Shown: piece after piece, positions 1-64,000 of the stretch | How positions within the stretch are numbered: position 1 is the stretch's first letter | Layout: each line of letters begins with the position of its first letter | Source of the DNA: Rhodohalobacter halophilus | GTDB lineage: Bacteria > Bacteroidota > Rhodothermia > Balneolales > Balneolaceae | Direction: 5' to 3' | DNA: 64,000 nucleotides | NCBI RefSeq assembly: GCF_001715195.1 | Contig: NZ_MDWE01000023.1 | Location: 62,001 to 126,000, forward strand | Notes under the pieces: model-generated | The model's database searches: none | The model's input: only the letters and a program-made list of their open reading frames with translations | Told to the model about the DNA's origin: nothing | Program-made: the position numbers and the translations under genes

Positions 1-1
1 C

Positions 2-412
2 TGGATCATGAATGGCGGTAGCTCCACATTAGACTCCTACGGAGTGAATGACGCGGTGGATATCCCTGAAGCACATCTGGACTTTTACAGACAAACGGAA
101 CTCTATTACGATACTGAGGAGTACTTTTTTGTACATGCCGGTGTCCCGTCTCATCAACCAATACGAGAAACTCTTAAAACAGATGAGTTTAACGATTTCT
201 TTTTATGGGGAAGGGAACATGTCGACTCTTTTGAGACGCCGTGGGAAAAAACTGTCGTGTTTGGGCACACACCGCGGCCGTATCCAATTCAGAAAAAGAA
301 AATGATCGGTATTGACACCGGGTGTGTCTACGAAAAATTGGGTTATGGAAAATTAACTGCTGTTCTGCTACCCGAACGAACTTTTATACAACAAACTTCA
401 CTCGATATTTAG
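2..412 (+). CDS. Metallophosphatase (Ser/Thr phosphatase / ApaH-like), 3' part
   Basis: This is the C-terminal part of a calcineurin-like metallophosphoesterase; the 5' end lies before the window, and the frame is open from base 2. The first residues, WIMNGGSST, match the W-x-x-NGG-x-x-T block of the PPP/ApaH branch. Two further metal-ligand motifs follow: FVHAG (about residue 43 of the visible part) and VVFGHTP (about residue 87), then IGIDTGCVY, which is the typical end of the fold. The N-terminal GDxHG and GDxxDRG motifs are not visible. The family removes phosphate from phosphoproteins or cleaves dinucleoside tetraphosphates; which applies here cannot be told. The ychF start is 11 bases downstream. 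Confidence 0.85.
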   Translation, partial: WIMNGGSSTLDSYGVNDAVDIPEAHLDFYRQTELYYDTEEYFFVHAGVPSHQPIRETLKTDEFNDFFLWGREHVDSFETPWEKTVVFGHTPRPYPIQKKKMIGIDTGCVYEKLGYGKLTAVLLPERTFIQQTSLDI

Positions 413-423
413 GTAAGGAATTT

Positions 424-1518
424 ATGAATTTAAAATGTGGTATTGTCGGACTCCCAAACGTTGGAAAGTCCACACTTTTTAATGCGCTCAGTAATGCAGG
501 AGCAGAATCCGCAAACTTTCCATTTTGTACGATTGATCCGAATGTGGGTTTGGTTACTGTTCCTGATGATCGCCTTGATAAATTGTCAGAATTGATTCAA
601 CCAAAACAGACGCTGCCTGCAACAATTGAGTTTGTTGATATTGCGGGGCTTGTTAAAGGAGCATCCGAAGGAAAAGGAAAGGGGAATGCATTTCTCTCTC
701 ATATTCGCGAGGTAGACCTGATTGTTCATGTTGTTCGATGTTTTGAAGACGATGACATTATCCACGTTGAAGGATCTGTAGATCCGGAGCGCGATATTCA
801 TATCATTGAAGACGAATTGATCCTGAAAGATCTTGAGTCTGTAGAGAAGCGTGTAGAAAATCTCAAAAAACAGTCGAAAAGTGGGGACAAGAAAATTGTA
901 GCCGAGCTAGATATCGTTCAAAGACTGGCAAACCATCTGGAAGAAGGGAACAGTGCCCGTACCTTTGATGCAGATGAAGAGGATAGAAAAGCTTTCCGTG
1001 ATCTCTCCCTGCTATCCGACAAACCGGTTCTCTACGCCTGCAATGTATCAGAAGATGAGATCAACACTGGAAATGATTATGTAGAGACGGTTCGATCCAT
1101 AGCTTCTAAATTTGATGATGAGGTGGTGACATTTTGCGCAAAGATTGAAGCTGAAATTGCAGAGTTGGATGAAACTGAAAAAGAGATGTTTTTGGAAGAA
1201 CTTGGTGTCGACTCCGCCGGTCTCGACCGTTTAATTCAGGCTGCATTCAAGAATCTTGGACTCATTACTTATTTCACGGCCGGAGAGAAAGAGGTTCGTG
1301 CCTGGACGATTAAAAAGGGTACAAAAGCTCCTCAGGCAGCCGGAGTGATTCACACCGATTTTGAAAAAGGATTTATCCGGGCTGAAACAATAGCTTATGA
1401 CGATTATGTCTCTCTCGGGTCAGAGAAAGCCGCAAAAGAGGCCGGTAAAATGAGGCAGGAAGGGAAAGAGTATGTCGTTCAGGATGGCGATGTGATGCTC
1501 TTCCGTTTTAATGTGTAG
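424..1518 (+). CDS. ychF: Redox-regulated ATPase/GTPase YchF (OLA1 family)
   Basis: A 364-residue protein, close to the usual 363 of YchF. The P-loop GLPNVGKST lies at residues 9-17, the switch region DIAGLVKGAS near residue 66, and a TGS domain at the C-terminus (LITYFTAGEKEVRAWT onward). YchF/OLA1 proteins bind and hydrolyse ATP, associate with ribosomes and are linked to stress responses. The ATG at 424 is chosen because MNLKCGIVG is the family N-terminus; the frame is open further upstream, but that extension overlaps the preceding gene and is not family-like. A clear intrinsic terminator follows at 1536-1568. Confidence 0.97.
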   Translation: MNLKCGIVGLPNVGKSTLFNALSNAGAESANFPFCTIDPNVGLVTVPDDRLDKLSELIQPKQTLPATIEFVDIAGLVKGASEGKGKGNAFLSHIREVDLIVHVVRCFEDDDIIHVEGSVDPERDIHIIEDELILKDLESVEKRVENLKKQSKSGDKKIVAELDIVQRLANHLEEGNSARTFDADEEDRKAFRDLSLLSDKPVLYACNVSEDEINTGNDYVETVRSIASKFDDEVVTFCAKIEAEIAELDETEKEMFLEELGVDSAGLDRLIQAAFKNLGLITYFTAGEKEVRAWTIKKGTKAPQAAGVIHTDFEKGFIRAETIAYDDYVSLGSEKAAKEAGKMRQEGKEYVVQDGDVMLFRFNV

Positions 1519-1535
1519 ATAAACTTACTAAATAC

Positions 1536-1568
1536 AAATCCCGACTCTTTGTTGAGTTGGGATTTTTT
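1536..1568 (+). terminator. Intrinsic terminator after ychF
   Basis: An inverted repeat with arms AAATCCCGACTC and GAGTTGGGATTT (one G:T wobble) and a six-base loop is followed by a T run. It starts 17 bases after the ychF stop. The A-rich left flank may let it also serve the leftward SPOR gene that ends at 1572. Confidence 0.85.
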
Positions 1569-1571
1569 GTA

Positions 1572-2195
1572 TCAATCTACGATTACTTGCTCCGGTTCAT
1601 CTTCAGTGATCTCAATCTCCAGAAACCTGAATCTGGTCGTATCCGCCGGAACTCTTTCAGGCTCAATCCGGTCGTGAACGATCCAGGCTTCCGGGTAATC
1701 TTCCTTAATCAGGCGTGAAAATTCAATTGCTTTCTCTCGATTTGAAAAGTCTCCGGCACGAACCCTATAATAAGGTTGACGGAAATGCACATACGCGTTG
1801 GGTTTATACCCATCAATGGTGCTATCTGCCCATGCAACAAAATGATCCCGGGTGGTATCGGCATGGACCACATCCCTGGTGGAGAGTATCTGCACTCGAT
1901 ATCCTGCATATCGATCCACCTGCTGCTCTTCAAATGTTACCTCGCGGGTAAACTGTTCCGGTAGATCGTGTTGTATCGTTGAAAACTGATCCGTTAATCG
2001 ATTTCTGTTTAAGTAGAGCTGCTGTTCAAATTCATCCAGTTCCTCCAGGACAAACTCTTCAACCACCTCATTATCAATTTTCAGGTAGGGTGATCGTTCA
2101 CCTCCGGCCGAGTCATCCGAATCAGAAACCGTTTCAGTCGTGGCGCAACTGACGGCGATCATCATTGCCAATAGTACGAGTCCAATATTTTTCAT
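1572..2195 (-). CDS. SPOR-domain lipoprotein
   Basis: A 207-residue envelope protein. The N-terminus is a lipoprotein signal ending in AVSC (Cys17). A low-complexity Asp/Ser/Glu stretch follows, and residues about 95-180 form a SPOR domain (YRVQILST ... YYRVRAGDFSNREKAIEFSRLI). SPOR domains bind denuded peptidoglycan glycan strands, often at the division site, so the protein probably sits on the periplasmic side of a membrane and touches the wall. It starts 4 bases after the stop of the ALDH16 C-terminal gene, so it is co-transcribed with the deoC operon; no functional link to deoxyribose use is apparent. Confidence 0.85.
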   Translation of the reverse strand: MKNIGLVLLAMMIAVSCATTETVSDSDDSAGGERSPYLKIDNEVVEEFVLEELDEFEQQLYLNRNRLTDQFSTIQHDLPEQFTREVTFEEQQVDRYAGYRVQILSTRDVVHADTTRDHFVAWADSTIDGYKPNAYVHFRQPYYRVRAGDFSNREKAIEFSRLIKEDYPEAWIVHDRIEPERVPADTTRFRFLEIEITEDEPEQVIVD

Positions 2196-2199
2196 AATG

Positions 2200-3063
2200 C
2201 TAAATTCCGGCTGGGTGCCAGGTTGTCTTTTGCTCCTGAAACTCCAAAATCAAATATGGATTTTCATGGGTGTCATCACTCCAGTCATCAACAGGGTAGT
2301 GGTGAACTCTTTTAACGCTTATAGACGCATTTTCGTCAATAAGTTTCCGGATTTCTTTGTCCGTTATACAGTTTAACACTGCATTTACATCCATGTGTTT
2401 GGTCAGATGATCTAACATTTCTTTCCGGTAACCGGTTAAGATGTTCACTACGCCTCCGGGTACATCCGAAGAGTGCAGAACCTCTCCGAAGCTGACTGCA
2501 GAAAGTGGATAGCTTTCAGAAGCCAAAACCACACATGTGTTTCCACCTGCAATAACCGGTGCTATCAATGAAACAATAGATAAAAGTGGAGATTCGTCGG
2601 AAGAAATAACCGCAACAACACCTGTAGGTTCCGGGGAAGTGAAGTTAAAATGTTGACTTGCTACCGGATTAATACTGCCAAAAACCTGAGGATACTTATC
2701 CGTCCAGCCGGCAAAGTAGATTAATCTGTCTATTGATAATTCAACTTCTTTTTCTGCAGTTTTGGTCTTCATTCCACCTCTCTGAAGCTCATTCACAAAC
2801 TGATCTTTGCGACCTTCCAGCATTTCGGCAATCCGATAGAGAATTTGTCCGCGGTTATAAGCCGATTTTTCGCTCCAGCCAGAAAATGCCGTACGTGCCG
2901 GAATCACTGCATCACGTACATCTTTCCGGGTGCAGCGACATGCGTTGGCAATGATATGATCATCAACATCTCGAATGGGATAAGTTCTCCCGGATTCACT
3001 CCTTGGAAACTTCCCGCCAACGTATGTTTTATAGGTTTTTAGTATTTCAATTCTGTCAGACAT
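2200..3063 (-). CDS. ALDH16-type non-catalytic second aldehyde dehydrogenase domain
   Basis: A 287-residue protein matching only the cofactor-binding half of aldehyde dehydrogenases. It has the N-terminal GGKFPRSESGRTYPIRD block, a central SSDESPLLSIVSLIAPVIAGGNTCVVL segment and GGVVNILTG. The catalytic ELGGK and Cys-AGSR regions and the rest of the catalytic/oligomerisation part are missing. It ends in KTTWHPAGI, resembling the KALWLPMGD end of human ALDH16A1. The ATG at 3063 is chosen because the protein then starts just before the VGGKF block; the frame is open upstream but would overlap the preceding gene. The start is 19 bases after the full ALDH, so the two are coupled and probably form the two halves of an ALDH16-like complex. 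It is not a decayed gene: the frame is intact and the fold boundary natural. Confidence 0.8.
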   Translation of the reverse strand: MSDRIEILKTYKTYVGGKFPRSESGRTYPIRDVDDHIIANACRCTRKDVRDAVIPARTAFSGWSEKSAYNRGQILYRIAEMLEGRKDQFVNELQRGGMKTKTAEKEVELSIDRLIYFAGWTDKYPQVFGSINPVASQHFNFTSPEPTGVVAVISSDESPLLSIVSLIAPVIAGGNTCVVLASESYPLSAVSFGEVLHSSDVPGGVVNILTGYRKEMLDHLTKHMDVNAVLNCITDKEIRKLIDENASISVKRVHHYPVDDWSDDTHENPYLILEFQEQKTTWHPAGI

Positions 3064-3082
3064 AGTAATATTTATTAAAAAC

Positions 3083-4612
3083 TTATCGGTTGGCTGATAG
3101 ACGAACATATGGGTAGAGGCCATGAAGGCCACCTTCTCGGCCAATTCCACTCTCTTTATATCCGCCAAATGGTGATGTTGGATCAAATTTGTTGTAGGTA
3201 TTCGCCCAAACAACCCCAGAACGAATTTGTTGGCTCACTTTGAAAATCTTGGAACCTTTGTCAGTCCAAATACCTCCGGCAAGCCCATAAGGAGTATTAT
3301 TTGCTTTCTCAACAGCTTCTTCAGGAGTTCGAAACGTTTGGATTGTAAGAACAGGTCCAAAGATCTCTTCCTGCACAATTCGATTACTTTGACCCACTCC
3401 TGTAAAAATAGTTGGTTTACAGAAAAATCCTTTCTCTGGCATTTCACAACTGCTTTGATGAATCGTGGCACCTTCCTGAACGCCAACCTCAAGATACTCT
3501 TGGATTTTGTTGTATTGCATGCGAGAGTTGATCGCCCCGATGTCTGTATTCTTGTCGAGTGGATCACCAACAATTAAGGTTTCCATTCTCTGTTTCAGTT
3601 TTGAAATCAATTTTTCTGAGATTCCTTCTTGCACCAGCAGGCGAGAACCGGCACAGCAAACATGCCCTTGGTTGAAAAAGATGGCATTAATAATTCCTTC
3701 TACAGCCTGATCAATTGAGGCATCCTCAAAAACAATATTCGGGCCTTTCCCGCCCAATTCGAGAGTAAATTTTTTGTCTGAACCGGCCAAAGATTTTTGA
3801 ATTATCTTCCCAACCTCGGTAGAGCCCGTGAAAGCAATTTTACTCACATCGGGATGATCAACCAAAGCGGCACCTGTTGGACCTGCACCCGTGATTATGT
3901 TCACCACACCATCCGGTAAGCCTGCGTCCTTACAGATTTCGGCAAACTTCAATGCTGTCAACGGTGTGGTTTCAGCCGGTTTTAACACCACGGTGTTTCC
4001 TGCTGCAAGGGCAGGGGCAATTTTCCAGGATAGCATCAACAGCGGGAAATTCCATGGGATAATTTGACCGCAAACGCCTAACGGTTCGGCTTTGCGTCCC
4101 GGAAATGCATAATCAAGTTTATCTGCCCACCCTGCGTAATAGAAGAAATATGCTGCAGCAAGGGGAATATCTACATCGCGAGATTCCCGAATCGGCTTCC
4201 CGCCATCCATCGATTCAATAATGGCTAAATCCTTGGCGTGTTCTTGTATCATTCGGGCAATACGGAAAATGTATTTACCTCGATCTTTACCCGAAAGCTT
4301 ACTCCAGGTCTTCTCATAAGCTCTATTGGCAGCTTTAACGGCACTATCCACATCTTCGGATGTGGCCTCTGTAAATTCAGCCAGCACCTCTTCCGTTGCA
4401 GGGTTGATGGTTTTCATCATCCGGCCTTTTTTTCCGGGCACAAACGCTCCATCAATAAAGAGATCATATCTCTCTTTCAGTTCTATATGATCGCTACTTT
4501 CCGGTGCAGGGCTGTATTGCCAGAACTCACTAAATTCCATTTTCAAATCTGCGTTTGGAGAGGTTGGTTTTTTCTCTCCATTCGAAGCATTCTCTGTTGT
4601 TTTCCGGTCCAT
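3083..4612 (-). CDS. Aldehyde dehydrogenase (catalytic half of an ALDH16-like pair)
   Basis: A 509-residue NAD(P)-dependent aldehyde dehydrogenase that oxidises an aldehyde to its acid. All key residues are present: the oxyanion Asn in IIPWNFP (Asn188), Glu285 in LELGGKG, and catalytic Cys319 in QGHVCCAGSR. The N-terminal extension carries EFWQYSPAPES, like the TTLEYGPVPES stretch of ALDH16A1, and the C-terminus reads GREGGLHGLYPYVR, like ALDH16's GLYEYLRP. It is 60 bases downstream of deoC, whose product acetaldehyde is a plausible substrate. The start is preceded by no obvious strong ribosome site; a downstream Met25 is an alternative. Confidence 0.92.
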   Translation of the reverse strand: MDRKTTENASNGEKKPTSPNADLKMEFSEFWQYSPAPESSDHIELKERYDLFIDGAFVPGKKGRMMKTINPATEEVLAEFTEATSEDVDSAVKAANRAYEKTWSKLSGKDRGKYIFRIARMIQEHAKDLAIIESMDGGKPIRESRDVDIPLAAAYFFYYAGWADKLDYAFPGRKAEPLGVCGQIIPWNFPLLMLSWKIAPALAAGNTVVLKPAETTPLTALKFAEICKDAGLPDGVVNIITGAGPTGAALVDHPDVSKIAFTGSTEVGKIIQKSLAGSDKKFTLELGGKGPNIVFEDASIDQAVEGIINAIFFNQGHVCCAGSRLLVQEGISEKLISKLKQRMETLIVGDPLDKNTDIGAINSRMQYNKIQEYLEVGVQEGATIHQSSCEMPEKGFFCKPTIFTGVGQSNRIVQEEIFGPVLTIQTFRTPEEAVEKANNTPYGLAGGIWTDKGSKIFKVSQQIRSGVVWANTYNKFDPTSPFGGYKESGIGREGGLHGLYPYVRLSANR

Positions 4613-4672
4613 TTCAAAAAAATTAATTTAAATTCTGATACGACTTAATCCGTTACAGTGTAATAAGATAGA

Positions 4673-5596
4673 TCAATCAGTTGAGAAGTAATATGAGCTC
4701 TGATATACGCCTGTTTCCTGCTTTACAATTTGCATTAACAGATCGTTAGTCAGAGAGCTGGCCCCAAAACGGAACCACTCGGGTGTTAGCCATTTTGCTC
4801 CCAATGTTTCCTTAACCAATACAAGATATTGAAGCGCCTGTTTAGCTTTACGAATACCGCCGGCAGGTTTCATTCCGATCATTTTTCCGGTTGCTTGATA
4901 GTAATCCCGTATGGCTTCCAGCATAACGAGCGTTACCGGCTGTGTAGCGGCAGGTGAGATCTTACCTGTTGAGGTTTTAATGAAGTCGGCTCCTGCATAC
5001 ATGGCAATATCACTCGCTTTTCGAACATTTTCGTACGTTTCAAGTTCTCCTGTTTCAAGGATGACTTTCAGGTGCGCATCTCCGCAAGCATCTTTGATTG
5101 CCGCAATTTCATCAAAAATTAAATTGTAGTTGCCCTTCAAAAACTCGCCGCGTGAGATGACCATATCGATCTCATCAGCTCCCTCTTCTACAGCATATTT
5201 TGTGTCATCGAGCTTCACCTGTAACGGAGCCATACCGCTTGGAAACGCAGTGGCCACACTGGCTACATTAATTTCAGTTCCTTGTAGTGCTTTTTTAGCT
5301 GTAGAAACCATGTTTGGATAGACGCATATCGCTGCAACTGAAGGCAGTTCAGGCATTGGGGCATACGGAACCCGTGCTTTTCGGCAAAGTTGAACGACTT
5401 TCCCCTCTGAGTCTTTTCCCTCAAGCGTGGTGAGGTCAATCATACTCAATGCCAGCTTTAAAGCCTGCATTTTCGACTCTTTTTTTATACTTCTTTTATT
5501 GAGCCGGCTCACACGCTCTTCGACGCCTACTTTGTCGATGGAAACCGTTGTGTTAAAATCCGGAATAGTGTTTGTACTCATCAATTCATCATTCAA
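4673..5596 (-). CDS. deoC: Deoxyribose-phosphate aldolase
   Basis: A 307-residue class I aldolase that splits 2-deoxyribose 5-phosphate into acetaldehyde and glyceraldehyde 3-phosphate in cytosolic deoxynucleoside catabolism. The Schiff-base lysine is Lys207 in FIKTSTGK; the second active-site lysine is Lys243 in GMKPAGGIR; the proton-relay Asp lies in DEIDMV (Asp144). The N-terminal 45 residues make it a longer type, similar in length to animal DERA proteins. Met6 (base 5581) is an alternative start. It heads the leftward operon deoC - ALDH - ALDH16 C-domain - SPOR lipoprotein, which suggests that acetaldehyde is oxidised on the spot. Confidence 0.95.
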   Translation of the reverse strand: MNDELMSTNTIPDFNTTVSIDKVGVEERVSRLNKRSIKKESKMQALKLALSMIDLTTLEGKDSEGKVVQLCRKARVPYAPMPELPSVAAICVYPNMVSTAKKALQGTEINVASVATAFPSGMAPLQVKLDDTKYAVEEGADEIDMVISRGEFLKGNYNLIFDEIAAIKDACGDAHLKVILETGELETYENVRKASDIAMYAGADFIKTSTGKISPAATQPVTLVMLEAIRDYYQATGKMIGMKPAGGIRKAKQALQYLVLVKETLGAKWLTPEWFRFGASSLTNDLLMQIVKQETGVYQSSYYFSTD

Positions 5597-5678
5597 TTCT
5601 TACAAAAATATCAGGATGTAAATGTAAGGATATTCAAGTCTGTCTGAAAGTAGAGGAGAAGAGTTCTTCCGGAAATAA

Positions 5679-5715
5679 AAAAACCCGGACTGAACAAAAC
5701 AGTACCGGGTTTTAA
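5679..5715 (-). terminator. Intrinsic terminator after pckA
   Basis: Read on the minus strand, AAAACCCGGTACTG and CAGTCCGGGTTTT arms flank a short loop and run into a T tract. It starts 19 bases after the pckA stop and separates pckA from deoC. Confidence 0.88.
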
Positions 5716-5733
5716 CGTGAATTCAGAAATCCA

Positions 5734-7338
5734 TCAGATATTGGGGCCGGCTTGAAGAATCTCTTCGCTGGCCTGTTTGGCAAATTTTCTGAAATTATCC
5801 TTGAACATCTTCGCGAGCTCATTCGCCTTCTTGTCGTATGCTGCCTTATCCTTCCACGTCTCTTTAGGATTTAACACTTTATCAGGAACTCCCTCGATGT
5901 GAGTAGGAATTTGCAGCCCAAATACCGGTTCAGTAACAAAATCAACTCCATCAAGGTTACCTTCGAGTGCTTCGTTAAGCATCTTACGTGTATGAGAAAG
6001 TTTCATTCTGCTGCCTACACCATACATACCTCCGGTCCAACCGGTATTGACCAGCCAAACATTGGAGTCGTGCTTTCTGATTTTATCAGCAAGCAGTTCA
6101 GCATATACCGTTGCGTGAAGAGGTAAGAAAGGAGCTCCAAAACATGCAGAAAAAGTAGCCTGTGGTTCAGTTACCCCTCTTTCAGTGCCGGCAACTTTTG
6201 CCGTATATCCACTGATGAAGTGATACATTGCCTGTTCAGGTGTCAATTTCGAGATGGGAGGGAGTACTCCGAAAGCATCAGCAGTGAGAAATACAACATT
6301 TTTGGGATGTCCGCCTCTGCCGGTTTCACTTGAATTTGGAATAAAGCTTATCGGGTATGCACAACGTGTATTTTGTGTTAGGCTGTCGTCCGTAAAATCG
6401 GGGACCCGATTTTCATCTAAAACAACATTCTCCAGAATGGTACCGGGCATCTGGGTAGTTTGGTAGATTTCCGGCTCACCCTCTGGGGAGAGATTGATCG
6501 TCTTTGCATAACAGCCGCCCTCAATGTTAAAAACACCGTTATCACTCCAGCCATGTTCATCATCACCGATAAGGGTTTTGCTTGCATCAGCTGACAGAGT
6601 GGTTTTCCCGGTGCCTGACAATCCAAAAAATACCGTAGTATTTCCATTGTCATCCACATTAGCAGAACAGTGCATTGCCATGACGTTTTTCTTGGGCAAT
6701 AAATAGTTCATGACAGCAAAAATTCCTTTTTTCACCTCGCCCGAGTAGAGAGTACCTCCAATTAATATCATCTTCTTCTCGAAATTGCAGAGAATAAAGG
6801 TACTGGATCGGGTTCCGTCAATTTCCGGGTCAGCGTGAAAGTTTGGAGCGGCTAAAACGGTGAATTCAGGTTCATGCGATTTTAGCTCCTCTTCAGAAGG
6901 ATTGATAAACATATTGTGCGCAAACAATCCGTGATATGCAGCTTCACTTACTACTCGAACATTTAAACGGTATTCCGGGTCTGCTCCTGCAAAGAGGTCT
7001 TTTACATATAATTTTTTGCCGTCCAGATATTCAACCACTTTTTTGTGGAGGTTGTCAAAAATTTCTTCTGATATCGGCTGATTTACGGGCCCCCAGTCGA
7101 TATCATCATTTATAGATGGCTGCTCAACCAGAAATTTATCTTTTGGTGAGCGGCCTGTATACTTACCGGTTTGCACCTGAAGTACCATTTTGTCGGTAAG
7201 TTGTGCCTCTCCGTTCGAAATTGCCTGCTCATACAGTTCAGATGGGTTCAAGTTCCACAGAGCCTGATCTGTATTTTTCAGCCCAAGATAGTCGAGTCCT
7301 ACCTTGCTTTTAGGCTGCTTTTTGTAGTCAATGTTCAT
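5734..7338 (-). CDS. pckA: Phosphoenolpyruvate carboxykinase (ATP)
   Basis: A 534-residue enzyme of the usual bacterial ATP-PEPCK length. It converts oxaloacetate and ATP to phosphoenolpyruvate, ADP and CO2, the first committed step of gluconeogenesis. The P-loop [15 protein letters not shown] is at about 238-250, the metal/substrate block [21 protein letters not shown] follows, and RSPKDKF and HCSANVD are family motifs. The gene is monocistronic, with its own terminator at 5679-5715, and is divergent from aguB across a 260-base AT-rich spacer that must hold both promoters; no operator is obvious there. Confidence 0.98.
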
Positions 7339-7598
7339 TTGAATGCTTTTTCTTTTAAAGATTTAGTACTTATTAAGAATTCGTTAGCAATTTGCAGCAA
7401 TATATCTTCGATATAGCAGATCGCATGTCATGGTGCATAAAGGTAGGACTTTCCCCCCGTTTTTTGAAAAGAAAAGCGCTTCCAAAATCTATTTATAGAA
7501 AATCATCTGCTGAACTTAAATGGGTATTTCTATCGATTTCCTTACATTCATTTTTAAACAGTTATTCCAAACCTTTTTAAAACATTTATCAGGCCAAC

Positions 7599-8447
7599 GT
7601 GAAATTTTCAGCCATTCAATTCAGTTGCACAGAAGAACCATCGCGTAACATTCAAAAAGCCGAAGAGATGATACGCAAAGCGGCTCATAATGGATCGGGT
7701 CTGATTGCACTTCAGGAGCTTTTCCATACAACCTACTTTTGCAGAGAAATTGATCAAGATTTTTTTTCCTGGGCTGAAGAGATTCCCGGCCCCATAACCC
7801 ACAGATTCTCAAAATTAGCTAAAGAGCTGGGTGTTGTACTTTTAGTTCCGATGTTTGAAAAAAAAGCACCGGGCGTCTATTTCAACAGCATGGTTGTATT
7901 GGAAAAGGATGGGAGCATATTCGATTTGTATCGAAAAATGCACATTCCCGATGACCCGGGCTTTTACGAAAAATATTATTTCACACCGGGTGATAAAGGT
8001 TTTAAGGTAGTTGATACATCAGCCGGTAAGATTGGAACATTGATCTGCTGGGATCAATGGTTTCCGGAAGCAGCGAGACTGGCTTCAATGGCCGGGGCCG
8101 AATTATTGGTCTATCCAACTGCAATAGGAACACTTCCCGAAGAGAGTGATACAGACAAACAGGAGTTTATGGATGCCTGGCTTACGGTTCAAAGAAGTCA
8201 TGCTATTGCAAATGGTTGTTATGTGGCCGGAATCAATCGGGTTGGAGTTGAGGGAGGGACCAAATTCTGGGGTAACTCCTTTGTGGCCGGCCCTTTTGGG
8301 CAGATCATTGCTCAAGCCGGAGAAGAGGAGGAGATACTAACGGTAGAGATAGATTTTGATGAAATTGAAAAACAGCGACAAACCTGGCCATTCTTCAGGG
8401 ATAGAAGAATTGATGCTTATGGGGATCTTACTAAACGCTTTCTTTAA
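7599..8447 (+). CDS. aguB: N-carbamoylputrescine amidase
   Basis: A 282-residue nitrilase-superfamily amidase. The Glu-Lys-Cys triad is clear: Glu40 in ALQELFH, Lys113 in YRKMHIPDDPG and Cys150 in LICWDQWFPEAAR; the last motif is typical of plant and bacterial N-carbamoylputrescine amidases. The enzyme releases putrescine, CO2 and ammonia from N-carbamoylputrescine. The start is GTG, since the family N-terminus (KFSAIQFSC) begins right there. The partner agmatine deiminase is at 52.5-53.5 kb, not in this operon. About 114 bases with no recognisable feature separate it from leuS. Confidence 0.93.
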   Translation: MKFSAIQFSCTEEPSRNIQKAEEMIRKAAHNGSGLIALQELFHTTYFCREIDQDFFSWAEEIPGPITHRFSKLAKELGVVLLVPMFEKKAPGVYFNSMVVLEKDGSIFDLYRKMHIPDDPGFYEKYYFTPGDKGFKVVDTSAGKIGTLICWDQWFPEAARLASMAGAELLVYPTAIGTLPEESDTDKQEFMDAWLTVQRSHAIANGCYVAGINRVGVEGGTKFWGNSFVAGPFGQIIAQAGEEEEILTVEIDFDEIEKQRQTWPFFRDRRIDAYGDLTKRFL

Positions 8448-8561
8448 AAATTGAATGAGGTTTCCTGCCAGTCGGGCATGACCCTGTCCATTTTATTCTT
8501 TATCTTTTGAAGCTATTCAAATCGTTGAACAACGAACTGTAAACGTAATTAATCAGATTTA

Positions 8562-11147
8562 ATGAGCTCATACGACCCCTCCGCAGTAGAAACACGCTGG
8601 CAACAATATTGGAAAGAGAACAAAACATTTAAAACACCGGAAGACCACGACAAACCCAAATATTATATTCTGGATATGTTTCCCTATCCAAGCGGTTCGG
8701 GCCTGCACGTTGGGCATCCGGAGGGATACACTGCTACTGATATTTTAGCTCGTTACAAAAGAATGAAGGGGTTTAATGTGTTACATCCAATTGGTTGGGA
8801 CGCATTCGGTTTACCGGCTGAGCAGTATGCCATAAAAACCGGCACGCATCCGAGAGAAACCACCGAGAAAAATATCAACCGTTTCAGGGAACAGCTTCAA
8901 ATGCTCGGTTTCTCCTACGACTGGGATCGGGAAGTAAATACAACTGATCCGGATTATTACAAATGGACTCAGTGGATTTTCTTGCAGCTCTATAATAAAG
9001 GGCTGGCGTATGAAGATGAAGTTCCGGTCAACTGGTGTCCTGAACTGGGTACGGTACTGGCCAACGAAGAGGTGATTGATGGGAAAAGTGAAGTGGGTGG
9101 GTTTCCGGTTATTCGGAAACCTATGCGGCAGTGGGTTCTGAAAATTACGGAGTATGCCGAACGTTTACTGGATGATCTGGATGATCTTGAGTGGCCCGAT
9201 TCAACCAAAGAGATGCAGAGAAACTGGATCGGAAAATCAATTGGAGCTGAGATTGATTTTCAGATAAAGGAGTATGATGATAAAATTCGCGTATTTACTA
9301 CTCGGCCTGATACAATATTTGGCGCCACTTACATGGTGCTGGCTCCGGAACACCACCTGGTGAATAAAATAACAACCGATGAACAACGCAAAGAGATCGA
9401 TCAATACGTAGAAGAGGCTGCAAACAAATCGGATCTTGAGCGACAGGAAGTGAAAAACAAAACCGGCGTCTTTACCGGAGCGTATGCCATAAATCCTGTG
9501 AACGGTAAAGAGATTCCTATATGGGTGGCCGATTACGTGCTGGCCCACTATGGAACCGGAGCAATTATGGCCGTTCCGGCTCAGGATGAGCGGGATTGGG
9601 AATTTGCTGAAAAATTTGATCTGCCGATCATTCGAACCGTACAGCCGCCTGAAGATTTTGATGGAACAGCCTATACCGGAGAAGGTCCTGCAATAAACAG
9701 TGATTTCCTTAACGGAATGGAAATTGCAGAAGCAAAAGAGAAAATTACCGCATGGCTCGAAGAAAACGGTGTCGGTAAAAAAAGTGTGAATTTTAAATTG
9801 CGAGACTGGCTTTTTTCCCGCCAGCGGTATTGGGGCGAACCGTTTCCAATTATTCATGTGGATGGTAAACACAAGCCTCTGCCGGAATCTGAATTACCGG
9901 TAACTCTGCCCGAAGTGGATGATTTCCAACCGACAAAATCGGGTGAGCCTCCATTGGCACGTGCCAAGGATTGGGTTAAAACAACCGACCCGGAAACCGG
10001 TAAAGAAGCAATTCGTGAAACGAACACCATGCCTCAGTGGGCCGGATCCTGCTGGTACTACCTTCGCTACATTAGCCCCGAATTTGATGGTGGTCCGGTT
10101 GAAGAGAATGAAGAGAAGTACTGGATGCCGGTTGACCTCTATGTAGGAGGTGCCGAACACTCCGTTCTTCATCTACTCTATGCAAGGTTCTGGCACAAGG
10201 TGCTTTATGATTGCGGAGTCGTCTCCACGAAAGAACCATTTAAAAAATTGGTACACCAGGGGATGATTTTGGGAGAAATGGAGTACACCGCATTTGAGAA
10301 AGACGGAAAAACCATCTCTGCCGATGATGCCGAGGGGCTCGACGAGGTGTTACGTATTCCTTTATCAGAATCGGATGTGGAGAAGAGAGGTGACCGCTTT
10401 GTGATGAAGGGTACTGAGATTACAGTTGAAGCGCGTGCCCACAAAATGTCAAAATCCCGCGGTAATGTTATCAACCCGGATGATGTAGTGGACCAATACG
10501 GAGCGGACTCACTCAGGCTTTATGAGATGTTTATGGGTCCACTTGAACAGGTGAAACCCTGGAGTACAAAAGGAGTTGAGGGCGTCAATCGTTTCCTAAA
10601 CCGATCATGGAGACTGTTTCTTGGTGAAGGGGAAGTGGAACAGCTGAACATAACGGATGTAGAACCGACTCTTGATCAGCTCAAAACTCTTCACGAAGCG
10701 ATTAAAAAAGTGACTGAAGATATTGAGGCTATGCGTTTCAATACGGCCATTTCGGCTTTGATGATTTTCGTAAATGAAGCAAATCAATGGGATTCTGTTC
10801 CAAAGAGCATTGCGGAAGCTTACGTTCTCTTGTTATCTCCGTTTGCACCGCATATTGCAGAAGAGTTGTGGAGTAAGCTGGGACATAAAGAGAGCCTGGC
10901 ATACGCTGAGTGGCCTGAACTTAATGAAGAGTACCTCAAAAGCGATACGATTGATTATCCCGTTCAGGTAAACGGTAAAGTTCGCGAACAGATTCAGGTG
11001 CCTGCAGATAAAGCCAAGGATAAAGAATTTGTGATTGGACTGGCCAAGCAGCAGGAGAAAGTTCAGAAATACCTGGACGGCTCCACTATAGTGAAAGAGA
11101 TCTTCGTTCCGGGACGAATTGTGAACCTCGTTGTAAAACCAAACTAA
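8562..11147 (+). CDS. leuS: Leucyl-tRNA synthetase
   Basis: An 861-residue class I aminoacyl-tRNA synthetase, the normal bacterial length. The HIGH signature appears as HVGHPEGY at about 49-56 and KMSKS at 628-632. Between them is the CP1 editing domain ([33 protein letters not shown]). The C-terminus has the VNGKVREQI block. It charges tRNA-Leu and removes mischarged isoleucine or norvaline. csaA starts 4 bases after its stop, so the two are co-transcribed. Confidence 0.98.
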
Positions 11148-11151
11148 TATT

Positions 11152-11490
11152 GTGGAGAATCTCACCTGGGATCAATTTGAGCAAGTTGAGTTTCGAGTTG
11201 GAACGATTCTCAAAGCGGAGAATTTCCCCGAAGCTCATAAACCTGCCTATCTTCTCCAGGTTGATTTTGGGCCCGATATCGGAGTTAAAAAATCGAGTGC
11301 ACAAATTACAGATTTATATAGCACTCAGGAACTGATTGGCAAACAGGTGATTGCTGTTGTAAACTTTCCACCCAAACAGATCGGCCCTGTCATGTCGGAG
11401 TGTCTGGTAACCGGTTTTTATCGAGAGGACGGAAGTGTGGTATTAGCTGTTCCTGATAAACATGTTGAAAAAGGTGCACGTTTGGGTTAA
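11152..11490 (+). CDS. csaA: CsaA-like tRNA-binding (EMAP-II/OB-fold) protein
   Basis: A 112-residue single tRNA-binding OB-fold protein. FRVGTILKAENFPEAHKPAYLLQVDFG and the SAQIT segment match CsaA and the C-terminal dimerisation domain of MetRS. CsaA is described as an export-related chaperone that binds peptides; the fold also suggests tRNA or nucleic-acid contact. The start is GTG, 4 bases after leuS. The helicase gene follows after 49 bases. Confidence 0.9.
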   Translation: MENLTWDQFEQVEFRVGTILKAENFPEAHKPAYLLQVDFGPDIGVKKSSAQITDLYSTQELIGKQVIAVVNFPPKQIGPVMSECLVTGFYREDGSVVLAVPDKHVEKGARLG

Positions 11491-11539
11491 TCCGCCTAAA
11501 CATGTTTTTTACATACGATCATTTTTGATAGTTTAAGGT

Positions 11540-13558
11540 ATGAAAAAGTTCGTACTCTCAGGCGAAGATCTTAATCCCGCCGATTATACCATCGATTATG
11601 AAAATCTGCTAAATAGAGCTCAAAATGAAGCTGTCATGCATGATAGTGGCCCGGCTCTTTTGGTAGCAGGAGCGGGTACCGGTAAAACAAGGACGTTGGT
11701 ATATCGTGTTGCCAGACTCGTAGAGAGTGGAGTGGATCCATCCGAAATACTTCTTCTTACCTTTACAAGACGATCTGCAAATGAAATGCTGCGTAGAGCT
11801 AGCCAAATTCTGGATGAGAGATGTCAAAGGGTAGAGGGAGGGACATTTCATCACTATTGCAGTAAGTTATTGCATCAATATTCAGAGGCAATAGGGTACC
11901 CCGAAAATTTTACAATTATCGATACATCGGACGCTATGGATGCTATTCATATGGTACGAAGCCGCATGGACCTCTCTGTGGGAAAAAAGAGATTTCCTAA
12001 AAAGTCGACGCTCTACGCTATGATCAGTAGTTCGATCAATAAACAGAGATCCATCAGAGAAACTGTGGAAGATGAATATCCTCAGTTTTCAAGTTATATA
12101 GAAAAAATTGAAGAAGTATCTTCTAACTACCATGTCTACAAGGAGATAAACTTCGTCATGGACTTCGATGATCTCCTCGTTAAGACCCGAGATCTGTTGA
12201 AAAACAATCAGGATCTTCGCCAAAGAATCTCATCTAAAAATCGCCATGTAATGGTGGATGAGTATCAGGACACCAACGCACTTCAGGCAGAGTTAACTCA
12301 GTTATTTAGCAGTTATCATAACAATGTAATGGCCGTTGGGGATGATGCTCAAAGTATCTATTCGTTTAGAGGCGCCGATCATAAAAATATGATGCGTTTT
12401 CCTGAACTTTTTGGAGGTACAAAAGTCATCAAGCTTGAGGAGAATTATCGCTCCACACAGAAAATTCTGGACGTTGCCAATCGCGTATTGGAGGAGGCAA
12501 AAGAGAAGTTTGAGAAAAAACTCTTCACAAAAAATGAAGAAGGGGATCTGCCGGGGCTTGTGAAAGCGGCAAACATGAATGATCAAAGCCGGTTTTTGAC
12601 TCAAATGATCCTGAATTTGCGCGAACAAGCTCATGAATTGAGTGACATTGCCGTTCTGTTCAGGAATGGGCGGGATTCATTTGACCTTGAGGTAATGCTG
12701 AACAAAAAAGAGATTCCATACATCAAATATGGCGGGCAAAAATTCACGGAGGCGGCACATGTTAAAGATGTATTGGCACACCTGAGAGTCCTTCTCAATC
12801 CTAAAGATTCGATTTCCTGGAACCGGATATTAATGCTGATTGATGGGATTGGGCCAAAAACTGCAGAGGAGCTCTTTTCGTGGTCAAACCGATCTGAGAA
12901 TCCATTCCGCCCGGAGAACGCACCGAACATTAGTGAGCGATACCTGACACAGCTAAAAGCCCTCGGGGATCTATTTGCAAAGTTAAAGCAGTTGTCCGGT
13001 TCGGTTCCCGAACAACTTCAGGCAGTAGTCGACTACTACGCAATTTTTTGCAAAAAACGATTTGACGATCATCCTAAACGAATGAAAGACCTGGAAACAT
13101 TTGTGGATATTTCGGGGACCTACAGAAACCTGGAAACGATGATTGAAGAGATCGCTCTTGATCCAATTGAAGCAACAGCTATTGAAACGGAAGCTGCTCA
13201 AAAAGATGAAAGTCCTTTGATTTTAAGTACTATTCATTCAGCAAAAGGACTCGAGTGGAAGACCGTTTTTCTAATTCAGTGCCTTGACGGAATTCTCCCA
13301 TCCGGTTATGCATTGGATGATGATGAGCAGCTCGATGAAGAAGTTCGCCTGCTCTATGTTGCAGTTACTCGGGCTAAAGAGAATCTATTCATAACATATC
13401 CCGCACTGTTTCAAAGCAGATACGGGGATTACTTTTCCAATCCATCCCGTTTTATTGAAAACATTTCGGATGATTTAATGGAGCCGTGGCTCCTTGTTGA
13501 GGAGCAAAACTCTGTTCAAAAGCAGATAGAAGAGGAGGGAGCTCAATTAGAGAATTAA
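11540..13558 (+). CDS. UvrD/PcrA/Rep-family ATP-dependent DNA helicase
   Basis: A 672-residue superfamily 1A helicase. Motifs occur in order: Walker A GAGTGKT (44-50), Ia LLLTFTRRSANEM, II VDEYQDTN, III GDDAQSIYSFRGA, IV ENYRST, V STIHSAKGLEWKTVF and VI LYVAVTRAKENLF. It unwinds DNA 3' to 5' in repair or replication restart. It is shorter than typical UvrD/PcrA (about 720-750) and has a compact C-terminus, so it may be a lineage-specific paralogue rather than the main UvrD. Its TAA stop overlaps the stop of the convergent small membrane gene by 4 bases. Confidence 0.92.
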   Translation: MKKFVLSGEDLNPADYTIDYENLLNRAQNEAVMHDSGPALLVAGAGTGKTRTLVYRVARLVESGVDPSEILLLTFTRRSANEMLRRASQILDERCQRVEGGTFHHYCSKLLHQYSEAIGYPENFTIIDTSDAMDAIHMVRSRMDLSVGKKRFPKKSTLYAMISSSINKQRSIRETVEDEYPQFSSYIEKIEEVSSNYHVYKEINFVMDFDDLLVKTRDLLKNNQDLRQRISSKNRHVMVDEYQDTNALQAELTQLFSSYHNNVMAVGDDAQSIYSFRGADHKNMMRFPELFGGTKVIKLEENYRSTQKILDVANRVLEEAKEKFEKKLFTKNEEGDLPGLVKAANMNDQSRFLTQMILNLREQAHELSDIAVLFRNGRDSFDLEVMLNKKEIPYIKYGGQKFTEAAHVKDVLAHLRVLLNPKDSISWNRILMLIDGIGPKTAEELFSWSNRSENPFRPENAPNISERYLTQLKALGDLFAKLKQLSGSVPEQLQAVVDYYAIFCKKRFDDHPKRMKDLETFVDISGTYRNLETMIEEIALDPIEATAIETEAAQKDESPLILSTIHSAKGLEWKTVFLIQCLDGILPSGYALDDDEQLDEEVRLLYVAVTRAKENLFITYPALFQSRYGDYFSNPSRFIENISDDLMEPWLLVEEQNSVQKQIEEEGAQLEN

Positions 13559-13788
13559 AGCTTCTTCAGTTGTTTTCGCTGCTTGTTAATGTCGGCAATC
13601 AACCATAATACAGGGTAAACCGGAACAAAAACAGCCAAAGAAAAAAAGATGATTTGCCTGTGTGCAGGTCGCTTTACTGAACAAATTCCGGCTACTCCGG
13701 CCATCCAGAAAACGAAGAACAGAAATGAAATAAACGCGACAATAATGGAGCCGACAAAACCGAATGTATTGTATAAAGTTTCAAGCAT
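13555..13788 (-). CDS. Small two-helix membrane protein, unknown
   Basis: A 77-residue protein with two hydrophobic segments (about 10-36 and 46-66) separated by a short basic loop CSVKRPAHRQ, and a Lys/Arg-rich tail. I do not recognise a family. ATG 13788 is chosen over an upstream ATG (13866) because the longer form would overlap the start region of der and adds nothing membrane-like. It lies between the helicase and der on the opposite strand and shares four bases (TTAA) with the helicase stop. Confidence 0.6.
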   Translation of the reverse strand: MLETLYNTFGFVGSIIVAFISFLFFVFWMAGVAGICSVKRPAHRQIIFFSLAVFVPVYPVLWLIADINKQRKQLKKL

Positions 13789-13847
13789 TAGCTTACGATA
13801 AAAATCCTTAACTTTCGTTGCGTTAAAATAAACAATTAATACAGAAT

Positions 13848-15158
13848 ATGAACCCGACAGTTTCAATCGTTGGCCGCCCCAATGTAGGAAAATCTACACT
13901 ATTTAACCGTTTGATCGGGAGAAGAAAAGCCATTGTGCATGATGACTATGGTGTAACCCGCGACAGACACTATGGAGAGAGTTTTTGGAACGGACGAAAT
14001 TTCACCGTCGTCGACACAGGCGGGTATTTACCCAACGAAGATGATGTAATAACAGCCGGAATTCGCGAACAGGTGCACCTTGCAATGGACGAATCGGATG
14101 TGATTCTCTTTGTTGTAGACACAGAAAGTGGCATTAGTTCGCTGGACCAATCTGTTGCCTCCATGCTTCGAAAACAGGAAAAACCGGTATTTCTTGTCGT
14201 CAACAAGGCAGATAATGAACAGAAGATGATGGAAGCCTACGAGTTTTACAGCTTGGGGTTCGATGAAATTTACCCGGTATCTGCAATTAGCGGAACCGGA
14301 ACCGGAGATTTGCTCGACAAAGTAGTAGAGCAGCTGCCTCCTGAAGAGACCGAAAGTAAAGAGCCGGACTTTCCAAAAATTGCATTTGTCGGTCGGCCAA
14401 ATGTTGGGAAAAGCAGCCTGATGAACTCTCTGCTAAAAAGTGATCGTTGCCTGGTGACGGACATACCCGGGACTACCCGCGACTCCATCAACAGCAAACT
14501 GGAATACGATGGAAAGAACTACATCATTGTCGATACTGCCGGCCTTCGTAAAAAAGCTAAGGTGAAAGAGAACGTAGAGTTTTACAGTACAGTTCGTACA
14601 AATAGAGCCATAAAAGAAGCAGATGTAGTAGTGCTTATGCTGGATGCAACTCAAGGATTTGATGACCAGGATAAGCGAATTCTGAGGGAGGCTGAAAACT
14701 TTAACAAAGGAATTGTAATCGCTCTCAATAAATGGGATATCGTTCCTGATAAGGATACAAACGTTCTTAAGGAGTTTCAGCAGTACATTTACAGCAAAGT
14801 TCCAACGATGAAGTATGTTCCTATCATCTCTATATCAGCCTTAACAGGTCAGCGGATTGAGCGCGTTATCAAAACGGCAGAAAAGGTGATAGAGGAACGG
14901 AGAAAACAAATCTCCACTCCACAACTGAACGATTTTATAGAAGCAATGTTGAAGGAGAGAGCCTTGCCCGTTAAGCGTGGGAGAAAGCTCAAAATTCAAT
15001 ATGCCGTTCAGGTGAAAAGTAACCCTCCGGTATTTAAATTTTTCATGAACAATCCGCAGGAGTTACCACCAAACTACAGACGTTTTATTGAGAGTAAATT
15101 ACGTGAAGAGTATGGGTTTGAGGGAGTGCCGATTACGATGGTATTTCGTCAAAAATAA
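13848..15158 (+). CDS. der: Ribosome-assembly GTPase Der (EngA)
   Basis: A 436-residue protein with two tandem GTPase domains, which is diagnostic for Der. The first P-loop is GRPNVGKST (9-17) and the second GRPNVGKSS (about 183); both are followed by DTGG or DTAG and NKAD or NKWD motifs. A KH-like C-terminal domain (PVKRGRKLKIQYAVQVKSNPPVFKFF) ends the protein. It acts in maturation of the 50S subunit. Confidence 0.98.
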   Translation: MNPTVSIVGRPNVGKSTLFNRLIGRRKAIVHDDYGVTRDRHYGESFWNGRNFTVVDTGGYLPNEDDVITAGIREQVHLAMDESDVILFVVDTESGISSLDQSVASMLRKQEKPVFLVVNKADNEQKMMEAYEFYSLGFDEIYPVSAISGTGTGDLLDKVVEQLPPEETESKEPDFPKIAFVGRPNVGKSSLMNSLLKSDRCLVTDIPGTTRDSINSKLEYDGKNYIIVDTAGLRKKAKVKENVEFYSTVRTNRAIKEADVVVLMLDATQGFDDQDKRILREAENFNKGIVIALNKWDIVPDKDTNVLKEFQQYIYSKVPTMKYVPIISISALTGQRIERVIKTAEKVIEERRKQISTPQLNDFIEAMLKERALPVKRGRKLKIQYAVQVKSNPPVFKFFMNNPQELPPNYRRFIESKLREEYGFEGVPITMVFRQK

Positions 15159-15253
15159 CCCTTATATTTAATCAATAATCTTTTGAACTCGATTGCTCAA
15201 AGGCTTATTTTCAGTTCAAAATTAGTATCAGAAATTCATAAACGTGCATTGAC

Positions 15254-15946
15254 ATGCAGAAAAATCTTGATCAACCGGCAGCAAACCCGTTAACGGACGA
15301 TTTTAAGCGCGAAAGAAAGCTTTCATTTTTGGAGAAGCTCTACATTCCGGAAATTTTGAAAGGGTTGAAGTATTCGTTCAAACAGATGTTTGCTCCAACA
15401 TTTACGATGAAATACCCTGAAGAAAAATGGAATCCGCCAGCATCATTCAGAGGTCGTCCCGTTTTGGTTGAAGATAACGGAAGAGAACGCTGCGTAGCCT
15501 GCGGACTCTGTGCACGGGCTTGTCCGCCGTTGGCCATCAGCATGCAGGCAAATGAAGATGCCGAAGATCCAAAAGAGCGCTATCCCGATTTCTTTGAAAT
15601 AAACATGCTTCGCTGCATCTACTGTGGATATTGTGAAGAAGTTTGCCCGGAAGAGGCGATTGTAATGAGTAAGGATTATGATATTGTTTTCGAATCACGT
15701 GAAGATGCTGTTTATGATAAAGAACGTCTGCTGGTTGCTAAAGAAGACCTGGAAGACCGGTTAGAATTCCTTCGCAATTATAAAAACAGACAGTTTGGAC
15801 AGTTCTGGGATTTCCAGGAAGAGAACAACATTCACTCTGTTCGAGATCGTGATACAGACTGGAACACTGGACTCTCTTTAGTGGATATGCTCGAACAACA
15901 GAAGAAAAATGACGCTACGGAAGCATCCAAAAACTGGTCTGTTTAG
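15254..15946 (+). CDS. nuoI: NADH-quinone oxidoreductase subunit I-type ferredoxin
   Basis: A 230-residue 8Fe protein with two complete clusters, [12 protein letters not shown] and [12 protein letters not shown], plus the NuoI-type flanks RGRPVLVE and [27 protein letters not shown]. It would carry two [4Fe-4S] clusters passing electrons to the terminal cluster of complex I on the cytoplasmic side of the inner membrane. The C-terminus is about 50 residues longer than in E. coli. No other nuo gene is in the window; the nearest neighbours are der and a DinB-fold protein. Confidence 0.9.
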
Positions 15947-15957
15947 TTTTCTCACTT

Positions 15958-16512
15958 ATGATGACTGATCAGGAAGTAACCCAGAAACAGTACGAAAAGC
16001 TGCTTGAAGATGTAGGTTATCTCGGAGATGAGGCCGAAGCACTTCAATATGTTATAGACAGAGTACCGCATTCTGAAGACCCGCCTGAAGGAAGATCTAT
16101 CTATTCTACGCTAAAACTGATAGATCATGCACAGGTAAATTACTTTCGTCCGATTATTGAACAGATTTTTGCCCAAAATAGACTTCTCGATCTTTCCGAA
16201 TTAGAAGAGTACGAAGATACGTTTGAAGAGGAGGACAAAGAAGAGAGAGACATACAAAAAGCTCTCAGAAAAATCGTTAAACATCGGGCAGCACTGTTAA
16301 ATGTAGTCAAGAAAATTCCTCTGATCGACTGGGAGCGCGGCGTTAAAAATAGACAGGGCCATATCATTACACTCTACGATTTTGTACAAGGTATGATTCG
16401 TGAAGAGAGGAAACACCTGAAAGAAATTGCCGACCTGATTCTCGTGTATCAGAATGAAAAGATGGCACAAAAGGAGATTAACGCGAAAGCAAATCAACGA
16501 AAATCGAACTGA
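15958..16512 (+). CDS. DinB-like four-helix protein
   Basis: A 184-residue acidic protein with the DinB/YfiT helical layout: a first helix with STLKLIDHAQ and a last helix with REERKHLKEIADLI, whose histidines are candidate metal ligands; a third candidate is KHRAALLNVV. A very acidic linker (EEYEDTFEEEDKEERD) sits between helices 2 and 3. DinB-superfamily proteins often act as thiol-dependent transferases or metal-binding proteins; no specific reaction can be given. It lies 11 bases after nuoI and 8 bases before the next gene. Confidence 0.6.
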   Translation: MMTDQEVTQKQYEKLLEDVGYLGDEAEALQYVIDRVPHSEDPPEGRSIYSTLKLIDHAQVNYFRPIIEQIFAQNRLLDLSELEEYEDTFEEEDKEERDIQKALRKIVKHRAALLNVVKKIPLIDWERGVKNRQGHIITLYDFVQGMIREERKHLKEIADLILVYQNEKMAQKEINAKANQRKSN

Positions 16513-16520
16513 GAGGGATT

Positions 16521-17132
16521 GTGTGGAGTGATATTTTACTGATCCTTGCATCAGCATTTTGCGCCACCTACGCAACGTTTTCAATCAGAGATCGCCATCG
16601 TGATGTACGAAATGTTTTTATTATTTCATTTACCTCTGTAATACTTTATCAGATACACCTCTTTATAGACTATCAATATATTACTGTTGTAAACGAACTC
16701 TTACTTCTGACCGTCTTTACCTCTCTCTTAAGTATTCTTTTATTGACAATACGAAAGTTAAAGCCGGCCTTTGCCAGGTACCCTTATGTCATCTCATTTT
16801 TCCCATTTATAATTGTATTACTCTATCCGCTTATAGCAGGGGAGATCGCCATCATATACCTTGTTATACAGCTATTACAGGCTGCAGCACTGATTTCTCT
16901 GCTTTTGATCATCATTAGCCATATGGATACCAATCAGGCAAAAATGCTTACCATAATAACATTTTTCCTTTTACTGGCATCCGGTATTTTTTATTGGTTT
17001 AAAGAAATGGTTGCCGTTGATAAATGGTTGTGGCAAACATTAACTGCTATAGCTATGAGTACTGGTATTTATGCATTCTCTCATTTCTATAAAGACAATG
17101 AACAAATGAAAAATTATGACCCCAATTACTAA
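16521..17132 (+). CDS. Multipass membrane protein, unknown
   Basis: A 203-residue protein with about seven hydrophobic segments and short polar loops; no soluble domain or conserved motif is recognised. GTG 16521 is the likely start, preceded by an AGAGGG-like site 8 bases downstream of the previous stop. Its 3' end overlaps the peroxiredoxin gene by 17 bases, so the two are translationally linked. Nothing beyond membrane location can be supported. Confidence 0.65.
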   Translation: MWSDILLILASAFCATYATFSIRDRHRDVRNVFIISFTSVILYQIHLFIDYQYITVVNELLLLTVFTSLLSILLLTIRKLKPAFARYPYVISFFPFIIVLLYPLIAGEIAIIYLVIQLLQAAALISLLLIIISHMDTNQAKMLTIITFFLLLASGIFYWFKEMVAVDKWLWQTLTAIAMSTGIYAFSHFYKDNEQMKNYDPNY

Positions 17133-17577
17133 AACAATAGCTACAAATTTTACTTTACAGGACACAAACGGTGAAAAAGTAGAATTAAAGGAACTAACAA
17201 AAGACGGTAAAGTATTGCTCTTATTTTTCCCACTGGCTTTTTCGAATACCTGTACGGATGAACTGTGCCAGATAAGGGACAACATGAAAATGTATAACTC
17301 TTTGGATGCAAATGTAGTGGGAATAAGTGTAGACAGTTTCTTTACACTTAAAGAATTCAAAAAAGCAAACAATCTGAACTTTACTCTGCTCAGTGATTTT
17401 AATAAAGTGGTCTCGCAAAGTTACGACTGTCTGTATGAAGATTTTTACGGTATGAAGGGCGTTTCAAAAAGGGGAGCGTTTGTCATTAATCGTGATATGG
17501 AAATTGAATATGCAGAAGTTCTCGATGACGCTTCAGATCTTCCTGATTTCAAAAGTATAAGCCAAGTATTAAAATAG
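17116..17577 (+). CDS. Peroxiredoxin (AhpC/TSA, Bcp-like)
   Basis: A 153-residue thioredoxin-fold peroxidase. The peroxidatic Cys is in SNTCTDELC, and the second Cys five residues later matches the resolving position of Bcp/PrxQ-type enzymes. NFTLQDTNGEKVEL and GVSKRGAFVINRDMEI are family blocks. It would reduce hydrogen peroxide or organic hydroperoxides using thioredoxin. The residue two before the peroxidatic Cys is Asn within FSNTC rather than the usual Pro-x-x-x-T-P-x-C arrangement, a modest variation. A terminator follows at 17608. Confidence 0.88.
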   Translation: MTPITKTIATNFTLQDTNGEKVELKELTKDGKVLLLFFPLAFSNTCTDELCQIRDNMKMYNSLDANVVGISVDSFFTLKEFKKANNLNFTLLSDFNKVVSQSYDCLYEDFYGMKGVSKRGAFVINRDMEIEYAEVLDDASDLPDFKSISQVLK

Positions 17578-17607
17578 ATATAAGTAACTTTACGATCGAA
17601 TCAAAAG

Positions 17608-17635
17608 AGCCATCTTTAAAAGGGTGGCTATTTTT
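17608..17635 (+). terminator. Intrinsic terminator after peroxiredoxin
   Basis: Arms AGCCATC and GGGTGGCT (one wobble) with an eight-base loop are followed by ATTTTT, 30 bases after the stop codon. Confidence 0.75.
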
Positions 17636-17787
17636 GTAGGAGAGAGTATCAATACATAAGATGAAGGCTTAATTGCATTAACTTTACATAATATATATTA
17701 TACGACAATGCATATATTCCAATATCGTAATCATTTATTTTTTACCTTAAATCTCGTTAAAATCTTTGCCTACACCTTACTACTGCT

Positions 17788-18163
17788 ATGAAGATATTCA
17801 TTGTTGAAGATGACCGGGTTCTCCAACTGATGCTAAAAAAAATGGTTGAACGGTTAGGACATTCCATCTCCGGCACAGCTATATCAGGATCGGATGCAAT
17901 TGAAAGTATCCTCACATCAAAACCCGACCTCATTCTCATGGATATTCAGCTAAAACATGGATATTCAGCTAAAAGATGAAATCGATGGTATTCAGGTTAT
18001 TGATGAAGTTTATAAAACTGTTGAGATCCCTGTTATCTACATCACGGGGAATTCAGATCAGAAATATAAAATACGTGCTCAGCAATTTGGTTTTATCGAC
18101 TATCTGATCAAACCTGTTTCTTTCGAAGTCCTTACAGAGTCAATTTCGAAAGCAAACAATTAG
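17788..18163 (+). pseudogene. Response regulator receiver domain, frameshifted by a 19-bp duplication
   Basis: A CheY-like single receiver domain. The first part (17788-17979) has the acidic pocket VEDD and phospho-acceptor Asp52 in LILMDIQL, then runs into HGYSAKR and a stop. The second part (from the ATG at 17957) resumes with MDIQLKDEIDG and includes VIYITGNS and the Lys of YLIKP. Removing one copy of the 19-bp repeat gives one 118-residue receiver similar to the intact paralogue at 38.5 kb. As written, no full domain is made; the second half has its own ATG inside the repeat but lacks the acidic pocket. The change is so clean that it is either very recent, reversible, or an assembly error. 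Confidence 0.85.
17937..17974 (+). repeat. Exact 19-bp tandem duplication
   Basis: The unit CATGGATATTCAGCTAAAA occurs at 17937-17955 and again at 17956-17974 with no mismatch. As 19 is not a multiple of three, it shifts the receiver-domain frame just after the phospho-acceptor Asp. Confidence 0.95.
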
Positions 18164-18492
18164 TCCAGAACAATATCTACATCAAAACTTCCGTCTTTCT
18201 CGCAGCTAATGCGAATTTTATCTAAAACAGCATCTACCGGTATTGCATCCTCAAAACGCACCTCACCATCTACCTCTTTAGGCCTTTTCTCCATCCTGGA
18301 GATATCGATAATGATCAGAAATAGATTTTTTCGTCCTGAGAACTTACTGTTTAGGATTTCATTGACCTCACCGGCCTTAAAAAGATGAATGTAATTTTTT
18401 TCTTTCAACTCATCGGGGACAAATTTACCCGCTGATATTAATGAGGGCCATTTTCTTGCCGATACGATATAAAATAAAAGATCTGATTTCAT
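18160..18492 (-). CDS. DUF952 family protein
   Basis: A 110-residue protein with the DUF952 pattern: LLFYIVSARKWPSLISAGKFVPDELKEKNYIHLFKAGEV, then a long hydrophobic strand FLIIIDISR, and AIPVDAVL near the end. The family is small, cytosolic and of unsettled function, though its fold has been compared with ADP-ribosyltransferase-like proteins. It overlaps the start of the upstream AstE-like gene's end by 4 bases (ATGA type), so it is the last gene of the RimK operon. Its own stop shares TTAG with the broken response regulator. Confidence 0.75.
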   Translation of the reverse strand: MKSDLLFYIVSARKWPSLISAGKFVPDELKEKNYIHLFKAGEVNEILNSKFSGRKNLFLIIIDISRMEKRPKEVDGEVRFEDAIPVDAVLDKIRISCEKDGSFDVDIVLD

Positions 18493-19442
18493 AATGAGTC
18501 GTCTGTTTTTGCGATGTGTAAAATTGCGTCTCCTTTGTGAACTACGGGATTATAATTTAACCCAATAACTCTGCCTTCGAACTTACTGATAACCTTAACG
18601 GATTCATTTCCATAAGGATCAGTGATTCTGCCAAGCAACTGACGTTTTGTTATATGTTCACCCAAGATGATTTTAGGTTGAAAAAGCCCGGCAATTCGAG
18701 CTCTTACCCAGCTTGATTTCTGATAAATTTCAAATTTCTGAGGAGCAGGTGCTTTACTTATCATACCCAAATGTTTCATAAGGCGCTGCGTCCCCTGGAT
18801 CGCCTCGTTTACACCAAATTCGTCTATTCGCAATGACTCCCCGGTCTCAAATACAAGAATCTGTTTCCCTTTTTTGTAGGCAGCTTTCCGAAAAGATTTA
18901 TCGATTAAACTTGAATGAAGTATTACAGGTGGTGAAAAAGCTTTGGCTAGTTCAACATTTTCATCTATTTCAAAAGAGCATCGAATCTGAGGGAAATTGG
19001 AACGACTTGCTCCACCCGTATGAAAATCAATTCCATAATCAATTTTAGGAATGATCTCATTCATAATATTATAAGCCACCAAATTTGCAAGCGAACCTCC
19101 TTTTGAACCGGGAAAGCTTCGGTTGATATCTTTCCCGTCAGGAACTCCACGAACATTTTGTATAAATCCGTAAACATTCATCAATGGAATGGCAATCACA
19201 GAACCGGCTTCCGGTTTTAACAGGTTTTTGGTGAGCATTCGCCTGACAATCTCAATACCATTGATTTCATCCCCGTGTAAACCTCCTGAAATCAGTAACG
19301 TCGGGCCTTTTTGTTCTCCCCTGATGACTCTTACAGGCAAATCTATACTGGTGTATGTGGGAAGCTTTGCAATGGACAGATTTATAAGTTTATCCTCTCC
19401 CCTTGCAATTTTTGTCCCGTTAATTTCAATAATATCAGACAT
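18489..19442 (-). CDS. Succinylglutamate desuccinylase/aspartoacylase-type M14 metallohydrolase
   Basis: A 317-residue member of the AstE/AspA branch of zinc carboxypeptidases. The zinc motif is [12 protein letters not shown] (His and Glu), with a later DFHTGG providing the third ligand, and a C-terminal beta domain ([30 protein letters not shown]). Members cleave N-acyl or C-terminal amide bonds. ATG 19442 is used; it overlaps the rimK stop in ATGTCTGA. In this context it probably removes or processes what RimK adds, as proposed for amidoligase operons; the substrate is unknown. Confidence 0.88.
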
Positions 19443-20367
19443 CTGAATTGTATTTTTTGCTCTTACGCCTTTTTGACTGCTCAATTCGCTTAACAACAAA
19501 GTTGATCACTTCTGTGGCTATATCTTTATTTGTGGTTTTTTCAATTCCTTCCAGCCCCGGTGATGAGTTAACCTCAAGCACTAAAGGACCTCGCTCGGAT
19601 TGAAGCATATCAACTCCTGCAATTGAGAGTCCCATTGCTTTAGCTGCTGTTAAGGCAACCTTTCGCTCCTCCTTTGTCAGTTTGATGAGTGTTCCTGTTC
19701 CACCTTGATGTAAATTGGATCGGAACTCTCCCTCTTTACCCTGCCGTTTCATCGCCCCAACAACCTTGTTGTCTATCACAAACGCGCGTAAATCTGCACC
19801 TTTTGCCTCTTCTATAAACTCCTGAACTATCACACGAGCCTTCATGCTATGAAAAGCTTCAATAATCGATTCCGCTGCTTTTTTTGTCGGTGCAAGCACC
19901 ACACCGTACCCTTGAGTTCCCTCCAATAGTTTTACGATAAGAGGAGCTCCGCCAACACTGTCTATAATTTTCTTGACCTCTTTACTGTAATTCGTAAAAA
20001 CAGTTTTAGGCATACCGATATCTGCCCGGGCAAGTATCTGTAAACTTCTCAATTTATCCCTGGATCGAACAAGTGCCTGCGATTCCACCGCAGTCGGAAC
20101 GTTCATCATCTCAAATTGACGAACAACCGCTGCACCGTAAAAAGTTACAGAAGCTCCGATTCGAGGAATAACCGCGTCCACATTTTTTACTCTTTCACCT
20201 TTATAATAGATCGATGGTTTATCCTGTTCAATAACAATGTCACACTTCAAGTGATCCAGAATAACGGCTTCGTGCCCTTTATTCTCGATCGCCTCCACTA
20301 ATCGTTTTGTTGAATAGAGTGAGCGGTTTCTTGAAAGAATGACAATTTTATAAATCGGGTGCTGCAT
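19435..20367 (-). CDS. rimK: RimK-type ATP-grasp amidoligase
   Basis: A 310-residue ATP-grasp ligase. Blocks include [19 protein letters not shown], the nucleotide-binding [17 protein letters not shown], and the metal-binding end [18 protein letters not shown]. RimK adds glutamate residues to the C-terminus of ribosomal protein S6 in E. coli; relatives make other peptide-type links. It sits in a leftward operon after a retropepsin-type protease and overlaps the AstE-like gene by 8 bases. The gene symbol reflects family, not proven S6 specificity. Confidence 0.9.
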
Positions 20368-20373
20368 GGGAAC

Positions 20374-20817
20374 CTAAGCCTCTTTTGGTGTGAGATAAAT
20401 TTTAGATACATCGACTAAAAATTTGTCGGTAAGGAATTTACGACCAATTAATACAGGGAATTTCATCTCTGAACGATCGGTTAATGTCAACTCCATTATT
20501 CGTAGTTTACCAAAGAATTTCACTTTCCTTTTAATCGTGTATCTCCTTTCGATTTGACCATTTGAACTTTTTACACTTCTGATAGAATGGATTGGGCAAC
20601 TGTACGGAGAGTCCTCATATTCAGGATGGTTGGGGTCCAAAACATTAAATCGAACCCACTGACTATCATTCTTGTCAAACGTTTCTATATGATGACAGTG
20701 CAAACTAGATGTATAAGCACCGGTATCAATTTTTGCATCGAGATTGTAGATAGAGAACTCCGGAAAGTCGATTTTCTCTATTCTGCCAATGATCGGTTTT
20801 GTGCGATTATTTTTCAA
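20374..20817 (-). CDS. Retropepsin-like aspartic protease (RimB/COG4067 type)
   Basis: A 147-residue protein with the aspartic protease motif AKIDTGAYTSSLHCHHI (Asp31-Thr-Gly), ending with FPVLIGRKFL. This matches the COG4067 'ATP-dependent zinc protease' family, which comparative studies reassigned as retropepsin-like and found beside RimK-type ligases. It is the first gene of the four-gene operon, 6 bases before rimK. It may trim peptide tags or mature a substrate. As a single-domain protein it should act as a dimer, as retropepsins do. Confidence 0.85.
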   Translation of the reverse strand: MKNNRTKPIIGRIEKIDFPEFSIYNLDAKIDTGAYTSSLHCHHIETFDKNDSQWVRFNVLDPNHPEYEDSPYSCPIHSIRSVKSSNGQIERRYTIKRKVKFFGKLRIMELTLTDRSEMKFPVLIGRKFLTDKFLVDVSKIYLTPKEA

Positions 20818-20916
20818 TATTTTCCTTTTTTTGGTGGACCAAAAATAAGACCTTTTAACCTGTATTGCATTCTTATTTTATACTCATAATAACCCTCAAC
20901 TGAACATCCTTTTTGA

Positions 20917-21984
20917 ATGAAATTGAAACCATCTCTCATTCTCGACCCCAATCGTTGTAAAAGTAATATTGCCAGAATTACACAGAAAGCGAAAGATCAC
21001 GGTTTGGATTTTCGCCCCCATTTTAAAACACACCAATCGAAAGAAGTGGGCCGATGGTTTAGAAATGAAGGAATTAACGGAATTACTGTATCCTCCGTTG
21101 ATATGGCGAAATATTTTACGGAGGATGGCTGGAGTGATATAACTATTGCCTTTCCATTCTATTCCGGGATGATTGAAGGACTAAAAGAGCTTGAATCAAC
21201 AACCAAACTAAGGCTTTTTCTAAATGATGAACAGGATATTCAACGACTCAATAGAGAACTAAATAATCCATTCAAAATATACATTGAGATAGATGCCGGT
21301 TATGGTCGAAGCGGAGTTTCTCATAACGATTATGGAAAAATAGAATATCTGATGAAAGCTGCAGAGGAAGGTGAGCTTTCCAAGTTCCACGGCTTTTATA
21401 TTCACGATGGCGGAACATATAAAGCACGAAGTATTGAAGAAATAAAATCACTCATACTAGACTCTCACTCTGCATTAAAAACGTTGAAAGAGAGATACCC
21501 CGATGCAGCAACATCACTTGGCGACACCCCTTCTGCCAGTGTTTTAAAGAGTTTTGAGGGAATTGATGAAATCACACCGGGTAATTTAGTCTTTTACGAC
21601 TGGATGCAGGTTCAGATTGGAAGCTGCCGTGCAGATGATGTAGCCGTTTGGGTTGAAGTACCCTTTGCTCAAGAGATTTCCGGCAATAAAGCAATTGTAC
21701 ACAGCGGAGCTGTACACTTTTCTAAAGATTATATTCTCTATAATGAGCGGAAAAATTTCGGCCAGGTTGTCCATCCCGACTCAGAAAAATTAATTCCCAA
21801 GGAAAACTGTTTTCTCTCTGCCCTATCCCAAGAGCATGGAACCGTGTCCGGATTTAGCAAAGAGTCTATCCAAGAGAACGGCTCCATACGGGTTCTGCCG
21901 ATTCACTCCTGTCTGACAGCAAACCTTTTTGACAAATACATCACCCCCGACGGAAAAACGATCGAGAAAAGAGTGTTATCATGA
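20917..21984 (+). CDS. D-threonine aldolase / D-serine dehydratase-type PLP enzyme
   Basis: A 355-residue fold-type III (alanine racemase-like) PLP enzyme. The PLP lysine is Lys37 in RPHFKTHQS, which is the D-threonine aldolase/DSD signature. The C-terminal metal site appears as SQEHGTVSG and LPIHSCLTANLF (HxC). Such enzymes cleave D-beta-hydroxy amino acids or dehydrate D-serine. The substrate cannot be fixed from sequence. It overlaps the next gene by 4 bases (ATGA). Confidence 0.88.
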   Translation: MKLKPSLILDPNRCKSNIARITQKAKDHGLDFRPHFKTHQSKEVGRWFRNEGINGITVSSVDMAKYFTEDGWSDITIAFPFYSGMIEGLKELESTTKLRLFLNDEQDIQRLNRELNNPFKIYIEIDAGYGRSGVSHNDYGKIEYLMKAAEEGELSKFHGFYIHDGGTYKARSIEEIKSLILDSHSALKTLKERYPDAATSLGDTPSASVLKSFEGIDEITPGNLVFYDWMQVQIGSCRADDVAVWVEVPFAQEISGNKAIVHSGAVHFSKDYILYNERKNFGQVVHPDSEKLIPKENCFLSALSQEHGTVSGFSKESIQENGSIRVLPIHSCLTANLFDKYITPDGKTIEKRVLS

Positions 21985-22487
21985 TGAATGAGCTTGAAAT
22001 AGAGGAGAAATACTCAAAATTTTGGCCACTGGTCGCAACCATCAGCGGCTTGGTAGCTATTGTGCTTTTTACCTTCTATCTGACTGTAGACGAAGTATTG
22101 ATAGAGGGATATTTACGATTGACTGCTTTTTCATTCTTTGCGTTAACTGTTCTCAGTCTGTTTAAAGTAAAAGATGGTAAAGTGATGATTCAGTTTGAGA
22201 AAGATGAAGACAGCATAGCCATAAGATACATTGTCCGAAATAGATTAGTCTACGAAGAGGCATTCCCGCTTTCCGATATTGAGGAGATAAAAGTGGATCA
22301 AATGCCGAACAAATCACTCTACAACGACTTTGCGAAGAAAGATCGAACTGTTCGATTAAAGAAAAGAAAATCGGATGGCTGGTTATACCTGGCTCAGCTG
22401 CACGGACGAGTTATTCCGTTGACAGAAAATAACGCTTTAAAAGTGAAGGACTTTTTTATATCCGCTATGGAAAAAGCTAAAAATTAA
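21981..22487 (+). CDS. Two-TM protein with PH-like C-terminal domain, unknown
   Basis: A 168-residue protein: a short N-terminus, two membrane helices (about 16-37 and 42-60), and a cytosolic beta-rich part (KVMIQFEKDEDSIAIRYIVRNRLVYEEAFPLSDIEEIKVDQM) resembling bacterial PH-like domains. I do not recognise a named family. It is translationally coupled to the PLP enzyme and overlaps pssA tail to tail by 11 bases. Confidence 0.65.
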   Translation: MMNELEIEEKYSKFWPLVATISGLVAIVLFTFYLTVDEVLIEGYLRLTAFSFFALTVLSLFKVKDGKVMIQFEKDEDSIAIRYIVRNRLVYEEAFPLSDIEEIKVDQMPNKSLYNDFAKKDRTVRLKKRKSDGWLYLAQLHGRVIPLTENNALKVKDFFISAMEKAKN

Positions 22488-23301
22488 TTCCATTGTTCAG
22501 GGGGTCCGGATCATCCGTGAACGCTTGTTTCCAGAATATATACGCTCCTAAAACAAGCCCTTTGAGGATAAAGAAGGAAAACACGATAATAAGGCCGATA
22601 TCCTGGAAGATCAGGATTAAGATTAAGTAGACTAAAATCAACAACAGGCGAGCTTTATATTTTTTAACGGAGTCCCGGTCAAACCTTGGGATTTTATCAA
22701 ACGGAATGGTGCTCACCATCAAAAATGAGAGCAGTATAACTACAGGAATGAGAACACTGATAACCCCCTGCTCAAACCCATCAAACAGGTGAAGTTTGTT
22801 GGAAAATGTGAGGTAAAAACCGGAGAACATGACCGCTTGTGCCGGTATCGGCAAACCACGAAAATAGACTGCATTTTCGGCATATTTCGATTCTACATTG
22901 TACCTCGCCAGCCGGATGGCACCGCAAATGGGCGGCAGTGCACTCAATAAAATTCCAATGATCGCGAGTTCATTGAGAGCAAATGTATAAATTAAAAATC
23001 CCGGAGCAACCCCAAATGAAACCACATCGCTGATGGAATCGAGCTCCATGCCAAACTCACTGGTTGCATTGGCCAGGCGGGCCATGAAACCGTCTAATGC
23101 GTCAAAAAGTCCTGCAAAAACAATGAGCCAGGCACCGAATCTCAGGTTCCCATCCGCTATTAGAATAATGGCTAAAAATCCACAAAACAGGTTCATCAAT
23201 GTGAAAAAGCTCGGTACCACGATTCGTGGAATAGGCTTTATCTTTCGTTTTTTTTGCCTCTTACCTTTCTTGAACCTCAGTTTCTGGATCGGATATTTCA
23301 T
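22477..23301 (-). CDS. pssA: CDP-diacylglycerol-serine O-phosphatidyltransferase
   Basis: A 274-residue integral membrane enzyme joining serine to CDP-diacylglycerol. The CDP-alcohol phosphatidyltransferase signature is complete: Asp67, Asp70-Gly71, Ala74-Arg75, Gly84, Asp88 and Asp92. The N-terminus is strongly basic (KKGKRQKKRKIK) and about seven helices follow. It directly follows psd with 2 bases between, so the two steps to phosphatidylethanolamine are made together. It ends the leftward aroE-pssA operon. Confidence 0.95.
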   Translation of the reverse strand: MKYPIQKLRFKKGKRQKKRKIKPIPRIVVPSFFTLMNLFCGFLAIILIADGNLRFGAWLIVFAGLFDALDGFMARLANATSEFGMELDSISDVVSFGVAPGFLIYTFALNELAIIGILLSALPPICGAIRLARYNVESKYAENAVYFRGLPIPAQAVMFSGFYLTFSNKLHLFDGFEQGVISVLIPVVILLSFLMVSTIPFDKIPRFDRDSVKKYKARLLLILVYLILILIFQDIGLIIVFSFFILKGLVLGAYIFWKQAFTDDPDPLNNGINF

Positions 23302-23303
23302 AA

Positions 23304-23951
23304 TCAGTTAATTTTACCGATGATTGATTCTCCGGCCACGGTTTTATCACCAATCTTTACTTGAATATCAACATTTTTGGGAAGCAGAAGATCCATTCTG
23401 GATCCAAATTTCATGATACCAAATCTCTCTCCCGCTTTTAAGGTATCTCCTTCATCTATGTGATACACGATTCGTCGAGCCAGGAACCCGGTAATCTGTT
23501 TAAACATCATTTTCATACCAGAAGAATGACGCACTCCAAAATGAGCCCGTTCGTTCATTTCTGAAGCGTGATCCTCCCATGCCATCAAATATTTCCCGGG
23601 ATAGTACTTCAGGTACTCCAGCTTCCCGGATATCGGATTTCTGTTGACATGGACATTCAACGGTGATAGAAAAATGCTAACCTGTGTCACAGGCTCACCT
23701 ACGTATTCATTTTCCTCTACATCCTGAATGAGAACTACTTTCCCGTCTGCAGGTGAAATAATCAGGGAGTCGTCGTTTGGAGTAATTCTGTCCGGATCAC
23801 GAAAAAAGTAGAGAACCAGTCCGCAAAGTGCCACCAACAACGGATACACAATGTACCCCAGCCAAACCGGAGCAAATGTGAGTACGTAGATGACAAGTAA
23901 ACTGAATCCGAATACAACGGTAATTGTAGGAAATCCTTCCTTTGCGAGCAT
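23304..23951 (-). CDS. psd: Phosphatidylserine decarboxylase (short form)
   Basis: A 215-residue pyruvoyl-dependent decarboxylase of the short, archaetidylserine-decarboxylase-like type. Two N-terminal helices precede RDPDR, the ISPADGKV block, the LSPLNVHVNRNPISG block, and the self-cleavage site KFGSRMD, where Gly183-Ser184 would split to give the pyruvoyl group. The classical LGST is replaced by FGSR, as is usual in the short class. It makes phosphatidylethanolamine at the inner membrane. Confidence 0.95.
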   Translation of the reverse strand: MLAKEGFPTITVVFGFSLLVIYVLTFAPVWLGYIVYPLLVALCGLVLYFFRDPDRITPNDDSLIISPADGKVVLIQDVEENEYVGEPVTQVSIFLSPLNVHVNRNPISGKLEYLKYYPGKYLMAWEDHASEMNERAHFGVRHSSGMKMMFKQITGFLARRIVYHIDEGDTLKAGERFGIMKFGSRMDLLLPKNVDIQVKIGDKTVAGESIIGKIN

Positions 23952-23957
23952 TGGTTA

Positions 23958-25301
23958 TTAGCCTCCGAAAGTTCGTAGAATATCGTTAAATGTGACAAGA
24001 ATGAATATGCCGATGAGTAGAATAAAGCCAAGTTGCTGCAATCCCATTCGCACTTTTGGAGAGGGTTCGCGACGAGTGATGCCCTCGTATAGAAGAAACA
24101 TGAAATGGCCTCCGTCCAGTGCCGGTATTGGCAGCATATTCATAATAGCAAGTGTGATGCTCAAAAACGCGGTGATATTCCAGAACCCGAGCCAGCCGCC
24201 ACGGTCGGTTGCCTCGCGGGTAATATTGGCGATGGCTACAGGTCCGCCCAGGTTGTCTCTTACCGAAATATCACCGGAAAACATTTTACCCAAACCCTGA
24301 ACAATACCAAATAGTGCATCATTAGATCGGGAAACACCTTCACCTAAAGCTCCGGCAAAAGAGTACTCTACCCTTTCTACCCGAAATACATTTGTAAAAT
24401 CGGGGGATGCTATACCAATCTGACCAGTATTTGGATCAGGTGTAACATTCACTTCTATCTGCTCTCCATCTCTTTCGATTAAAAAGTTCAGAGAAGATTC
24501 TGAAGACTGAATTTTTTCTACCACTTGGACCCAATAATCTACCGGCTCTCCATCTACAGCAACAATTTTATCACCGCCTTTTAAACCGGCTTGTTCGGCA
24601 GGTGATCCTTCTTGAACTGAAGAAATTGTACTGGGTAAATAGTGTTCTTGAGAGATAAATCCGTCTTTACTAACTAAATCTAAAAAATTCGGCGGTGTCG
24701 GAATTTCCATTCTCTCACCATTCCGTTCAATCAAAAAAGTAACATTTCGTTCAGTTAGTGCCGATGGATTAAGTAGCTGACGGAAATGCTCTACCTCTCT
24801 CCCATTCACACCAATGAGCCTGTCACCGGTCCGTAGGCCGATATCATAAGCAACGGATTGTTCACTCACGTAGGCACCCTTCATGGAATCAATAGGAATT
24901 ACGGAATCTCCGTAACTGAGAGCAATTCCTGCATAGATAAGGATGGCCAGAATAACATTAAAGATTACTCCGGCTGTAATCACAATCATTCGCTGCCAGA
25001 CAGGCTTTGCCCTGAATTCGTCAGGTTGCACCTCTTGGTCCACAAATTCAGTCTCCATAGACTCATCCAGCATTCCGGCAATACTTACGTATCCGCCTAG
25101 CGGTGTTGCACCGATCACATATTCAGTGTCCCCTTTTTTGAATCCGAATATTTTAGGCGGGAAACCAATAGAAAATTTATCAACTCTCATGCCAAAGAAC
25201 TTAGCAGCAAGAAAATGGCCCAGTTCATGTATAGTTACAAGAATAAAAATTGCAGCTATAAAAATGAGAATGGTACTCGAAAAACTTAAAATCCAATCCA
25301 T
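23958..25301 (-). CDS. rseP: Site-2 membrane metalloprotease RseP
   Basis: A 447-residue intramembrane protease. The zinc motif HELGH is at 25-29 within the first helix and the second ligand motif is MLPIPALDGGHF near the C-terminus. Two PDZ regions lie between (about 125-195 and 205-275). It cuts anti-sigma factors and signal-peptide remnants. It lies between dxr and psd, the common envelope-gene order. The window's own anti-sigma candidate at 41.8 kb has no visible membrane helix, so it is not an obvious substrate. Confidence 0.95.
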   Translation of the reverse strand: MDWILSFSSTILIFIAAIFILVTIHELGHFLAAKFFGMRVDKFSIGFPPKIFGFKKGDTEYVIGATPLGGYVSIAGMLDESMETEFVDQEVQPDEFRAKPVWQRMIVITAGVIFNVILAILIYAGIALSYGDSVIPIDSMKGAYVSEQSVAYDIGLRTGDRLIGVNGREVEHFRQLLNPSALTERNVTFLIERNGERMEIPTPPNFLDLVSKDGFISQEHYLPSTISSVQEGSPAEQAGLKGGDKIVAVDGEPVDYWVQVVEKIQSSESSLNFLIERDGEQIEVNVTPDPNTGQIGIASPDFTNVFRVERVEYSFAGALGEGVSRSNDALFGIVQGLGKMFSGDISVRDNLGGPVAIANITREATDRGGWLGFWNITAFLSITLAIMNMLPIPALDGGHFMFLLYEGITRREPSPKVRMGLQQLGFILLIGIFILVTFNDILRTFGG

Positions 25302-25306
25302 AAAAT

Positions 25307-26461
25307 CTATTGTAGTAAAGTGCGTGCAAACTCACGCGTTTGCTTGTCAACCAACCGTAACGTTTCGGGAATCAGTTCCTTGTTCGATTGAATACTGTTT
25401 AAAGATTCTTCAATAATTAATGGGATGTCAATATAACGAATTTCATTGTTCAAAAAGCGTTCTACAGCAATTTCATTTGCGGCATTCAAGATAGCCGGAG
25501 CAAATCCACCGGTTTTTGAAGCAGTGATGGCCAACTCTAAACATGGGAATTTTTTGTAATCTACCGGTTCAAATTCCATATTTATTGTTGATGAGAAATC
25601 CAGTGTAGCATTGGGGTAATCCACTCGGTCGGGGTATGTCAATGCGTATAAAATTGGGACTTTCATATCCGGAGGGCCCAGTTGTGCTTTAGATGAACCG
25701 TCAATAAACTCCACAATAGAGTGAATAATACTTTGCGGATGAATAACCGGATGAATCTTGTCTACAGGTAAATCAAAGAGCCATTTTGCTTCAATGATTT
25801 CAAGACCTTTATTCATCATAGTTGCCGAATCAACAGTAATTTTAGAACCCATCTCCCAGTTGGGGTGCCTCAGGGCATCTTTAACTGTAACACTCTTAAG
25901 CTCTTCAACGGTGTGACTCCTAAAGGGGCCGCCGCTTGCCGTAATGATGATTTTCTGTATTGATTCGGACTTTTCTCCCACGATGGATTGTAACATGGCC
26001 GAATGCTCGGAATCAACTGGTATCAGGTTTCCTTCTTTGAACCCCGGGAGTTTATTGAGGATCTCACCTCCTACAACCAATGACTCTTTATTTGCCAGTG
26101 CCACTCGCTTACCTCGTTCCAATGCTTTGTAGGTTGGTATAAATCCGGAAAACCCCACAAGACTATTCAGAAGGATGTCGTAATCTGCGTCTATCGTCAG
26201 ATCTTCAAGAGACTGGGCATTAAAAAAAACGGAAACCGGATTGTAAGTCAGCAACGATAGGAACTCTTCTCTGTTTGACTCATCACACAGAACCAGGTAG
26301 TCCGGTTTAAGGAGGTTAGCCTGTTGTGCAAGCTTTTGAAAATTCTGATTCGCCGTCAATATCGAAACTGTAAACAGTTCCGGTTTTTCGAGCACTATTT
26401 CTATTGCCTGAGAACCAATAGAACCGGTTGATCCGAGTATCGCTATATTTTGTTGCTTCAA
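25307..26461 (-). CDS. dxr: 1-deoxy-D-xylulose 5-phosphate reductoisomerase
   Basis: A 384-residue enzyme of the MEP isoprenoid pathway that makes 2-C-methylerythritol 4-phosphate with NADPH. The NADPH loop GSTGSIGSQA is at 10-19; the metal/substrate part has PVDSEHSA, ITASGGPFR, HPNWEMGSKITVDSATMMNKGLE and IHPQSIIHSIVEF. It starts 42 bases after the HDAC-like gene and is 5 bases ahead of rseP. Confidence 0.97.
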   Translation of the reverse strand: MKQQNIAILGSTGSIGSQAIEIVLEKPELFTVSILTANQNFQKLAQQANLLKPDYLVLCDESNREEFLSLLTYNPVSVFFNAQSLEDLTIDADYDILLNSLVGFSGFIPTYKALERGKRVALANKESLVVGGEILNKLPGFKEGNLIPVDSEHSAMLQSIVGEKSESIQKIIITASGGPFRSHTVEELKSVTVKDALRHPNWEMGSKITVDSATMMNKGLEIIEAKWLFDLPVDKIHPVIHPQSIIHSIVEFIDGSSKAQLGPPDMKVPILYALTYPDRVDYPNATLDFSSTINMEFEPVDYKKFPCLELAITASKTGGFAPAILNAANEIAVERFLNNEIRYIDIPLIIEESLNSIQSNKELIPETLRLVDKQTREFARTLLQ

Positions 26462-26503
26462 GTACTATCTCTTCGTTTATCTGTTGTGCTAAAATAGAGA
26501 ATG

Positions 26504-27415
26504 TTAGTGAAAGTACGGAGCCGAAATCTCCTTTGCGGTTTTATACATTAACGCATGTGCCTCAACTGTTTGAAGAATAGTAGGTGCATACCCGCCCGAT
26601 AATAGAAGAGCCAGTGGAATCTCTTTCTGTGTGACAGTTTCAATTACGAGACGCTCCCTCTCCTCTAAACCTCGAGTGGTAAGTGATAATCTTCCAAAAT
26701 GATCATCCTCCAGCGGATCAATTCCAGCCAGATAGAAGATTAGATCAGGTGTAAACTTTTCGAATACCTTATCCAGAGAGTCGCCCAAAGATTGAATATA
26801 TTCCCGGTCTCCGGTTTTATCAGGAAGGCCAACATCTAAACTGGAAGGCGGTTTTACAAACGGATAATTTTTCTCTCCATGAATGGAAAATGTAAAAACG
26901 TTGGGTTCATCTTCAAAAATTGCGGCATTCCCATTTCCCTGGTGTACATCAACATCAATGATCATCACCTTATTTACCCACTTAGATTGACGCAGGACTT
27001 TGATGGCAACAGCCACGTCATTATACACACAAAAGCCTTCTCCGTGATCGGGCATCGCGTGATGGGTACCGCCAGCCAAATTACCGGCAATACCGTCCTG
27101 AAGTGCCATCAAACCGGTATTAATCGTTCCCTGAACGGCAAGACGAGACCGAATAGCCAACTCTTTGCTCCAAGGTAATCCCATTCTTCGAATCTCTTTT
27201 TTTGTAAGGTCTCCTGTCCAGACTCCATGACCATATCGCTGGGTGTGAACCGTATATAGATTTGCAAAATCAACCATCGACGGTTCAACGATATCTGTTT
27301 CTTTAAAAACGTTATTATTGATCAGATAGTCGCGTAATCCCGAAAATTTCTTCATCGGGAACACATGATCTTTAGGTAGTGGAGCAACATAGCCCGGAGA
27401 GTAACTAATTCTCAA
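26504..27415 (-). CDS. Histone deacetylase-like amidohydrolase
   Basis: A 303-residue member of the arginase/deacetylase fold (HDAC class IV/bacterial acetoin-utilisation type). The catalytic His pair is His118-His119 (GGTHHAMP), the zinc ligands are Asp156 and His158 in DVDVHQGNG and a later Asp in GIDPLEDD. It probably removes acetyl groups from small amines or proteins. It lies between pgeF and dxr in the operon. Confidence 0.9.
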   Translation of the reverse strand: MRISYSPGYVAPLPKDHVFPMKKFSGLRDYLINNNVFKETDIVEPSMVDFANLYTVHTQRYGHGVWTGDLTKKEIRRMGLPWSKELAIRSRLAVQGTINTGLMALQDGIAGNLAGGTHHAMPDHGEGFCVYNDVAVAIKVLRQSKWVNKVMIIDVDVHQGNGNAAIFEDEPNVFTFSIHGEKNYPFVKPPSSLDVGLPDKTGDREYIQSLGDSLDKVFEKFTPDLIFYLAGIDPLEDDHFGRLSLTTRGLEERERLVIETVTQKEIPLALLLSGGYAPTILQTVEAHALMYKTAKEISAPYFH

Positions 27416-27428
27416 AATGAACTGTAAT

Positions 27429-28181
27429 TTACGATTCGTTAATTTTTATAAGACCTAACATACGTCCGGCACTGTCTCGTTCTCTTCTGTACGAGTAAAA
27501 TTTAGGATCGTCGATGGTACATTCTGTAGAAATTTCGATATGCTTTTGATCAATACCTGCATTTAAAAGCTGCCATAAAATGAACCCTTTTAAATCTACA
27601 TGTGGCTTTTTGTATGAGTTTCGATCCACGAAACGTTCCGGGAATTTACTTGCAACCTCCTCACCAACTTCAAAATTTTTCAGAGAAATACATGGACTGA
27701 TGTAGATTCGAATATTCTCCGGGTTTGCTCCGAGCTTCTCCATCGTCTTAATTCCTTTCGGCACAATCCCCTCGGCTGCTCCTTTCCAGCCTGCATGGAA
27801 AGCACCAATCACTCCATTTTCTTGATCTGCGGCTAAAATCGCAGCACAGTCTGCCACCCGGATTCCCAGCGCCAAGCCTGTTCTGTTTGTTACAAAACCA
27901 TCTGTTCCATCATAAATTCCCGGACTCGAAATGTTAAGAATCTCCGTTTGATGAACCTGATTTGCAATCGCCAGCCGTTGATAGTCCCAGTCAATCTCCT
28001 TGAATAGAAATTCAAAATTTTGATCAACTTCCTCTTTTGAGGCATTCGTATTATAACCAAGGTTTAAACCGGGTACCCTGCTTTCAGAATTGAAAGCTTC
28101 TCTGTTTGAAAGAGAGAATAGAGCTGAGATTGACGAATTCGAATCAAAAATATATGGGTAGTATAATTTCATGTCATCCAC
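27429..28181 (-). CDS. pgeF: Multicopper/laccase-domain purine nucleosidase (YfiH/PgeF)
   Basis: A 250-residue YfiH-family protein. Signatures are ANQVHQTEI, LGIRVADCAAILA and IGAFHAGWKGAAEGI, which hold the conserved His and Cys zinc ligands. Family members edit peptidoglycan precursors or act as purine nucleoside phosphorylases, and were earlier called polyphenol oxidases. The frame overlaps the aroE stop by 8 bases; the ATG at 28172 is an equally good start. Confidence 0.9.
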   Translation of the reverse strand: MDDMKLYYPYIFDSNSSISALFSLSNREAFNSESRVPGLNLGYNTNASKEEVDQNFEFLFKEIDWDYQRLAIANQVHQTEILNISSPGIYDGTDGFVTNRTGLALGIRVADCAAILAADQENGVIGAFHAGWKGAAEGIVPKGIKTMEKLGANPENIRIYISPCISLKNFEVGEEVASKFPERFVDRNSYKKPHVDLKGFILWQLLNAGIDQKHIEISTECTIDDPKFYSYRRERDSAGRMLGLIKINES

Positions 28182-29040
28182 TTAATCTATTGACAAGCAG
28201 GGTTTTAACTTCTTCAAAAGGAAAACTTTTACCCGTCCATATTTCAAACGAACGATTCCCTTGATGGATGAGCATATCCAATCCGTCAACCACCTCTGCA
28301 CCAACCCCTTTCGCTTGTTTCAAGAAAGTAGTTTCAAGCGGATTGTATACAAGATCGTAACAGACATTCCCTGACAGGTGCTGAACATCCCTCTCATCAA
28401 CCGGTGAGTTCTGAACGTTTGGATGCATTCCAAGTGGTGTGGTGTTCACGATCAGTGCTGCATCATCTGCATAGGCCTGCCATTCACTGTAACCTACTGT
28501 TTTTGAATATAGTGCGTTCGATTGAACACCTGCACGTTGCGGATTCCTTGACACATAGATCACCTCTTCCATCCCAAGAGTTTCCAGTCCAATACGAACG
28601 GCTTTCGATGCCCCGCCGGTTCCAAAAACAATGGCAACTCCGCCTTCGAGCTCATCGATATAGTTCAGCAAAGGTGCGGTAAAACCGTGGATATCCGTAT
28701 TGTGACCAATTAACCGGGATCCGGATTTTGCAATGGTATTAATGACTCCGGCCTGAATTGCATAATCGTCTAAAACGTCAACAGTATTTGCAAACTGCTC
28801 TTTATAGGGTATGGTGATATTACACCCTAAAAACTTATCCTTGTTCAGCCAGGAGACAAATTCAGCGAATTCATTAGGCAGCAGGTTTAGAGCCAAGTAG
28901 TTGGCCTCAATATTGTGATAATCAAGTGCATATTGATGCATAGCCGGGGAAAGGGAATGTTCAACTGGATGTCCAACCACAAAGAAATGTGGTTTTTTTG
29001 AGAACTCCGATTTCTTAAACTCTGTAAGTGTGTAAGCCAT
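28174..29040 (-). CDS. aroE: Shikimate dehydrogenase
   Basis: A 288-residue NADP-dependent enzyme reducing 3-dehydroshikimate. The substrate site is VGHPVEHSLSPAMHQ and GCNITIPYKEQ, the nucleotide site VIFGTGGASKAVRIGL, and the C-terminal IHQGNRSFEIWTG. ATG 29040 (MAYTLTEF) is preferred to an upstream ATG at 29079 that would lie in the preceding terminator hairpin. It is the first gene of the leftward operon to pssA. Confidence 0.95.
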   Translation of the reverse strand: MAYTLTEFKKSEFSKKPHFFVVGHPVEHSLSPAMHQYALDYHNIEANYLALNLLPNEFAEFVSWLNKDKFLGCNITIPYKEQFANTVDVLDDYAIQAGVINTIAKSGSRLIGHNTDIHGFTAPLLNYIDELEGGVAIVFGTGGASKAVRIGLETLGMEEVIYVSRNPQRAGVQSNALYSKTVGYSEWQAYADDAALIVNTTPLGMHPNVQNSPVDERDVQHLSGNVCYDLVYNPLETTFLKQAKGVGAEVVDGLDMLIHQGNRSFEIWTGKSFPFEEVKTLLVNRLSG

Positions 29041-29061
29041 GCAGAAAAATAAAATATTGAC

Positions 29062-29096
29062 AAAAAAAAAGCGCCTCAACAGTAGTCAAGGCGCAA
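29062..29096 (-). terminator. Intrinsic terminator after the SRPBCC gene
   Basis: On the minus strand, GCGCCTTGA and TGAGGCGC arms with a short loop run into nine T residues. It closes the SRPBCC gene (stop at 29120) and lies just ahead of aroE. Confidence 0.9.
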
Positions 29097-29119
29097 TTTC
29101 ATTGAGTCGTAGCAGTAAC

Positions 29120-29584
29120 TTATGCAGTTACTTCTTTCGTCTCTTCTTCGGTCTCATCTTTAAAAGTGCCTGATTCGGCTAACTCTTTAAACTTATCGAG
29201 ATCTTTTTTCAATTGAGCCGGCAGACCTTCAATAAAGTTTGCAAGATCTTCTTCGGCATCACCAAAGAACGTTCTGTAATCCAATGAGAAATCAACTCGT
29301 GTTCTTTCGCCGTTATCTAACGGTGTGAAACGAATTGTTCCGGTTTGATTCAGATTTCCATTAATCGTAATCCAAGCAAATCGTGTATTTCTTAAATTAT
29401 CGATAATATTTGTAGTCCATTGAAACTCCTCGTTCCCGATCTTGGTTGTATATTCAAACGTCTGAGAGTTAATTTTTTCAATGTTGTCAATTCGCTCGAG
29501 AAATTTAGTAAACTGACAAGGGTTGGATAGCAATTCGTAAACTTTGGCTAAAGGTAAGTCTACTTCGATTCTTTCGTGCGCCAT
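29120..29584 (-). CDS. SRPBCC-fold protein (polyketide cyclase/START-like)
   Basis: A 154-residue protein with the helix-grip layout: VDLPLAKVYELLSNPCQFTKFL at the N-terminus, alternating strands, and a long C-terminal helix (LANFIEGLPAQLKKDLDKFKELAES) ending in an acidic tail. SRPBCC proteins form a pocket for hydrophobic ligands; no catalytic residue or ligand can be assigned. It is a single gene with its own terminator. Confidence 0.78.
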   Translation of the reverse strand: MAHERIEVDLPLAKVYELLSNPCQFTKFLERIDNIEKINSQTFEYTTKIGNEEFQWTTNIIDNLRNTRFAWITINGNLNQTGTIRFTPLDNGERTRVDFSLDYRTFFGDAEEDLANFIEGLPAQLKKDLDKFKELAESGTFKDETEEETKEVTA

Positions 29585-29643
29585 AGGTATGATAAAGCTT
29601 CAGAAATGAAAAGTTATAATTCAGAATTGGTGTTGTTTGGGAC

Positions 29644-31086
29644 GTGTATAGAAGACATCCACAATGCAATAAATTTACGCATATTTTGATTAAGCTTCAA
29701 TTGATTTTAAAAATAAATAGTATAAATTATCATCTTCGGCCTTATACGTTTCTTCCCCTTCTGTTTATCGTATGCACGCTTTGTTCACTCACTCCCCATC
29801 GGGCAGACGCTCAGATAAATCTATTTGGGAAGTATCAAAATTATAATGCTGTTCAAACTACGGGTGAACACTCTTTTTTGGCAGGCAGAAATAGACTGCG
29901 CTTTCAGTTCAACCAAAATTTTACTTCCGGTAACATTATTGGTGAAGCAGATTTAGTACACAACTATCTTTCCGGTGAGCTTGATACGGAATTGCTGGTA
30001 CGAGAGATCTACTTCGAAAAATATTATGATAATAGCGATCTGCGTATTGGTCGGCAGTTAATAAACTGGGGAAGAACCACCGGCGGTTTCGTTACAGACA
30101 TCATTTCACCAACAGATTTAAGAGAGTTTCTAACGTTAAGTCCGGAAGATTTTCGATTGGGTGTTACCGCTATTGATTTCCGTCGTTATTTCTCCGCAAA
30201 TTCACTTCAGTTCATTTTTAGCCCGATTCCTGAATATGATCGTATTCCCGATCAGGAGTCCAGATGGTTTCCGCTCCAGCCGGCCCCCTCCCCTGTACCC
30301 TATTCAGTTATTGGACCTGAAAGAGATTTCACCATCACGTACGTTCAGGCAGCCACCCGGTTTTCGTGGCGTTCTCGCTCTTCTTTTGATTTGGATGCTA
30401 TGCTGTTATACTGGCACCACCCAATACCTGCCTTTGCTTTGGAAATTACCCCCTTAAACTTCCAGACGTTGCCATCAGTTGCACTTAGGGAAAGTTACAG
30501 AAATTCGCCTATAGGTGGTTTTTCTTTTGAGTATTTATTTGATGGAAACTGGAAATTTCAGACAGAAAGTTTATTCGTTTATGAACGCCTGTTTACATTT
30601 CTGCCCGTATCAGTTAATCGTCTGGAAGATGCCCTTGAAGATCTTCCAACTGCAATTCAGGTATTACAGGAGTTTGAGGTAAGAGATGATGGGTATCTGC
30701 TTAAAAAACCCTGGCTGCACTCAATGATTGGCGTTGAAACGGATCAATTGGGCACAAATTTTAGTCTCCAATTCTACCTTGAAAAGATTTTCAACTACGA
30801 AGAGCGCATTCTTCCACAAGAATACTTTCCGTACGCTACACTATTTGCTGCGCGGCCATTCCTAAGAGATCGCCTTCAGGTAACAGCTCTCAGCAGATAT
30901 AACTTTTACGCCAAAGATTTCTGGTTTCAGCTTCAGGGTACATATGAAATTTCCGACGGTTTTGAAGCCACCGTAGGTACTAACTTGTTTGGCGGAGAAG
31001 CGATCACCCCTTTCTACGGTCATTTCACCTTTAATCAGTTCAGGGAAAACAGCTTCATTTTTTCCAGAATAGCCGTCTATTTCTAA
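29644..31086 (+). CDS. Outer-membrane beta-barrel protein paired with an RND exporter
   Basis: A protein of up to 480 residues. After a hydrophobic stretch ending LTPHRADAQ (signal peptide, cut about residue 57 of the longest form), the rest is alternating strands with many aromatic residues and ends in IAVYF, a C-terminal Phe typical of outer-membrane barrels. RIGRQLINWGRTTGG and SPTDLREFLTLSPEDFRLGVTAID resemble DUF1302-like barrels that accompany hydrophobe exporters. GTG 29644 is the longest start; TTG codons at 29686 or 29701 would give a more normal signal peptide. The MMPL-type exporter begins 84 bases downstream. Confidence 0.75.
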   Translation: MYRRHPQCNKFTHILIKLQLILKINSINYHLRPYTFLPLLFIVCTLCSLTPHRADAQINLFGKYQNYNAVQTTGEHSFLAGRNRLRFQFNQNFTSGNIIGEADLVHNYLSGELDTELLVREIYFEKYYDNSDLRIGRQLINWGRTTGGFVTDIISPTDLREFLTLSPEDFRLGVTAIDFRRYFSANSLQFIFSPIPEYDRIPDQESRWFPLQPAPSPVPYSVIGPERDFTITYVQAATRFSWRSRSSFDLDAMLLYWHHPIPAFALEITPLNFQTLPSVALRESYRNSPIGGFSFEYLFDGNWKFQTESLFVYERLFTFLPVSVNRLEDALEDLPTAIQVLQEFEVRDDGYLLKKPWLHSMIGVETDQLGTNFSLQFYLEKIFNYEERILPQEYFPYATLFAARPFLRDRLQVTALSRYNFYAKDFWFQLQGTYEISDGFEATVGTNLFGGEAITPFYGHFTFNQFRENSFIFSRIAVYF

Positions 31087-31170
31087 AACTTAAAGGAATT
31101 CGGCTGACCAAATTTGGGTTCAGTCAGCAGAGATAAATAACCATTCATCAAACTATTTAAATCCAACTCA

Positions 31171-33456
31171 TTGAAACGCTTCGGAGAATTTATACTTGCT
31201 TACCCAAAATCTGTTCTTTTTGGACTTATGTTGGTTCTGTTTATTTCAATTTTTCCGGCCTCAAATATACGCACGGATTTTAACCTCGAAGGTTTCTATC
31301 CACAAAGTGATCCGGTAATAGCAGATTATGAGCAGCTTGAAAATGAATTTGGACGGGATGATAATACAATTATAGTAGGATTTCGTCACGACTCCCTGTT
31401 CAGTAAACGTGTCCTGACGGACATCAGGGAGATTTCGAATCGTTTTAAGGAGATGGATCATATTGAAGAGGTTCTCTCTATTCTCGATGCCCGGGAAATT
31501 AAAAGCGTGAACGGTCAGCTCACATTCAATTCTTATGTTGATTTGGATGTTATGAGCGAATCAGAGCTCCAACAATTAGAGTCCGAACTTCTTTTAGACC
31601 CGTTTATCACAGGTTCACTCTTGGGGGCTTCCGGAAAAGCGACAGCCATTGTTCTACGGATTGATGATGCGGAAAACACGTTTTTCAACAGAAATATTAT
31701 TATTAATTCACTGAATAACATTCTGGAAGAGTACTCCAGCCGATATGAGTTTCATACGTCAGGAATTCCCTACTTCCGTAATCAATATGTGAATTTACTG
31801 AATGGGGAGATCGTGATGTACATCGCAATTTCCTCTATTCTCATCATATTTCTTCTTTGGTACATCTACAGAACCATATGGGGTGTCCTATTCCCAATGG
31901 TCATCGTTTGGTCAACACTTCTGCTAACCGTTGCAATTATTCAACTTACAGGCGGTTATCTCGAAATTATGAGCAGTACCATTGCACCGATCCTTCTTTG
32001 TGTAGGTGTAGCCGATGCCATACATATGATCTCAAAGTATGATGATGCAAGAGAGGCCGGTTTGGCAAAACGAAAGTCAATTATTGAAATGGTGCAAACA
32101 TTGGGCAGCGCAACATTTTTAACAAGCCTGACAACCGCCATAGGATTTGCCACTCTTCTCACAAGTACTGTCATGCCTATGAGAAGATTTGGACTCTACA
32201 CAGCAATCGGGGTCTTAACGGCCTATGTTATTACCATTTTCTTCCTGCCTGTCATCCTCTCAAAGGTGAAGCAAAAACGTGTTTTTGATGAGAAGTCGGG
32301 CACATTCTACCCGCTGCTTCAAAAATGGCTTCACAAAATTTCTGCACTCAACAGAATGAACTACAGAAAAGTCGTTCTGATTGGGCTTCTTATTACGATT
32401 GCCTTTTCAGCCGGGATTGCCAAAATAGATGTAAACGGTAAAGTATTTGATGATGTAAGTGAGGATACGGAATTGATGCAGGATAGCCGGTTTTTTACCG
32501 ATAACCTCGCCCCTCAGTTTCCCATGGAATTTTTGATCAATACCGGTAATCCAGATGGAGTACTCTCTGCAGATCTGCTGCAAAGAGTTCAGCAATTTGA
32601 AGAGATCCTATTAAGCTATTCCGAAATTCATCGCGTTATAGGGTTACACACTCTCATGAAAGAAGTTCATAGAGTCCTCTCCGAAAAAGATCAAATTGAA
32701 AACCGCTTATTACCGCTCCCGGAAGATGACCGGGCAATTGCTCAGTACACTCTTCTGCTCGAAATCAATGAGGCAGACGAACTCTACAATCTTACTGATT
32801 TTGATTACAGTAAACTCAGGCTGACAACATTAACGGAAGATGCCGGTTCAAAGCGAATCAATGAAATCAGAGATGAATTTAAAAGCGAAATGGAAAGGTT
32901 GTTCCCCAACGAGGAGATCATTATTACGGGTACAACAATCTTAAGTGCAGATCTTACGGATAAAATTGTCTACTCCCTTGCCTGGAGTATTTTACTCGCA
33001 GTTTTTGTGATTACATTGATAATGGCTGCGCTATTTAAAAGTTTTAAAATGGCTTTTATTGCCCTGGTACCCAACCTCATACCTTTACTGATTGTAGGCG
33101 GAGTTATGGGGTTTGCCGGTGTTGATATCAAACCTTCAACTGCCGTTATCTTTACGATAGCACTGGGTATTGCTGTGGATGACTCTATTCACTACCTCGC
33201 TCGTTTCAGAATAGAGTATTTACGAAGAAAAGCACTTCTGCCCTCCCTCACAGCAACTACTGTACGAACAGGACGGGCAATCATCGTTACCAGTTTAATA
33301 CTCATTGCCGGTTTTGGAACTTTGATATCAAGTGCATTCACCTCTACCGCTATGATGGGTATTTTAGTCTGTACAACAATTTTCGGTGCATTGATGGCCG
33401 ACCTGTTTGTTCTGCCATCCCTCTTCTATTGGCTGAAACCCAAACTCAACATTTAA
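31171..33456 (+). CDS. MMPL/RND-superfamily exporter
   Basis: A 761-residue inner-membrane transporter with 12 predicted helices in two halves, each of one helix, a large periplasmic loop and five helices. The helix IV-like region has GVADAIHMISKYDDA in the first half and GIAVDDSIHYLARFR in the second, with the charged residues expected for proton coupling. It is shorter than HAE-type pumps and fits the hydrophobe/lipid exporter branch (HpnN/MMPL-like). TTG start. It probably moves a lipid or hydrophobic substrate towards the barrel encoded upstream. The last four bases (TTAA) are shared with the tmk stop. Confidence 0.88.
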   Translation: MKRFGEFILAYPKSVLFGLMLVLFISIFPASNIRTDFNLEGFYPQSDPVIADYEQLENEFGRDDNTIIVGFRHDSLFSKRVLTDIREISNRFKEMDHIEEVLSILDAREIKSVNGQLTFNSYVDLDVMSESELQQLESELLLDPFITGSLLGASGKATAIVLRIDDAENTFFNRNIIINSLNNILEEYSSRYEFHTSGIPYFRNQYVNLLNGEIVMYIAISSILIIFLLWYIYRTIWGVLFPMVIVWSTLLLTVAIIQLTGGYLEIMSSTIAPILLCVGVADAIHMISKYDDAREAGLAKRKSIIEMVQTLGSATFLTSLTTAIGFATLLTSTVMPMRRFGLYTAIGVLTAYVITIFFLPVILSKVKQKRVFDEKSGTFYPLLQKWLHKISALNRMNYRKVVLIGLLITIAFSAGIAKIDVNGKVFDDVSEDTELMQDSRFFTDNLAPQFPMEFLINTGNPDGVLSADLLQRVQQFEEILLSYSEIHRVIGLHTLMKEVHRVLSEKDQIENRLLPLPEDDRAIAQYTLLLEINEADELYNLTDFDYSKLRLTTLTEDAGSKRINEIRDEFKSEMERLFPNEEIIITGTTILSADLTDKIVYSLAWSILLAVFVITLIMAALFKSFKMAFIALVPNLIPLLIVGGVMGFAGVDIKPSTAVIFTIALGIAVDDSIHYLARFRIEYLRRKALLPSLTATTVRTGRAIIVTSLILIAGFGTLISSAFTSTAMMGILVCTTIFGALMADLFVLPSLFYWLKPKLNI

Positions 33457-34055
33457 AGCTTTTCTCTTTTAATTCTTTGAAGAATAAGCTGATGAATTTC
33501 ATCAGGCGGCAAGGTTCCGTCAATAGTTTCAAACCGGACCTGTTTTGAAAGTTCATCATAACCGCGTATCACTTTATGAAAAAACTCACTTCCTGCTCTC
33601 TCCATTCTGTCTTTATCATTTCCGTCTGTTCTGTGATCTGCAGTTTCAAGGTCTATTTTCAGATAAAAAGTGACATCCGGAACTGTATTATGTGTGGCTA
33701 CCTTATTGAGTATCTCGATCTGCTCCAGTGAGACAGAGTTTCGGCCATATCCCTGATATGCGGTAGTTGAGTCAAAAAATCTGTCCAGAATTACAATTTC
33801 GCCTTTTTTTAATCGCGGTAAGATCTCTTCAGCGATTAGCTGGGAACGAGCTGCTGAAAATAAAAGCAGTTCTGTTACCGGATCCATCTCTGTCGTCTCA
33901 TGAAGCAACAAATTCCGAACCTTCTCGGATAGTTCTGTTCCGCCGGGCTCACGAAATATTGAAAACTCTATGCCCTCTTGTTCAAAATGCTTTTTTAACA
34001 GATCTATTTGTGTTGATTTTCCACAGCCGTCTATTCCTTCAAATGATATGAGCAC
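33453..34055 (-). CDS. tmk: Thymidylate kinase
   Basis: A 200-residue kinase that makes dTDP from dTMP. P-loop FEGIDGCGKST (5-15), DR motif DRFFDSTTAYQGYGR (about 90-104), and a lid region DRTDGNDKDRMERAG. The length and motifs are standard. It lies 15 bases after the PspC-domain gene. Confidence 0.96.
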   Translation of the reverse strand: MLISFEGIDGCGKSTQIDLLKKHFEQEGIEFSIFREPGGTELSEKVRNLLLHETTEMDPVTELLLFSAARSQLIAEEILPRLKKGEIVILDRFFDSTTAYQGYGRNSVSLEQIEILNKVATHNTVPDVTFYLKIDLETADHRTDGNDKDRMERAGSEFFHKVIRGYDELSKQVRFETIDGTLPPDEIHQLILQRIKREKL

Positions 34056-34070
34056 AGTTACAAAATTGGT

Positions 34071-34724
34071 TTAGTTAAAATCGTCCATCAGGGTAACCGG
34101 TTCCTTCGGCATTACAATCGACATCGCTATATAAGCAAGAACGGCGGTTCCCGAACTCATCAGAAAAGCAACAACAAACAGTATTCGAACAATCGTAGAG
34201 TTCATGCCCAAATACTTAGCCAAACCGCCACAAACACCGGCTATTTTGGTATCGGTGCGGGATTTCATGAGTTTGTTTTCAGATGTAACAGAGTAGTCGG
34301 TTTTTCTTTTCGTTCGGGTTTGTTTCTTACGCTCTTTATCAGAGTAGAGAAACTGATCCAGTTTGTCGTAGGTCTGTTGAACCTGTTCATCTTCCACAGC
34401 TTGCTCAATCTTTTTTTTCTGCCCCGACTTTTTAAACATTGTCAGCAAAGTGATTGCTAAAAGAGCTCCTCCCACATACGGCATAAATTGGATTAAACCG
34501 ACCATAAACGGAGATGAGGTAAACCCTATGAGTTCTGTGGCCACTGTATGGCCAACATATGCAAATGCGGCAAAAATCATGGCTAAACCCGTAATCGTTC
34601 GGATATTCCATATTCCGGGTGTGGGTTTCTGTTCGTTCTCTTCAAGGAAGGAGTGCAATGTACTCTGCAGTTCCTGATCAGATACTGCAACGGAAGAATC
34701 GATATGTGAAGTTTTCGTACTCAT
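34071..34724 (-). CDS. PspC-domain membrane protein
   Basis: A 217-residue protein. Residues about 43-65 and 72-94 are membrane helices, followed by a highly charged linker, and a PspC domain from about 152 (KLMKSRTDTKIAGVCGGLAKYLGMNSTIVRILFVVAFLMSSGTAVLAYIAMSIVMP). PspC domains take part in envelope-stress sensing (phage-shock response). No pspA is present in the window, so the partner is unknown. Confidence 0.85.
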   Translation of the reverse strand: MSTKTSHIDSSVAVSDQELQSTLHSFLEENEQKPTPGIWNIRTITGLAMIFAAFAYVGHTVATELIGFTSSPFMVGLIQFMPYVGGALLAITLLTMFKKSGQKKKIEQAVEDEQVQQTYDKLDQFLYSDKERKKQTRTKRKTDYSVTSENKLMKSRTDTKIAGVCGGLAKYLGMNSTIVRILFVVAFLMSSGTAVLAYIAMSIVMPKEPVTLMDDFN

Positions 34725-34827
34725 AATTCCGGCTGTGATGGATTCATTTTTTTATCGGTACGAATTTCCCGGTTTCATGTTACATTGAATTAAAATATTC
34801 ATCAATTCAGCCAATGGAACTCTACTC

Positions 34828-35406
34828 CTACTCAATTATTCTGCTATTGGTAATCAGTTTATCCAATTGAACATCATGTTTACCTGTTGGTAATAAAGTA
34901 TCCGAAATTTGAACGTCAAACAGAAGGCCTATTTTGGGTGCCGAAATTTCTTTCAGAAAGCGATCATAATATCCCTTTCCATACCCTATTCTGTTTCGTT
35001 TTACATCTCCTGCAAGCATCGGTACAAATACGATATCTATATCTTGGGCTTGAACTTCATGAACTGTAATCGGCTCGGGAACACCCCAATCATTCGTATG
35101 GAGATCCTTTAGAGAATGAATTTCTGAATGAATTAAGATTCCATTCTCTTTCATTACCGGAACAATGACTTGTTTGCCTATCTCAAATGAATACTCAATC
35201 AGCGGATAGGTATCCACTTCATTTCGGTCTGTCATCGAAGTAAAAATATGGATGGTATTGGCTTTTCTGTACTCTTTCAGGTTGATAATTCGATCATAGA
35301 TCACCCGATTTGCCTCAACCATGTAATCCTTCGTCAGGTTTGAACGAATGGAGTGGTATTTTTTACGAACTTCTTTCTTCTGCTCACTAAGATTCGGGTG
35401 ACTCAT
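34828..35406 (-). CDS. 5-formyltetrahydrofolate cyclo-ligase
   Basis: A 192-residue enzyme converting 5-formyl-THF to 5,10-methenyl-THF with ATP. The N-terminal KKEVRKKYHSIR basic region and the signature RIGYGKGYYDRFL are clear. Its start overlaps the bshC stop by 4 bases (ATGA), so the two are translationally coupled. Confidence 0.93.
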   Translation of the reverse strand: MSHPNLSEQKKEVRKKYHSIRSNLTKDYMVEANRVIYDRIINLKEYRKANTIHIFTSMTDRNEVDTYPLIEYSFEIGKQVIVPVMKENGILIHSEIHSLKDLHTNDWGVPEPITVHEVQAQDIDIVFVPMLAGDVKRNRIGYGKGYYDRFLKEISAPKIGLLFDVQISDTLLPTGKHDVQLDKLITNSRIIE

Positions 35407-37019
35407 AAATAGATCAGTTTATGTGTATCTGAATCTTCATTTTTGAGCTCGTTCAATAATTTATCAAATAGATCTAAGCCATATTTATTCAGAAAATAGA
35501 TAAATGCAATCTCTCTCTCCTGTAAATTCCCACCGGGATAGAGGTTCGATTTGATTTTGGAAATACGGTCAATTTGGGTTTTTTCCTGCTGTTTTAATGA
35601 CCGGTAGATTTTTCCCTTCAGCTTGTCGAGCTCTGTAAAATATATAGCACTGGCCTTTCCTGCACTATTTTTCAGAGTCGGATCAATCTCACCAATCACC
35701 TCTTTTTTTTGATCAGTCAGTTCATTTACTTTCTGTTTCCATTCACCAAAAATTGCTTCGATATCAGGTTTATCACTTTTTTCAATAAACTGAGACTCTA
35801 AATCTTCAATTCGCTGATGGTACTCTTCAAGTGTAAAAGGAAGCTTATCAAAGATCCTGTCGACAGCCGACTCTACAATCGTGGCACTAAAACGTGGCAA
35901 AATTTGAGGCATTTTCTGTTTAAATAATTCATAAACGCCTTTCATCTGGGCGTAGTAGGCAACCTCTCCCGGGCCGGCAACATAGCTGATAACCGGAAGA
36001 AGCCTATCCTGGAGTACCGGGCGTAAAAATACATTTGGTGAAAACCGATTCGGATGACTCTTAATTTTTTCAATCAGTTCGTCTGAGGTCCATTGTTCGC
36101 CTGTCTCTTCTACACTCCAGGTTCCGTCGGTAACTTTTAACTTTGCACGGTGATTATTATCCGTTATGTAAAACAGATTGCTTTCCGTGAGGTGAACCTG
36201 GCCGTGATAACCCTCATTTTCAAGTTGATCAGTTGTTTCTGAGAGCGATTGATAGATCTCTTTCTGATTTTTCACACTTTGTACAAGAACATCTGCAACT
36301 TGATTTTTAACTAAATCGGAATTGCTGCCTGCCAAAACCAAGCCATGTTTTCCGAATAGTTTCATCATAAGCATTCCAAACGATTCAGATACAGTGCGAG
36401 AAGAATTGTAACATTCATCCAGTAATTTCCACAAATCATCACTGAAGTCTGTTTCAAATAGCCGGTCATTAACGCATTGTCTGAAAGAGTCGATAACATC
36501 ACCTAAAGGGAGTTCACCGCTTCTGATTTCACTCATTTCGAAATTAACTTTGCATGAACTCAGGTCATCCTGATTCAATAAGCCAATTTCAGAAATCTCT
36601 TCGGCATCATGATCTTCATCTGCAAGCCAAAAAACCGGAATAACCGGACGGTTTAAGAGCTTTTCATACTTTTCTGCTGTAATGATCGCACTTAATGTTT
36701 TATAGATTGTATATAACGGTCCACCGTAAAGGGTAAGTTGCTGGCCTGTCACAACAACAAGTGAATTGCTCTCCTTTAACCTATTAATATTGTGAAGGCT
36801 CTTTGCACTCGCACCGAACTTTTTGTTGAAATCCGTCAGAAATTCGGTGGCAACCTCTCGATTTCCCAAAAACTGAAAATCATTCGCTCTCTCTTGTAAA
36901 GCCTTATCATCAAAAGGAGGTGATTCAAAAAATTTTAAAATTTTGTTCTGCTGTTGGCAGTAATTTTTAAACAGATCAGAGAATGGAAGTTTTGATACAG
37001 CGTATGGTTTAATCTGCAC
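35403..37019 (-). CDS. bshC: Bacillithiol biosynthesis cysteine-adding enzyme
   Basis: A 538-residue protein of BshC length. It has the Rossmann-like core (VVTGQQLTLYGGPLYTIYKTLSAIITAEKYEKLLNRPVIPVFWLADEDHDAEEIS) and a long C-terminal coiled coil (about 410-500). BshC adds cysteine to glucosaminyl-malate in the last step of bacillithiol synthesis. It starts 1 base after the bifunctional nuclease gene and overlaps the folate cyclo-ligase. bshA and bshB are not in the window. Confidence 0.93.
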   Translation of the reverse strand: MQIKPYAVSKLPFSDLFKNYCQQQNKILKFFESPPFDDKALQERANDFQFLGNREVATEFLTDFNKKFGASAKSLHNINRLKESNSLVVVTGQQLTLYGGPLYTIYKTLSAIITAEKYEKLLNRPVIPVFWLADEDHDAEEISEIGLLNQDDLSSCKVNFEMSEIRSGELPLGDVIDSFRQCVNDRLFETDFSDDLWKLLDECYNSSRTVSESFGMLMMKLFGKHGLVLAGSNSDLVKNQVADVLVQSVKNQKEIYQSLSETTDQLENEGYHGQVHLTESNLFYITDNNHRAKLKVTDGTWSVEETGEQWTSDELIEKIKSHPNRFSPNVFLRPVLQDRLLPVISYVAGPGEVAYYAQMKGVYELFKQKMPQILPRFSATIVESAVDRIFDKLPFTLEEYHQRIEDLESQFIEKSDKPDIEAIFGEWKQKVNELTDQKKEVIGEIDPTLKNSAGKASAIYFTELDKLKGKIYRSLKQQEKTQIDRISKIKSNLYPGGNLQEREIAFIYFLNKYGLDLFDKLLNELKNEDSDTHKLIYL

Positions 37020-37020
37020 T

Positions 37021-37614
37021 TTAGCCCTTCAATTTTTGAATTTGATCCCGAAGCTTAGCTGCTTTCTCGTAGTTCTCCGTTTCAATAGCTGTTTGGAGTT
37101 CCTGCTCAAGCTTCTCCATTCGCGACATTTCGGGTTGCCCCGCCTGGTCTTCGGCTTTTTTACGTTTGCCTTTGCCTTTCGTTGCCGTTGCCGGAGATTC
37201 CTCTTCAGTTACAATTCCGGCTTCATCCAAAACTTCAGTATTCACAAATATGGGAGCTCCAAAACGAATAGCCAGTGCTATAGCATCACTGGGACGGGCA
37301 TCCAATTCAAGTCCTTCATCTTCGTTTCCTGCACAATGTATTTGGGCAAAAAAAGTGCCTTCACTTAAATCGTTAATCACCACTTTTTCTACCTTGGAAT
37401 GAAAACTTTGCACCAAACTTTTGAGGAGATCGTGGGTCATCGGGCGTGGAGGTTTGATACTCTCCAGTTCAAGGGCAATTGCCTGGGCTTCAAATGTTCC
37501 GATGATAATTGGTAACCGGCGATTGCCATTTGCTTCCGAGAGTATCAGCGCATAAGCTCCCCCGCTGCTTGGACTCGTCGACAACCCCAATATGTCCATT
37601 TTTACTGTCTGCAA
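37021..37614 (-). CDS. DUF151 bifunctional nuclease with C-terminal UVR motif
   Basis: A 197-residue protein. Residues 1-130 form the DUF151/BFN domain (LPIIIGTFEAQAIALELESI, RPMTHDLL, LDARPSDAIALAIRFGAPIFV). A Lys/Glu-rich linker follows, then a UVR motif (MEKLEQELQTAIETENYEKAAKLRDQIQKLKG), as in UvrB/UvrC and Clp regulators. BFN proteins have reported DNase/RNase activity; the UVR part is a protein-protein contact. It heads the leftward run to bshC and the folate enzyme. Confidence 0.9.
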   Translation of the reverse strand: MQTVKMDILGLSTSPSSGGAYALILSEANGNRRLPIIIGTFEAQAIALELESIKPPRPMTHDLLKSLVQSFHSKVEKVVINDLSEGTFFAQIHCAGNEDEGLELDARPSDAIALAIRFGAPIFVNTEVLDEAGIVTEEESPATATKGKGKRKKAEDQAGQPEMSRMEKLEQELQTAIETENYEKAAKLRDQIQKLKG

Positions 37615-37733
37615 ATCTTTCTCCTTATTTTTTAGATATCTGTATCTTCAAGCCTTACCTTATTTAAAGGTAACTAATTTAAAATTTCATTTAAATTGTT
37701 TGTTTAAAAACCATCCACAGTCATAAACACGTT

Positions 37734-38165
37734 TTGTCACTAATCATTCCTGTTAAAAAACATATCTGGAAAATAGCCTCTATCGGTATGGGGTTGATCA
37801 TCTCCATTATGGTGATCCACATTATGCAGTTTTTAAACTATACCCTCTATCAAACACCCGATGGTGTGGATTTAACTCTACAGCAAAACTACACCGATTT
37901 TATTCTTAACAATCCACAGTTTTTGGCAGGTGTTCTTTTCAGTAATATAACGGGCAGTTTTACTGGGGGCGCCATCGCCAAACTTACACACTACTCTGTA
38001 AGCATATTGATGGCCGGCTGGGTTGGCTTTGTGTTGATGATGTTGGAGGTGTTCAACCTTCTATCTGTTGAATACCCCGTTTGGTTTTGGATATTAACAG
38101 TAGCTCTGTACATTCCTTCAGCATGGGCCGGAGCATACTTTGTCAGTACATTTCAACATAAATAA
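37734..38165 (+). CDS. Small multipass membrane protein, unknown
   Basis: A 143-residue protein with about four hydrophobic segments; a conserved-looking NITGSFTGGAIAKLTH lies in the middle. TTG 37734 or ATG 37788 may be the start; the TTG form has a basic lead (VKKHIWK) suited to membrane insertion. I do not recognise the family. The eIF1-like gene follows after 11 bases. Confidence 0.6.
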   Translation: MSLIIPVKKHIWKIASIGMGLIISIMVIHIMQFLNYTLYQTPDGVDLTLQQNYTDFILNNPQFLAGVLFSNITGSFTGGAIAKLTHYSVSILMAGWVGFVLMMLEVFNLLSVEYPVWFWILTVALYIPSAWAGAYFVSTFQHK

Positions 38166-38176
38166 AGAGGTAAATC

Positions 38177-38398
38177 TTGAAAGTAGACATTAAAGAGAAA
38201 AGGAATCCTAAAACCGGCAATCCAATGACCGTGATTTCGGATATCATACACAACCCGCAGCACATTGAAAAACTGGCAAAAAAACTTAAAAGTAGCTGTG
38301 GTGCCGGAGGACATGTTGAGGGAAAGTCTATTATTATTCAGGGATCACATTCCGAAAAAGTAAAAAAGATTCTCTCCAAAGAAGGATTTACGTTTTAG
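38177..38398 (+). CDS. Short SUI1/eIF1-like translation factor (YciH family)
   Basis: A 73-residue protein that is essentially only the SUI1 domain: KEKRNPKTGNPMTVISDI, LKSSCGAGGHVEGKSIIIQG, and HSEKVKKILSKEGF. E. coli YciH is about 108 residues with an extra N-terminus, so this is a minimal form. Bacterial SUI1 proteins bind the 30S subunit and can influence start-codon choice, but are not essential. TTG start. A terminator follows. Confidence 0.85.
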   Translation: MKVDIKEKRNPKTGNPMTVISDIIHNPQHIEKLAKKLKSSCGAGGHVEGKSIIIQGSHSEKVKKILSKEGFTF

Positions 38399-38424
38399 CC
38401 TTAGAAAAACAGATATTAATTCAA

Positions 38425-38445
38425 TAAACTTCGTGAAGTTTTTTT
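38425..38445 (+). terminator. Intrinsic terminator after the SUI1 gene
   Basis: Short perfect arms AAACTT and AAGTTT around CGTG, running into a T tract, 28 bases after the stop. Confidence 0.7.
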
Positions 38446-38470
38446 ACATTGCTTCAGAAAATGGAATTTA

Positions 38471-38860
38471 ATGCGTAGTGCTTTGGAAAAAGATACTAAG
38501 AAAATACTGCTTGTAGAGGATGATGGCGTTCAGCAGGTCATCATGGAGAGATTTATCAATAAACTGGGACACACGGTTTTGGCAACCGTTTCTGAGGGAG
38601 CTGCAGCTGTGGAATCTGCATTAAAACTCAAAGGTGTCGATTTAATCATCATGGACATCAAGTTGGGAGATGAACTGGACGGTATTGATGCGATGAAAGA
38701 GATTCGTAAAAAATCAGACGTCAAAGTCATCTACATAACCGGCAATACTGATGAAATCACTAAAAACAGAGCCGCCGAGACTGCACATGAAGCGTTTATT
38801 TCCAAACCAATAACACCAGAAAATTTAGAGAGGGCCATTTCCAAAGCCTTCAGCGCTTAA
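38471..38860 (+). CDS. Single-domain response regulator (CheY-like)
   Basis: A 129-residue receiver with no output domain. Acidic pocket VEDD (about 15-18), phospho-acceptor Asp62 in LIIMDIKLGDELDG, Thr in VIYITGNT, and Lys in AFISKPITP. It is the intact paralogue of the broken receiver at 17.8 kb; shared features are the MDI-x-L-x-DE-x-DGI and VIYITGN stretches. No sensor kinase is nearby, so its partner is an orphan elsewhere. Confidence 0.92.
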   Translation: MRSALEKDTKKILLVEDDGVQQVIMERFINKLGHTVLATVSEGAAAVESALKLKGVDLIIMDIKLGDELDGIDAMKEIRKKSDVKVIYITGNTDEITKNRAAETAHEAFISKPITPENLERAISKAFSA

Positions 38861-38902
38861 CTCAGCCCGATATCGTTTCTCCTGATTGAGCCTGAAGTCT
38901 GA

Positions 38903-41122
38903 ATGAGGCTGACAGGTATGACTTATAAAACAGTTCTCAAATCTTTACTAATTCTACTGCTTTGCTATTCTCCTGCCGGTGCACAGAATCTATTTTCTGA
39001 TTCTGCCAAAAAGATAACGGAAACTTCCGATTCATTAAAAGTTGGTGTTGTACTCAGTGGTGGTGGTGCACGAGGAATTGCTCACATCGGTGTATTGAAA
39101 GCATTGGAAGATGCCGGTGTACGGATTGATTTTATTACCGGTACCAGCATGGGAAGTCTCATTGGAGGGCTATACGCAATTGGCTACACCGCAGATCAGC
39201 TTTCTGAGTTGGCTCGAACCAGTAATTTTATTGAACTTTTTACCGAAAATCCAAATCGACGGTATATATCAAATTACGAGAAAGGATTTGACGAGAGAAC
39301 AATATTGTCGGTTCCAATTAGTGAGAGAGGACTTTCCCTTCCATCCGGATTGATTACGGGTCAAAATGTATACTCCTATTTATCCAGACTTGCCTGGGTT
39401 GCACACGGTACCGAAGATTTTATGGACTTTCCCATTCCCTATGCTGCCGTGGGTACAAATATAGAAACCGGAGAAGCCGTAGTTTTTACATCCGGGTATT
39501 TACCGGATGCAATTCGAGCCAGTATCTCTATTCCTTCAGCTTTTATACCTCATGAAATTGATGGAGAGTATTATATCGATGGAGGCCTGGCTCGAAATTT
39601 ACCGGTACAGGAGGCAATTGATATGGGGGCAAACTTCACGATTGCAGTGGATGTTACAACCCCCTTAGAACCAATAGACAGCCTTAGGACCTTGACGGAT
39701 ATTATGAATCAGTCCGTGCAGTACAGAATCAATGAACGTGTACAAGAGCAACGTAAACTTGCCGATCTGGTCATTGAAATAACTGAAGCTGATCAATTTT
39801 CTGTTATCGATTTTGATAAGGTTGAAGCATTGATAAAAATTGGCGAGAAGTATGGAAAGCAGTATCTCGAAAAATTCCAAGAAGTTGCCAATTTACAGTC
39901 GGGCCCGCACCAGCCCCGGACTAATTTATCCCCCCCTACTCCACTGCCTATTCAAAACTTAATCATTGAAGGTAATAGTCTGTTTGATGACGATTTCATC
40001 GCCAGAAAACTTGAGTTTGAACCCGGTGCACGCTTAAGCCCTGAACTGATTGATGAAAAGATAAGTAAGCTTTACAGTTCAAGATACATTGAACAGGTAA
40101 CCTATCGTATTAAACCGGACTCTTCGTACTACTACAATCTTCATATCAATATTCGTGAAAACCGGCGAAATGACTTTAGGGTTGGTCTCAGATATGAAAC
40201 ACAGACCATGGCATCCATCCTTTTTGAAGCGTCTTTTCAGGACGTATTTCATGCCGGCTCTATTAACAGACTTGAGGCCAGACTTGGGGATCAAATGTTG
40301 ATTGGCGGAGATTATATCTACTATGGTGCTCTCGGTTCGCGTTTTGCAGCCCTCACCTCCATCCAATATCATAGAGAAAATATTGATTGGTATGTTGATC
40401 AGAATCGGGTCTCTCAATTCAGAAATCATACCTTAAGAGGAGAAATATCGGCCGGAAACTACTTCAGCACCAACCATCTCTTCGCGTTTGGTATTCGAAA
40501 GGATTTTATTTTCAGAAGAAATGAAATTAATCCGGATCAGATAACCGCAGAACAGACCGATTACCATGCTTTCTTTTTTAAATACCATTACGACTATTTT
40601 AATCGTAAATCGTACCCGAATAGTGGTCAAAAAATCGTAGCAAATCTCTACCACAGCCACAACACATTTTTCAGCCCGATCGACTTCTCTTCCGGACGAT
40701 TTTTCTGGGAGGGATACTATCAGGTAACCAATTCGTTTAGTATTCGCAATTCCCTTTATGCCGGTTATACCTATGGAAATGAGATACCCTGGGATTACTG
40801 GAACACCACAAACCGATACATTCAGGATATCGGATATTTACACTTTGGAGGAATAGAACGGTACGAAGTTTCTAACCCGCATATTCAGGCTGCTTCTATA
40901 GGTTTTCAATTTGAGCCTTTTTACCACAGATTTTTGAATATCGATTTTCAAGCCGGTCGTTTTCCTGAAGAGTTCAATTTTGATCTAACTAATGGTGACA
41001 TTGAGTTTGGAGCTTCAGTATCTTTAGGTGCCTTGACTATTGTAGGGCCTATAAAGGCTATCTTGTCAACGGGCACAGTCAACTCATTTAAAGCAGAATT
41101 ACAAATAGGTTATCAATTTTGA
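38903..41122 (+). CDS. Patatin-like phospholipase with POTRA and BamA-type barrel (type Vd-like)
   Basis: A 739-residue protein: signal peptide (cut after GAQ, residue 28); a patatin lipase with GGGARG (53-58), nucleophile Ser82 in GTSMG and Asp226 in YIDGG; a POTRA domain (about 350-415: IQNLIIEGNSLFDDDFIARKLEFEPG); and a C-terminal 16-strand type barrel ending in IGYQF. This is the PlpD/FplA arrangement of type Vd autotransporters, where the barrel anchors or delivers the lipase at the cell surface. The catalytic Ser-Asp dyad is complete. The TPR gene overlaps its stop (TTGA). Confidence 0.9.
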   Translation: MRLTGMTYKTVLKSLLILLLCYSPAGAQNLFSDSAKKITETSDSLKVGVVLSGGGARGIAHIGVLKALEDAGVRIDFITGTSMGSLIGGLYAIGYTADQLSELARTSNFIELFTENPNRRYISNYEKGFDERTILSVPISERGLSLPSGLITGQNVYSYLSRLAWVAHGTEDFMDFPIPYAAVGTNIETGEAVVFTSGYLPDAIRASISIPSAFIPHEIDGEYYIDGGLARNLPVQEAIDMGANFTIAVDVTTPLEPIDSLRTLTDIMNQSVQYRINERVQEQRKLADLVIEITEADQFSVIDFDKVEALIKIGEKYGKQYLEKFQEVANLQSGPHQPRTNLSPPTPLPIQNLIIEGNSLFDDDFIARKLEFEPGARLSPELIDEKISKLYSSRYIEQVTYRIKPDSSYYYNLHINIRENRRNDFRVGLRYETQTMASILFEASFQDVFHAGSINRLEARLGDQMLIGGDYIYYGALGSRFAALTSIQYHRENIDWYVDQNRVSQFRNHTLRGEISAGNYFSTNHLFAFGIRKDFIFRRNEINPDQITAEQTDYHAFFFKYHYDYFNRKSYPNSGQKIVANLYHSHNTFFSPIDFSSGRFFWEGYYQVTNSFSIRNSLYAGYTYGNEIPWDYWNTTNRYIQDIGYLHFGGIERYEVSNPHIQAASIGFQFEPFYHRFLNIDFQAGRFPEEFNFDLTNGDIEFGASVSLGALTIVGPIKAILSTGTVNSFKAELQIGYQF

Positions 41123-41745
41123 GAAACGAAGCAGACGTTAGAGAACAGATTCATATCATAGAAAAAGAGCTCAACCAAGAGCCGGATAACGCCGGTTTAC
41201 ATCACGATTTAGGTGTAGGATACTATCTGCTTGGAGAGTATGATGAGGCAATCAGCCATTTGCAAACTGCCGCGGAGCTGGTTCCGGACCGTGCAGATTA
41301 CCTATTTAATTTAGCAAACGCTCACAGTGAAAATGACGAACCGGATCTGGCTGTTGATCTATATCTGAGAGCTCTTGATATTAAACCGAATCATATCCCA
41401 TCTTTGAACAATCTGGCAGACTGCTATGAAGCGCTGGGAAAATTTGACGAAGCTCATGAACTGTTCCACTACCTTACGCGGTTAGATATTGAAAATGCGC
41501 TCTCCCACTTTAATCTCGGGAATTTCTTCCTGCGTCAGAATCAACACATTGAAGCGGCTAAATGTTATGAAGAGGCTCTGAAGAGAGATAAGGAATTTAC
41601 AGACGCTTACCACAACATCGCCTGGATACTGTTTCAGGCAGGTGCTTTTGAAGAGTCTTTGGAATATGCAGAGAAGGGCTTAAAAGTTGAACCGGACCAC
41701 AAAGAGTTAATGGATCTTAAAACGGAACTTCAGTCAAAATTCTGA
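41119..41745 (+). CDS. TPR-repeat protein
   Basis: A 208-residue protein made of about five tetratricopeptide repeats (AGLHHDLGVGYYLLGEYDEAISHLQTA; ADYLFNLANAHSENDEPDLAVDLYLRA; IPSLNNLADCYEALGKFDEAHELF; and so on). No signal peptide. TTG start overlaps the upstream TGA, so it is coupled to the patatin-barrel gene and may serve its assembly or regulation. Tail to tail with the anti-sigma candidate, 1 base apart. Confidence 0.85.
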   Translation: MRNEADVREQIHIIEKELNQEPDNAGLHHDLGVGYYLLGEYDEAISHLQTAAELVPDRADYLFNLANAHSENDEPDLAVDLYLRALDIKPNHIPSLNNLADCYEALGKFDEAHELFHYLTRLDIENALSHFNLGNFFLRQNQHIEAAKCYEEALKRDKEFTDAYHNIAWILFQAGAFEESLEYAEKGLKVEPDHKELMDLKTELQSKF

Positions 41746-41746
41746 T

Positions 41747-42043
41747 CTAAATTACTGTTAAATCCCGATCCACAATACGGCTTCTATTTTGTTGTGCTGT
41801 TTCACGGTCAAGCTCCATGGCAAAACGGGCAGCCATCCGCTGATCAAAACCCGAACGAACACCTTTTTTCGGCAGCGATTGAAGTGCAAGATGAACTCTT
41901 CTTCCAATCATTGCCTCTCTTTTCAGCTCTGGAGTCAAATCCATCAGCGATTCGAAAGATTGAAGTTCTGCTCTGCTCAGTTGATTTTCACTGTAATCGA
42001 GAAGAAATGAAGTAATTTGGGTGTCTTCAGACTTAGAAATCAT
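41747..42043 (-). CDS. Putative anti-sigma factor
   Basis: A 98-residue cytosolic protein without cysteines. FLLDYSENQLSRAELQSFESLMDLTPELKREA resembles the first helices of zinc-finger anti-sigma domains (ExLS-x-x-E pattern), but the HCC zinc ligands and any membrane helix are missing. It follows the sigma factor after 52 bases, which is the classical position. It could hold the sigma factor directly. The ATG is only 3 bases after a strong hairpin and has no usable ribosome site outside it. Function is inferred from position and weak resemblance. Confidence 0.6.
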   Translation of the reverse strand: MISKSEDTQITSFLLDYSENQLSRAELQSFESLMDLTPELKREAMIGRRVHLALQSLPKKGVRSGFDQRMAARFAMELDRETAQQNRSRIVDRDLTVI

Positions 42044-42046
42044 AAA

Positions 42047-42089
42047 AGGAGTATAAATTTCTGTTAAGCGTTCAGAAATTCATACTCCT
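42047..42089 (-). promoter_or_regulatory. 17-bp hairpin between sigma and anti-sigma genes
   Basis: The arms AGGAGTATAAATTTCTG and CAGAAATTCATACTCCT pair over 17 positions with one mismatch, loop of nine bases. On the coding strand it is followed by TTTT and then at once by the ATG of the anti-sigma candidate. It could act as a partial terminator or attenuator, or block anti-sigma translation. Confidence 0.85.
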
Positions 42090-42095
42090 ATTTAT

Positions 42096-42704
42096 CTAAA
42101 TTGTTTCCGGCTTCACGTAACTGCCAATGATTTCTTGGAGTTGCTGGCGTCCACGGTTAATTCTGGACTTTACAGTACCCATGGCAGTGTCTGTAATTTC
42201 AGCAATTTCTTCATAGGTAAGCTGTTGTATATCCCTGAGAATTACAGCTTCCCTGAAATCATCATTCAACTGCTGCAGAGCTTTTTCGAGCTCCTGAACG
42301 CTTAACTTCAGGTGAAGCTCTTCATCCTGCAGAATCACAGTATCCTGAATTTGCATTTCCCGATCATCAGGATCAGACTCATCGGCATGGATAGAAATTA
42401 AACTCATTCGCTGCTTTTTCTTGTACATGCTTTTAGCCAGGTTCAGAGCAATGGTGTACATCCAGGTCGAGAGTTTTGCAATTCTCTCGTAAGATTGACG
42501 GCTGCGGTAAACTCGAAGAAATGTCTCTTGTACCAAGTCTTCACAGTCTTCATGATTGTGAGTGTATCGGTAAAGGAAATTGTGCAGTCTGTCTTTGTAT
42601 CGATCTACGATGATGTTGAACGCTTCCATTACACCAGCCTGCAGGTGCTCCATTACATCTTCGTCCGACATTTGTCTCAGTTCGTATACGCTTGCACTTT
42701 TCAT
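42096..42704 (-). CDS. RNA polymerase ECF-type sigma factor
   Basis: A 202-residue sigma-70 family protein with region 2 (DCEDLVQETFLRVYRSRQSYERIAKLSTWMYTIALNLAKSMYKKKQRM) and region 4 (LQQLNDDFREAVILRDIQQLTYEEIAEITDTAMGTVKSRINRGRQQLQ); no region 1 or 3. This is the layout of extracytoplasmic-function factors of the SigW/RpoE type. It has a strong ribosome site and is followed by a hairpin and a putative anti-sigma gene. Confidence 0.93.
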   Translation of the reverse strand: MKSASVYELRQMSDEDVMEHLQAGVMEAFNIIVDRYKDRLHNFLYRYTHNHEDCEDLVQETFLRVYRSRQSYERIAKLSTWMYTIALNLAKSMYKKKQRMSLISIHADESDPDDREMQIQDTVILQDEELHLKLSVQELEKALQQLNDDFREAVILRDIQQLTYEEIAEITDTAMGTVKSRINRGRQQLQEIIGSYVKPETI

Positions 42705-42712
42705 AGTATTAA

Positions 42713-42720
42713 CTCCTTTT
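42713..42720 (-). promoter_or_regulatory. Strong ribosome-binding site of the sigma gene
   Basis: AAAAGGAG on the minus strand, 8 bases ahead of the ATG at 42704; supports that start. Confidence 0.8.
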
Positions 42721-42763
42721 ATGTTGCTAGTTTACCGCAACACCGGGTTAATACTGATGAGTA

Positions 42764-43819
42764 CTACCCGATGATACGCTTAAGCATGAGGAGAAATATC
42801 GATGAGGTATCTAAAGTGCTGAAACCTTTTGACGCCCGATCTGCATCGAGCAAGGCTTCGAATATCCGGGGCATTTCTGCCAGTCTGAATTGTGAAGCCT
42901 CCCGCCACTGGGCATTAAAAATGTAACTGTTTTTAATTCCCAGCTCAGATTGAACCTGATTTTTGTTCAACCCTTTTTCGGTCAGCCGACATATTCGCCA
43001 GATATTGCTAAACACCATGTAAAAGAACCCCAACGTTTTAATTACTTCTCCAACGCTGTAGTTCTTTTGTTGCAACATCTGTTCCGATATGCCAAGAGCT
43101 TTTTCTAAATTTCGCTCTATCACCGCCTCTTTGAGCTCTATGACCGTATAATCGCGATATGAGCCGGAAATTTTTTTTATGTGCTCCTTTTCAATACGCT
43201 CACCGGTGTCCACAAAAGTGCACACTTTTTCTATTTCTGTGGACAGTAGCTTTAGATTTGGCCCCACCATTTGAGCCAGAATCTGGGTGGCAGCAGGATG
43301 AATCTCTCTCTTGTGAATATTTTTTGTCCAGTCAGAGATCCAGTCGGGAAGCTGATAATCTGCCACTTCTTCGAACTCATACTCTGCTACCAGATTATTC
43401 TTATTGAGTTCCTTGCCAAGACCGGTTCGTTTATCGGGAAATTTTGAATCTATCAGGCAGAGTACACAGGATGGATTAGGTTGTTTAACATAAGCTGTAA
43501 AATCATTTAGAGTTCCATCATCGGTCTTGTCGCCCAGTTTGGTAAAATCCTTCACAATTACAACACGGCGTTCTGCCATCATCGGAAAACTTCTGGCAAT
43601 TCCAAGTACCTGAGCCGGAGTAGAGTCATTACCGTAAATTAGATCGAAATTAAAATCCTTCTGCTCCGGCGGTACCAGTTTCTCAATCTCCTCCTGCAGA
43701 AGATCTTTGAAAAAATCCTCCTCTCCATATAGGTAATAAATCGGGCGAATATTCGATCCGCTTTTTAGCTCACGAAACGCTTCTCTGAATAGATCGATAC
43801 TGGATTTATATCTAGCCAA
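42764..43819 (-). CDS. holA: DNA polymerase III delta subunit
   Basis: A 351-residue clamp-loader subunit. The N-terminal AAA+-like domain has PIYYLYGEEDFFKDLLQEEI and the motif FPMMAERRVVIVKDF; the C-terminal collar part includes LLQQKNYSVGEVIKTLGFFY. HolA opens the sliding clamp during loading. It follows the LuxC-like gene after 67 bases. Confidence 0.92.
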   Translation of the reverse strand: MARYKSSIDLFREAFRELKSGSNIRPIYYLYGEEDFFKDLLQEEIEKLVPPEQKDFNFDLIYGNDSTPAQVLGIARSFPMMAERRVVIVKDFTKLGDKTDDGTLNDFTAYVKQPNPSCVLCLIDSKFPDKRTGLGKELNKNNLVAEYEFEEVADYQLPDWISDWTKNIHKREIHPAATQILAQMVGPNLKLLSTEIEKVCTFVDTGERIEKEHIKKISGSYRDYTVIELKEAVIERNLEKALGISEQMLQQKNYSVGEVIKTLGFFYMVFSNIWRICRLTEKGLNKNQVQSELGIKNSYIFNAQWREASQFRLAEMPRIFEALLDADRASKGFSTLDTSSIFLLMLKRIIG

Positions 43820-43886
43820 GCCTGAAAAGTATTTTAATTATGTAGGTTCAGAATTGAATGTTTAAAGTATGAAAAACCCCCGACAA

Positions 43887-44987
43887 TTATGAGGCTTTAC
43901 CAAACGAATTAAACCGCTTTGAAAGCCATTCAATCGTATCCACTCCGTCGGGTTTCCACCATATATCAGGTTTTTGCGCCTTCCACAATTCATCAATTTC
44001 AAACTCAGTACGATCAAAGAGTGATTGAGGTAAAATACCGGAACTTGTATAGACCGATTGAAGCCCATTACTATATTTGTTTACAATGTCCAGCAGTGTC
44101 TTTTCATCTCCCTTGATCCAATGCAGGATAAATCTATCCTCCGGCCGTTTATCGGTCTCTTCTATTAAAAAGTTATCAAGCCACGCCTGTTCTATGCCTA
44201 CGGCCTTATTGGTTGCATACCGGTAAAAAAGATCATTTTCCGGGTTATTGTGTTGTGGGTTCTTCAACCAGAAAGATTCAACATAATCTGTAAAATGGCA
44301 TTTCTGACTATTTAAACTGAATGGAGCAACTACAATTCCAACCGACCGGCAACCTGTTCCGCCATAACGAAAAACAGCCTCTGTCAAATCCTTCATTGTT
44401 CTTTCACTATGATCGGTAATATATGCTATAGAATAGTGCGCGGTTCGCATCAATCGTGGCGTATTTTCATCCGCAATACCATAGTTCTGCAGGGAATGGA
44501 TTACTTCTGTTACACTCTCCTCAGACCCGGCAAAAATAACGGCATCCGATTGTTGATCACGAAAATCCTGCAATTTTGTTGAGTAGTTCCTTTCACCCGG
44601 CACACCTTGTTCGTCAAGTGTTTGAATAAGTGTGGGCAGCAACCACGGATCTTTTCTTGAGAGTTTTCCCCTGTAATTCAATCCCGTCAATGTAACAGCA
44701 AGCAGATCCTGCAAACCCACCAGCGGCAGATTTCCGGCGTGTAAACACAGAACTGTTTTATCCGAAGAGAATGGCAAAGGGGCCCCGCTATGTTCAACCC
44801 ATTTTTTCAGATTCTCTTCTGTAAGCGAATTTTTTAGGTGAAGGATTTGATGTTTGATGTCGTGGAAACTAAACAATTTCTCATCTACCGTTCGATCAAT
44901 TGCCTGCTTCAAGCTATTGTTATCGGGTTGCAGCCAACTCTGAACGGCATCAGCAACCTTTTTGATATGAGTTGTATCTGCGATCAC
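43887..44987 (-). CDS. LuxC-like acyl-CoA/acyl reductase
   Basis: A 366-residue protein of the LuxC family, related to the ALDH fold. Blocks are CLHAGNLPLVGLQDLLAVTLTG, AVIFAGSEESV, and YGGTGCRSVG, in which Cys213 is the likely acyl-accepting residue. LuxC reduces acyl groups to aldehydes with NADPH. It overlaps the LuxE-like gene by 4 bases. No luxA or luxB is present, so the role is probably acyl reduction in lipid or secondary metabolism. It is shorter than Vibrio LuxC (about 480). Confidence 0.87.
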   Translation of the reverse strand: MIADTTHIKKVADAVQSWLQPDNNSLKQAIDRTVDEKLFSFHDIKHQILHLKNSLTEENLKKWVEHSGAPLPFSSDKTVLCLHAGNLPLVGLQDLLAVTLTGLNYRGKLSRKDPWLLPTLIQTLDEQGVPGERNYSTKLQDFRDQQSDAVIFAGSEESVTEVIHSLQNYGIADENTPRLMRTAHYSIAYITDHSERTMKDLTEAVFRYGGTGCRSVGIVVAPFSLNSQKCHFTDYVESFWLKNPQHNNPENDLFYRYATNKAVGIEQAWLDNFLIEETDKRPEDRFILHWIKGDEKTLLDIVNKYSNGLQSVYTSSGILPQSLFDRTEFEIDELWKAQKPDIWWKPDGVDTIEWLSKRFNSFGKAS

Positions 44988-45988
44988 TCAACCTCCTGCT
45001 CTACCAGAAAATTACAGCCTCTAAGGTCATTGTCATTCCATCTTCCAAGTACTTTAAACATCCCGTTTTCGTTCATCACGCCTCTGTCGTCGGTCAAAAT
45101 AAATGAACATGAATAGAGATTTGCCAAATCGATGATACCGATTTTACCTTCTTCTCCGGGCGGGCATGATCTTTCCGGATTTTTCGGATCCCGAATGATA
45201 ATTTTCACCCATTCGGGAGGTTGAAACCACTCTCCTCCAATGGCGTATGACTGGCTGAGCAGTTCACACATACCATATTCGGAGTGAATTTGTTTTAAAG
45301 GAATTTTGAACCCATCTGACAAACTACCTCTCAATTCACTTTTAGTGATGGCTCGTCGATGTGTTTTCATCCCGCCCGTCTCGATAATTTGAACTGTCTC
45401 CGGCAGTGAATCGGAATGAAGATCGATCAAATCCATTAAACCAAAGGCAGCTCCAAACAGAATCACATTTCGGTGTTCATTGTCCAATTCCAGAAACAGA
45501 TCCTTTTTTAATGGTTTCCCTAACGGTAAAAAACGACTTAAACCTGTGGGATCCTGCTCAATGAGATGGTTCAGCATCCAGATTAAAGATGAATGAGAAT
45601 TTTCAGCATAGCCCGGTGTATAGCATAGAACTGTGGTTTTATCCTTGGGAAAATACCGGTAGAACTCTTTCTCAATTACGGTTCTGTAGAGATCAGCACT
45701 CTTCAGATGATGCTCGCTCCTCTCCATATTGGATGTACCGCTGCTTTGGAAAATAACATCAGGGGCACCTTGAAAACTCTTTATTGCTCTCTCTTTAAAA
45801 ACACGGATTGGAATAAGAGGAATGTGTGAAATATCCTGTTCTGAATGAAGGTTCTCTTTAATTCCAAAAACTTCGCAAAATGTACGGTAAATTGGATTGT
45901 TTGTACGCTGAAAATTAAAAACAGAGAGTGCTCTTGAATTAAAAGAGACGGAAGAATCAAGAATCTTATGTTCTATGTTTGAACTCAT
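44984..45988 (-). CDS. LuxE-like acyl-protein synthetase
   Basis: A 334-residue member of the LuxE adenylating family. The phosphate-binding motif FQSSGTSNMERSEH, the FGAAFGLMDLID and IIETGGMKTHRRAI segments, the EYGMCELLSQSY motif and the ADDRGVMNENG-like LTDDRGV end match the acyl-activating fold. It would adenylate a fatty acid and pass it to a LuxC-type partner. ATG 45988 is chosen; a longer form would overlap the secreted-protein gene. The stop overlaps the LuxC-like start. Confidence 0.87.
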   Translation of the reverse strand: MSSNIEHKILDSSVSFNSRALSVFNFQRTNNPIYRTFCEVFGIKENLHSEQDISHIPLIPIRVFKERAIKSFQGAPDVIFQSSGTSNMERSEHHLKSADLYRTVIEKEFYRYFPKDKTTVLCYTPGYAENSHSSLIWMLNHLIEQDPTGLSRFLPLGKPLKKDLFLELDNEHRNVILFGAAFGLMDLIDLHSDSLPETVQIIETGGMKTHRRAITKSELRGSLSDGFKIPLKQIHSEYGMCELLSQSYAIGGEWFQPPEWVKIIIRDPKNPERSCPPGEEGKIGIIDLANLYSCSFILTDDRGVMNENGMFKVLGRWNDNDLRGCNFLVEQEVE

Positions 45989-46004
45989 GAGTAGAAATTT
46001 CTCA

Positions 46005-46502
46005 CTACAAACAACAACTGTCGAGTTTAACGGTGCCCCCGTAGATTGTATCCGGTTCCATCTTTTCAGAAATTTTTCCACCTACCCGAATAAATAGCTT
46101 TCCACTTTCGGAAACTGACGGCTCGGTACAGCTTTCAGTAGAAAATGGGATCATGGTTAATGGGTCGTTCTCTTCACCGATAAGGAGTTCAAACTCCCCG
46201 ATCTTTACTTTATCTCCATTCTCATTTGAAAGAAGGATATAATCGGGAAAGATAAGAGAGAGATATTTATTAGGAGTTGCCTGAATGGATATAAGTCCGG
46301 CCCAGTCCGATGCCGGGTCAATATAGGTGGTGTCATTTTCTGTTGATGGAGTTTCAACCGAAATATGAATTTCATCAAACATAACACAAATTCCATCCGT
46401 CACTTCCACTTTTATGCTCATATTTGACTGTGAAACCTGTTGCCCGATAAGTTCGATCGGCATCCACAGCATTATGACAATCAGTGGAAGTAACTGTTTC
46501 AT
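46005..46502 (-). CDS. Secreted DUF4402-like protein
   Basis: A 165-residue protein with a signal peptide (MKQLLPLIVIMLWMPIELIG) and a beta-rich body. The end LFIRVGGKISEKMEPDTIYGGTVKLDSCC is like DUF4402 proteins, whose last strands read G-G-T-x-x-V. The C-terminal Cys-Cys is unusual. Probably periplasmic or cell-surface, function unknown. Its ATG overlaps the purD stop. Confidence 0.6.
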   Translation of the reverse strand: MKQLLPLIVIMLWMPIELIGQQVSQSNMSIKVEVTDGICVMFDEIHISVETPSTENDTTYIDPASDWAGLISIQATPNKYLSLIFPDYILLSNENGDKVKIGEFELLIGEENDPLTMIPFSTESCTEPSVSESGKLFIRVGGKISEKMEPDTIYGGTVKLDSCCL

Positions 46503-47791
46503 GACACTCTATCTAATCCTTTATGACCGATATCTGTGCGGTAGTAGCAACCGTCGAAATGAATCTTCTTCACATTTTTATATGCGTGGTCGATCGCCTG
46601 TTTTAACGTTGAACCTCGTCCTACAATGTTGAGAACCCGTCCGCCATTTGTGATTACATCATCACCATCCTGTTTTGTGCCGGCGTGAAAAACAATAGAC
46701 TCATCATCCACTTCATTCAGACCGGTAATGGTTTTACCTTTTTCATAAGCACCCGGATATCCTTCGCTGGCCAAAACAACACAACATCGATAATCACCAT
46801 CAAGCTGAATGGATAACTCATCCAGACGCTGTTCAGTTGTTGATATCATCAGATTAAGGAGATCATTCTCAAGTGTTGGCATAATCACCTGGCACTCCGG
46901 ATCACCAAAGCGGCAGTTATATTCAACCACTTTGGGGCCATTTTCGGTAATCATTAATCCCACATAGAGAATCCCCTGGTAGGCAGACTCCTCAAGCTGC
47001 ATTCCGGTGATCGTTCGTTCAATAATTTCGACTTTCACCCTTTCCAGCATATCATCAGTTAAAACCGGTGCGGGTGAATAAGCGCCCATTCCACCGGTAT
47101 TAAGGCCTGTGTCTCCATCTCCAATTCGTTTATGATCCTGGGCATTATGAAGAATGTGGGATGAATGCCCGTCTGAAATAACAAAAACAGACGCCTCTTC
47201 ACCTTCCATAAACTCTTCGATCACCAGTTTACTGGCCGCATCCTGCAGTTTAGAGTCATGTTTCAGTGTATTGAGTCTCTTTTTAACCTCTTCTTCACTG
47301 TCGCAAATAAATACTCCTTTGCCGGCAGCCAATCCATCGGCTTTTAAAACGATGGGATATGAATCTTTTGATTGAACAAAGGTCAGTGCATCATCAAATT
47401 CATCGGCTGAAAATACCGCATAATCTGCAGTAGGAACATCATATTTTACCATAAACTCCTTGGCAAACTGCTTGCTTCCCTCCAATAAGGCTGCTTTCTT
47501 TTGAGGACCAAATACGGCTATCCCCTCCTTTTCCAGAAAGTCTACGATGCCGTTCACAAGCGGTACTTCAGGGCCAACGACAACCAGATCGATAGAGTGA
47601 TCTTTACAAAATTCGACAACTTTAGGAAAATCGCCAGTGTCCAACTTTACGTTTAAACCACACTGTGCGGTTCCGGGATTTCCCGGTGCTATATAAAGAG
47701 TTCCAAGATTGGGAGATTTTTTAAGTTTCCATGCAATTGCATGTTCTCTCCCGCCGCTGCCAATCAGAAGTACGTTGTAATTTGTATCCAT
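46499..47791 (-). CDS. purD: Phosphoribosylamine-glycine ligase
   Basis: A 430-residue ATP-grasp enzyme of purine synthesis (GAR synthetase). IGSGGREHAIAWKL at the N-terminus, PIVLKADGLAAGKGVFIC as the ATP site, and GPKVVEYNCRFGDPECQVIMPTL as the metal site. Its ATG abuts the tpiA stop with no gap, and its stop overlaps the next gene in ATGA. Confidence 0.97.
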   Translation of the reverse strand: MDTNYNVLLIGSGGREHAIAWKLKKSPNLGTLYIAPGNPGTAQCGLNVKLDTGDFPKVVEFCKDHSIDLVVVGPEVPLVNGIVDFLEKEGIAVFGPQKKAALLEGSKQFAKEFMVKYDVPTADYAVFSADEFDDALTFVQSKDSYPIVLKADGLAAGKGVFICDSEEEVKKRLNTLKHDSKLQDAASKLVIEEFMEGEEASVFVISDGHSSHILHNAQDHKRIGDGDTGLNTGGMGAYSPAPVLTDDMLERVKVEIIERTITGMQLEESAYQGILYVGLMITENGPKVVEYNCRFGDPECQVIMPTLENDLLNLMISTTEQRLDELSIQLDGDYRCCVVLASEGYPGAYEKGKTITGLNEVDDESIVFHAGTKQDGDDVITNGGRVLNIVGRGSTLKQAIDHAYKNVKKIHFDGCYYRTDIGHKGLDRVS

Positions 47792-48565
47792 CTAATTTTT
47801 GGAAAGTTTTTCTGCAATAGACATAATTTCACTGAAACTGTCGGCTTTTAGACTGGCACCGCCAATTAACCCACCATCAACATCATTTTGTGAAAGAAGC
47901 TCTTCTGCATTGGCAGGTTTCATGCTGCCTCCATACAAAATTCTGACTTTATCAGCTGCCTCATCACTCCACTTATTTGAAATAAATGATCGAATAAACT
48001 GATGCATCTCCTGCGCCTGTTCAGGTGTAGCTGTTTCGCCAGTGCCAATAGCCCATACCGGCTCGTACGCTACCACAAAATTTTCTGCATGAGATTCATT
48101 GACGAGGCTCAGAATATTTGAGAGCTGTTTCTGAACAACGGCTTTCTGGTCTCCCTGCTGGCGCTGATCAAATTTTTCTCCAACGCATAGAATAGGCTTC
48201 ATTCCTTCATTCAGCACTTTTCTAACTTTTTTGGCAATGAAATCATCTGTCTCATTGAAATATTCGCGACGTTCGGAGTGGCCAAGAATCACATACTCAC
48301 ATGTCAACTCTTTCAGCATCGAAACGCTGATCTCTCCTGTGTAGGCTCCGTTATTTTCGGTATACACATTTTGAGCTCCGGCCTTGAAAAAGGTGTCCCT
48401 GAAGCTTTTTACTACAAACGGCAATGAGACGAATGGCGGGCAGATAAGTGCTTCCTGAGAAAACTCTTTTCCTTCCCACTTGGCTACCATTTCATCGGCC
48501 AAGACTTTTGCCTCCGTTGGTCCGGCGTTCATTTTCCAGTTTCCGGCAATCAGTGTTTTACGCAT
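47792..48565 (-). CDS. tpiA: Triosephosphate isomerase
   Basis: A 257-residue TIM barrel. Asn-Lys at the start (GNWKMN), catalytic His in LGHSERREYF, Glu in AYEPVWAIGTG, and the phosphate loop ILYGGSMKP. It interconverts the triose phosphates. It lies 5 bases after the thioredoxin-fold lipoprotein gene. Confidence 0.98.
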   Translation of the reverse strand: MRKTLIAGNWKMNAGPTEAKVLADEMVAKWEGKEFSQEALICPPFVSLPFVVKSFRDTFFKAGAQNVYTENNGAYTGEISVSMLKELTCEYVILGHSERREYFNETDDFIAKKVRKVLNEGMKPILCVGEKFDQRQQGDQKAVVQKQLSNILSLVNESHAENFVVAYEPVWAIGTGETATPEQAQEMHQFIRSFISNKWSDEAADKVRILYGGSMKPANAEELLSQNDVDGGLIGGASLKADSFSEIMSIAEKLSKN

Positions 48566-48570
48566 AATAT

Positions 48571-49935
48571 TTATGATGGATTTTGTGAAGTAATATTTTG
48601 CAAACCCCGAACAACTTCCCGGAATTCATCACCAACATATCGGCGGATGATGGTTCCGTCTGTGTCGACCAGGAATCGAGTAGGCACCCTGCTGATGTTG
48701 AATCGTTCAATCAGCTCTTCGGTATCAAAAGAGTTTGGCTGTACCAAATGCCAATAGAGATCTCGCTCCGTAAAGAAAGCTTCAACTGCAATCGGGCTGG
48801 TTGCAATCGGCACGGTTATGATGTCTAACCCGAAGTTACTGTAAATTTGATAGATCGCAACGGTTCGATCAAACTGTTGCTGATAGAGCCTGTTGTCGAA
48901 GCGGGTAAATTCGATGATATAAGGAGACCCGCTAAGATTTTCTCCCGAAATCAATTCCCCGGAAATGGTCTCAAATGTAAAGTTTGGAAACGGTGAGCCG
49001 GGAGCTAAAAATTCAATATCGTACCCGATATTTTCAGCCCACTCCATGGCCAAAGGCACATCTGAGAATGACTCTTTAAACCGGTTCAGATAGTCGGATG
49101 CCTCCTGAGTTCTTGAACTATCGTAAAGAAGCTCAATTCGGTCCATTTGAATCGTCATCTTATCATTCCGGTCCGGTGAAAGATTCTCAACCCGATTCAA
49201 AAACGAAAGTGCACGGTCCAGGCCTTCCGTTTCCGTATAGTAATCAATCATGACGGAACGACCGTTAGTGCGAAGTTTATTTTGAGCACCCATTAAATTT
49301 TCGGCTCTTTCCACCATCAGAGAATCATTCCAGCCGCTCAAAATAGAAACAGACATATTACCCGCTAATTCTGAAGCTAACGTACCGGGGTTCTCTTGAT
49401 AGATCTGCCAATAGAGGTCACTCCAGTTTTGGAGCTCTATGGTAACGCTATCGTCGGAAACGGCACCTATATTGATGTATTGAGCCACTCGGTTGAAATT
49501 TCGTTCAATTCTCTGGAACGTTCTCAGAACATCATTTTCGGCAGAAGATATCTCTGCGGTTTCGTTTACATTTGGGAGTTGTGCGTTAATTGTAACCGAA
49601 TCTCCATCCGCAAAAACGACATTTAAAATTCCAAAGGTATTCTGGTTTCGGCTAACCACAACCGGGTACAGATCTCTGCGTTCAAATGTAGCTTTACCGG
49701 AAAAATAACCTTCTTCATCCGTTTGGGCGTAGAATAACGTATCTCTTACTTGTTCACCGGATCTTTGAAACGATACGATCAGTTCGATATCGCTATAGTC
49801 GCCCGACGAATCCACATTTTCATCAACCGTGATTCGTCCGCTAATAAAAGCTTCATTCAGATCGGAATCAGAGCCTGAGCACCCGATCATCAATGTAATC
49901 GCAAATAGTAGTAAACTAACTGCCTTAAATTTCAT
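48571..49935 (-). CDS. Thioredoxin-fold lipoprotein lacking the redox CxxC
   Basis: A 454-residue lipoprotein (lipobox LMIGC, Cys19) with a DUF4369-like N-terminal half, which includes DLYPVVVSRN and a helical middle, and a C-terminal TlpA/thioredoxin-like domain (about 315-450: PFPNFTFETISGE ... NISRVPTRFLVDTDGTIIRRYVG). The position of the CxxC in the active thioredoxin domain reads FTRFDNRLY, so no redox pair is present. This makes it a non-catalytic member, perhaps a structural or binding protein, in the envelope. Confidence 0.8.
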   Translation of the reverse strand: MKFKAVSLLLFAITLMIGCSGSDSDLNEAFISGRITVDENVDSSGDYSDIELIVSFQRSGEQVRDTLFYAQTDEEGYFSGKATFERRDLYPVVVSRNQNTFGILNVVFADGDSVTINAQLPNVNETAEISSAENDVLRTFQRIERNFNRVAQYINIGAVSDDSVTIELQNWSDLYWQIYQENPGTLASELAGNMSVSILSGWNDSLMVERAENLMGAQNKLRTNGRSVMIDYYTETEGLDRALSFLNRVENLSPDRNDKMTIQMDRIELLYDSSRTQEASDYLNRFKESFSDVPLAMEWAENIGYDIEFLAPGSPFPNFTFETISGELISGENLSGSPYIIEFTRFDNRLYQQQFDRTVAIYQIYSNFGLDIITVPIATSPIAVEAFFTERDLYWHLVQPNSFDTEELIERFNISRVPTRFLVDTDGTIIRRYVGDEFREVVRGLQNITSQNPS

Positions 49936-49985
49936 TTATGCTGTTTTAATAAATTGAATAATTATAGATGTGATCACCTAAGCAT

Positions 49986-51434
49986 TTATGCTTCAAGTTT
50001 TTCTGAAACTCTTTCCCTAACCTGTTTTGGATTTGCTTTACCCTTAGATTGTTTCATTACCTGCCCGATAAAAAAGCCAATCAGTGCCTTTTTGCCATCT
50101 TTATAACGCTGAACCTCATCGGGATTATTTTCAATCACTTCATCGATAATTGGATCGATAAACCCGGAGTCCGATACCTGAATCAAATTCATCTCTTTTG
50201 CAAGCTCTTCGGCAGATTTATCTGAATTGAGCATTTCATTAAAAATCTCCTGCATTGCTGATGAATTAACCTTGTCGTCCTGTTTTAGTTGAACCAGCTC
50301 AGCCAGTCTGGATTCAGTTATTGTAAAATCCCGAATTGAAATACTCTGATCATTCAAGACTCTCAAAACTTCTGTTAATACAACATTCGCCACCGCCTTT
50401 GGATCGTTCAGATACTGAAGAGTCTTCTCGTAGTAGTCTGCCAACTGCCGGGTTTCGGTTAGTGTGTATGCTACATCATTGGAGAGGCCGAGCTCATCCA
50501 TAAATCTTTTGAATCTAACACTTGGAAGTTCCGGCAGATCCTTTTTGATATCATCTAACAGCTCATCAGTGACAATAACCGGCGGCAGATCAGGTTCCGG
50601 AAAGTAGCGGTAGTCGTGAGCCTCTTCCTTGCTCCTCATTTTACGTGTTTCCAGCTTGTTCGCATCCCATAACAGGGTTTGCTGCACGACTTCTCCACCG
50701 GATTCCACAAGTTCAATTTGACGTTCAATTTCGTACGCAATGGCTCGCTCTACATTCCGAAAAGAGTTCATGTTCTTAAGCTCTGTACGGGTGCCAAACT
50801 CCTCTTGCCCTCTTGGACGAATCGACACGTTTGCATCACATCGCAAACTGCCCTCCTCCATGTTACCGTCACAAATCTCAAGATATTGAACAATCTGTTT
50901 AATCTTTGTCAGGTAGGCATAAGCCTCCTGCGGAGTTCGAATATCCGGCTCTGATACAATTTCAATCAATGGTGTACCGGCCCGGTTCAGATCAACCAGG
51001 GTATGGTACGGATCCTGATCATGAATGGATTTACCGGCATCCTCCTCCATGTGTATTCGGGTAATGCCAATTTTTTTGCTGTACTCTTCCAATTCAATTT
51101 CTATTCCACCGTCATAGCAGATCGGAGTATCATACTGAGAAATCTGATAACCTTTAGGCAGATCGGGGTAGAAGTAATTTTTCCTGGCAAAAATGGACTT
51201 TTTAGCTACCTTGCACTCCGTAGCCAATCCCATTTTGATGATATATCGTACCAGATTTTCATTGAGTACAGGCAGTGTGCCGGGATGTCCCAGGCAAAGT
51301 GGTGTAACCTGCGTGTTGGGAGCTGAACCGTACTCTGCAGAAACCGCTGCAAATGCTTTACTTTTTGTTAAGAGCTGGGCATGCACTTCAAGCCCGATAA
51401 CCGCTTCGTACTTCTTGTTTGAAATTGTGGACAT
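49986..51434 (-). CDS. gatB: Aspartyl/glutamyl-tRNA amidotransferase subunit B
   Basis: A 482-residue GatB. GLEVHAQLLTKSKAF at the N-terminus, LPKGYQISQYDTPI and DLNRAGTPLIEIVSEPD as typical blocks, and a C-terminal YqeY-like tail domain. It works with GatA and GatC to convert Glu-tRNA-Gln and Asp-tRNA-Asn to the amides. Neither gatA nor gatC is in this window. It starts the long leftward run to the anti-sigma gene. Confidence 0.97.
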   Translation of the reverse strand: MSTISNKKYEAVIGLEVHAQLLTKSKAFAAVSAEYGSAPNTQVTPLCLGHPGTLPVLNENLVRYIIKMGLATECKVAKKSIFARKNYFYPDLPKGYQISQYDTPICYDGGIEIELEEYSKKIGITRIHMEEDAGKSIHDQDPYHTLVDLNRAGTPLIEIVSEPDIRTPQEAYAYLTKIKQIVQYLEICDGNMEEGSLRCDANVSIRPRGQEEFGTRTELKNMNSFRNVERAIAYEIERQIELVESGGEVVQQTLLWDANKLETRKMRSKEEAHDYRYFPEPDLPPVIVTDELLDDIKKDLPELPSVRFKRFMDELGLSNDVAYTLTETRQLADYYEKTLQYLNDPKAVANVVLTEVLRVLNDQSISIRDFTITESRLAELVQLKQDDKVNSSAMQEIFNEMLNSDKSAEELAKEMNLIQVSDSGFIDPIIDEVIENNPDEVQRYKDGKKALIGFFIGQVMKQSKGKANPKQVRERVSEKLEA

Positions 51435-51644
51435 TTCGCTGATTAAAATTACTAAAACTCTTTATGCCTGAAGATATGAAAGTATAAAGACAATGTAACA
51501 AGGAATTCCGCCCCTCACCATTTCCATCACCTGCACTCAAGGCAATCCTGTGCCTGCCATTATATCATTAGATTATTTTGTCAATAGCTTCTCAAACTTC
51601 AAATTGTTCAAATTTATTTGTTAATTGAATTAACTTCTAATCCC

Positions 51645-51652
51645 AAAGGAGG
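51645..51652 (+). promoter_or_regulatory. Perfect Shine-Dalgarno of the secreted unknown protein
   Basis: AAAGGAGG, 5 bases ahead of ATG 51658. It is the strongest ribosome site I noticed in the window. Confidence 0.9.
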
Positions 51653-51657
51653 TAGGT

Positions 51658-52452
51658 ATGATTATTCTTAAGCGAATTTTACTACTCATCTTTTCTATTC
51701 CCCTTCTATTAAGCATACCTTTGGAAGCCCAGGAAAGACAGGGGCATTACATGCATATCGACTACCTGAATATTGACAGAGAGCAGGAGAGCGAGTTTTT
51801 GCAACAAATAAATTCCACATTTATCCCGATTCAGAAAACTCGAATTGAGGGCGATAATATTGAAAGCTGGTCTGTTTATCGCGTCACCTATCCGGGCTCA
51901 CAAAACTCCTTCTACAACTATGTGGTTATTACCATCAGCAACGAACTATCAAGATTTGAAGATATTCTCGATCAATACGCCGACAATTTTTCCCAACGGG
52001 AGATTCAGCGGATATCCGAGAACTACAGGAAGTTTTTTACACCCAATCATTCTGAACTCTGGAGAATCAGAAACAGTGTAGTAAAAAGCAGCGAATTTAA
52101 CCCAAGCCGATATATTGTCATGAACTATATGAGTGTTGGGCTCGGTTATGAGTATGAATATCAAATGTTTGAAGATGAAATAGCCAGGCCGCTCCATGAA
52201 GCACGTATGGATCGCGATCAAATGAATGGGTGGGAACTGAACGAGCTGATCGTTCCCGGCGGACTCGATTACGGATATAATTTCTCAACTATCGACTATT
52301 TTGATAAGCTGGAACATATCGAGTTTGGTTTTACGGATGAGCTGATTCGCCACGCTCATCCAAATACAAATATCAATGAGTTTTTTGATAATATTTACCG
52401 CACCCGGGAATTGGTAAAACGGGAAGTGTGGGAGCTTGTTGAAGCACTTTGA
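51658..52452 (+). CDS. Secreted protein of unknown function
   Basis: A 264-residue protein with a clear signal peptide (cut near LEAQ, residue 24). The mature part has repeated aromatic-rich stretches with YMHIDYLNIDREQESEFL and YIVMNYMSVGLGYEYEYQMFEDEIARPLHEAR, suggesting two similar alpha/beta repeats of about 100 residues, of the dimeric alpha-beta barrel type. I do not recognise a family. It stands alone, with a perfect ribosome site, and ends 16 bases before the convergent aguA stop. Confidence 0.8.
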   Translation: MIILKRILLLIFSIPLLLSIPLEAQERQGHYMHIDYLNIDREQESEFLQQINSTFIPIQKTRIEGDNIESWSVYRVTYPGSQNSFYNYVVITISNELSRFEDILDQYADNFSQREIQRISENYRKFFTPNHSELWRIRNSVVKSSEFNPSRYIVMNYMSVGLGYEYEYQMFEDEIARPLHEARMDRDQMNGWELNELIVPGGLDYGYNFSTIDYFDKLEHIEFGFTDELIRHAHPNTNINEFFDNIYRTRELVKREVWELVEAL

Positions 52453-52468
52453 TGAATCAATAGCTCAA

Positions 52469-53530
52469 TTAAAAGGAGATGCCGTATAGTTGTTGCGTTA
52501 TACAGTGAATGCTTCCCTGCCCCCACACAAGATCCGCGCACTCAATACCTACAACATCTCTGCCGGGATAAAACTCCCTGAATAGTTCCAATGCTTCATC
52601 ATCATGTCTCTCATCATATAGCGGAACCAATACCACACCGTTTGCTACATAAAAGTTGGCGTAACTGGCCGGTACGTATTCAGATCCGTCAACAGTGGTG
52701 CCTTTAATTTTTGTTTGCGGCAATGGAAGTGTGACGATATGAAGCGGTTGCCCATGTTGATCGACCGCCCCTTTCAATATCTCATAATTCTCTTTCAGAA
52801 TTGCATAGTTCACATCATCCGGATCATCTGAAAGCATGGTGAGGATCGTATTTCTATTTAAAAACCGTGAGAGATCATCAATATGGCCATCCGTATCATC
52901 CCCCTGCAGGCCTCTCTTTAACCAGATTATTTTTTCCATTCCCAGATAATGTTTTAAGTGAGATTCAATATCACTTTTTGAAAGTTTAGGATTTCTATTT
53001 TTATTCAACAAGACTGACTCGGTTGTGAGCAGTACACCTCTCCCATTTGTTTCAATCGATCCACCCTCCAAAACCATTCCGGTAGAGATTAATGGAAGAT
53101 CAAAAGATTTTGAAAACCATTCCGGAAGCCGGTTATCATCATCAAACGGAGGGTATTTCTCGCCCCAGGCATTGTATTCCCAGTTTGTGATTAAAAAATC
53201 TTCGGGATCTTTCAAGTTCTGAACAAAAATTGGTCCGCAGTCCCTTGCCCATACATCATTGATTGGGACGCTATAGAGATGGATTCGATTCAAATCAATC
53301 AGCCTGGTTTCCATTAATTTACTCACATCATTAAGGTTTACACCCGGATTCACCAGCAGTACAATCTCTTCGTAAGGATGCAGAGCCTCAATGATGTCCA
53401 GATAAACCTGCTCAACGCGCTGCAGACGTTCACCCGGCCATGTTTCCCTGTTTGACGGCCAATGGAGCTGCGTTGCAGAATGCGGTGTCCATTCAGCCGG
53501 CATTCTGTATGATAACTGCTGTTTTGTCAT
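52469..53530 (-). CDS. aguA: Agmatine deiminase
   Basis: A 353-residue guanidino-modifying enzyme that makes N-carbamoylputrescine and ammonia from agmatine. Motifs: MPAEWTPHSATQLHWP, NDVWARDCGPIFV, LEGGSIETNGRGVLLTT, DDTDGHIDDLSRFL, and catalytic Cys343 in GQGSIHCITQQ. The partner amidase gene (aguB) is at 7.6 kb. Confidence 0.95.
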   Translation of the reverse strand: MTKQQLSYRMPAEWTPHSATQLHWPSNRETWPGERLQRVEQVYLDIIEALHPYEEIVLLVNPGVNLNDVSKLMETRLIDLNRIHLYSVPINDVWARDCGPIFVQNLKDPEDFLITNWEYNAWGEKYPPFDDDNRLPEWFSKSFDLPLISTGMVLEGGSIETNGRGVLLTTESVLLNKNRNPKLSKSDIESHLKHYLGMEKIIWLKRGLQGDDTDGHIDDLSRFLNRNTILTMLSDDPDDVNYAILKENYEILKGAVDQHGQPLHIVTLPLPQTKIKGTTVDGSEYVPASYANFYVANGVVLVPLYDERHDDEALELFREFYPGRDVVGIECADLVWGQGSIHCITQQLYGISF

Positions 53531-53694
53531 TGTCTGAAAAATAGTTTTATGGTTAACCCTTCAAAGAAGGCGTTTCAAAATCCTTTCATAATGAATAGGC
53601 CAAAAGTATGAAAATTAAGCGGAAATCCTTTTCATTAATATTTTGTATCCTGAGGCTTCTGCCCGATATTTTCAGGCGCTCCCATACACTGAAT

Positions 53695-54672
53695 ATGAAT
53701 CCTTTTTTGATGAAATCTCTTTCTACCGCGTTTATTGTTTCGATATTTCTCTTAACAATGAGTGTTCAATCTCTGCCGGCGCAAGATACTGGCAGCGGAC
53801 TTGATTTTTTAAATATCGGCCCCTCCTCTTCAATCTTATCGCTTGGTGAAGGAACCTCAGCAGTGCCAACCGGTTCTTCCTCTTTTTACATGAATCCGGC
53901 ACTTCTCTCGTATGAATTAGAATCAGGACTCGATGTAAACTATACACTTTGGATTTCAAATGTGCAGTCTCAATTTGTTGCGGTACATGGTAAAAAAAAT
54001 CGTTTCACATTTGGAGCCGGGGTTTACTCAACCCGATCGGATGATTTTGAAGCCAGAAATCAACCCGGACCCCCATCCGGTTCGTTTTCCATCAGTTACC
54101 TCGCTGTGAGCGGTGGATTATCGTATAAACTCGGACCGGTTTCACTCGGGGCAACCGCACACTACCTTCGAGAGGAGATCTTTCAGCTTCGGGCCAACGG
54201 TTATGCAATCAATCTCGGCAGTGCTGTCAGATTCTTGAATGAAAGAGTTACCCTTGGCTTGAGCTTAAATAATGTTGGCGAAATGGAGGAGCTGGATATC
54301 GAAGAAACCCCTCTCCCTTCGGTGCTGAAAGCCGGACTATCCGCTCGAATGATTGAATTTGTGACACCCGGTGAGAATGACTTTCCGGTGCTGATGACGT
54401 TATTTACAGATTGGACCACTCCGCTGAATAACTATTCCACAGGAGATTTTGCTGCAGAGAACTCTAATGACGGCTACCTAACTTTCGGAACCATCGCGGA
54501 TCTTGCCGGAATTTTTGAATTCAGAGGAGCCTATAAATTTGGGCCAACTGAACGCCCATTTAGTACAGGTCTCGGAATTTCTGTTGAGCCACTGACATTT
54601 AATTACGCGTTTGTCCCATTTTCAACCGGGTATGGATCGGCTCACTCATTTGGTATTCAATACACGTTTTAA
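53695..54672 (+). CDS. PorV/PorQ-like outer-membrane protein
   Basis: A 325-residue protein with a signal peptide (ending SLPAQD) and the N-terminal motif LNIGPSSSILSLGEGTSAVPTGSSSFYMNPALLS, which is the PorV/PorQ (UPF0164-like) signature, followed by alternating strands and a C-terminal Phe (GIQYTF). In type IX secretion systems PorV shuttles cargo to the surface. ATG 53695 is preferred over upstream ATG 53608; 53710 is another option. No other T9SS gene is in the window. It lies 97 bases before the lycopene cyclase. Confidence 0.82.
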   Translation: MNPFLMKSLSTAFIVSIFLLTMSVQSLPAQDTGSGLDFLNIGPSSSILSLGEGTSAVPTGSSSFYMNPALLSYELESGLDVNYTLWISNVQSQFVAVHGKKNRFTFGAGVYSTRSDDFEARNQPGPPSGSFSISYLAVSGGLSYKLGPVSLGATAHYLREEIFQLRANGYAINLGSAVRFLNERVTLGLSLNNVGEMEELDIEETPLPSVLKAGLSARMIEFVTPGENDFPVLMTLFTDWTTPLNNYSTGDFAAENSNDGYLTFGTIADLAGIFEFRGAYKFGPTERPFSTGLGISVEPLTFNYAFVPFSTGYGSAHSFGIQYTF

Positions 54673-54769
54673 ACCCAATTTGAACGGATATGAACTGCGT
54701 TACAGTTTCTGTAAATCAGAACACGCAAAGTCCATCAGCCGGATAACCTCAAATCTCTTTTCATCGAAT

Positions 54770-55960
54770 ATGACAGACAAATCCCAAACCGCTGAGAAGT
54801 TTGATCTGATTATTGCAGGTGCGGGAGCTGCGGGATTAAGTCTGCTCTGGAATCTGATTTCTTCTGATAAGCTGTCAAACCTCAATATTCTTTTAACAGA
54901 CCTTAGTTTTACCCCAAAAAATGATAAAACATGGTGTTTTTGGGATGATGCAAACCTTCCCGAAACCGGAATGATTCACCACTCCTGGAAAGACCTTGAG
55001 GTTCGGGCTATGAATAGGGAAATTCGTGAGCAACTGCAACGGTATGAATATTTCTGTGTCAAAAGTTCGGACTTTACCGAGATGATTTTAAATCGGGCCA
55101 AAAACGATCCACGCGTTACCTTGATAGAGACAAAAATCAACGGATTTCGTTCCACAGATCAAGGAGCCATGATGGAGACCGATTCAGGAGATTTTCATGC
55201 CAATACGATTTTCCAAAGTGTACTCAAACCGCCCGTTACACCTCACACCAGGTCAGACATCAGTCTGAAACAGCACTTTATGGGCTGGGAGATTGAAACC
55301 TCAAAATCCCTTTTTGACCCAAAAAGAGCCATTTTTATGGATTTTGACGTACCTCAAAACAGCGGTGTCACATTTTTCTATGTACTGCCTTTTTCAATCA
55401 ACAGAGCTCTGATTGAGTACACAATGTTCAATGAAGTGTTGCTGACTGCCGAAGAGTATGAAACGGAATTGATTCGATATATAGAACTGCGGTATGGTTT
55501 AGATAAGAATTCATACCGGATCACGCGGAGAGAAGATGGCGTCATTCCAATGGAAGACAGACGCTACCCCGCTCGGCTCTGCCAAAATGTGTACAATATT
55601 GGTACAATGGGAGGTGTGACGAAACCTTCATCCGGTTACGCATTTACACGAATTTTAAAACACTCAAAAGAGATTGCTATTGCGGTAGAGAACGGTTCGC
55701 CAATCCCCGAATCACTGGCGTCATCCTATCGGTTCAGGGTGTACGACATGATGCTCCTCTATCTGCTCAAACACGATCCGGCGATTTCAGTTCAGATTTT
55801 CCACGACCTGTTTTACAAAAACGGGTTTGACAGAATCTTGCACTTTTTGGAGGAGAAGACCCATTTTGGCCAGGAGCTGAAAATCTTCTCCTCAGTGCCC
55901 TACTCACCTTTTTTCAAATCGATCTGGAAGATGAAGCATCGAATATTTTCAGGTGCCTGA
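54770..55960 (+). CDS. crtY: Lycopene beta-cyclase
   Basis: A 396-residue flavoprotein of the CrtY family. The FAD site is DLIIAGAGAAGLSLLWNL (GxGxxG at 17-22); DDANLPETGMIHHSW, MDFDVPQNSGVTFFYVLPFS and ITRREDGVIPMEDRR are cyclase blocks, and TMGGVTKPSSGYAF follows. It closes the end rings of lycopene to beta-ionone rings, making beta-carotene-type pigments. No crtE/B/I gene is in the window. ATG 54770 is preferred because the open frame upstream overlaps the preceding gene. Confidence 0.88.
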   Translation: MTDKSQTAEKFDLIIAGAGAAGLSLLWNLISSDKLSNLNILLTDLSFTPKNDKTWCFWDDANLPETGMIHHSWKDLEVRAMNREIREQLQRYEYFCVKSSDFTEMILNRAKNDPRVTLIETKINGFRSTDQGAMMETDSGDFHANTIFQSVLKPPVTPHTRSDISLKQHFMGWEIETSKSLFDPKRAIFMDFDVPQNSGVTFFYVLPFSINRALIEYTMFNEVLLTAEEYETELIRYIELRYGLDKNSYRITRREDGVIPMEDRRYPARLCQNVYNIGTMGGVTKPSSGYAFTRILKHSKEIAIAVENGSPIPESLASSYRFRVYDMMLLYLLKHDPAISVQIFHDLFYKNGFDRILHFLEEKTHFGQELKIFSSVPYSPFFKSIWKMKHRIFSGA

Positions 55961-55974
55961 TCTTCAGAAATAGA

Positions 55975-56006
55975 AAAGGCCGGAATGAGAGCAACCCCCG
56001 ACCTTT
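55975..56006. terminator. Possible bidirectional terminator hairpin
   Basis: Arms AAAGGCCGG and CCGACCTTT with one mismatch lie between the convergent ends of crtY and the 599-residue protein gene. No long T run follows on either side, so efficiency is uncertain. Confidence 0.4.
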
Positions 56007-56026
56007 CACGCGGACAGAATCAAACG

Positions 56027-57826
56027 TTAAGCCGTAACTGCAAAGATTTCGTCCAGTCGTTCTTGCTGCTTTTCAACCGTTGTTCGGATAGACTCCAGAT
56101 TCTCACCCTTGTAGGGTTTTTCTTCTGAAATCTGAAGACAGAGCTCCATTCCCTTATCAAGGTTTCTTCTCATCTTAATCAGCTTTTTCCACTCCTGTTC
56201 ATCTTCATCAATCTGTTCAGACAGCTCTTTGATGTAGTCAACATACATCACCAGCTCCTTTGCAAACATGTGCGGCCGTTTTGAGGGAACCAGAGATTCT
56301 TGCCGTCCGTAAATATGATTGACCATCTCATCAAGCGAATACTGCCGGTCGAACCAAGCTACATTCGGGCCGGGACAAATTGCCTGTCGGCCGTAGGAAG
56401 GCTTCATAATTCCAAGACGAATCAGCGAACCTGTTCCAAGGTTTGTACAGAGACAAGTTTTAGCGAGCACTTTTTTCTTTTCCCGCTCTTTTTTCATCTG
56501 CGGCATGTCGCTATCCTGAATCTGATTCACTTTCAGAATCTGATACTCAGCCGAGGCCGTGCAGATCGGATTTTCTGTAAACTCTGTATTGGATACCAAA
56601 AACCCTTTCGGACATTTAGAGCCGGGTTTGCCTTTGTCGATCAGTTCTTTTGTATGAATTTCAGACCCGGAGCCGCGAATATTGTTAAACGGTACCCCAA
56701 GCGGTGATACTCCACTCAAGTAGAGTTCGCTTTCACCGGCCTCTGCCAGTAAATCGGATGTGAAATCATCTACACACGTTGCTTCCGGTACAAGCAGAAA
56801 TGGGCTTCCCCATCCGGTGCCATCCATTTCAAAGTCATTTAACAGTCGCTGCAACTCGCCGTGGGTTCCGATTCCACCCTGAACCGTAATGCGTGCTTTT
56901 GCAACGTCCGAATCATTTGATGGATAATCCCATCCCCGGGATTCGTAAAACTTTTGAATGAGAGGCTGAAAACTTGCCTGAAGCTGCTCTCTTTTTTCTC
57001 GAAATTCCTGCAGCAAGATCGGTAAAAGGTGTCCGTCGGAGGCAAATGCGTGCCCGCCGCAGTTCAATCCCGATTCAATTCGGAACTCAGCAACTTCCAA
57101 TCCTTTCTTAGCCAGATATTTACCCTGAATCAGGGCTGAACGGAAATCACTTACTTTTAGAATAATCTTCTTTTTGATTTTTCCGGATTGATCTCGGTAG
57201 AAATCTCTGAATTCCGAAAGATAATTATAGAGCCTTGGATTAAACCCGGCTGAGAGAACAACACTCGACTCCAGCTTGCTGTTTGCAAATCCTCTAAGCG
57301 CTGCACTTGCATCGCTGAACTCAGAACTCATCGGTTGGTCATCGTTATCCAGCCGAAGTGCATCCACTTTTGCCATGATGTTAACATCAATAGCTCCCGG
57401 TGTCATTTTATCCGTTAATTCACGGATATAGTGCTCTCGAGACTCTTTGTCACCTAAGGATGAAATGAACTCATAACTTTTCTTTAACGGGTTGCCATCA
57501 GGAAGCAGATTAAAATATCGATCCTTCTGTGAGCCTGTAAAAAGCGGGCTCTCTTTTAGATCTTCAAACTTTTGATTGACAATATCTGACACAGTATCCA
57601 GATACGCTGTAATACGTTCAGCCCTTCCATCCCCGGCAGATCGTGGGATATTTTTATAGGGTATTTGATATTCAGTACTATAGTGCTTCCGAATCTTTTC
57701 ACATAGCAGATCATCGACAATAGAGATGACTGAGTGAATTCCGAGATGAGCAACCCGGATGGGACTGTCTATAGAGTGTCCGGTTCCCATAACCGGAATG
57801 TGGAATAGATGTTGATTGTGAATCAT
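56027..57826 (-). CDS. Nitronate-monooxygenase-like TIM-barrel protein with Cys-rich C-terminus
   Basis: A 599-residue protein I cannot name. The N-terminus HIPVMGTGHSIDSPIRVAHLGIHSVISI looks like the first strand of nitronate monooxygenases/PfaD-type flavoenzymes. ESGLNCGGHAFASDGHLLPIL (251-270) recalls the GGH-x-G FMN motif, and ARITVQGGIGTHGE ... DGTGWGSPFLLVPEATC (311-351) the GGI...G-S-x-FL phosphate-binding block. After about 395 a separate module has Cys405, Cys422, Cys458, Cys460 and Cys484, which could bind iron-sulphur or zinc. A charged coiled tail ends it. It is divergent from the ArsR-rhodanese gene. Confidence 0.6.
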   Translation of the reverse strand: MIHNQHLFHIPVMGTGHSIDSPIRVAHLGIHSVISIVDDLLCEKIRKHYSTEYQIPYKNIPRSAGDGRAERITAYLDTVSDIVNQKFEDLKESPLFTGSQKDRYFNLLPDGNPLKKSYEFISSLGDKESREHYIRELTDKMTPGAIDVNIMAKVDALRLDNDDQPMSSEFSDASAALRGFANSKLESSVVLSAGFNPRLYNYLSEFRDFYRDQSGKIKKKIILKVSDFRSALIQGKYLAKKGLEVAEFRIESGLNCGGHAFASDGHLLPILLQEFREKREQLQASFQPLIQKFYESRGWDYPSNDSDVAKARITVQGGIGTHGELQRLLNDFEMDGTGWGSPFLLVPEATCVDDFTSDLLAEAGESELYLSGVSPLGVPFNNIRGSGSEIHTKELIDKGKPGSKCPKGFLVSNTEFTENPICTASAEYQILKVNQIQDSDMPQMKKEREKKKVLAKTCLCTNLGTGSLIRLGIMKPSYGRQAICPGPNVAWFDRQYSLDEMVNHIYGRQESLVPSKRPHMFAKELVMYVDYIKELSEQIDEDEQEWKKLIKMRRNLDKGMELCLQISEEKPYKGENLESIRTTVEKQQERLDEIFAVTA

Positions 57827-57923
57827 AAAATAAATTGAAGTCGGTTTTAAATAACAATCTCAATATACAATTATAAGATAAAATACTCTTTTTTACTTTA
57901 TGCTCAATTTTGCCGTTCTATTT

Positions 57924-57939
57924 TGTAACTATTGTTACA
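57924..57939. promoter_or_regulatory. Perfect inverted repeat, possible operator
   Basis: TGTAAC and GTTACA arms around TATT, about 98 bases ahead of the leftward 599-residue gene. A candidate regulator site; the binding protein is unknown. Confidence 0.5.
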
Positions 57940-58023
57940 GATACTGATTCATAATTAATCTTCCCATACCTCTTATCAGATTGTTAGACTGCTATTTAGA
58001 CGTTTATAATTTCAAAGTTATTC

Positions 58024-58047
58024 TCATTCAATAGTTTTATTGAATGA
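58024..58047. promoter_or_regulatory. 24-bp perfect palindrome, likely ArsR-type operator
   Basis: Ten-base arms TCATTCAATA and TATTGAATGA around GTTT, all matching. ATTCAA/TTGAAT half sites are typical of ArsR/SmtB operators. It lies 20 bases before ATG 58067 of the ArsR-rhodanese gene, the position expected for autorepression. Confidence 0.75.
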
Positions 58048-58066
58048 AGTACAGAGCCTTCCTATC

Positions 58067-58756
58067 ATGTATTCGAACAAAATGAATTTGAGCATGAACA
58101 TTCGAGACTTTAAAACATCACTCTATAAAGAGATGGCCGGAATGATCAAAGCTTTGGACAATCCACGCAGGCTGGAGATCCTGGATTTATTGGCGCAGGG
58201 TCCGGTTCCGGTAGAGTATATTGCCGTAAATACGAACCTTTCTGTTGCAAATGCTTCACAACATCTTCAGGTGCTGAAAAACTCGTATCTGGTTGAGAGT
58301 GAAAGAAGGGGAAAATACAACTACTACAAACTGGCAAATCAGCAGGTATTTAATGCCTGGTGCGCCATTAGACGACTGGGATTCTCACAAAATGAAGAGA
58401 TCTTCGAGTTGTTAGATAGTTTCAGAAAAGAACGTGGGTATCTAAAAACTGTCTCAACAGAAGATTTAATTAAAATGATCAGGGAAGACAGTGTTGTCGT
58501 AATTGATGTACGTCCTGAGGAGGAGTTTAAAAACGGCCATATTGAAAATGCACTCTCCTTTCCCAGAAAGGACCTTCAGCACAGAATGAATGAACTTCCG
58601 TCAGATAGAGAGATCGTAGCTTACTGTCGCGGGCCGCTTTGCGAGATGGCAGATGATGCAGTAGAAATGCTCAATAAAAATGGCTATTCGGCATCCAGAC
58701 TGGAAAAAGGGTATCCCGATTGGGCTGCATCTCAGCATCCAACTCAAAAGGAATAG
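58067..58756 (+). CDS. ArsR-family regulator fused to a rhodanese domain
   Basis: A 229-residue protein. Residues about 12-95 form a winged helix (IKALDNPRRLEILDLLAQGPVPVEYIAVNTNLSVANASQHLQVLKNSYLVESERRGKYNYYKL). A linker leads to a rhodanese domain (about 125-220) with VIDVRPEEEFKNGHI and the active loop YCRGPLCEM. The ArsR metal site (ELCVCD) is absent, so sensing is probably by the rhodanese Cys or a persulphide. ATG 58067 is chosen because the upstream TTG 58040 lies inside the palindrome. It heads the efflux operon. Confidence 0.9.
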   Translation: MYSNKMNLSMNIRDFKTSLYKEMAGMIKALDNPRRLEILDLLAQGPVPVEYIAVNTNLSVANASQHLQVLKNSYLVESERRGKYNYYKLANQQVFNAWCAIRRLGFSQNEEIFELLDSFRKERGYLKTVSTEDLIKMIREDSVVVIDVRPEEEFKNGHIENALSFPRKDLQHRMNELPSDREIVAYCRGPLCEMADDAVEMLNKNGYSASRLEKGYPDWAASQHPTQKE

Positions 58757-58845
58757 AAAATGATCAGAAGTAACTGAAAGCTATTCAATGCTCTCTGAGA
58801 ACTCAAGACTTTAAAATCATAACCATCTAAAAATCAATCACTAAA

Positions 58846-60213
58846 ATGAATTCAATAAATTCATATGTACTAAAACTATGCCTTTTTGCGGGGTTGTTAT
58901 TGATGCCATCTATTCTGATGGCACAGAGCAGCATGGCAGACAAGCAAGAACTTTCCATATCGCTGCAGGAAGCCATGGAGCTGGCCCTGGAGCAAAATTT
59001 CTCAATAGAACAGGCAGAACATGACGTGGAGGCAACACGGGCGCAGTATCGTCAGACTAATGCGGTTTTTCTTCCCCAGCTCTCATTTGAGTATAACGCG
59101 ATTTCCACAAACGATCCGCTTAATGTATTCGCGTTTAAGCTGAAACAGGAAGTTGTAAGTCAGCAGGATTTTAACCCTGCCCTATTGAATGATCCGGACG
59201 CTTATGAAAATTACAGCGCCAAATTTGAAGTTCGTCAGCCGCTGTTTAATCCGGATATGATGATGCAGCGAGGCGCCGTAAAAAGTCAGCTAAATTCGGT
59301 AAATGAACAGTTACAGGGAACCAAAAACCACATTCGATATCAGGTACGTAACCAATATTACAGCCTGATTCTCCACATAAGGCAGCTGGATGTTCTGGAG
59401 TCAGCACTTCAAACAGCCGGAGAACATCGCCGCCAGGCCCAAAACTTTTTTGAAGAGGGACTCTTGAGTAAAGAAGATTTCCTTGCGGCCAGAGTTTATG
59501 AACTGGAGTTGGAGAGCCGGAAAATAAACAGTGAGAATGAGTTAAACAGTGTTCGCGAAGAGATTGCCCTTCTGTTGGGATTGGACGGATCCGTTACAAT
59601 CAGCCCCACAGAAGATCTCTATGGGATTGACGATGCATCTATAACTACAGATGTTACTCAAATTCGTGTCAATAATGCTCAGACAAGAGCCATTGAGCAG
59701 AGAGTGAAGGCTGCTGAAAGAATGACAAAATCGGCCACTTTTAGCTTTCTGCCTAAAATCAATCTGTTTGGGAGTTATGAGTATAACGATCCTGATTTTG
59801 CGAGCTTCAGCGCAAATTCATACATGATCGGGGCAAATTTACGTTGGAACATCTTTTCTGGCTTCAGTCAGGCCGGAAAGGTTCAGGAAGCGCGTGCAAA
59901 CTACAACAAAGCCAGAAGCATGCAGGAGAGCCACCGATTTGAAATGGAAAATCAGGTACGCCGGGCGTACCGATCCCTTGAACATGCGGAGAAGGAACTT
60001 GAACTGACTGAGGAAGCGATCAAACAGTCCTCCGAGGACGTGAAAATCCGATCAAATAGATTTAAGGAAGGTATGGCGCGAACGACTGACCTGCTTGAAG
60101 CGGAAACGAAACTGGCCGAAGCCAAGCTGAAAAACGTCATGGCACTATACAAATACAATATGAGCATTGCCGCACTGGAGATGCTGCTCGAACAAGATTT
60201 TACGAACCAATAA
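58846..60213 (+). CDS. TolC-family outer-membrane efflux protein
   Basis: A 455-residue protein with a signal peptide (cut after LMAQ) and the duplicated helical-hairpin layout of TolC proteins: ISLQEAMELALEQNFSIEQAEHDVEATRAQYRQTNAVFLPQLSF in the first half and MTKSATFSFLPKINLFGSYEYN with NLRWNIFSGF in the second. It forms a trimeric channel through the outer membrane and periplasm. It is followed by the adaptor gene, 1 base after its stop. Confidence 0.93.
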   Translation: MNSINSYVLKLCLFAGLLLMPSILMAQSSMADKQELSISLQEAMELALEQNFSIEQAEHDVEATRAQYRQTNAVFLPQLSFEYNAISTNDPLNVFAFKLKQEVVSQQDFNPALLNDPDAYENYSAKFEVRQPLFNPDMMMQRGAVKSQLNSVNEQLQGTKNHIRYQVRNQYYSLILHIRQLDVLESALQTAGEHRRQAQNFFEEGLLSKEDFLAARVYELELESRKINSENELNSVREEIALLLGLDGSVTISPTEDLYGIDDASITTDVTQIRVNNAQTRAIEQRVKAAERMTKSATFSFLPKINLFGSYEYNDPDFASFSANSYMIGANLRWNIFSGFSQAGKVQEARANYNKARSMQESHRFEMENQVRRAYRSLEHAEKELELTEEAIKQSSEDVKIRSNRFKEGMARTTDLLEAETKLAEAKLKNVMALYKYNMSIAALEMLLEQDFTNQ

Positions 60214-60214
60214 A

Positions 60215-61312
60215 ATGAAAAAGAAAATCAATAAGACGATGAAATCGATATCAGGAATGTTGGCACTTACATTAACGGTGATTCTCTTTTCGGGATGCTC
60301 GGCAGATGAGGCGTCATTGCCACAACAAAGCTCTGTGGAAGTTGAAACTCAAACAGCACAACTCTCACCTTCCCTATCGGAAACGATGTTCCCCGCAACA
60401 GTTGAGAGCCATAACCGGGCAAATCTCAGCACGATTGTAATGGGAACCGTAACAGCTGCGCCGATTACCGTGGGCGACCGGGTAAAGAAGGGAGACCTGT
60501 TGGTGCGCATTAAAGATGACCAGATCCGGGCTCAAAAATCACAGATTGAAGCCAACAAGGTTCAGGCAAAAGCTAACCTGGAGAACACTGAGAAAAATTA
60601 TAATCGAATCAGGAATCTCTATGCGGAAGAGAGTGCTACATCCAAAGAGATGGACGACATATCTACCATGTACGAAATTGCCAAAGCAAATATGGAAGCA
60701 CTGGAAGCTCGCATGAATGAAGTTAATGAGATGCTGGAGTACACGACCATTCGTGCACCATTTGACGGTATAGTAAGCCGCAAGTACATCTCTGAAGGTG
60801 ACATGGCTGCACCGGGACATCCTTTGATTACAGTTTCTGATCCCGGTTCAGTGAAGATTGCCGCTACCGTGGCGGAGAATCAGATTTCAAAGCTATCGGA
60901 AGGAACAGATGTTTCAGTGTCAATCTCTTCTGCCGGTCTGAACCGGACTCCTGCCCGCCTGACGGCAATCAGTGAAGCGGGTGATCCTATGAGCCGACAG
61001 TTTGCCATAGAGGCAATCATTGAAGATGAATCGATCAATGAACAGCTAAAAACCGGAATGTTTGCAGAAATCCGCGTCAACCTTGATCAGTCCGAAAGTC
61101 TCTATATCCCTGCAAGTGCAGTGGTTCAACGCGGCCAGTTAACGGGAATTTATACAATATCTGAAAGCAATCGCGCCGTACTTCGATGGGTCCGGCTCGG
61201 TGAACATTCGGGAGAGAGGGTTGAAATTATCACAGGCTTAACCCCTGGGGAACAGTTTGTTGTGAATCCCGGGAAGTCGATTCGCCAGGGCCAACTGATA
61301 AGTAGCAGATAA
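60215..61312 (+). CDS. RND efflux periplasmic adaptor (MFP) lipoprotein
   Basis: A 365-residue adaptor. Lipobox LFSGC gives Cys28. Lipoyl-like halves are VMGTVTAAPITVGDRVKKGDLLVRIKDDQI and TIRAPFDGIVSRKYISEGDMAAPGHPLITV with a coiled hairpin between (about 105-170), then beta-barrel and membrane-proximal parts. It bridges the inner-membrane pump and TolC. ATG 60215 is chosen as it gives a normal lipoprotein signal and abuts the upstream stop. Confidence 0.93.
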   Translation: MKKKINKTMKSISGMLALTLTVILFSGCSADEASLPQQSSVEVETQTAQLSPSLSETMFPATVESHNRANLSTIVMGTVTAAPITVGDRVKKGDLLVRIKDDQIRAQKSQIEANKVQAKANLENTEKNYNRIRNLYAEESATSKEMDDISTMYEIAKANMEALEARMNEVNEMLEYTTIRAPFDGIVSRKYISEGDMAAPGHPLITVSDPGSVKIAATVAENQISKLSEGTDVSVSISSAGLNRTPARLTAISEAGDPMSRQFAIEAIIEDESINEQLKTGMFAEIRVNLDQSESLYIPASAVVQRGQLTGIYTISESNRAVLRWVRLGEHSGERVEIITGLTPGEQFVVNPGKSIRQGQLISSR

Positions 61313-61356
61313 GCCACACTGAGCACAGAAATTTTAAAATAGAAGACTTGAATACA

Positions 61357-64000
61357 ATGAAAACCGGATTAGCAGGTAAAATTGCCCAGGCGTTTATCGA
61401 TTCGAAGCTGACACTGCTTCTGATGATCGCCTTTTTAGCGATCGGTGTGTATGGCGTTTGGCTCACACCGAGCGAAGAGGAACCACAAATTGATGTACCG
61501 ATGGCCGATATTTATGTCGGGTACCCGGGTGCATCACCCCAGGAAGTAGAAAATAGAATAGCCATCCCGCTGGAGAAAATTCTCTCCAATATCTCCGGGG
61601 TTGAGTATGTCTACTCCACCTCCATGCCGGAGCAGGCGATGGTCTCTGCCCGATTTTATGTGGGCCAGGATGTAGAGCGAAGCTTGGTTCGCCTCTACAA
61701 TGAGGTGATGAAATTTATGGATACCAAGCCCGACCCGGTCACCATGCCGCTCATCAAAACAAGGTCAATTAATGATGTACCGATCGTTACACTCACCCTC
61801 TGGAGTGATGTGCACGATGACTATCAGATACGTCGGGTTGCGCAGGAGCTGGATCATGAGATCAAATCGATCACCGATGTGGCGGAAACGAAACTACACG
61901 GTGGCAGATCCAGAACGGTTGAAGTGGTCCTTGATAAGACAAAAATGGCCTCTATGATGATCGATCCGCTTCGTGTGGCTCAAACCATTCAGGCAGCCAA
62001 CAGTGAGTTTAAATCGGGCACGTTTACACAAAATGATCAGGAATTTAGGGTTCAAACCGGAAACTTCCTGGAAACGGCAGATGATGTCGGTTCGCTGGTT
62101 GTGGATGTTCGTCAGGGCGATCCCATTTTGCTGAGAGATGTTGCAGAGGTAAACGATGGTCCGGGTGAACCGAGAAACTATGTTTCGTATGTTCCGGGAC
62201 CCGCTTCATCTGTTGAAAAAAATATGGAAGCCGGACTCTCCTACCCTGCGGTATCGATTTCCGTGGCGAAGCGTCAGGGAGCAGATGCCATGACCATTGC
62301 CACACAGATTGATGAGATGGTCGAAAAGTTGAGCGGATCGGTAATCACATCCGATATTCAGGTAGAAACCACCCGAAACTACGGTGAAACGGCAACCGAG
62401 AAGGTAAGCACTCTGCTGATCCATTTGGTTGTGGCGGTACTTGCTGTATCGTTTGTGGTATTTCTGGCGATGGGATGGCGCGGTGCCCTGGTGGTATTCA
62501 TTTCGGTACCGATCACCTTTGCCCTTACGCTCTTTTTCTACTACATGTACGACTACACCCTCAACCGGATTACGTTGTTTGCCCTAGTGTTTGTGACCGG
62601 AATCGTGGTGGATAACTCGATCATTGTAGCAGAAAATATGCACCGCCACTTTAAGATGAGAAATCTGCCGTTTAAGCAGGCCGCGATCTACGCGATTAAT
62701 GAGGTGGGGAACCCAACGATCCTGGCCACATTCACCGTTATTGCTGCCGTTATCCCGATGGCCTTCGTTTCCGGTTTGATGGGCCCCTACATGAGTCCGA
62801 TTGCGATTGGAGCCACCGTGGCGATGATTCTGTCGCTCATCATCTCGCTGATTGCCACACCTTGGCTGGGCTATCGTCTGCTGCGTGCGGCAAGAGTTCA
62901 ATCCAGTGGAAACAGCGGTAAAGGCTACAAACTGGAAGAGACCATCATCTACAAGTTGTACGACAAAACCATGCGTCCGCTTATGGAGAGCACCTGGAAA
63001 CGGTGGGCATTTCTTCTTGGCACTACGGCCGTCCTTTTTGCCACATTGATGCTTTTCTACGTCCAATGGGTTGAGGTAAAAATGCTGCCATTTGATAATA
63101 AAAATGAGATTCAGCTCATCATCGACATGCCGGAAGGCACAACACTGGAGCGTACGGAAGCGGTAGCCCAGGAAGTAGGTCTGGTTCTTCTCGAAGTACC
63201 TGAAGTGTATGACTATCAGATATACTCCGGAACCAATGCTCCGATTAACTTTAACGGACTGGTGAGAAGCTACGATCTGCGACAGTCATCCAATGTGGCC
63301 GATATACAGGTGAATTTAGTAGATAAAAGCTTGCGATCGGATCAGAGTCACGATATTGCCAAGCGCATGAGGCCGCTGGTTCAGGCTGTTGGCGAGAAGT
63401 ATAATGCGAACGTGAAAGTGGTGGAAGTTCCGCCCGGTCCCCCGGTGATGTCTACACTTGTGGCTGAAGTCTATGGCCCCGACCTGGAGATGCAGCGATC
63501 CATTGGTGAAGAGGTCAAAAGCATTTTCACGCAAACACCCGGTATTGTGGATACCGACTGGATGGTTGAGGATGAACAGGTTGAGTACAGGTTTGCAGTT
63601 CAGCGAGAGAAAGCAGCCATGAGCGGTGTCATGCCAAATCAGGTTACTGAATCGCTGGGAATGATTCTGGGGCAGCATCCGGTCAGTTCACTTTATAGCG
63701 AACAAGAAGCGGCTCTTGTTCCCATTACGATGAAACTGGATGAAGCAGGCCGGTCCGGAGTAAACCGCCTCGGTGGACTGCATGTTCAGTCGCAAACCGG
63801 GTCCATGATCCCAATCGGTGATCTGGTTCAGCAGGAAGAGCGAAAGCTGGAGAAGAGTATCCACCGTAAAAATCAGCGGCGGGTTGTTTATGTAACAGCT
63901 GAAGTGGCCGGTGAGATTGAAAGTCCGGTCTATGCCATTCTCGATGCAAGAGATGAGATTGACAATATCACTTTGCCGGCCGGTTACAGCCTGGAGCAGG
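61357..64000 (+). CDS. RND efflux permease (HAE1/CzcA-type), 3' end missing
   Basis: A proton-driven pump, open to the end of the window (at least 881 residues of a usual 1,020-1,060). The start MKTGLAGKIAQAFIDSKLTLLLMI, the YVGYPGASPQEVENRIAIPLEKILSNISGVEYVYSTS porter block, and the helix IV motif LVFVTGIVVDNSIIVAENM are typical; the second Asp of the usual VVDD pair is Asn here, which is seen in some subgroups. It forms the pump of a tripartite complex with the adaptor and TolC protein. Substrate unknown. Confidence 0.92.
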   Translation, partial: MKTGLAGKIAQAFIDSKLTLLLMIAFLAIGVYGVWLTPSEEEPQIDVPMADIYVGYPGASPQEVENRIAIPLEKILSNISGVEYVYSTSMPEQAMVSARFYVGQDVERSLVRLYNEVMKFMDTKPDPVTMPLIKTRSINDVPIVTLTLWSDVHDDYQIRRVAQELDHEIKSITDVAETKLHGGRSRTVEVVLDKTKMASMMIDPLRVAQTIQAANSEFKSGTFTQNDQEFRVQTGNFLETADDVGSLVVDVRQGDPILLRDVAEVNDGPGEPRNYVSYVPGPASSVEKNMEAGLSYPAVSISVAKRQGADAMTIATQIDEMVEKLSGSVITSDIQVETTRNYGETATEKVSTLLIHLVVAVLAVSFVVFLAMGWRGALVVFISVPITFALTLFFYYMYDYTLNRITLFALVFVTGIVVDNSIIVAENMHRHFKMRNLPFKQAAIYAINEVGNPTILATFTVIAAVIPMAFVSGLMGPYMSPIAIGATVAMILSLIISLIATPWLGYRLLRAARVQSSGNSGKGYKLEETIIYKLYDKTMRPLMESTWKRWAFLLGTTAVLFATLMLFYVQWVEVKMLPFDNKNEIQLIIDMPEGTTLERTEAVAQEVGLVLLEVPEVYDYQIYSGTNAPINFNGLVRSYDLRQSSNVADIQVNLVDKSLRSDQSHDIAKRMRPLVQAVGEKYNANVKVVEVPPGPPVMSTLVAEVYGPDLEMQRSIGEEVKSIFTQTPGIVDTDWMVEDEQVEYRFAVQREKAAMSGVMPNQVTESLGMILGQHPVSSLYSEQEAALVPITMKLDEAGRSGVNRLGGLHVQSQTGSMIPIGDLVQQEERKLEKSIHRKNQRRVVYVTAEVAGEIESPVYAILDARDEIDNITLPAGYSLEQ

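Follow-up and report, generated by a model that had tools for sequence, protein, structure and literature searches.

Some bacteria put double bonds into fatty acids by means of FabX (PMC8626469). The Helicobacter pylori enzyme is an FMN- and [4Fe-4S]-containing acyl-ACP dehydrogenase/isomerase in which an FMN-binding barrel is combined with a C-terminal [4Fe-4S] subdomain, and in 2021 it was described as the only characterized member of the nitronate monooxygenase (NMO) family with such a cluster (PMC8626469). According to the same account, the catalytic His starts proton removal, FMN takes the electrons, and the cluster stores one of them. The cluster ligands are C300, C304, C308, and C320, and C304 alone among them can be replaced without loss of the whole cluster, which is then partly retained together with most of the FMN; S273 holds the catalytic His, the segment F339-G341 touches FMN, and ACP is contacted by K152, I156, R160, and R164 (PMC8626469). 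For a FabX homologue from Neisseria gonorrhoeae, the published account speaks of reliance on an unknown electron acceptor (PMC11300592).

The gene analyzed here lies in a window of 64,000 nucleotides (i.e., the whole stretch of DNA studied) from Rhodohalobacter halophilus, contig NZ_MDWE01000023.1. The open reading frame (ORF) has an ATG start and encodes, ahead of its stop codon, a protein of 599 residues (P0001; Table 1). A preliminary description, made from the sequence of the window, had recognized an NMO-type barrel followed by a Cys module, and its positions prove exact: the five cysteines are precisely residues 405, 422, 458, 460, and 484, the GGH motif spans residues 257-259, and the GGI...GSPFL block spans residues 317-344. 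On one flank (54611-55960) lies a lycopene cyclase gene, in which the Pfam domain match begins at residue 65 and the ORF start lies ∼50-60 residues earlier, an internal ATG probably being the true start. On the other flank, facing P0001 as had been stated, is a divergent ArsR-rhodanese gene (58040-58756, + strand; PF01022, PF00581), followed by genes for an outer-membrane efflux protein and then an HlyD-type adaptor. Two further ORFs in the window (53608-54672 and 51658-52452; 354 and 264 aa) are without a Pfam match at E<=1e-5.

Neither P0001 nor the 36 members of its family alignment (A1, 36 rows, 42-84% identity to P0001) gave a real match in Pfam or NCBIfam. The NMO model PF03060 failed to match P0001 at E up to 10 and is not among the families listed for the 36 members (25 of 32 shown); in the organism's own genome, its one match is a partial one to a 512-aa frame that we infer to be IMP dehydrogenase, and P0001 is therefore invisible to this model. 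Weak matches to PRK00420 (9/36 members) and Mua (3/36) in NCBIfam and to BAR_2 (4/36) in Pfam were taken as chance. The solved structures were searched with both the P0001 sequence (E up to 10) and the A1 profile, and neither search returned an NMO or FabX.

An AlphaFold2 model of P0001 built with A1 reached a mean pLDDT of 90.2 and a pTM of 0.90. Foldseek matched it to PfaD (first by E-value), FabX, trans-AT enoyl reductases, PA1024/NMO, and FabK. When 1000 chains were re-aligned with VIA-align, H. pylori FabX came out best (7e1q; Z 24.1, rmsd 2.9 over 332 aligned residues, model residues 1..508 on FabX 6..363), with Z 22.1 and rmsd 4.0 over 284 residues for the first FabK row and Z 19.4 for PfaD (4z9r_B). 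Region 372-599 folded alone was modeled less firmly (mean pLDDT 77.8, pTM 0.51); Foldseek found no match for it at E<=0.001 and no FabX fold, and the VIA rows mostly cover the three final helices, matched as a generic bundle with Z up to 10.0, which does not reach the tool's stated background for helical proteins. The absence of FabX from the matches of this lone region is no evidence against FabX kinship.

The relationship emerges when profiles are compared. We aligned A1 with a FabX profile (A2; FabX, its sequence verified against PDB 9lt5_A, plus 27 Desulfobacterota homologues from 27 of the 30 loci found), with seven FabX homologues of the CIC type (A4), with eight NMO/FabK paralogues taken from genomes that bear P0001 homologues (A3), and with PfaD (A5). 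A1 matched A2 with a probability of 96.2 and E 2e-9 over P0001 residues 141-509, at 17% identity and leaving out the first 140 residues of P0001, and it matched A4 with a probability of 94.7 and E 6e-8 at 23% identity; identity to FabX-type profiles is thus just 17-23%. In 40 column shuffles of A2, the best score was 32.6, compared with 74.8 for the real alignment, and for A4 the corresponding values were 27.4 and 66.1. Against the families that the preliminary description had named, the profile check produced no significant match, with E 0.019 over 46 columns for NMO/FabK (A3) and E 0.11 for PfaD (A5, which holds only three near-identical rows). The C-terminal region carries the same signal, since residues 372-599 alone match A4 (E 1e-5, 27% identity) and do not match A3 (E 0.071). 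A single FabX sequence in place of the profile gave a weak match, yet the top score among nine sequences tried. By these sequence comparisons, P0001 is shown here to be homologous to FabX through both the barrel and the Cys module, and the earlier statement that no described enzyme was known with this make-up is not supported: FabX has it. A plain nitronate monooxygenase was rejected, there being no Pfam match and none to the profile of eight NMO/FabK paralogues.

The cysteines can be read one by one from the alignments. Without any forcing, both A2 and A4 pair C405 with C300, C422 with C308, and C458 with C320 of FabX, and in the CIC-type rows, the Cys at position 322 stands opposite C460. 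The exact H. pylori set (C300, C304, C308, C320) is not found: P0001 is without C304 and has a Cys at 322 instead, and its ligand spacing is stretched by an insert relative to FabX. Within A2 itself, C300, C308, and C320 are present in 28/28 rows, C304 is present in 21/28, and the 7 rows without it are exactly those with C322. There are accordingly two ligand types among FabX homologues, C304 (21/28; L120-L142) or C322 (7/28; L143-L149), never both and never neither; in the literature searched on FabX, we came across no account of the CIC type. That loss of C304 leaves a partial cluster fits its being the ligand replaced, and it is the one that evolution might be expected to be able to move. 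The fifth Cys, C484 in the CPGPN motif, falls one to two columns from FabX F339-G341, and column 340 itself is Cys in 11/28 FabX rows. This placement by the FMN segment leads us to predict four ligands plus one Cys near the flavin and not a five-Cys site, such that C405, C422, C458, and C460 would be the [4Fe-4S] ligands and C484 would lie beside FMN, off the cluster. The suggestion in the preliminary description that the module could hold a metal cluster is therefore likely right for the four cysteines that match FabX-type ligands; as a five-Cys metal site, it stands for those four but not for C484, which falls in a segment that touches FMN in FabX.

All five cysteines, together with C256 and GGH, are invariant in the 36/36 homologues of A1, and all five are kept in 109/109 distinct full-length homologues (138 loci with a match, from which 6 truncated or too short proteins were dropped and duplicates merged). 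Given this conservation, the pattern is more than chance, and it removes the possibility, raised at the outset, that the cysteines would vary among orthologues. Within A1, mean conservation peaks at 0.78 in the part of the barrel that surrounds GGH, is 0.63 in the Cys module, and drops to its minimum of 0.47 in the final helices. N149, E251, GGH, GG317-318, and S374 are each found in 109/109 proteins. Of the FMN side-chain contacts of FabX, N99 and E175 are matched by N149 and E251, and T243 aligns with S341 (S or T in 36/36 of A1). The structure prediction bears out the barrel, with FabX as the best match. One FabX contact is not kept: Q240, an FMN contact in 28/28 FabX rows, falls on G338 in P0001. 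The ACP contacts K152/I156/R160/R164 of FabX stand opposite R229/I233/K236/K240, with a one-residue alignment gap inside this helix, and across the 109 proteins R229 is kept in 109, I233 in 103, K236 in 97 (plus 6 with Arg), and K240 in 106 (plus 1 with Arg). A lysine-rich GKIKKK stretch lies just ahead of this ACP-type helix.

Table 1. Features of the P0001 gene and protein, in coordinates of the window
Feature	Position	Strand	Evidence
Whole gene, P0001	56027..57826	-	Homologues in 51/58 relatives and 141/394 phylum genomes
Residues 1-386, NMO/FabX-type TIM barrel, predicted FMN domain	56669..57826	-	AlphaFold2, VIA-align, Foldseek
Insert of residues 40-142 separating barrel strands 2 and 3, mostly helical and longer than in FabX	57401..57709	-	Model secondary structure
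N149, equivalent of FabX FMN ligand N99	57380..57382	-	109/109; A1-A2 alignment
Residues 229-240, positive helix similar to FabX ACP-binding helix alpha-7 (R229, I233, K236, K240)	57107..57142	-	
G257-G258-H259, catalytic-His motif (FabX H182)	57050..57058	-	109/109
S374-P375, start of SPLGVPF; S374 corresponds to FabX S273	56702..56707	-	109/109
Residues 387-510, Cys module homologous to FabX [4Fe-4S] subdomain	56297..56668	-	Profile alignments
C405, predicted cluster ligand (FabX C300)	56612..56614	-	109/109; A2 and A4 alignments
C422, predicted cluster ligand (FabX C308)	56561..56563	-	109/109; A2 and A4 alignments
C458, predicted cluster ligand (FabX C320)	56453..56455	-	109/109; A2 and A4 alignments
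C460, predicted fourth ligand (FabX position 322; replaces C304)	56447..56449	-	109/109; A4 alignment
C484 of ICPGPN, fifth invariant Cys, near FabX FMN-contacting segment F339-G341	56375..56377	-	109/109
Residues 511-599, C-terminal helical bundle, least conserved, not in FabX	56030..56296	-	Models, A1 conservation

On balance, P0001 probably represents an unnamed branch of FabX-type enzymes, larger than FabX itself, that uses FMN and [4Fe-4S] and probably acts on acyl thioesters. The two predicted cofactors are well supported by the homology to FabX. On this basis, FMN would sit in the barrel; H259, backed by S374, would take a proton from the substrate, two electrons would pass from the substrate to FMN, and a [4Fe-4S] cluster on C405, C422, C458, and C460 would take or supply one electron at a time, along what we infer to be the same electron path as in FabX, with C484 beside FMN and not on the cluster. 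The substrate would be dehydrogenated, have its double bond moved, or both, as in FabX, although this part is less certain than the cofactors. Because the positive helix (R229/I233/K236/K240) appears to be kept and the GKIKKK stretch precedes it, we tentatively suggest that the substrate may be a carrier-bound acyl thioester. In FabX, the cluster subdomain occupies the place of the NAD(P)H-binding part of FabK (PMC8626469), and P0001, with its homologous module, therefore probably makes no direct use of NAD(P)H.

The family is widespread. Homologues of near-equal length are present in 51/58 related genomes, in 141/394 genomes sampled from the window's phylum, in 11/297 sampled from the phylum to which a Desulfobacterales carrier belongs, and in 31 loci of the genome contigs searched, where the carriers include Chryseobacterium, Pedobacter cryoconitis, Brumimicrobium, Draconibacterium, and Melioribacteraceae, as well as Desulfaltia, Omnitrophota, and Victivallaceae; the plasmid records searched gave no match. 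Intact copies in the two phylum samples score at E 1.5e-224 or smaller, far above threshold, and the weaker matches there are fragments plus one broken copy. The latter (G147:C1:4371170-4372477) is a second family copy with internal stops in a genome that also has an intact one, and another genome (G199) has two intact copies. LKNA01000015.1, titled Chitinophagaceae bacterium T5-Br10_B2g13 (L031), encodes a protein 84% identical to P0001, and the assignment in its title seems to be mistaken. In a quick tree, 31 proteins fall into two halves with phyla mixed in both: one holds Balneolales, Desulfobacteraceae, Victivallaceae, and one member of the Ignavibacteriales, and the other most Bacteroidota, Melioribacteraceae, Omnitrophota, and Desulfocapsa. 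The family has likely moved between phyla by transfer, although more than one change in the tree is no proof of this. Judged by organism names, it occurs in both aerobes and anaerobes.

Gene context does not decide the function of P0001. Of 70 loci read, 66 have a copy within the gene cluster used; these share no conserved partner gene and no conserved link to fatty-acid genes. Recurrent neighbours are local: a histidine kinase plus a response regulator (in Desulfobacterales, Pedobacter, and G190, among others) and, directly beside the gene in three loci, ABC-3 transporters. Pfam assigned unrelated functions to 20 chosen near neighbours. In a few loci, the gene has near it an Rrf2 regulator, an Fe-S repair protein (ScdA_N plus hemerythrin), or both, and a beta-eliminating lyase lies beside it in three; these scattered cases (L034, L167, L188, L189, L190, L045) are not general. 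The CIC-type FabX loci (L143-L149), judged by their ORFs, show no clear fatty-acid operon either.

In the phylum sample of 394 genomes, 141 carry the P0001 family and 5 carry FabX (E<=1e-35), with no genome carrying both (chance 0.11); in a Desulfobacterota sample of 148, there are 10 carriers and 46 genomes with FabX or FabK (E<=1e-20), again with no overlap (chance 0.02). These probabilities ignore kinship, and the paired samples were taken as the same genomes by their handles, so that the lack of overlap is a weak indication that the P0001 family and FabX are mutually exclusive. FabA above the cut-off is found in 0/26 carriers and a desaturase in 14/26; no desaturase is found in the window's genome (97.8% complete) or in the Desulfobacterota carriers (0/8). 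P0001 as simply the missing unsaturation enzyme was discarded because 14/26 carriers also have a desaturase. The distribution of unsaturation enzymes is compatible with a role in making unsaturated lipids. As a separate observation, Desulfobacterales carriers (L098-L100) also encode a PfaD of 544-546 aa, and two carriers (G430:C65, G517:C18) have FabA-like repeats in a frame of 1869-1913 aa; together, the repeats and PfaD suggest polyunsaturated fatty acid synthases in sulphate reducers.

Four other readings were weighed. P0001 might work in the opposite direction, as a FadH-like reductase that is fed by ferredoxin or a cluster and acts on an activated alkene such as an enoyl or dienoyl thioester. 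FabK, a near fold-relative, is a reductase (PMC8626469), FadH passes electrons from FAD through [4Fe-4S] to FMN (PMC12691678), and an O2-independent direction is plausible given that 8/8 Desulfobacterota carriers tested are without a desaturase. We nevertheless consider this rather unlikely, as FabX, the specific relative, works as a dehydrogenase (PMC8626469) and the 66 loci show no conserved neighbour that is a ferredoxin or another electron-transfer partner. A role in detoxification, with P0001 oxidizing or reducing nitro, sulphur, or electrophilic compounds under the control of the ArsR-rhodanese regulator, the substrate range that the preliminary description had drawn from this neighbour, would suit an NMO-superfamily barrel with a catalytic GGH and the divergent gene arrangement. 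It is improbable, however: the ArsR-rhodanese cluster adjoins a P0001 homologue in only 4/30 loci of relatives (L001, L002, L005, L021; many of the 30 with just ∼1.5 kb of flank), P0001 has no PF03060 match and none of significance to the eight NMO/FabK paralogues, and the constancy across phyla of the core positions checked is more readily reconciled with a housekeeping substrate than with a xenobiotic.

That the cysteines form a zinc, structural, or redox-sensing thiol site and hold no electron-transferring cluster is very improbable; four to five cysteines could in principle bind Zn, but those of P0001 are invariant (109/109) and align one by one with ligands seen in the FabX crystal structure or with the alternative fourth Cys. 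A PfaD-like enoyl reductase that serves a polyketide or polyunsaturated fatty acid synthase in trans is scarcely credible despite PfaD's place among the fold matches (4z9r_B) and its length, likewise greater than that of FabX, since the profile comparison gave no match (E 0.11 against three near-identical rows), no synthase is found among the 20 neighbours given to Pfam, and the Desulfobacterota carriers G430-G432 have a separate PfaD. A resemblance between CGPA..AF of PfaD and CPGPN..WF of P0001 was also noted, and dropped after the profile comparison gave nothing.

We return to P0001 as a probable enzyme of the FabX kind, whose make-up has precedent in FabX. The novelty lies in the branch itself, which is 599 residues long, is covered by no family model, has its ligand set shifted, carries one more invariant Cys, and is widely distributed. 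In the literature searched (on FabX, on NMO/2-nitropropane dioxygenase with iron-sulfur, and on anaerobic unsaturated fatty acids, subscription papers being mostly outside it), we saw no account of a long FabX-like family. It is possible, as a tentative proposal, that this is a widespread FMN/[4Fe-4S] acyl-carrier enzyme with shifted ligands that makes or moves a lipid double bond without direct use of NAD(P)H, that it takes the place of FabX in some sulphate reducers and in Bacteroidota, Balneolia among them, and that the invariant Cys by FMN adds chemistry that FabX lacks. An enzyme of ∼600 residues with a near-unvarying core spans Chryseobacterium, Pedobacter, Balneolales, and sulphate reducers, yet is without a family model, and its homology to FabX comes to light only through profiles. 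If P0001 works like FabX, known lipid-desaturation chemistry would be far wider than annotation shows, and the ligand swap from 304 to 322 would be a natural experiment on which of the cluster ligands matters. With the family in both aerobes and anaerobes, the question of the electron acceptor of FabX-type enzymes becomes testable.

Compared with the known systems, P0001 shares with FabX (HP0773; 7e1q, 9lt5) the NMO-type FMN barrel with its catalytic His, a C-terminal Cys subdomain that follows SPxGxP in the same order with the three essential ligands matched, and, by an alignment with a gap in that helix, the positive positions of the ACP helix. It differs in length (599 aa versus 363 aa), in a long helical insert, an extra segment between ligands 2 and 3, and an additional C-terminal helical bundle, in having its predicted fourth ligand at position 322 in place of 304, and in the loss of Q240. 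The CIC-type homologues from Desulfobacterota (L143-L149) share the C...C...CxC order and SPxGxPF with P0001 at 23% identity, whereas they are only 359-376 aa long, have no long inserts, and are without a counterpart of the CPGPN Cys. FabK and nitronate monooxygenase (PF03060) have the barrel fold, GGH, and the FMN-binding Asn in common with P0001 but no Cys cluster module, and they give no significant profile match. PfaD and the trans-AT enoyl reductases (4z9r, 6lkc, 4cw5) resemble P0001 in the barrel fold and in having extra helical parts, and differ from it in being without a matching Cys cluster module and without a profile match.
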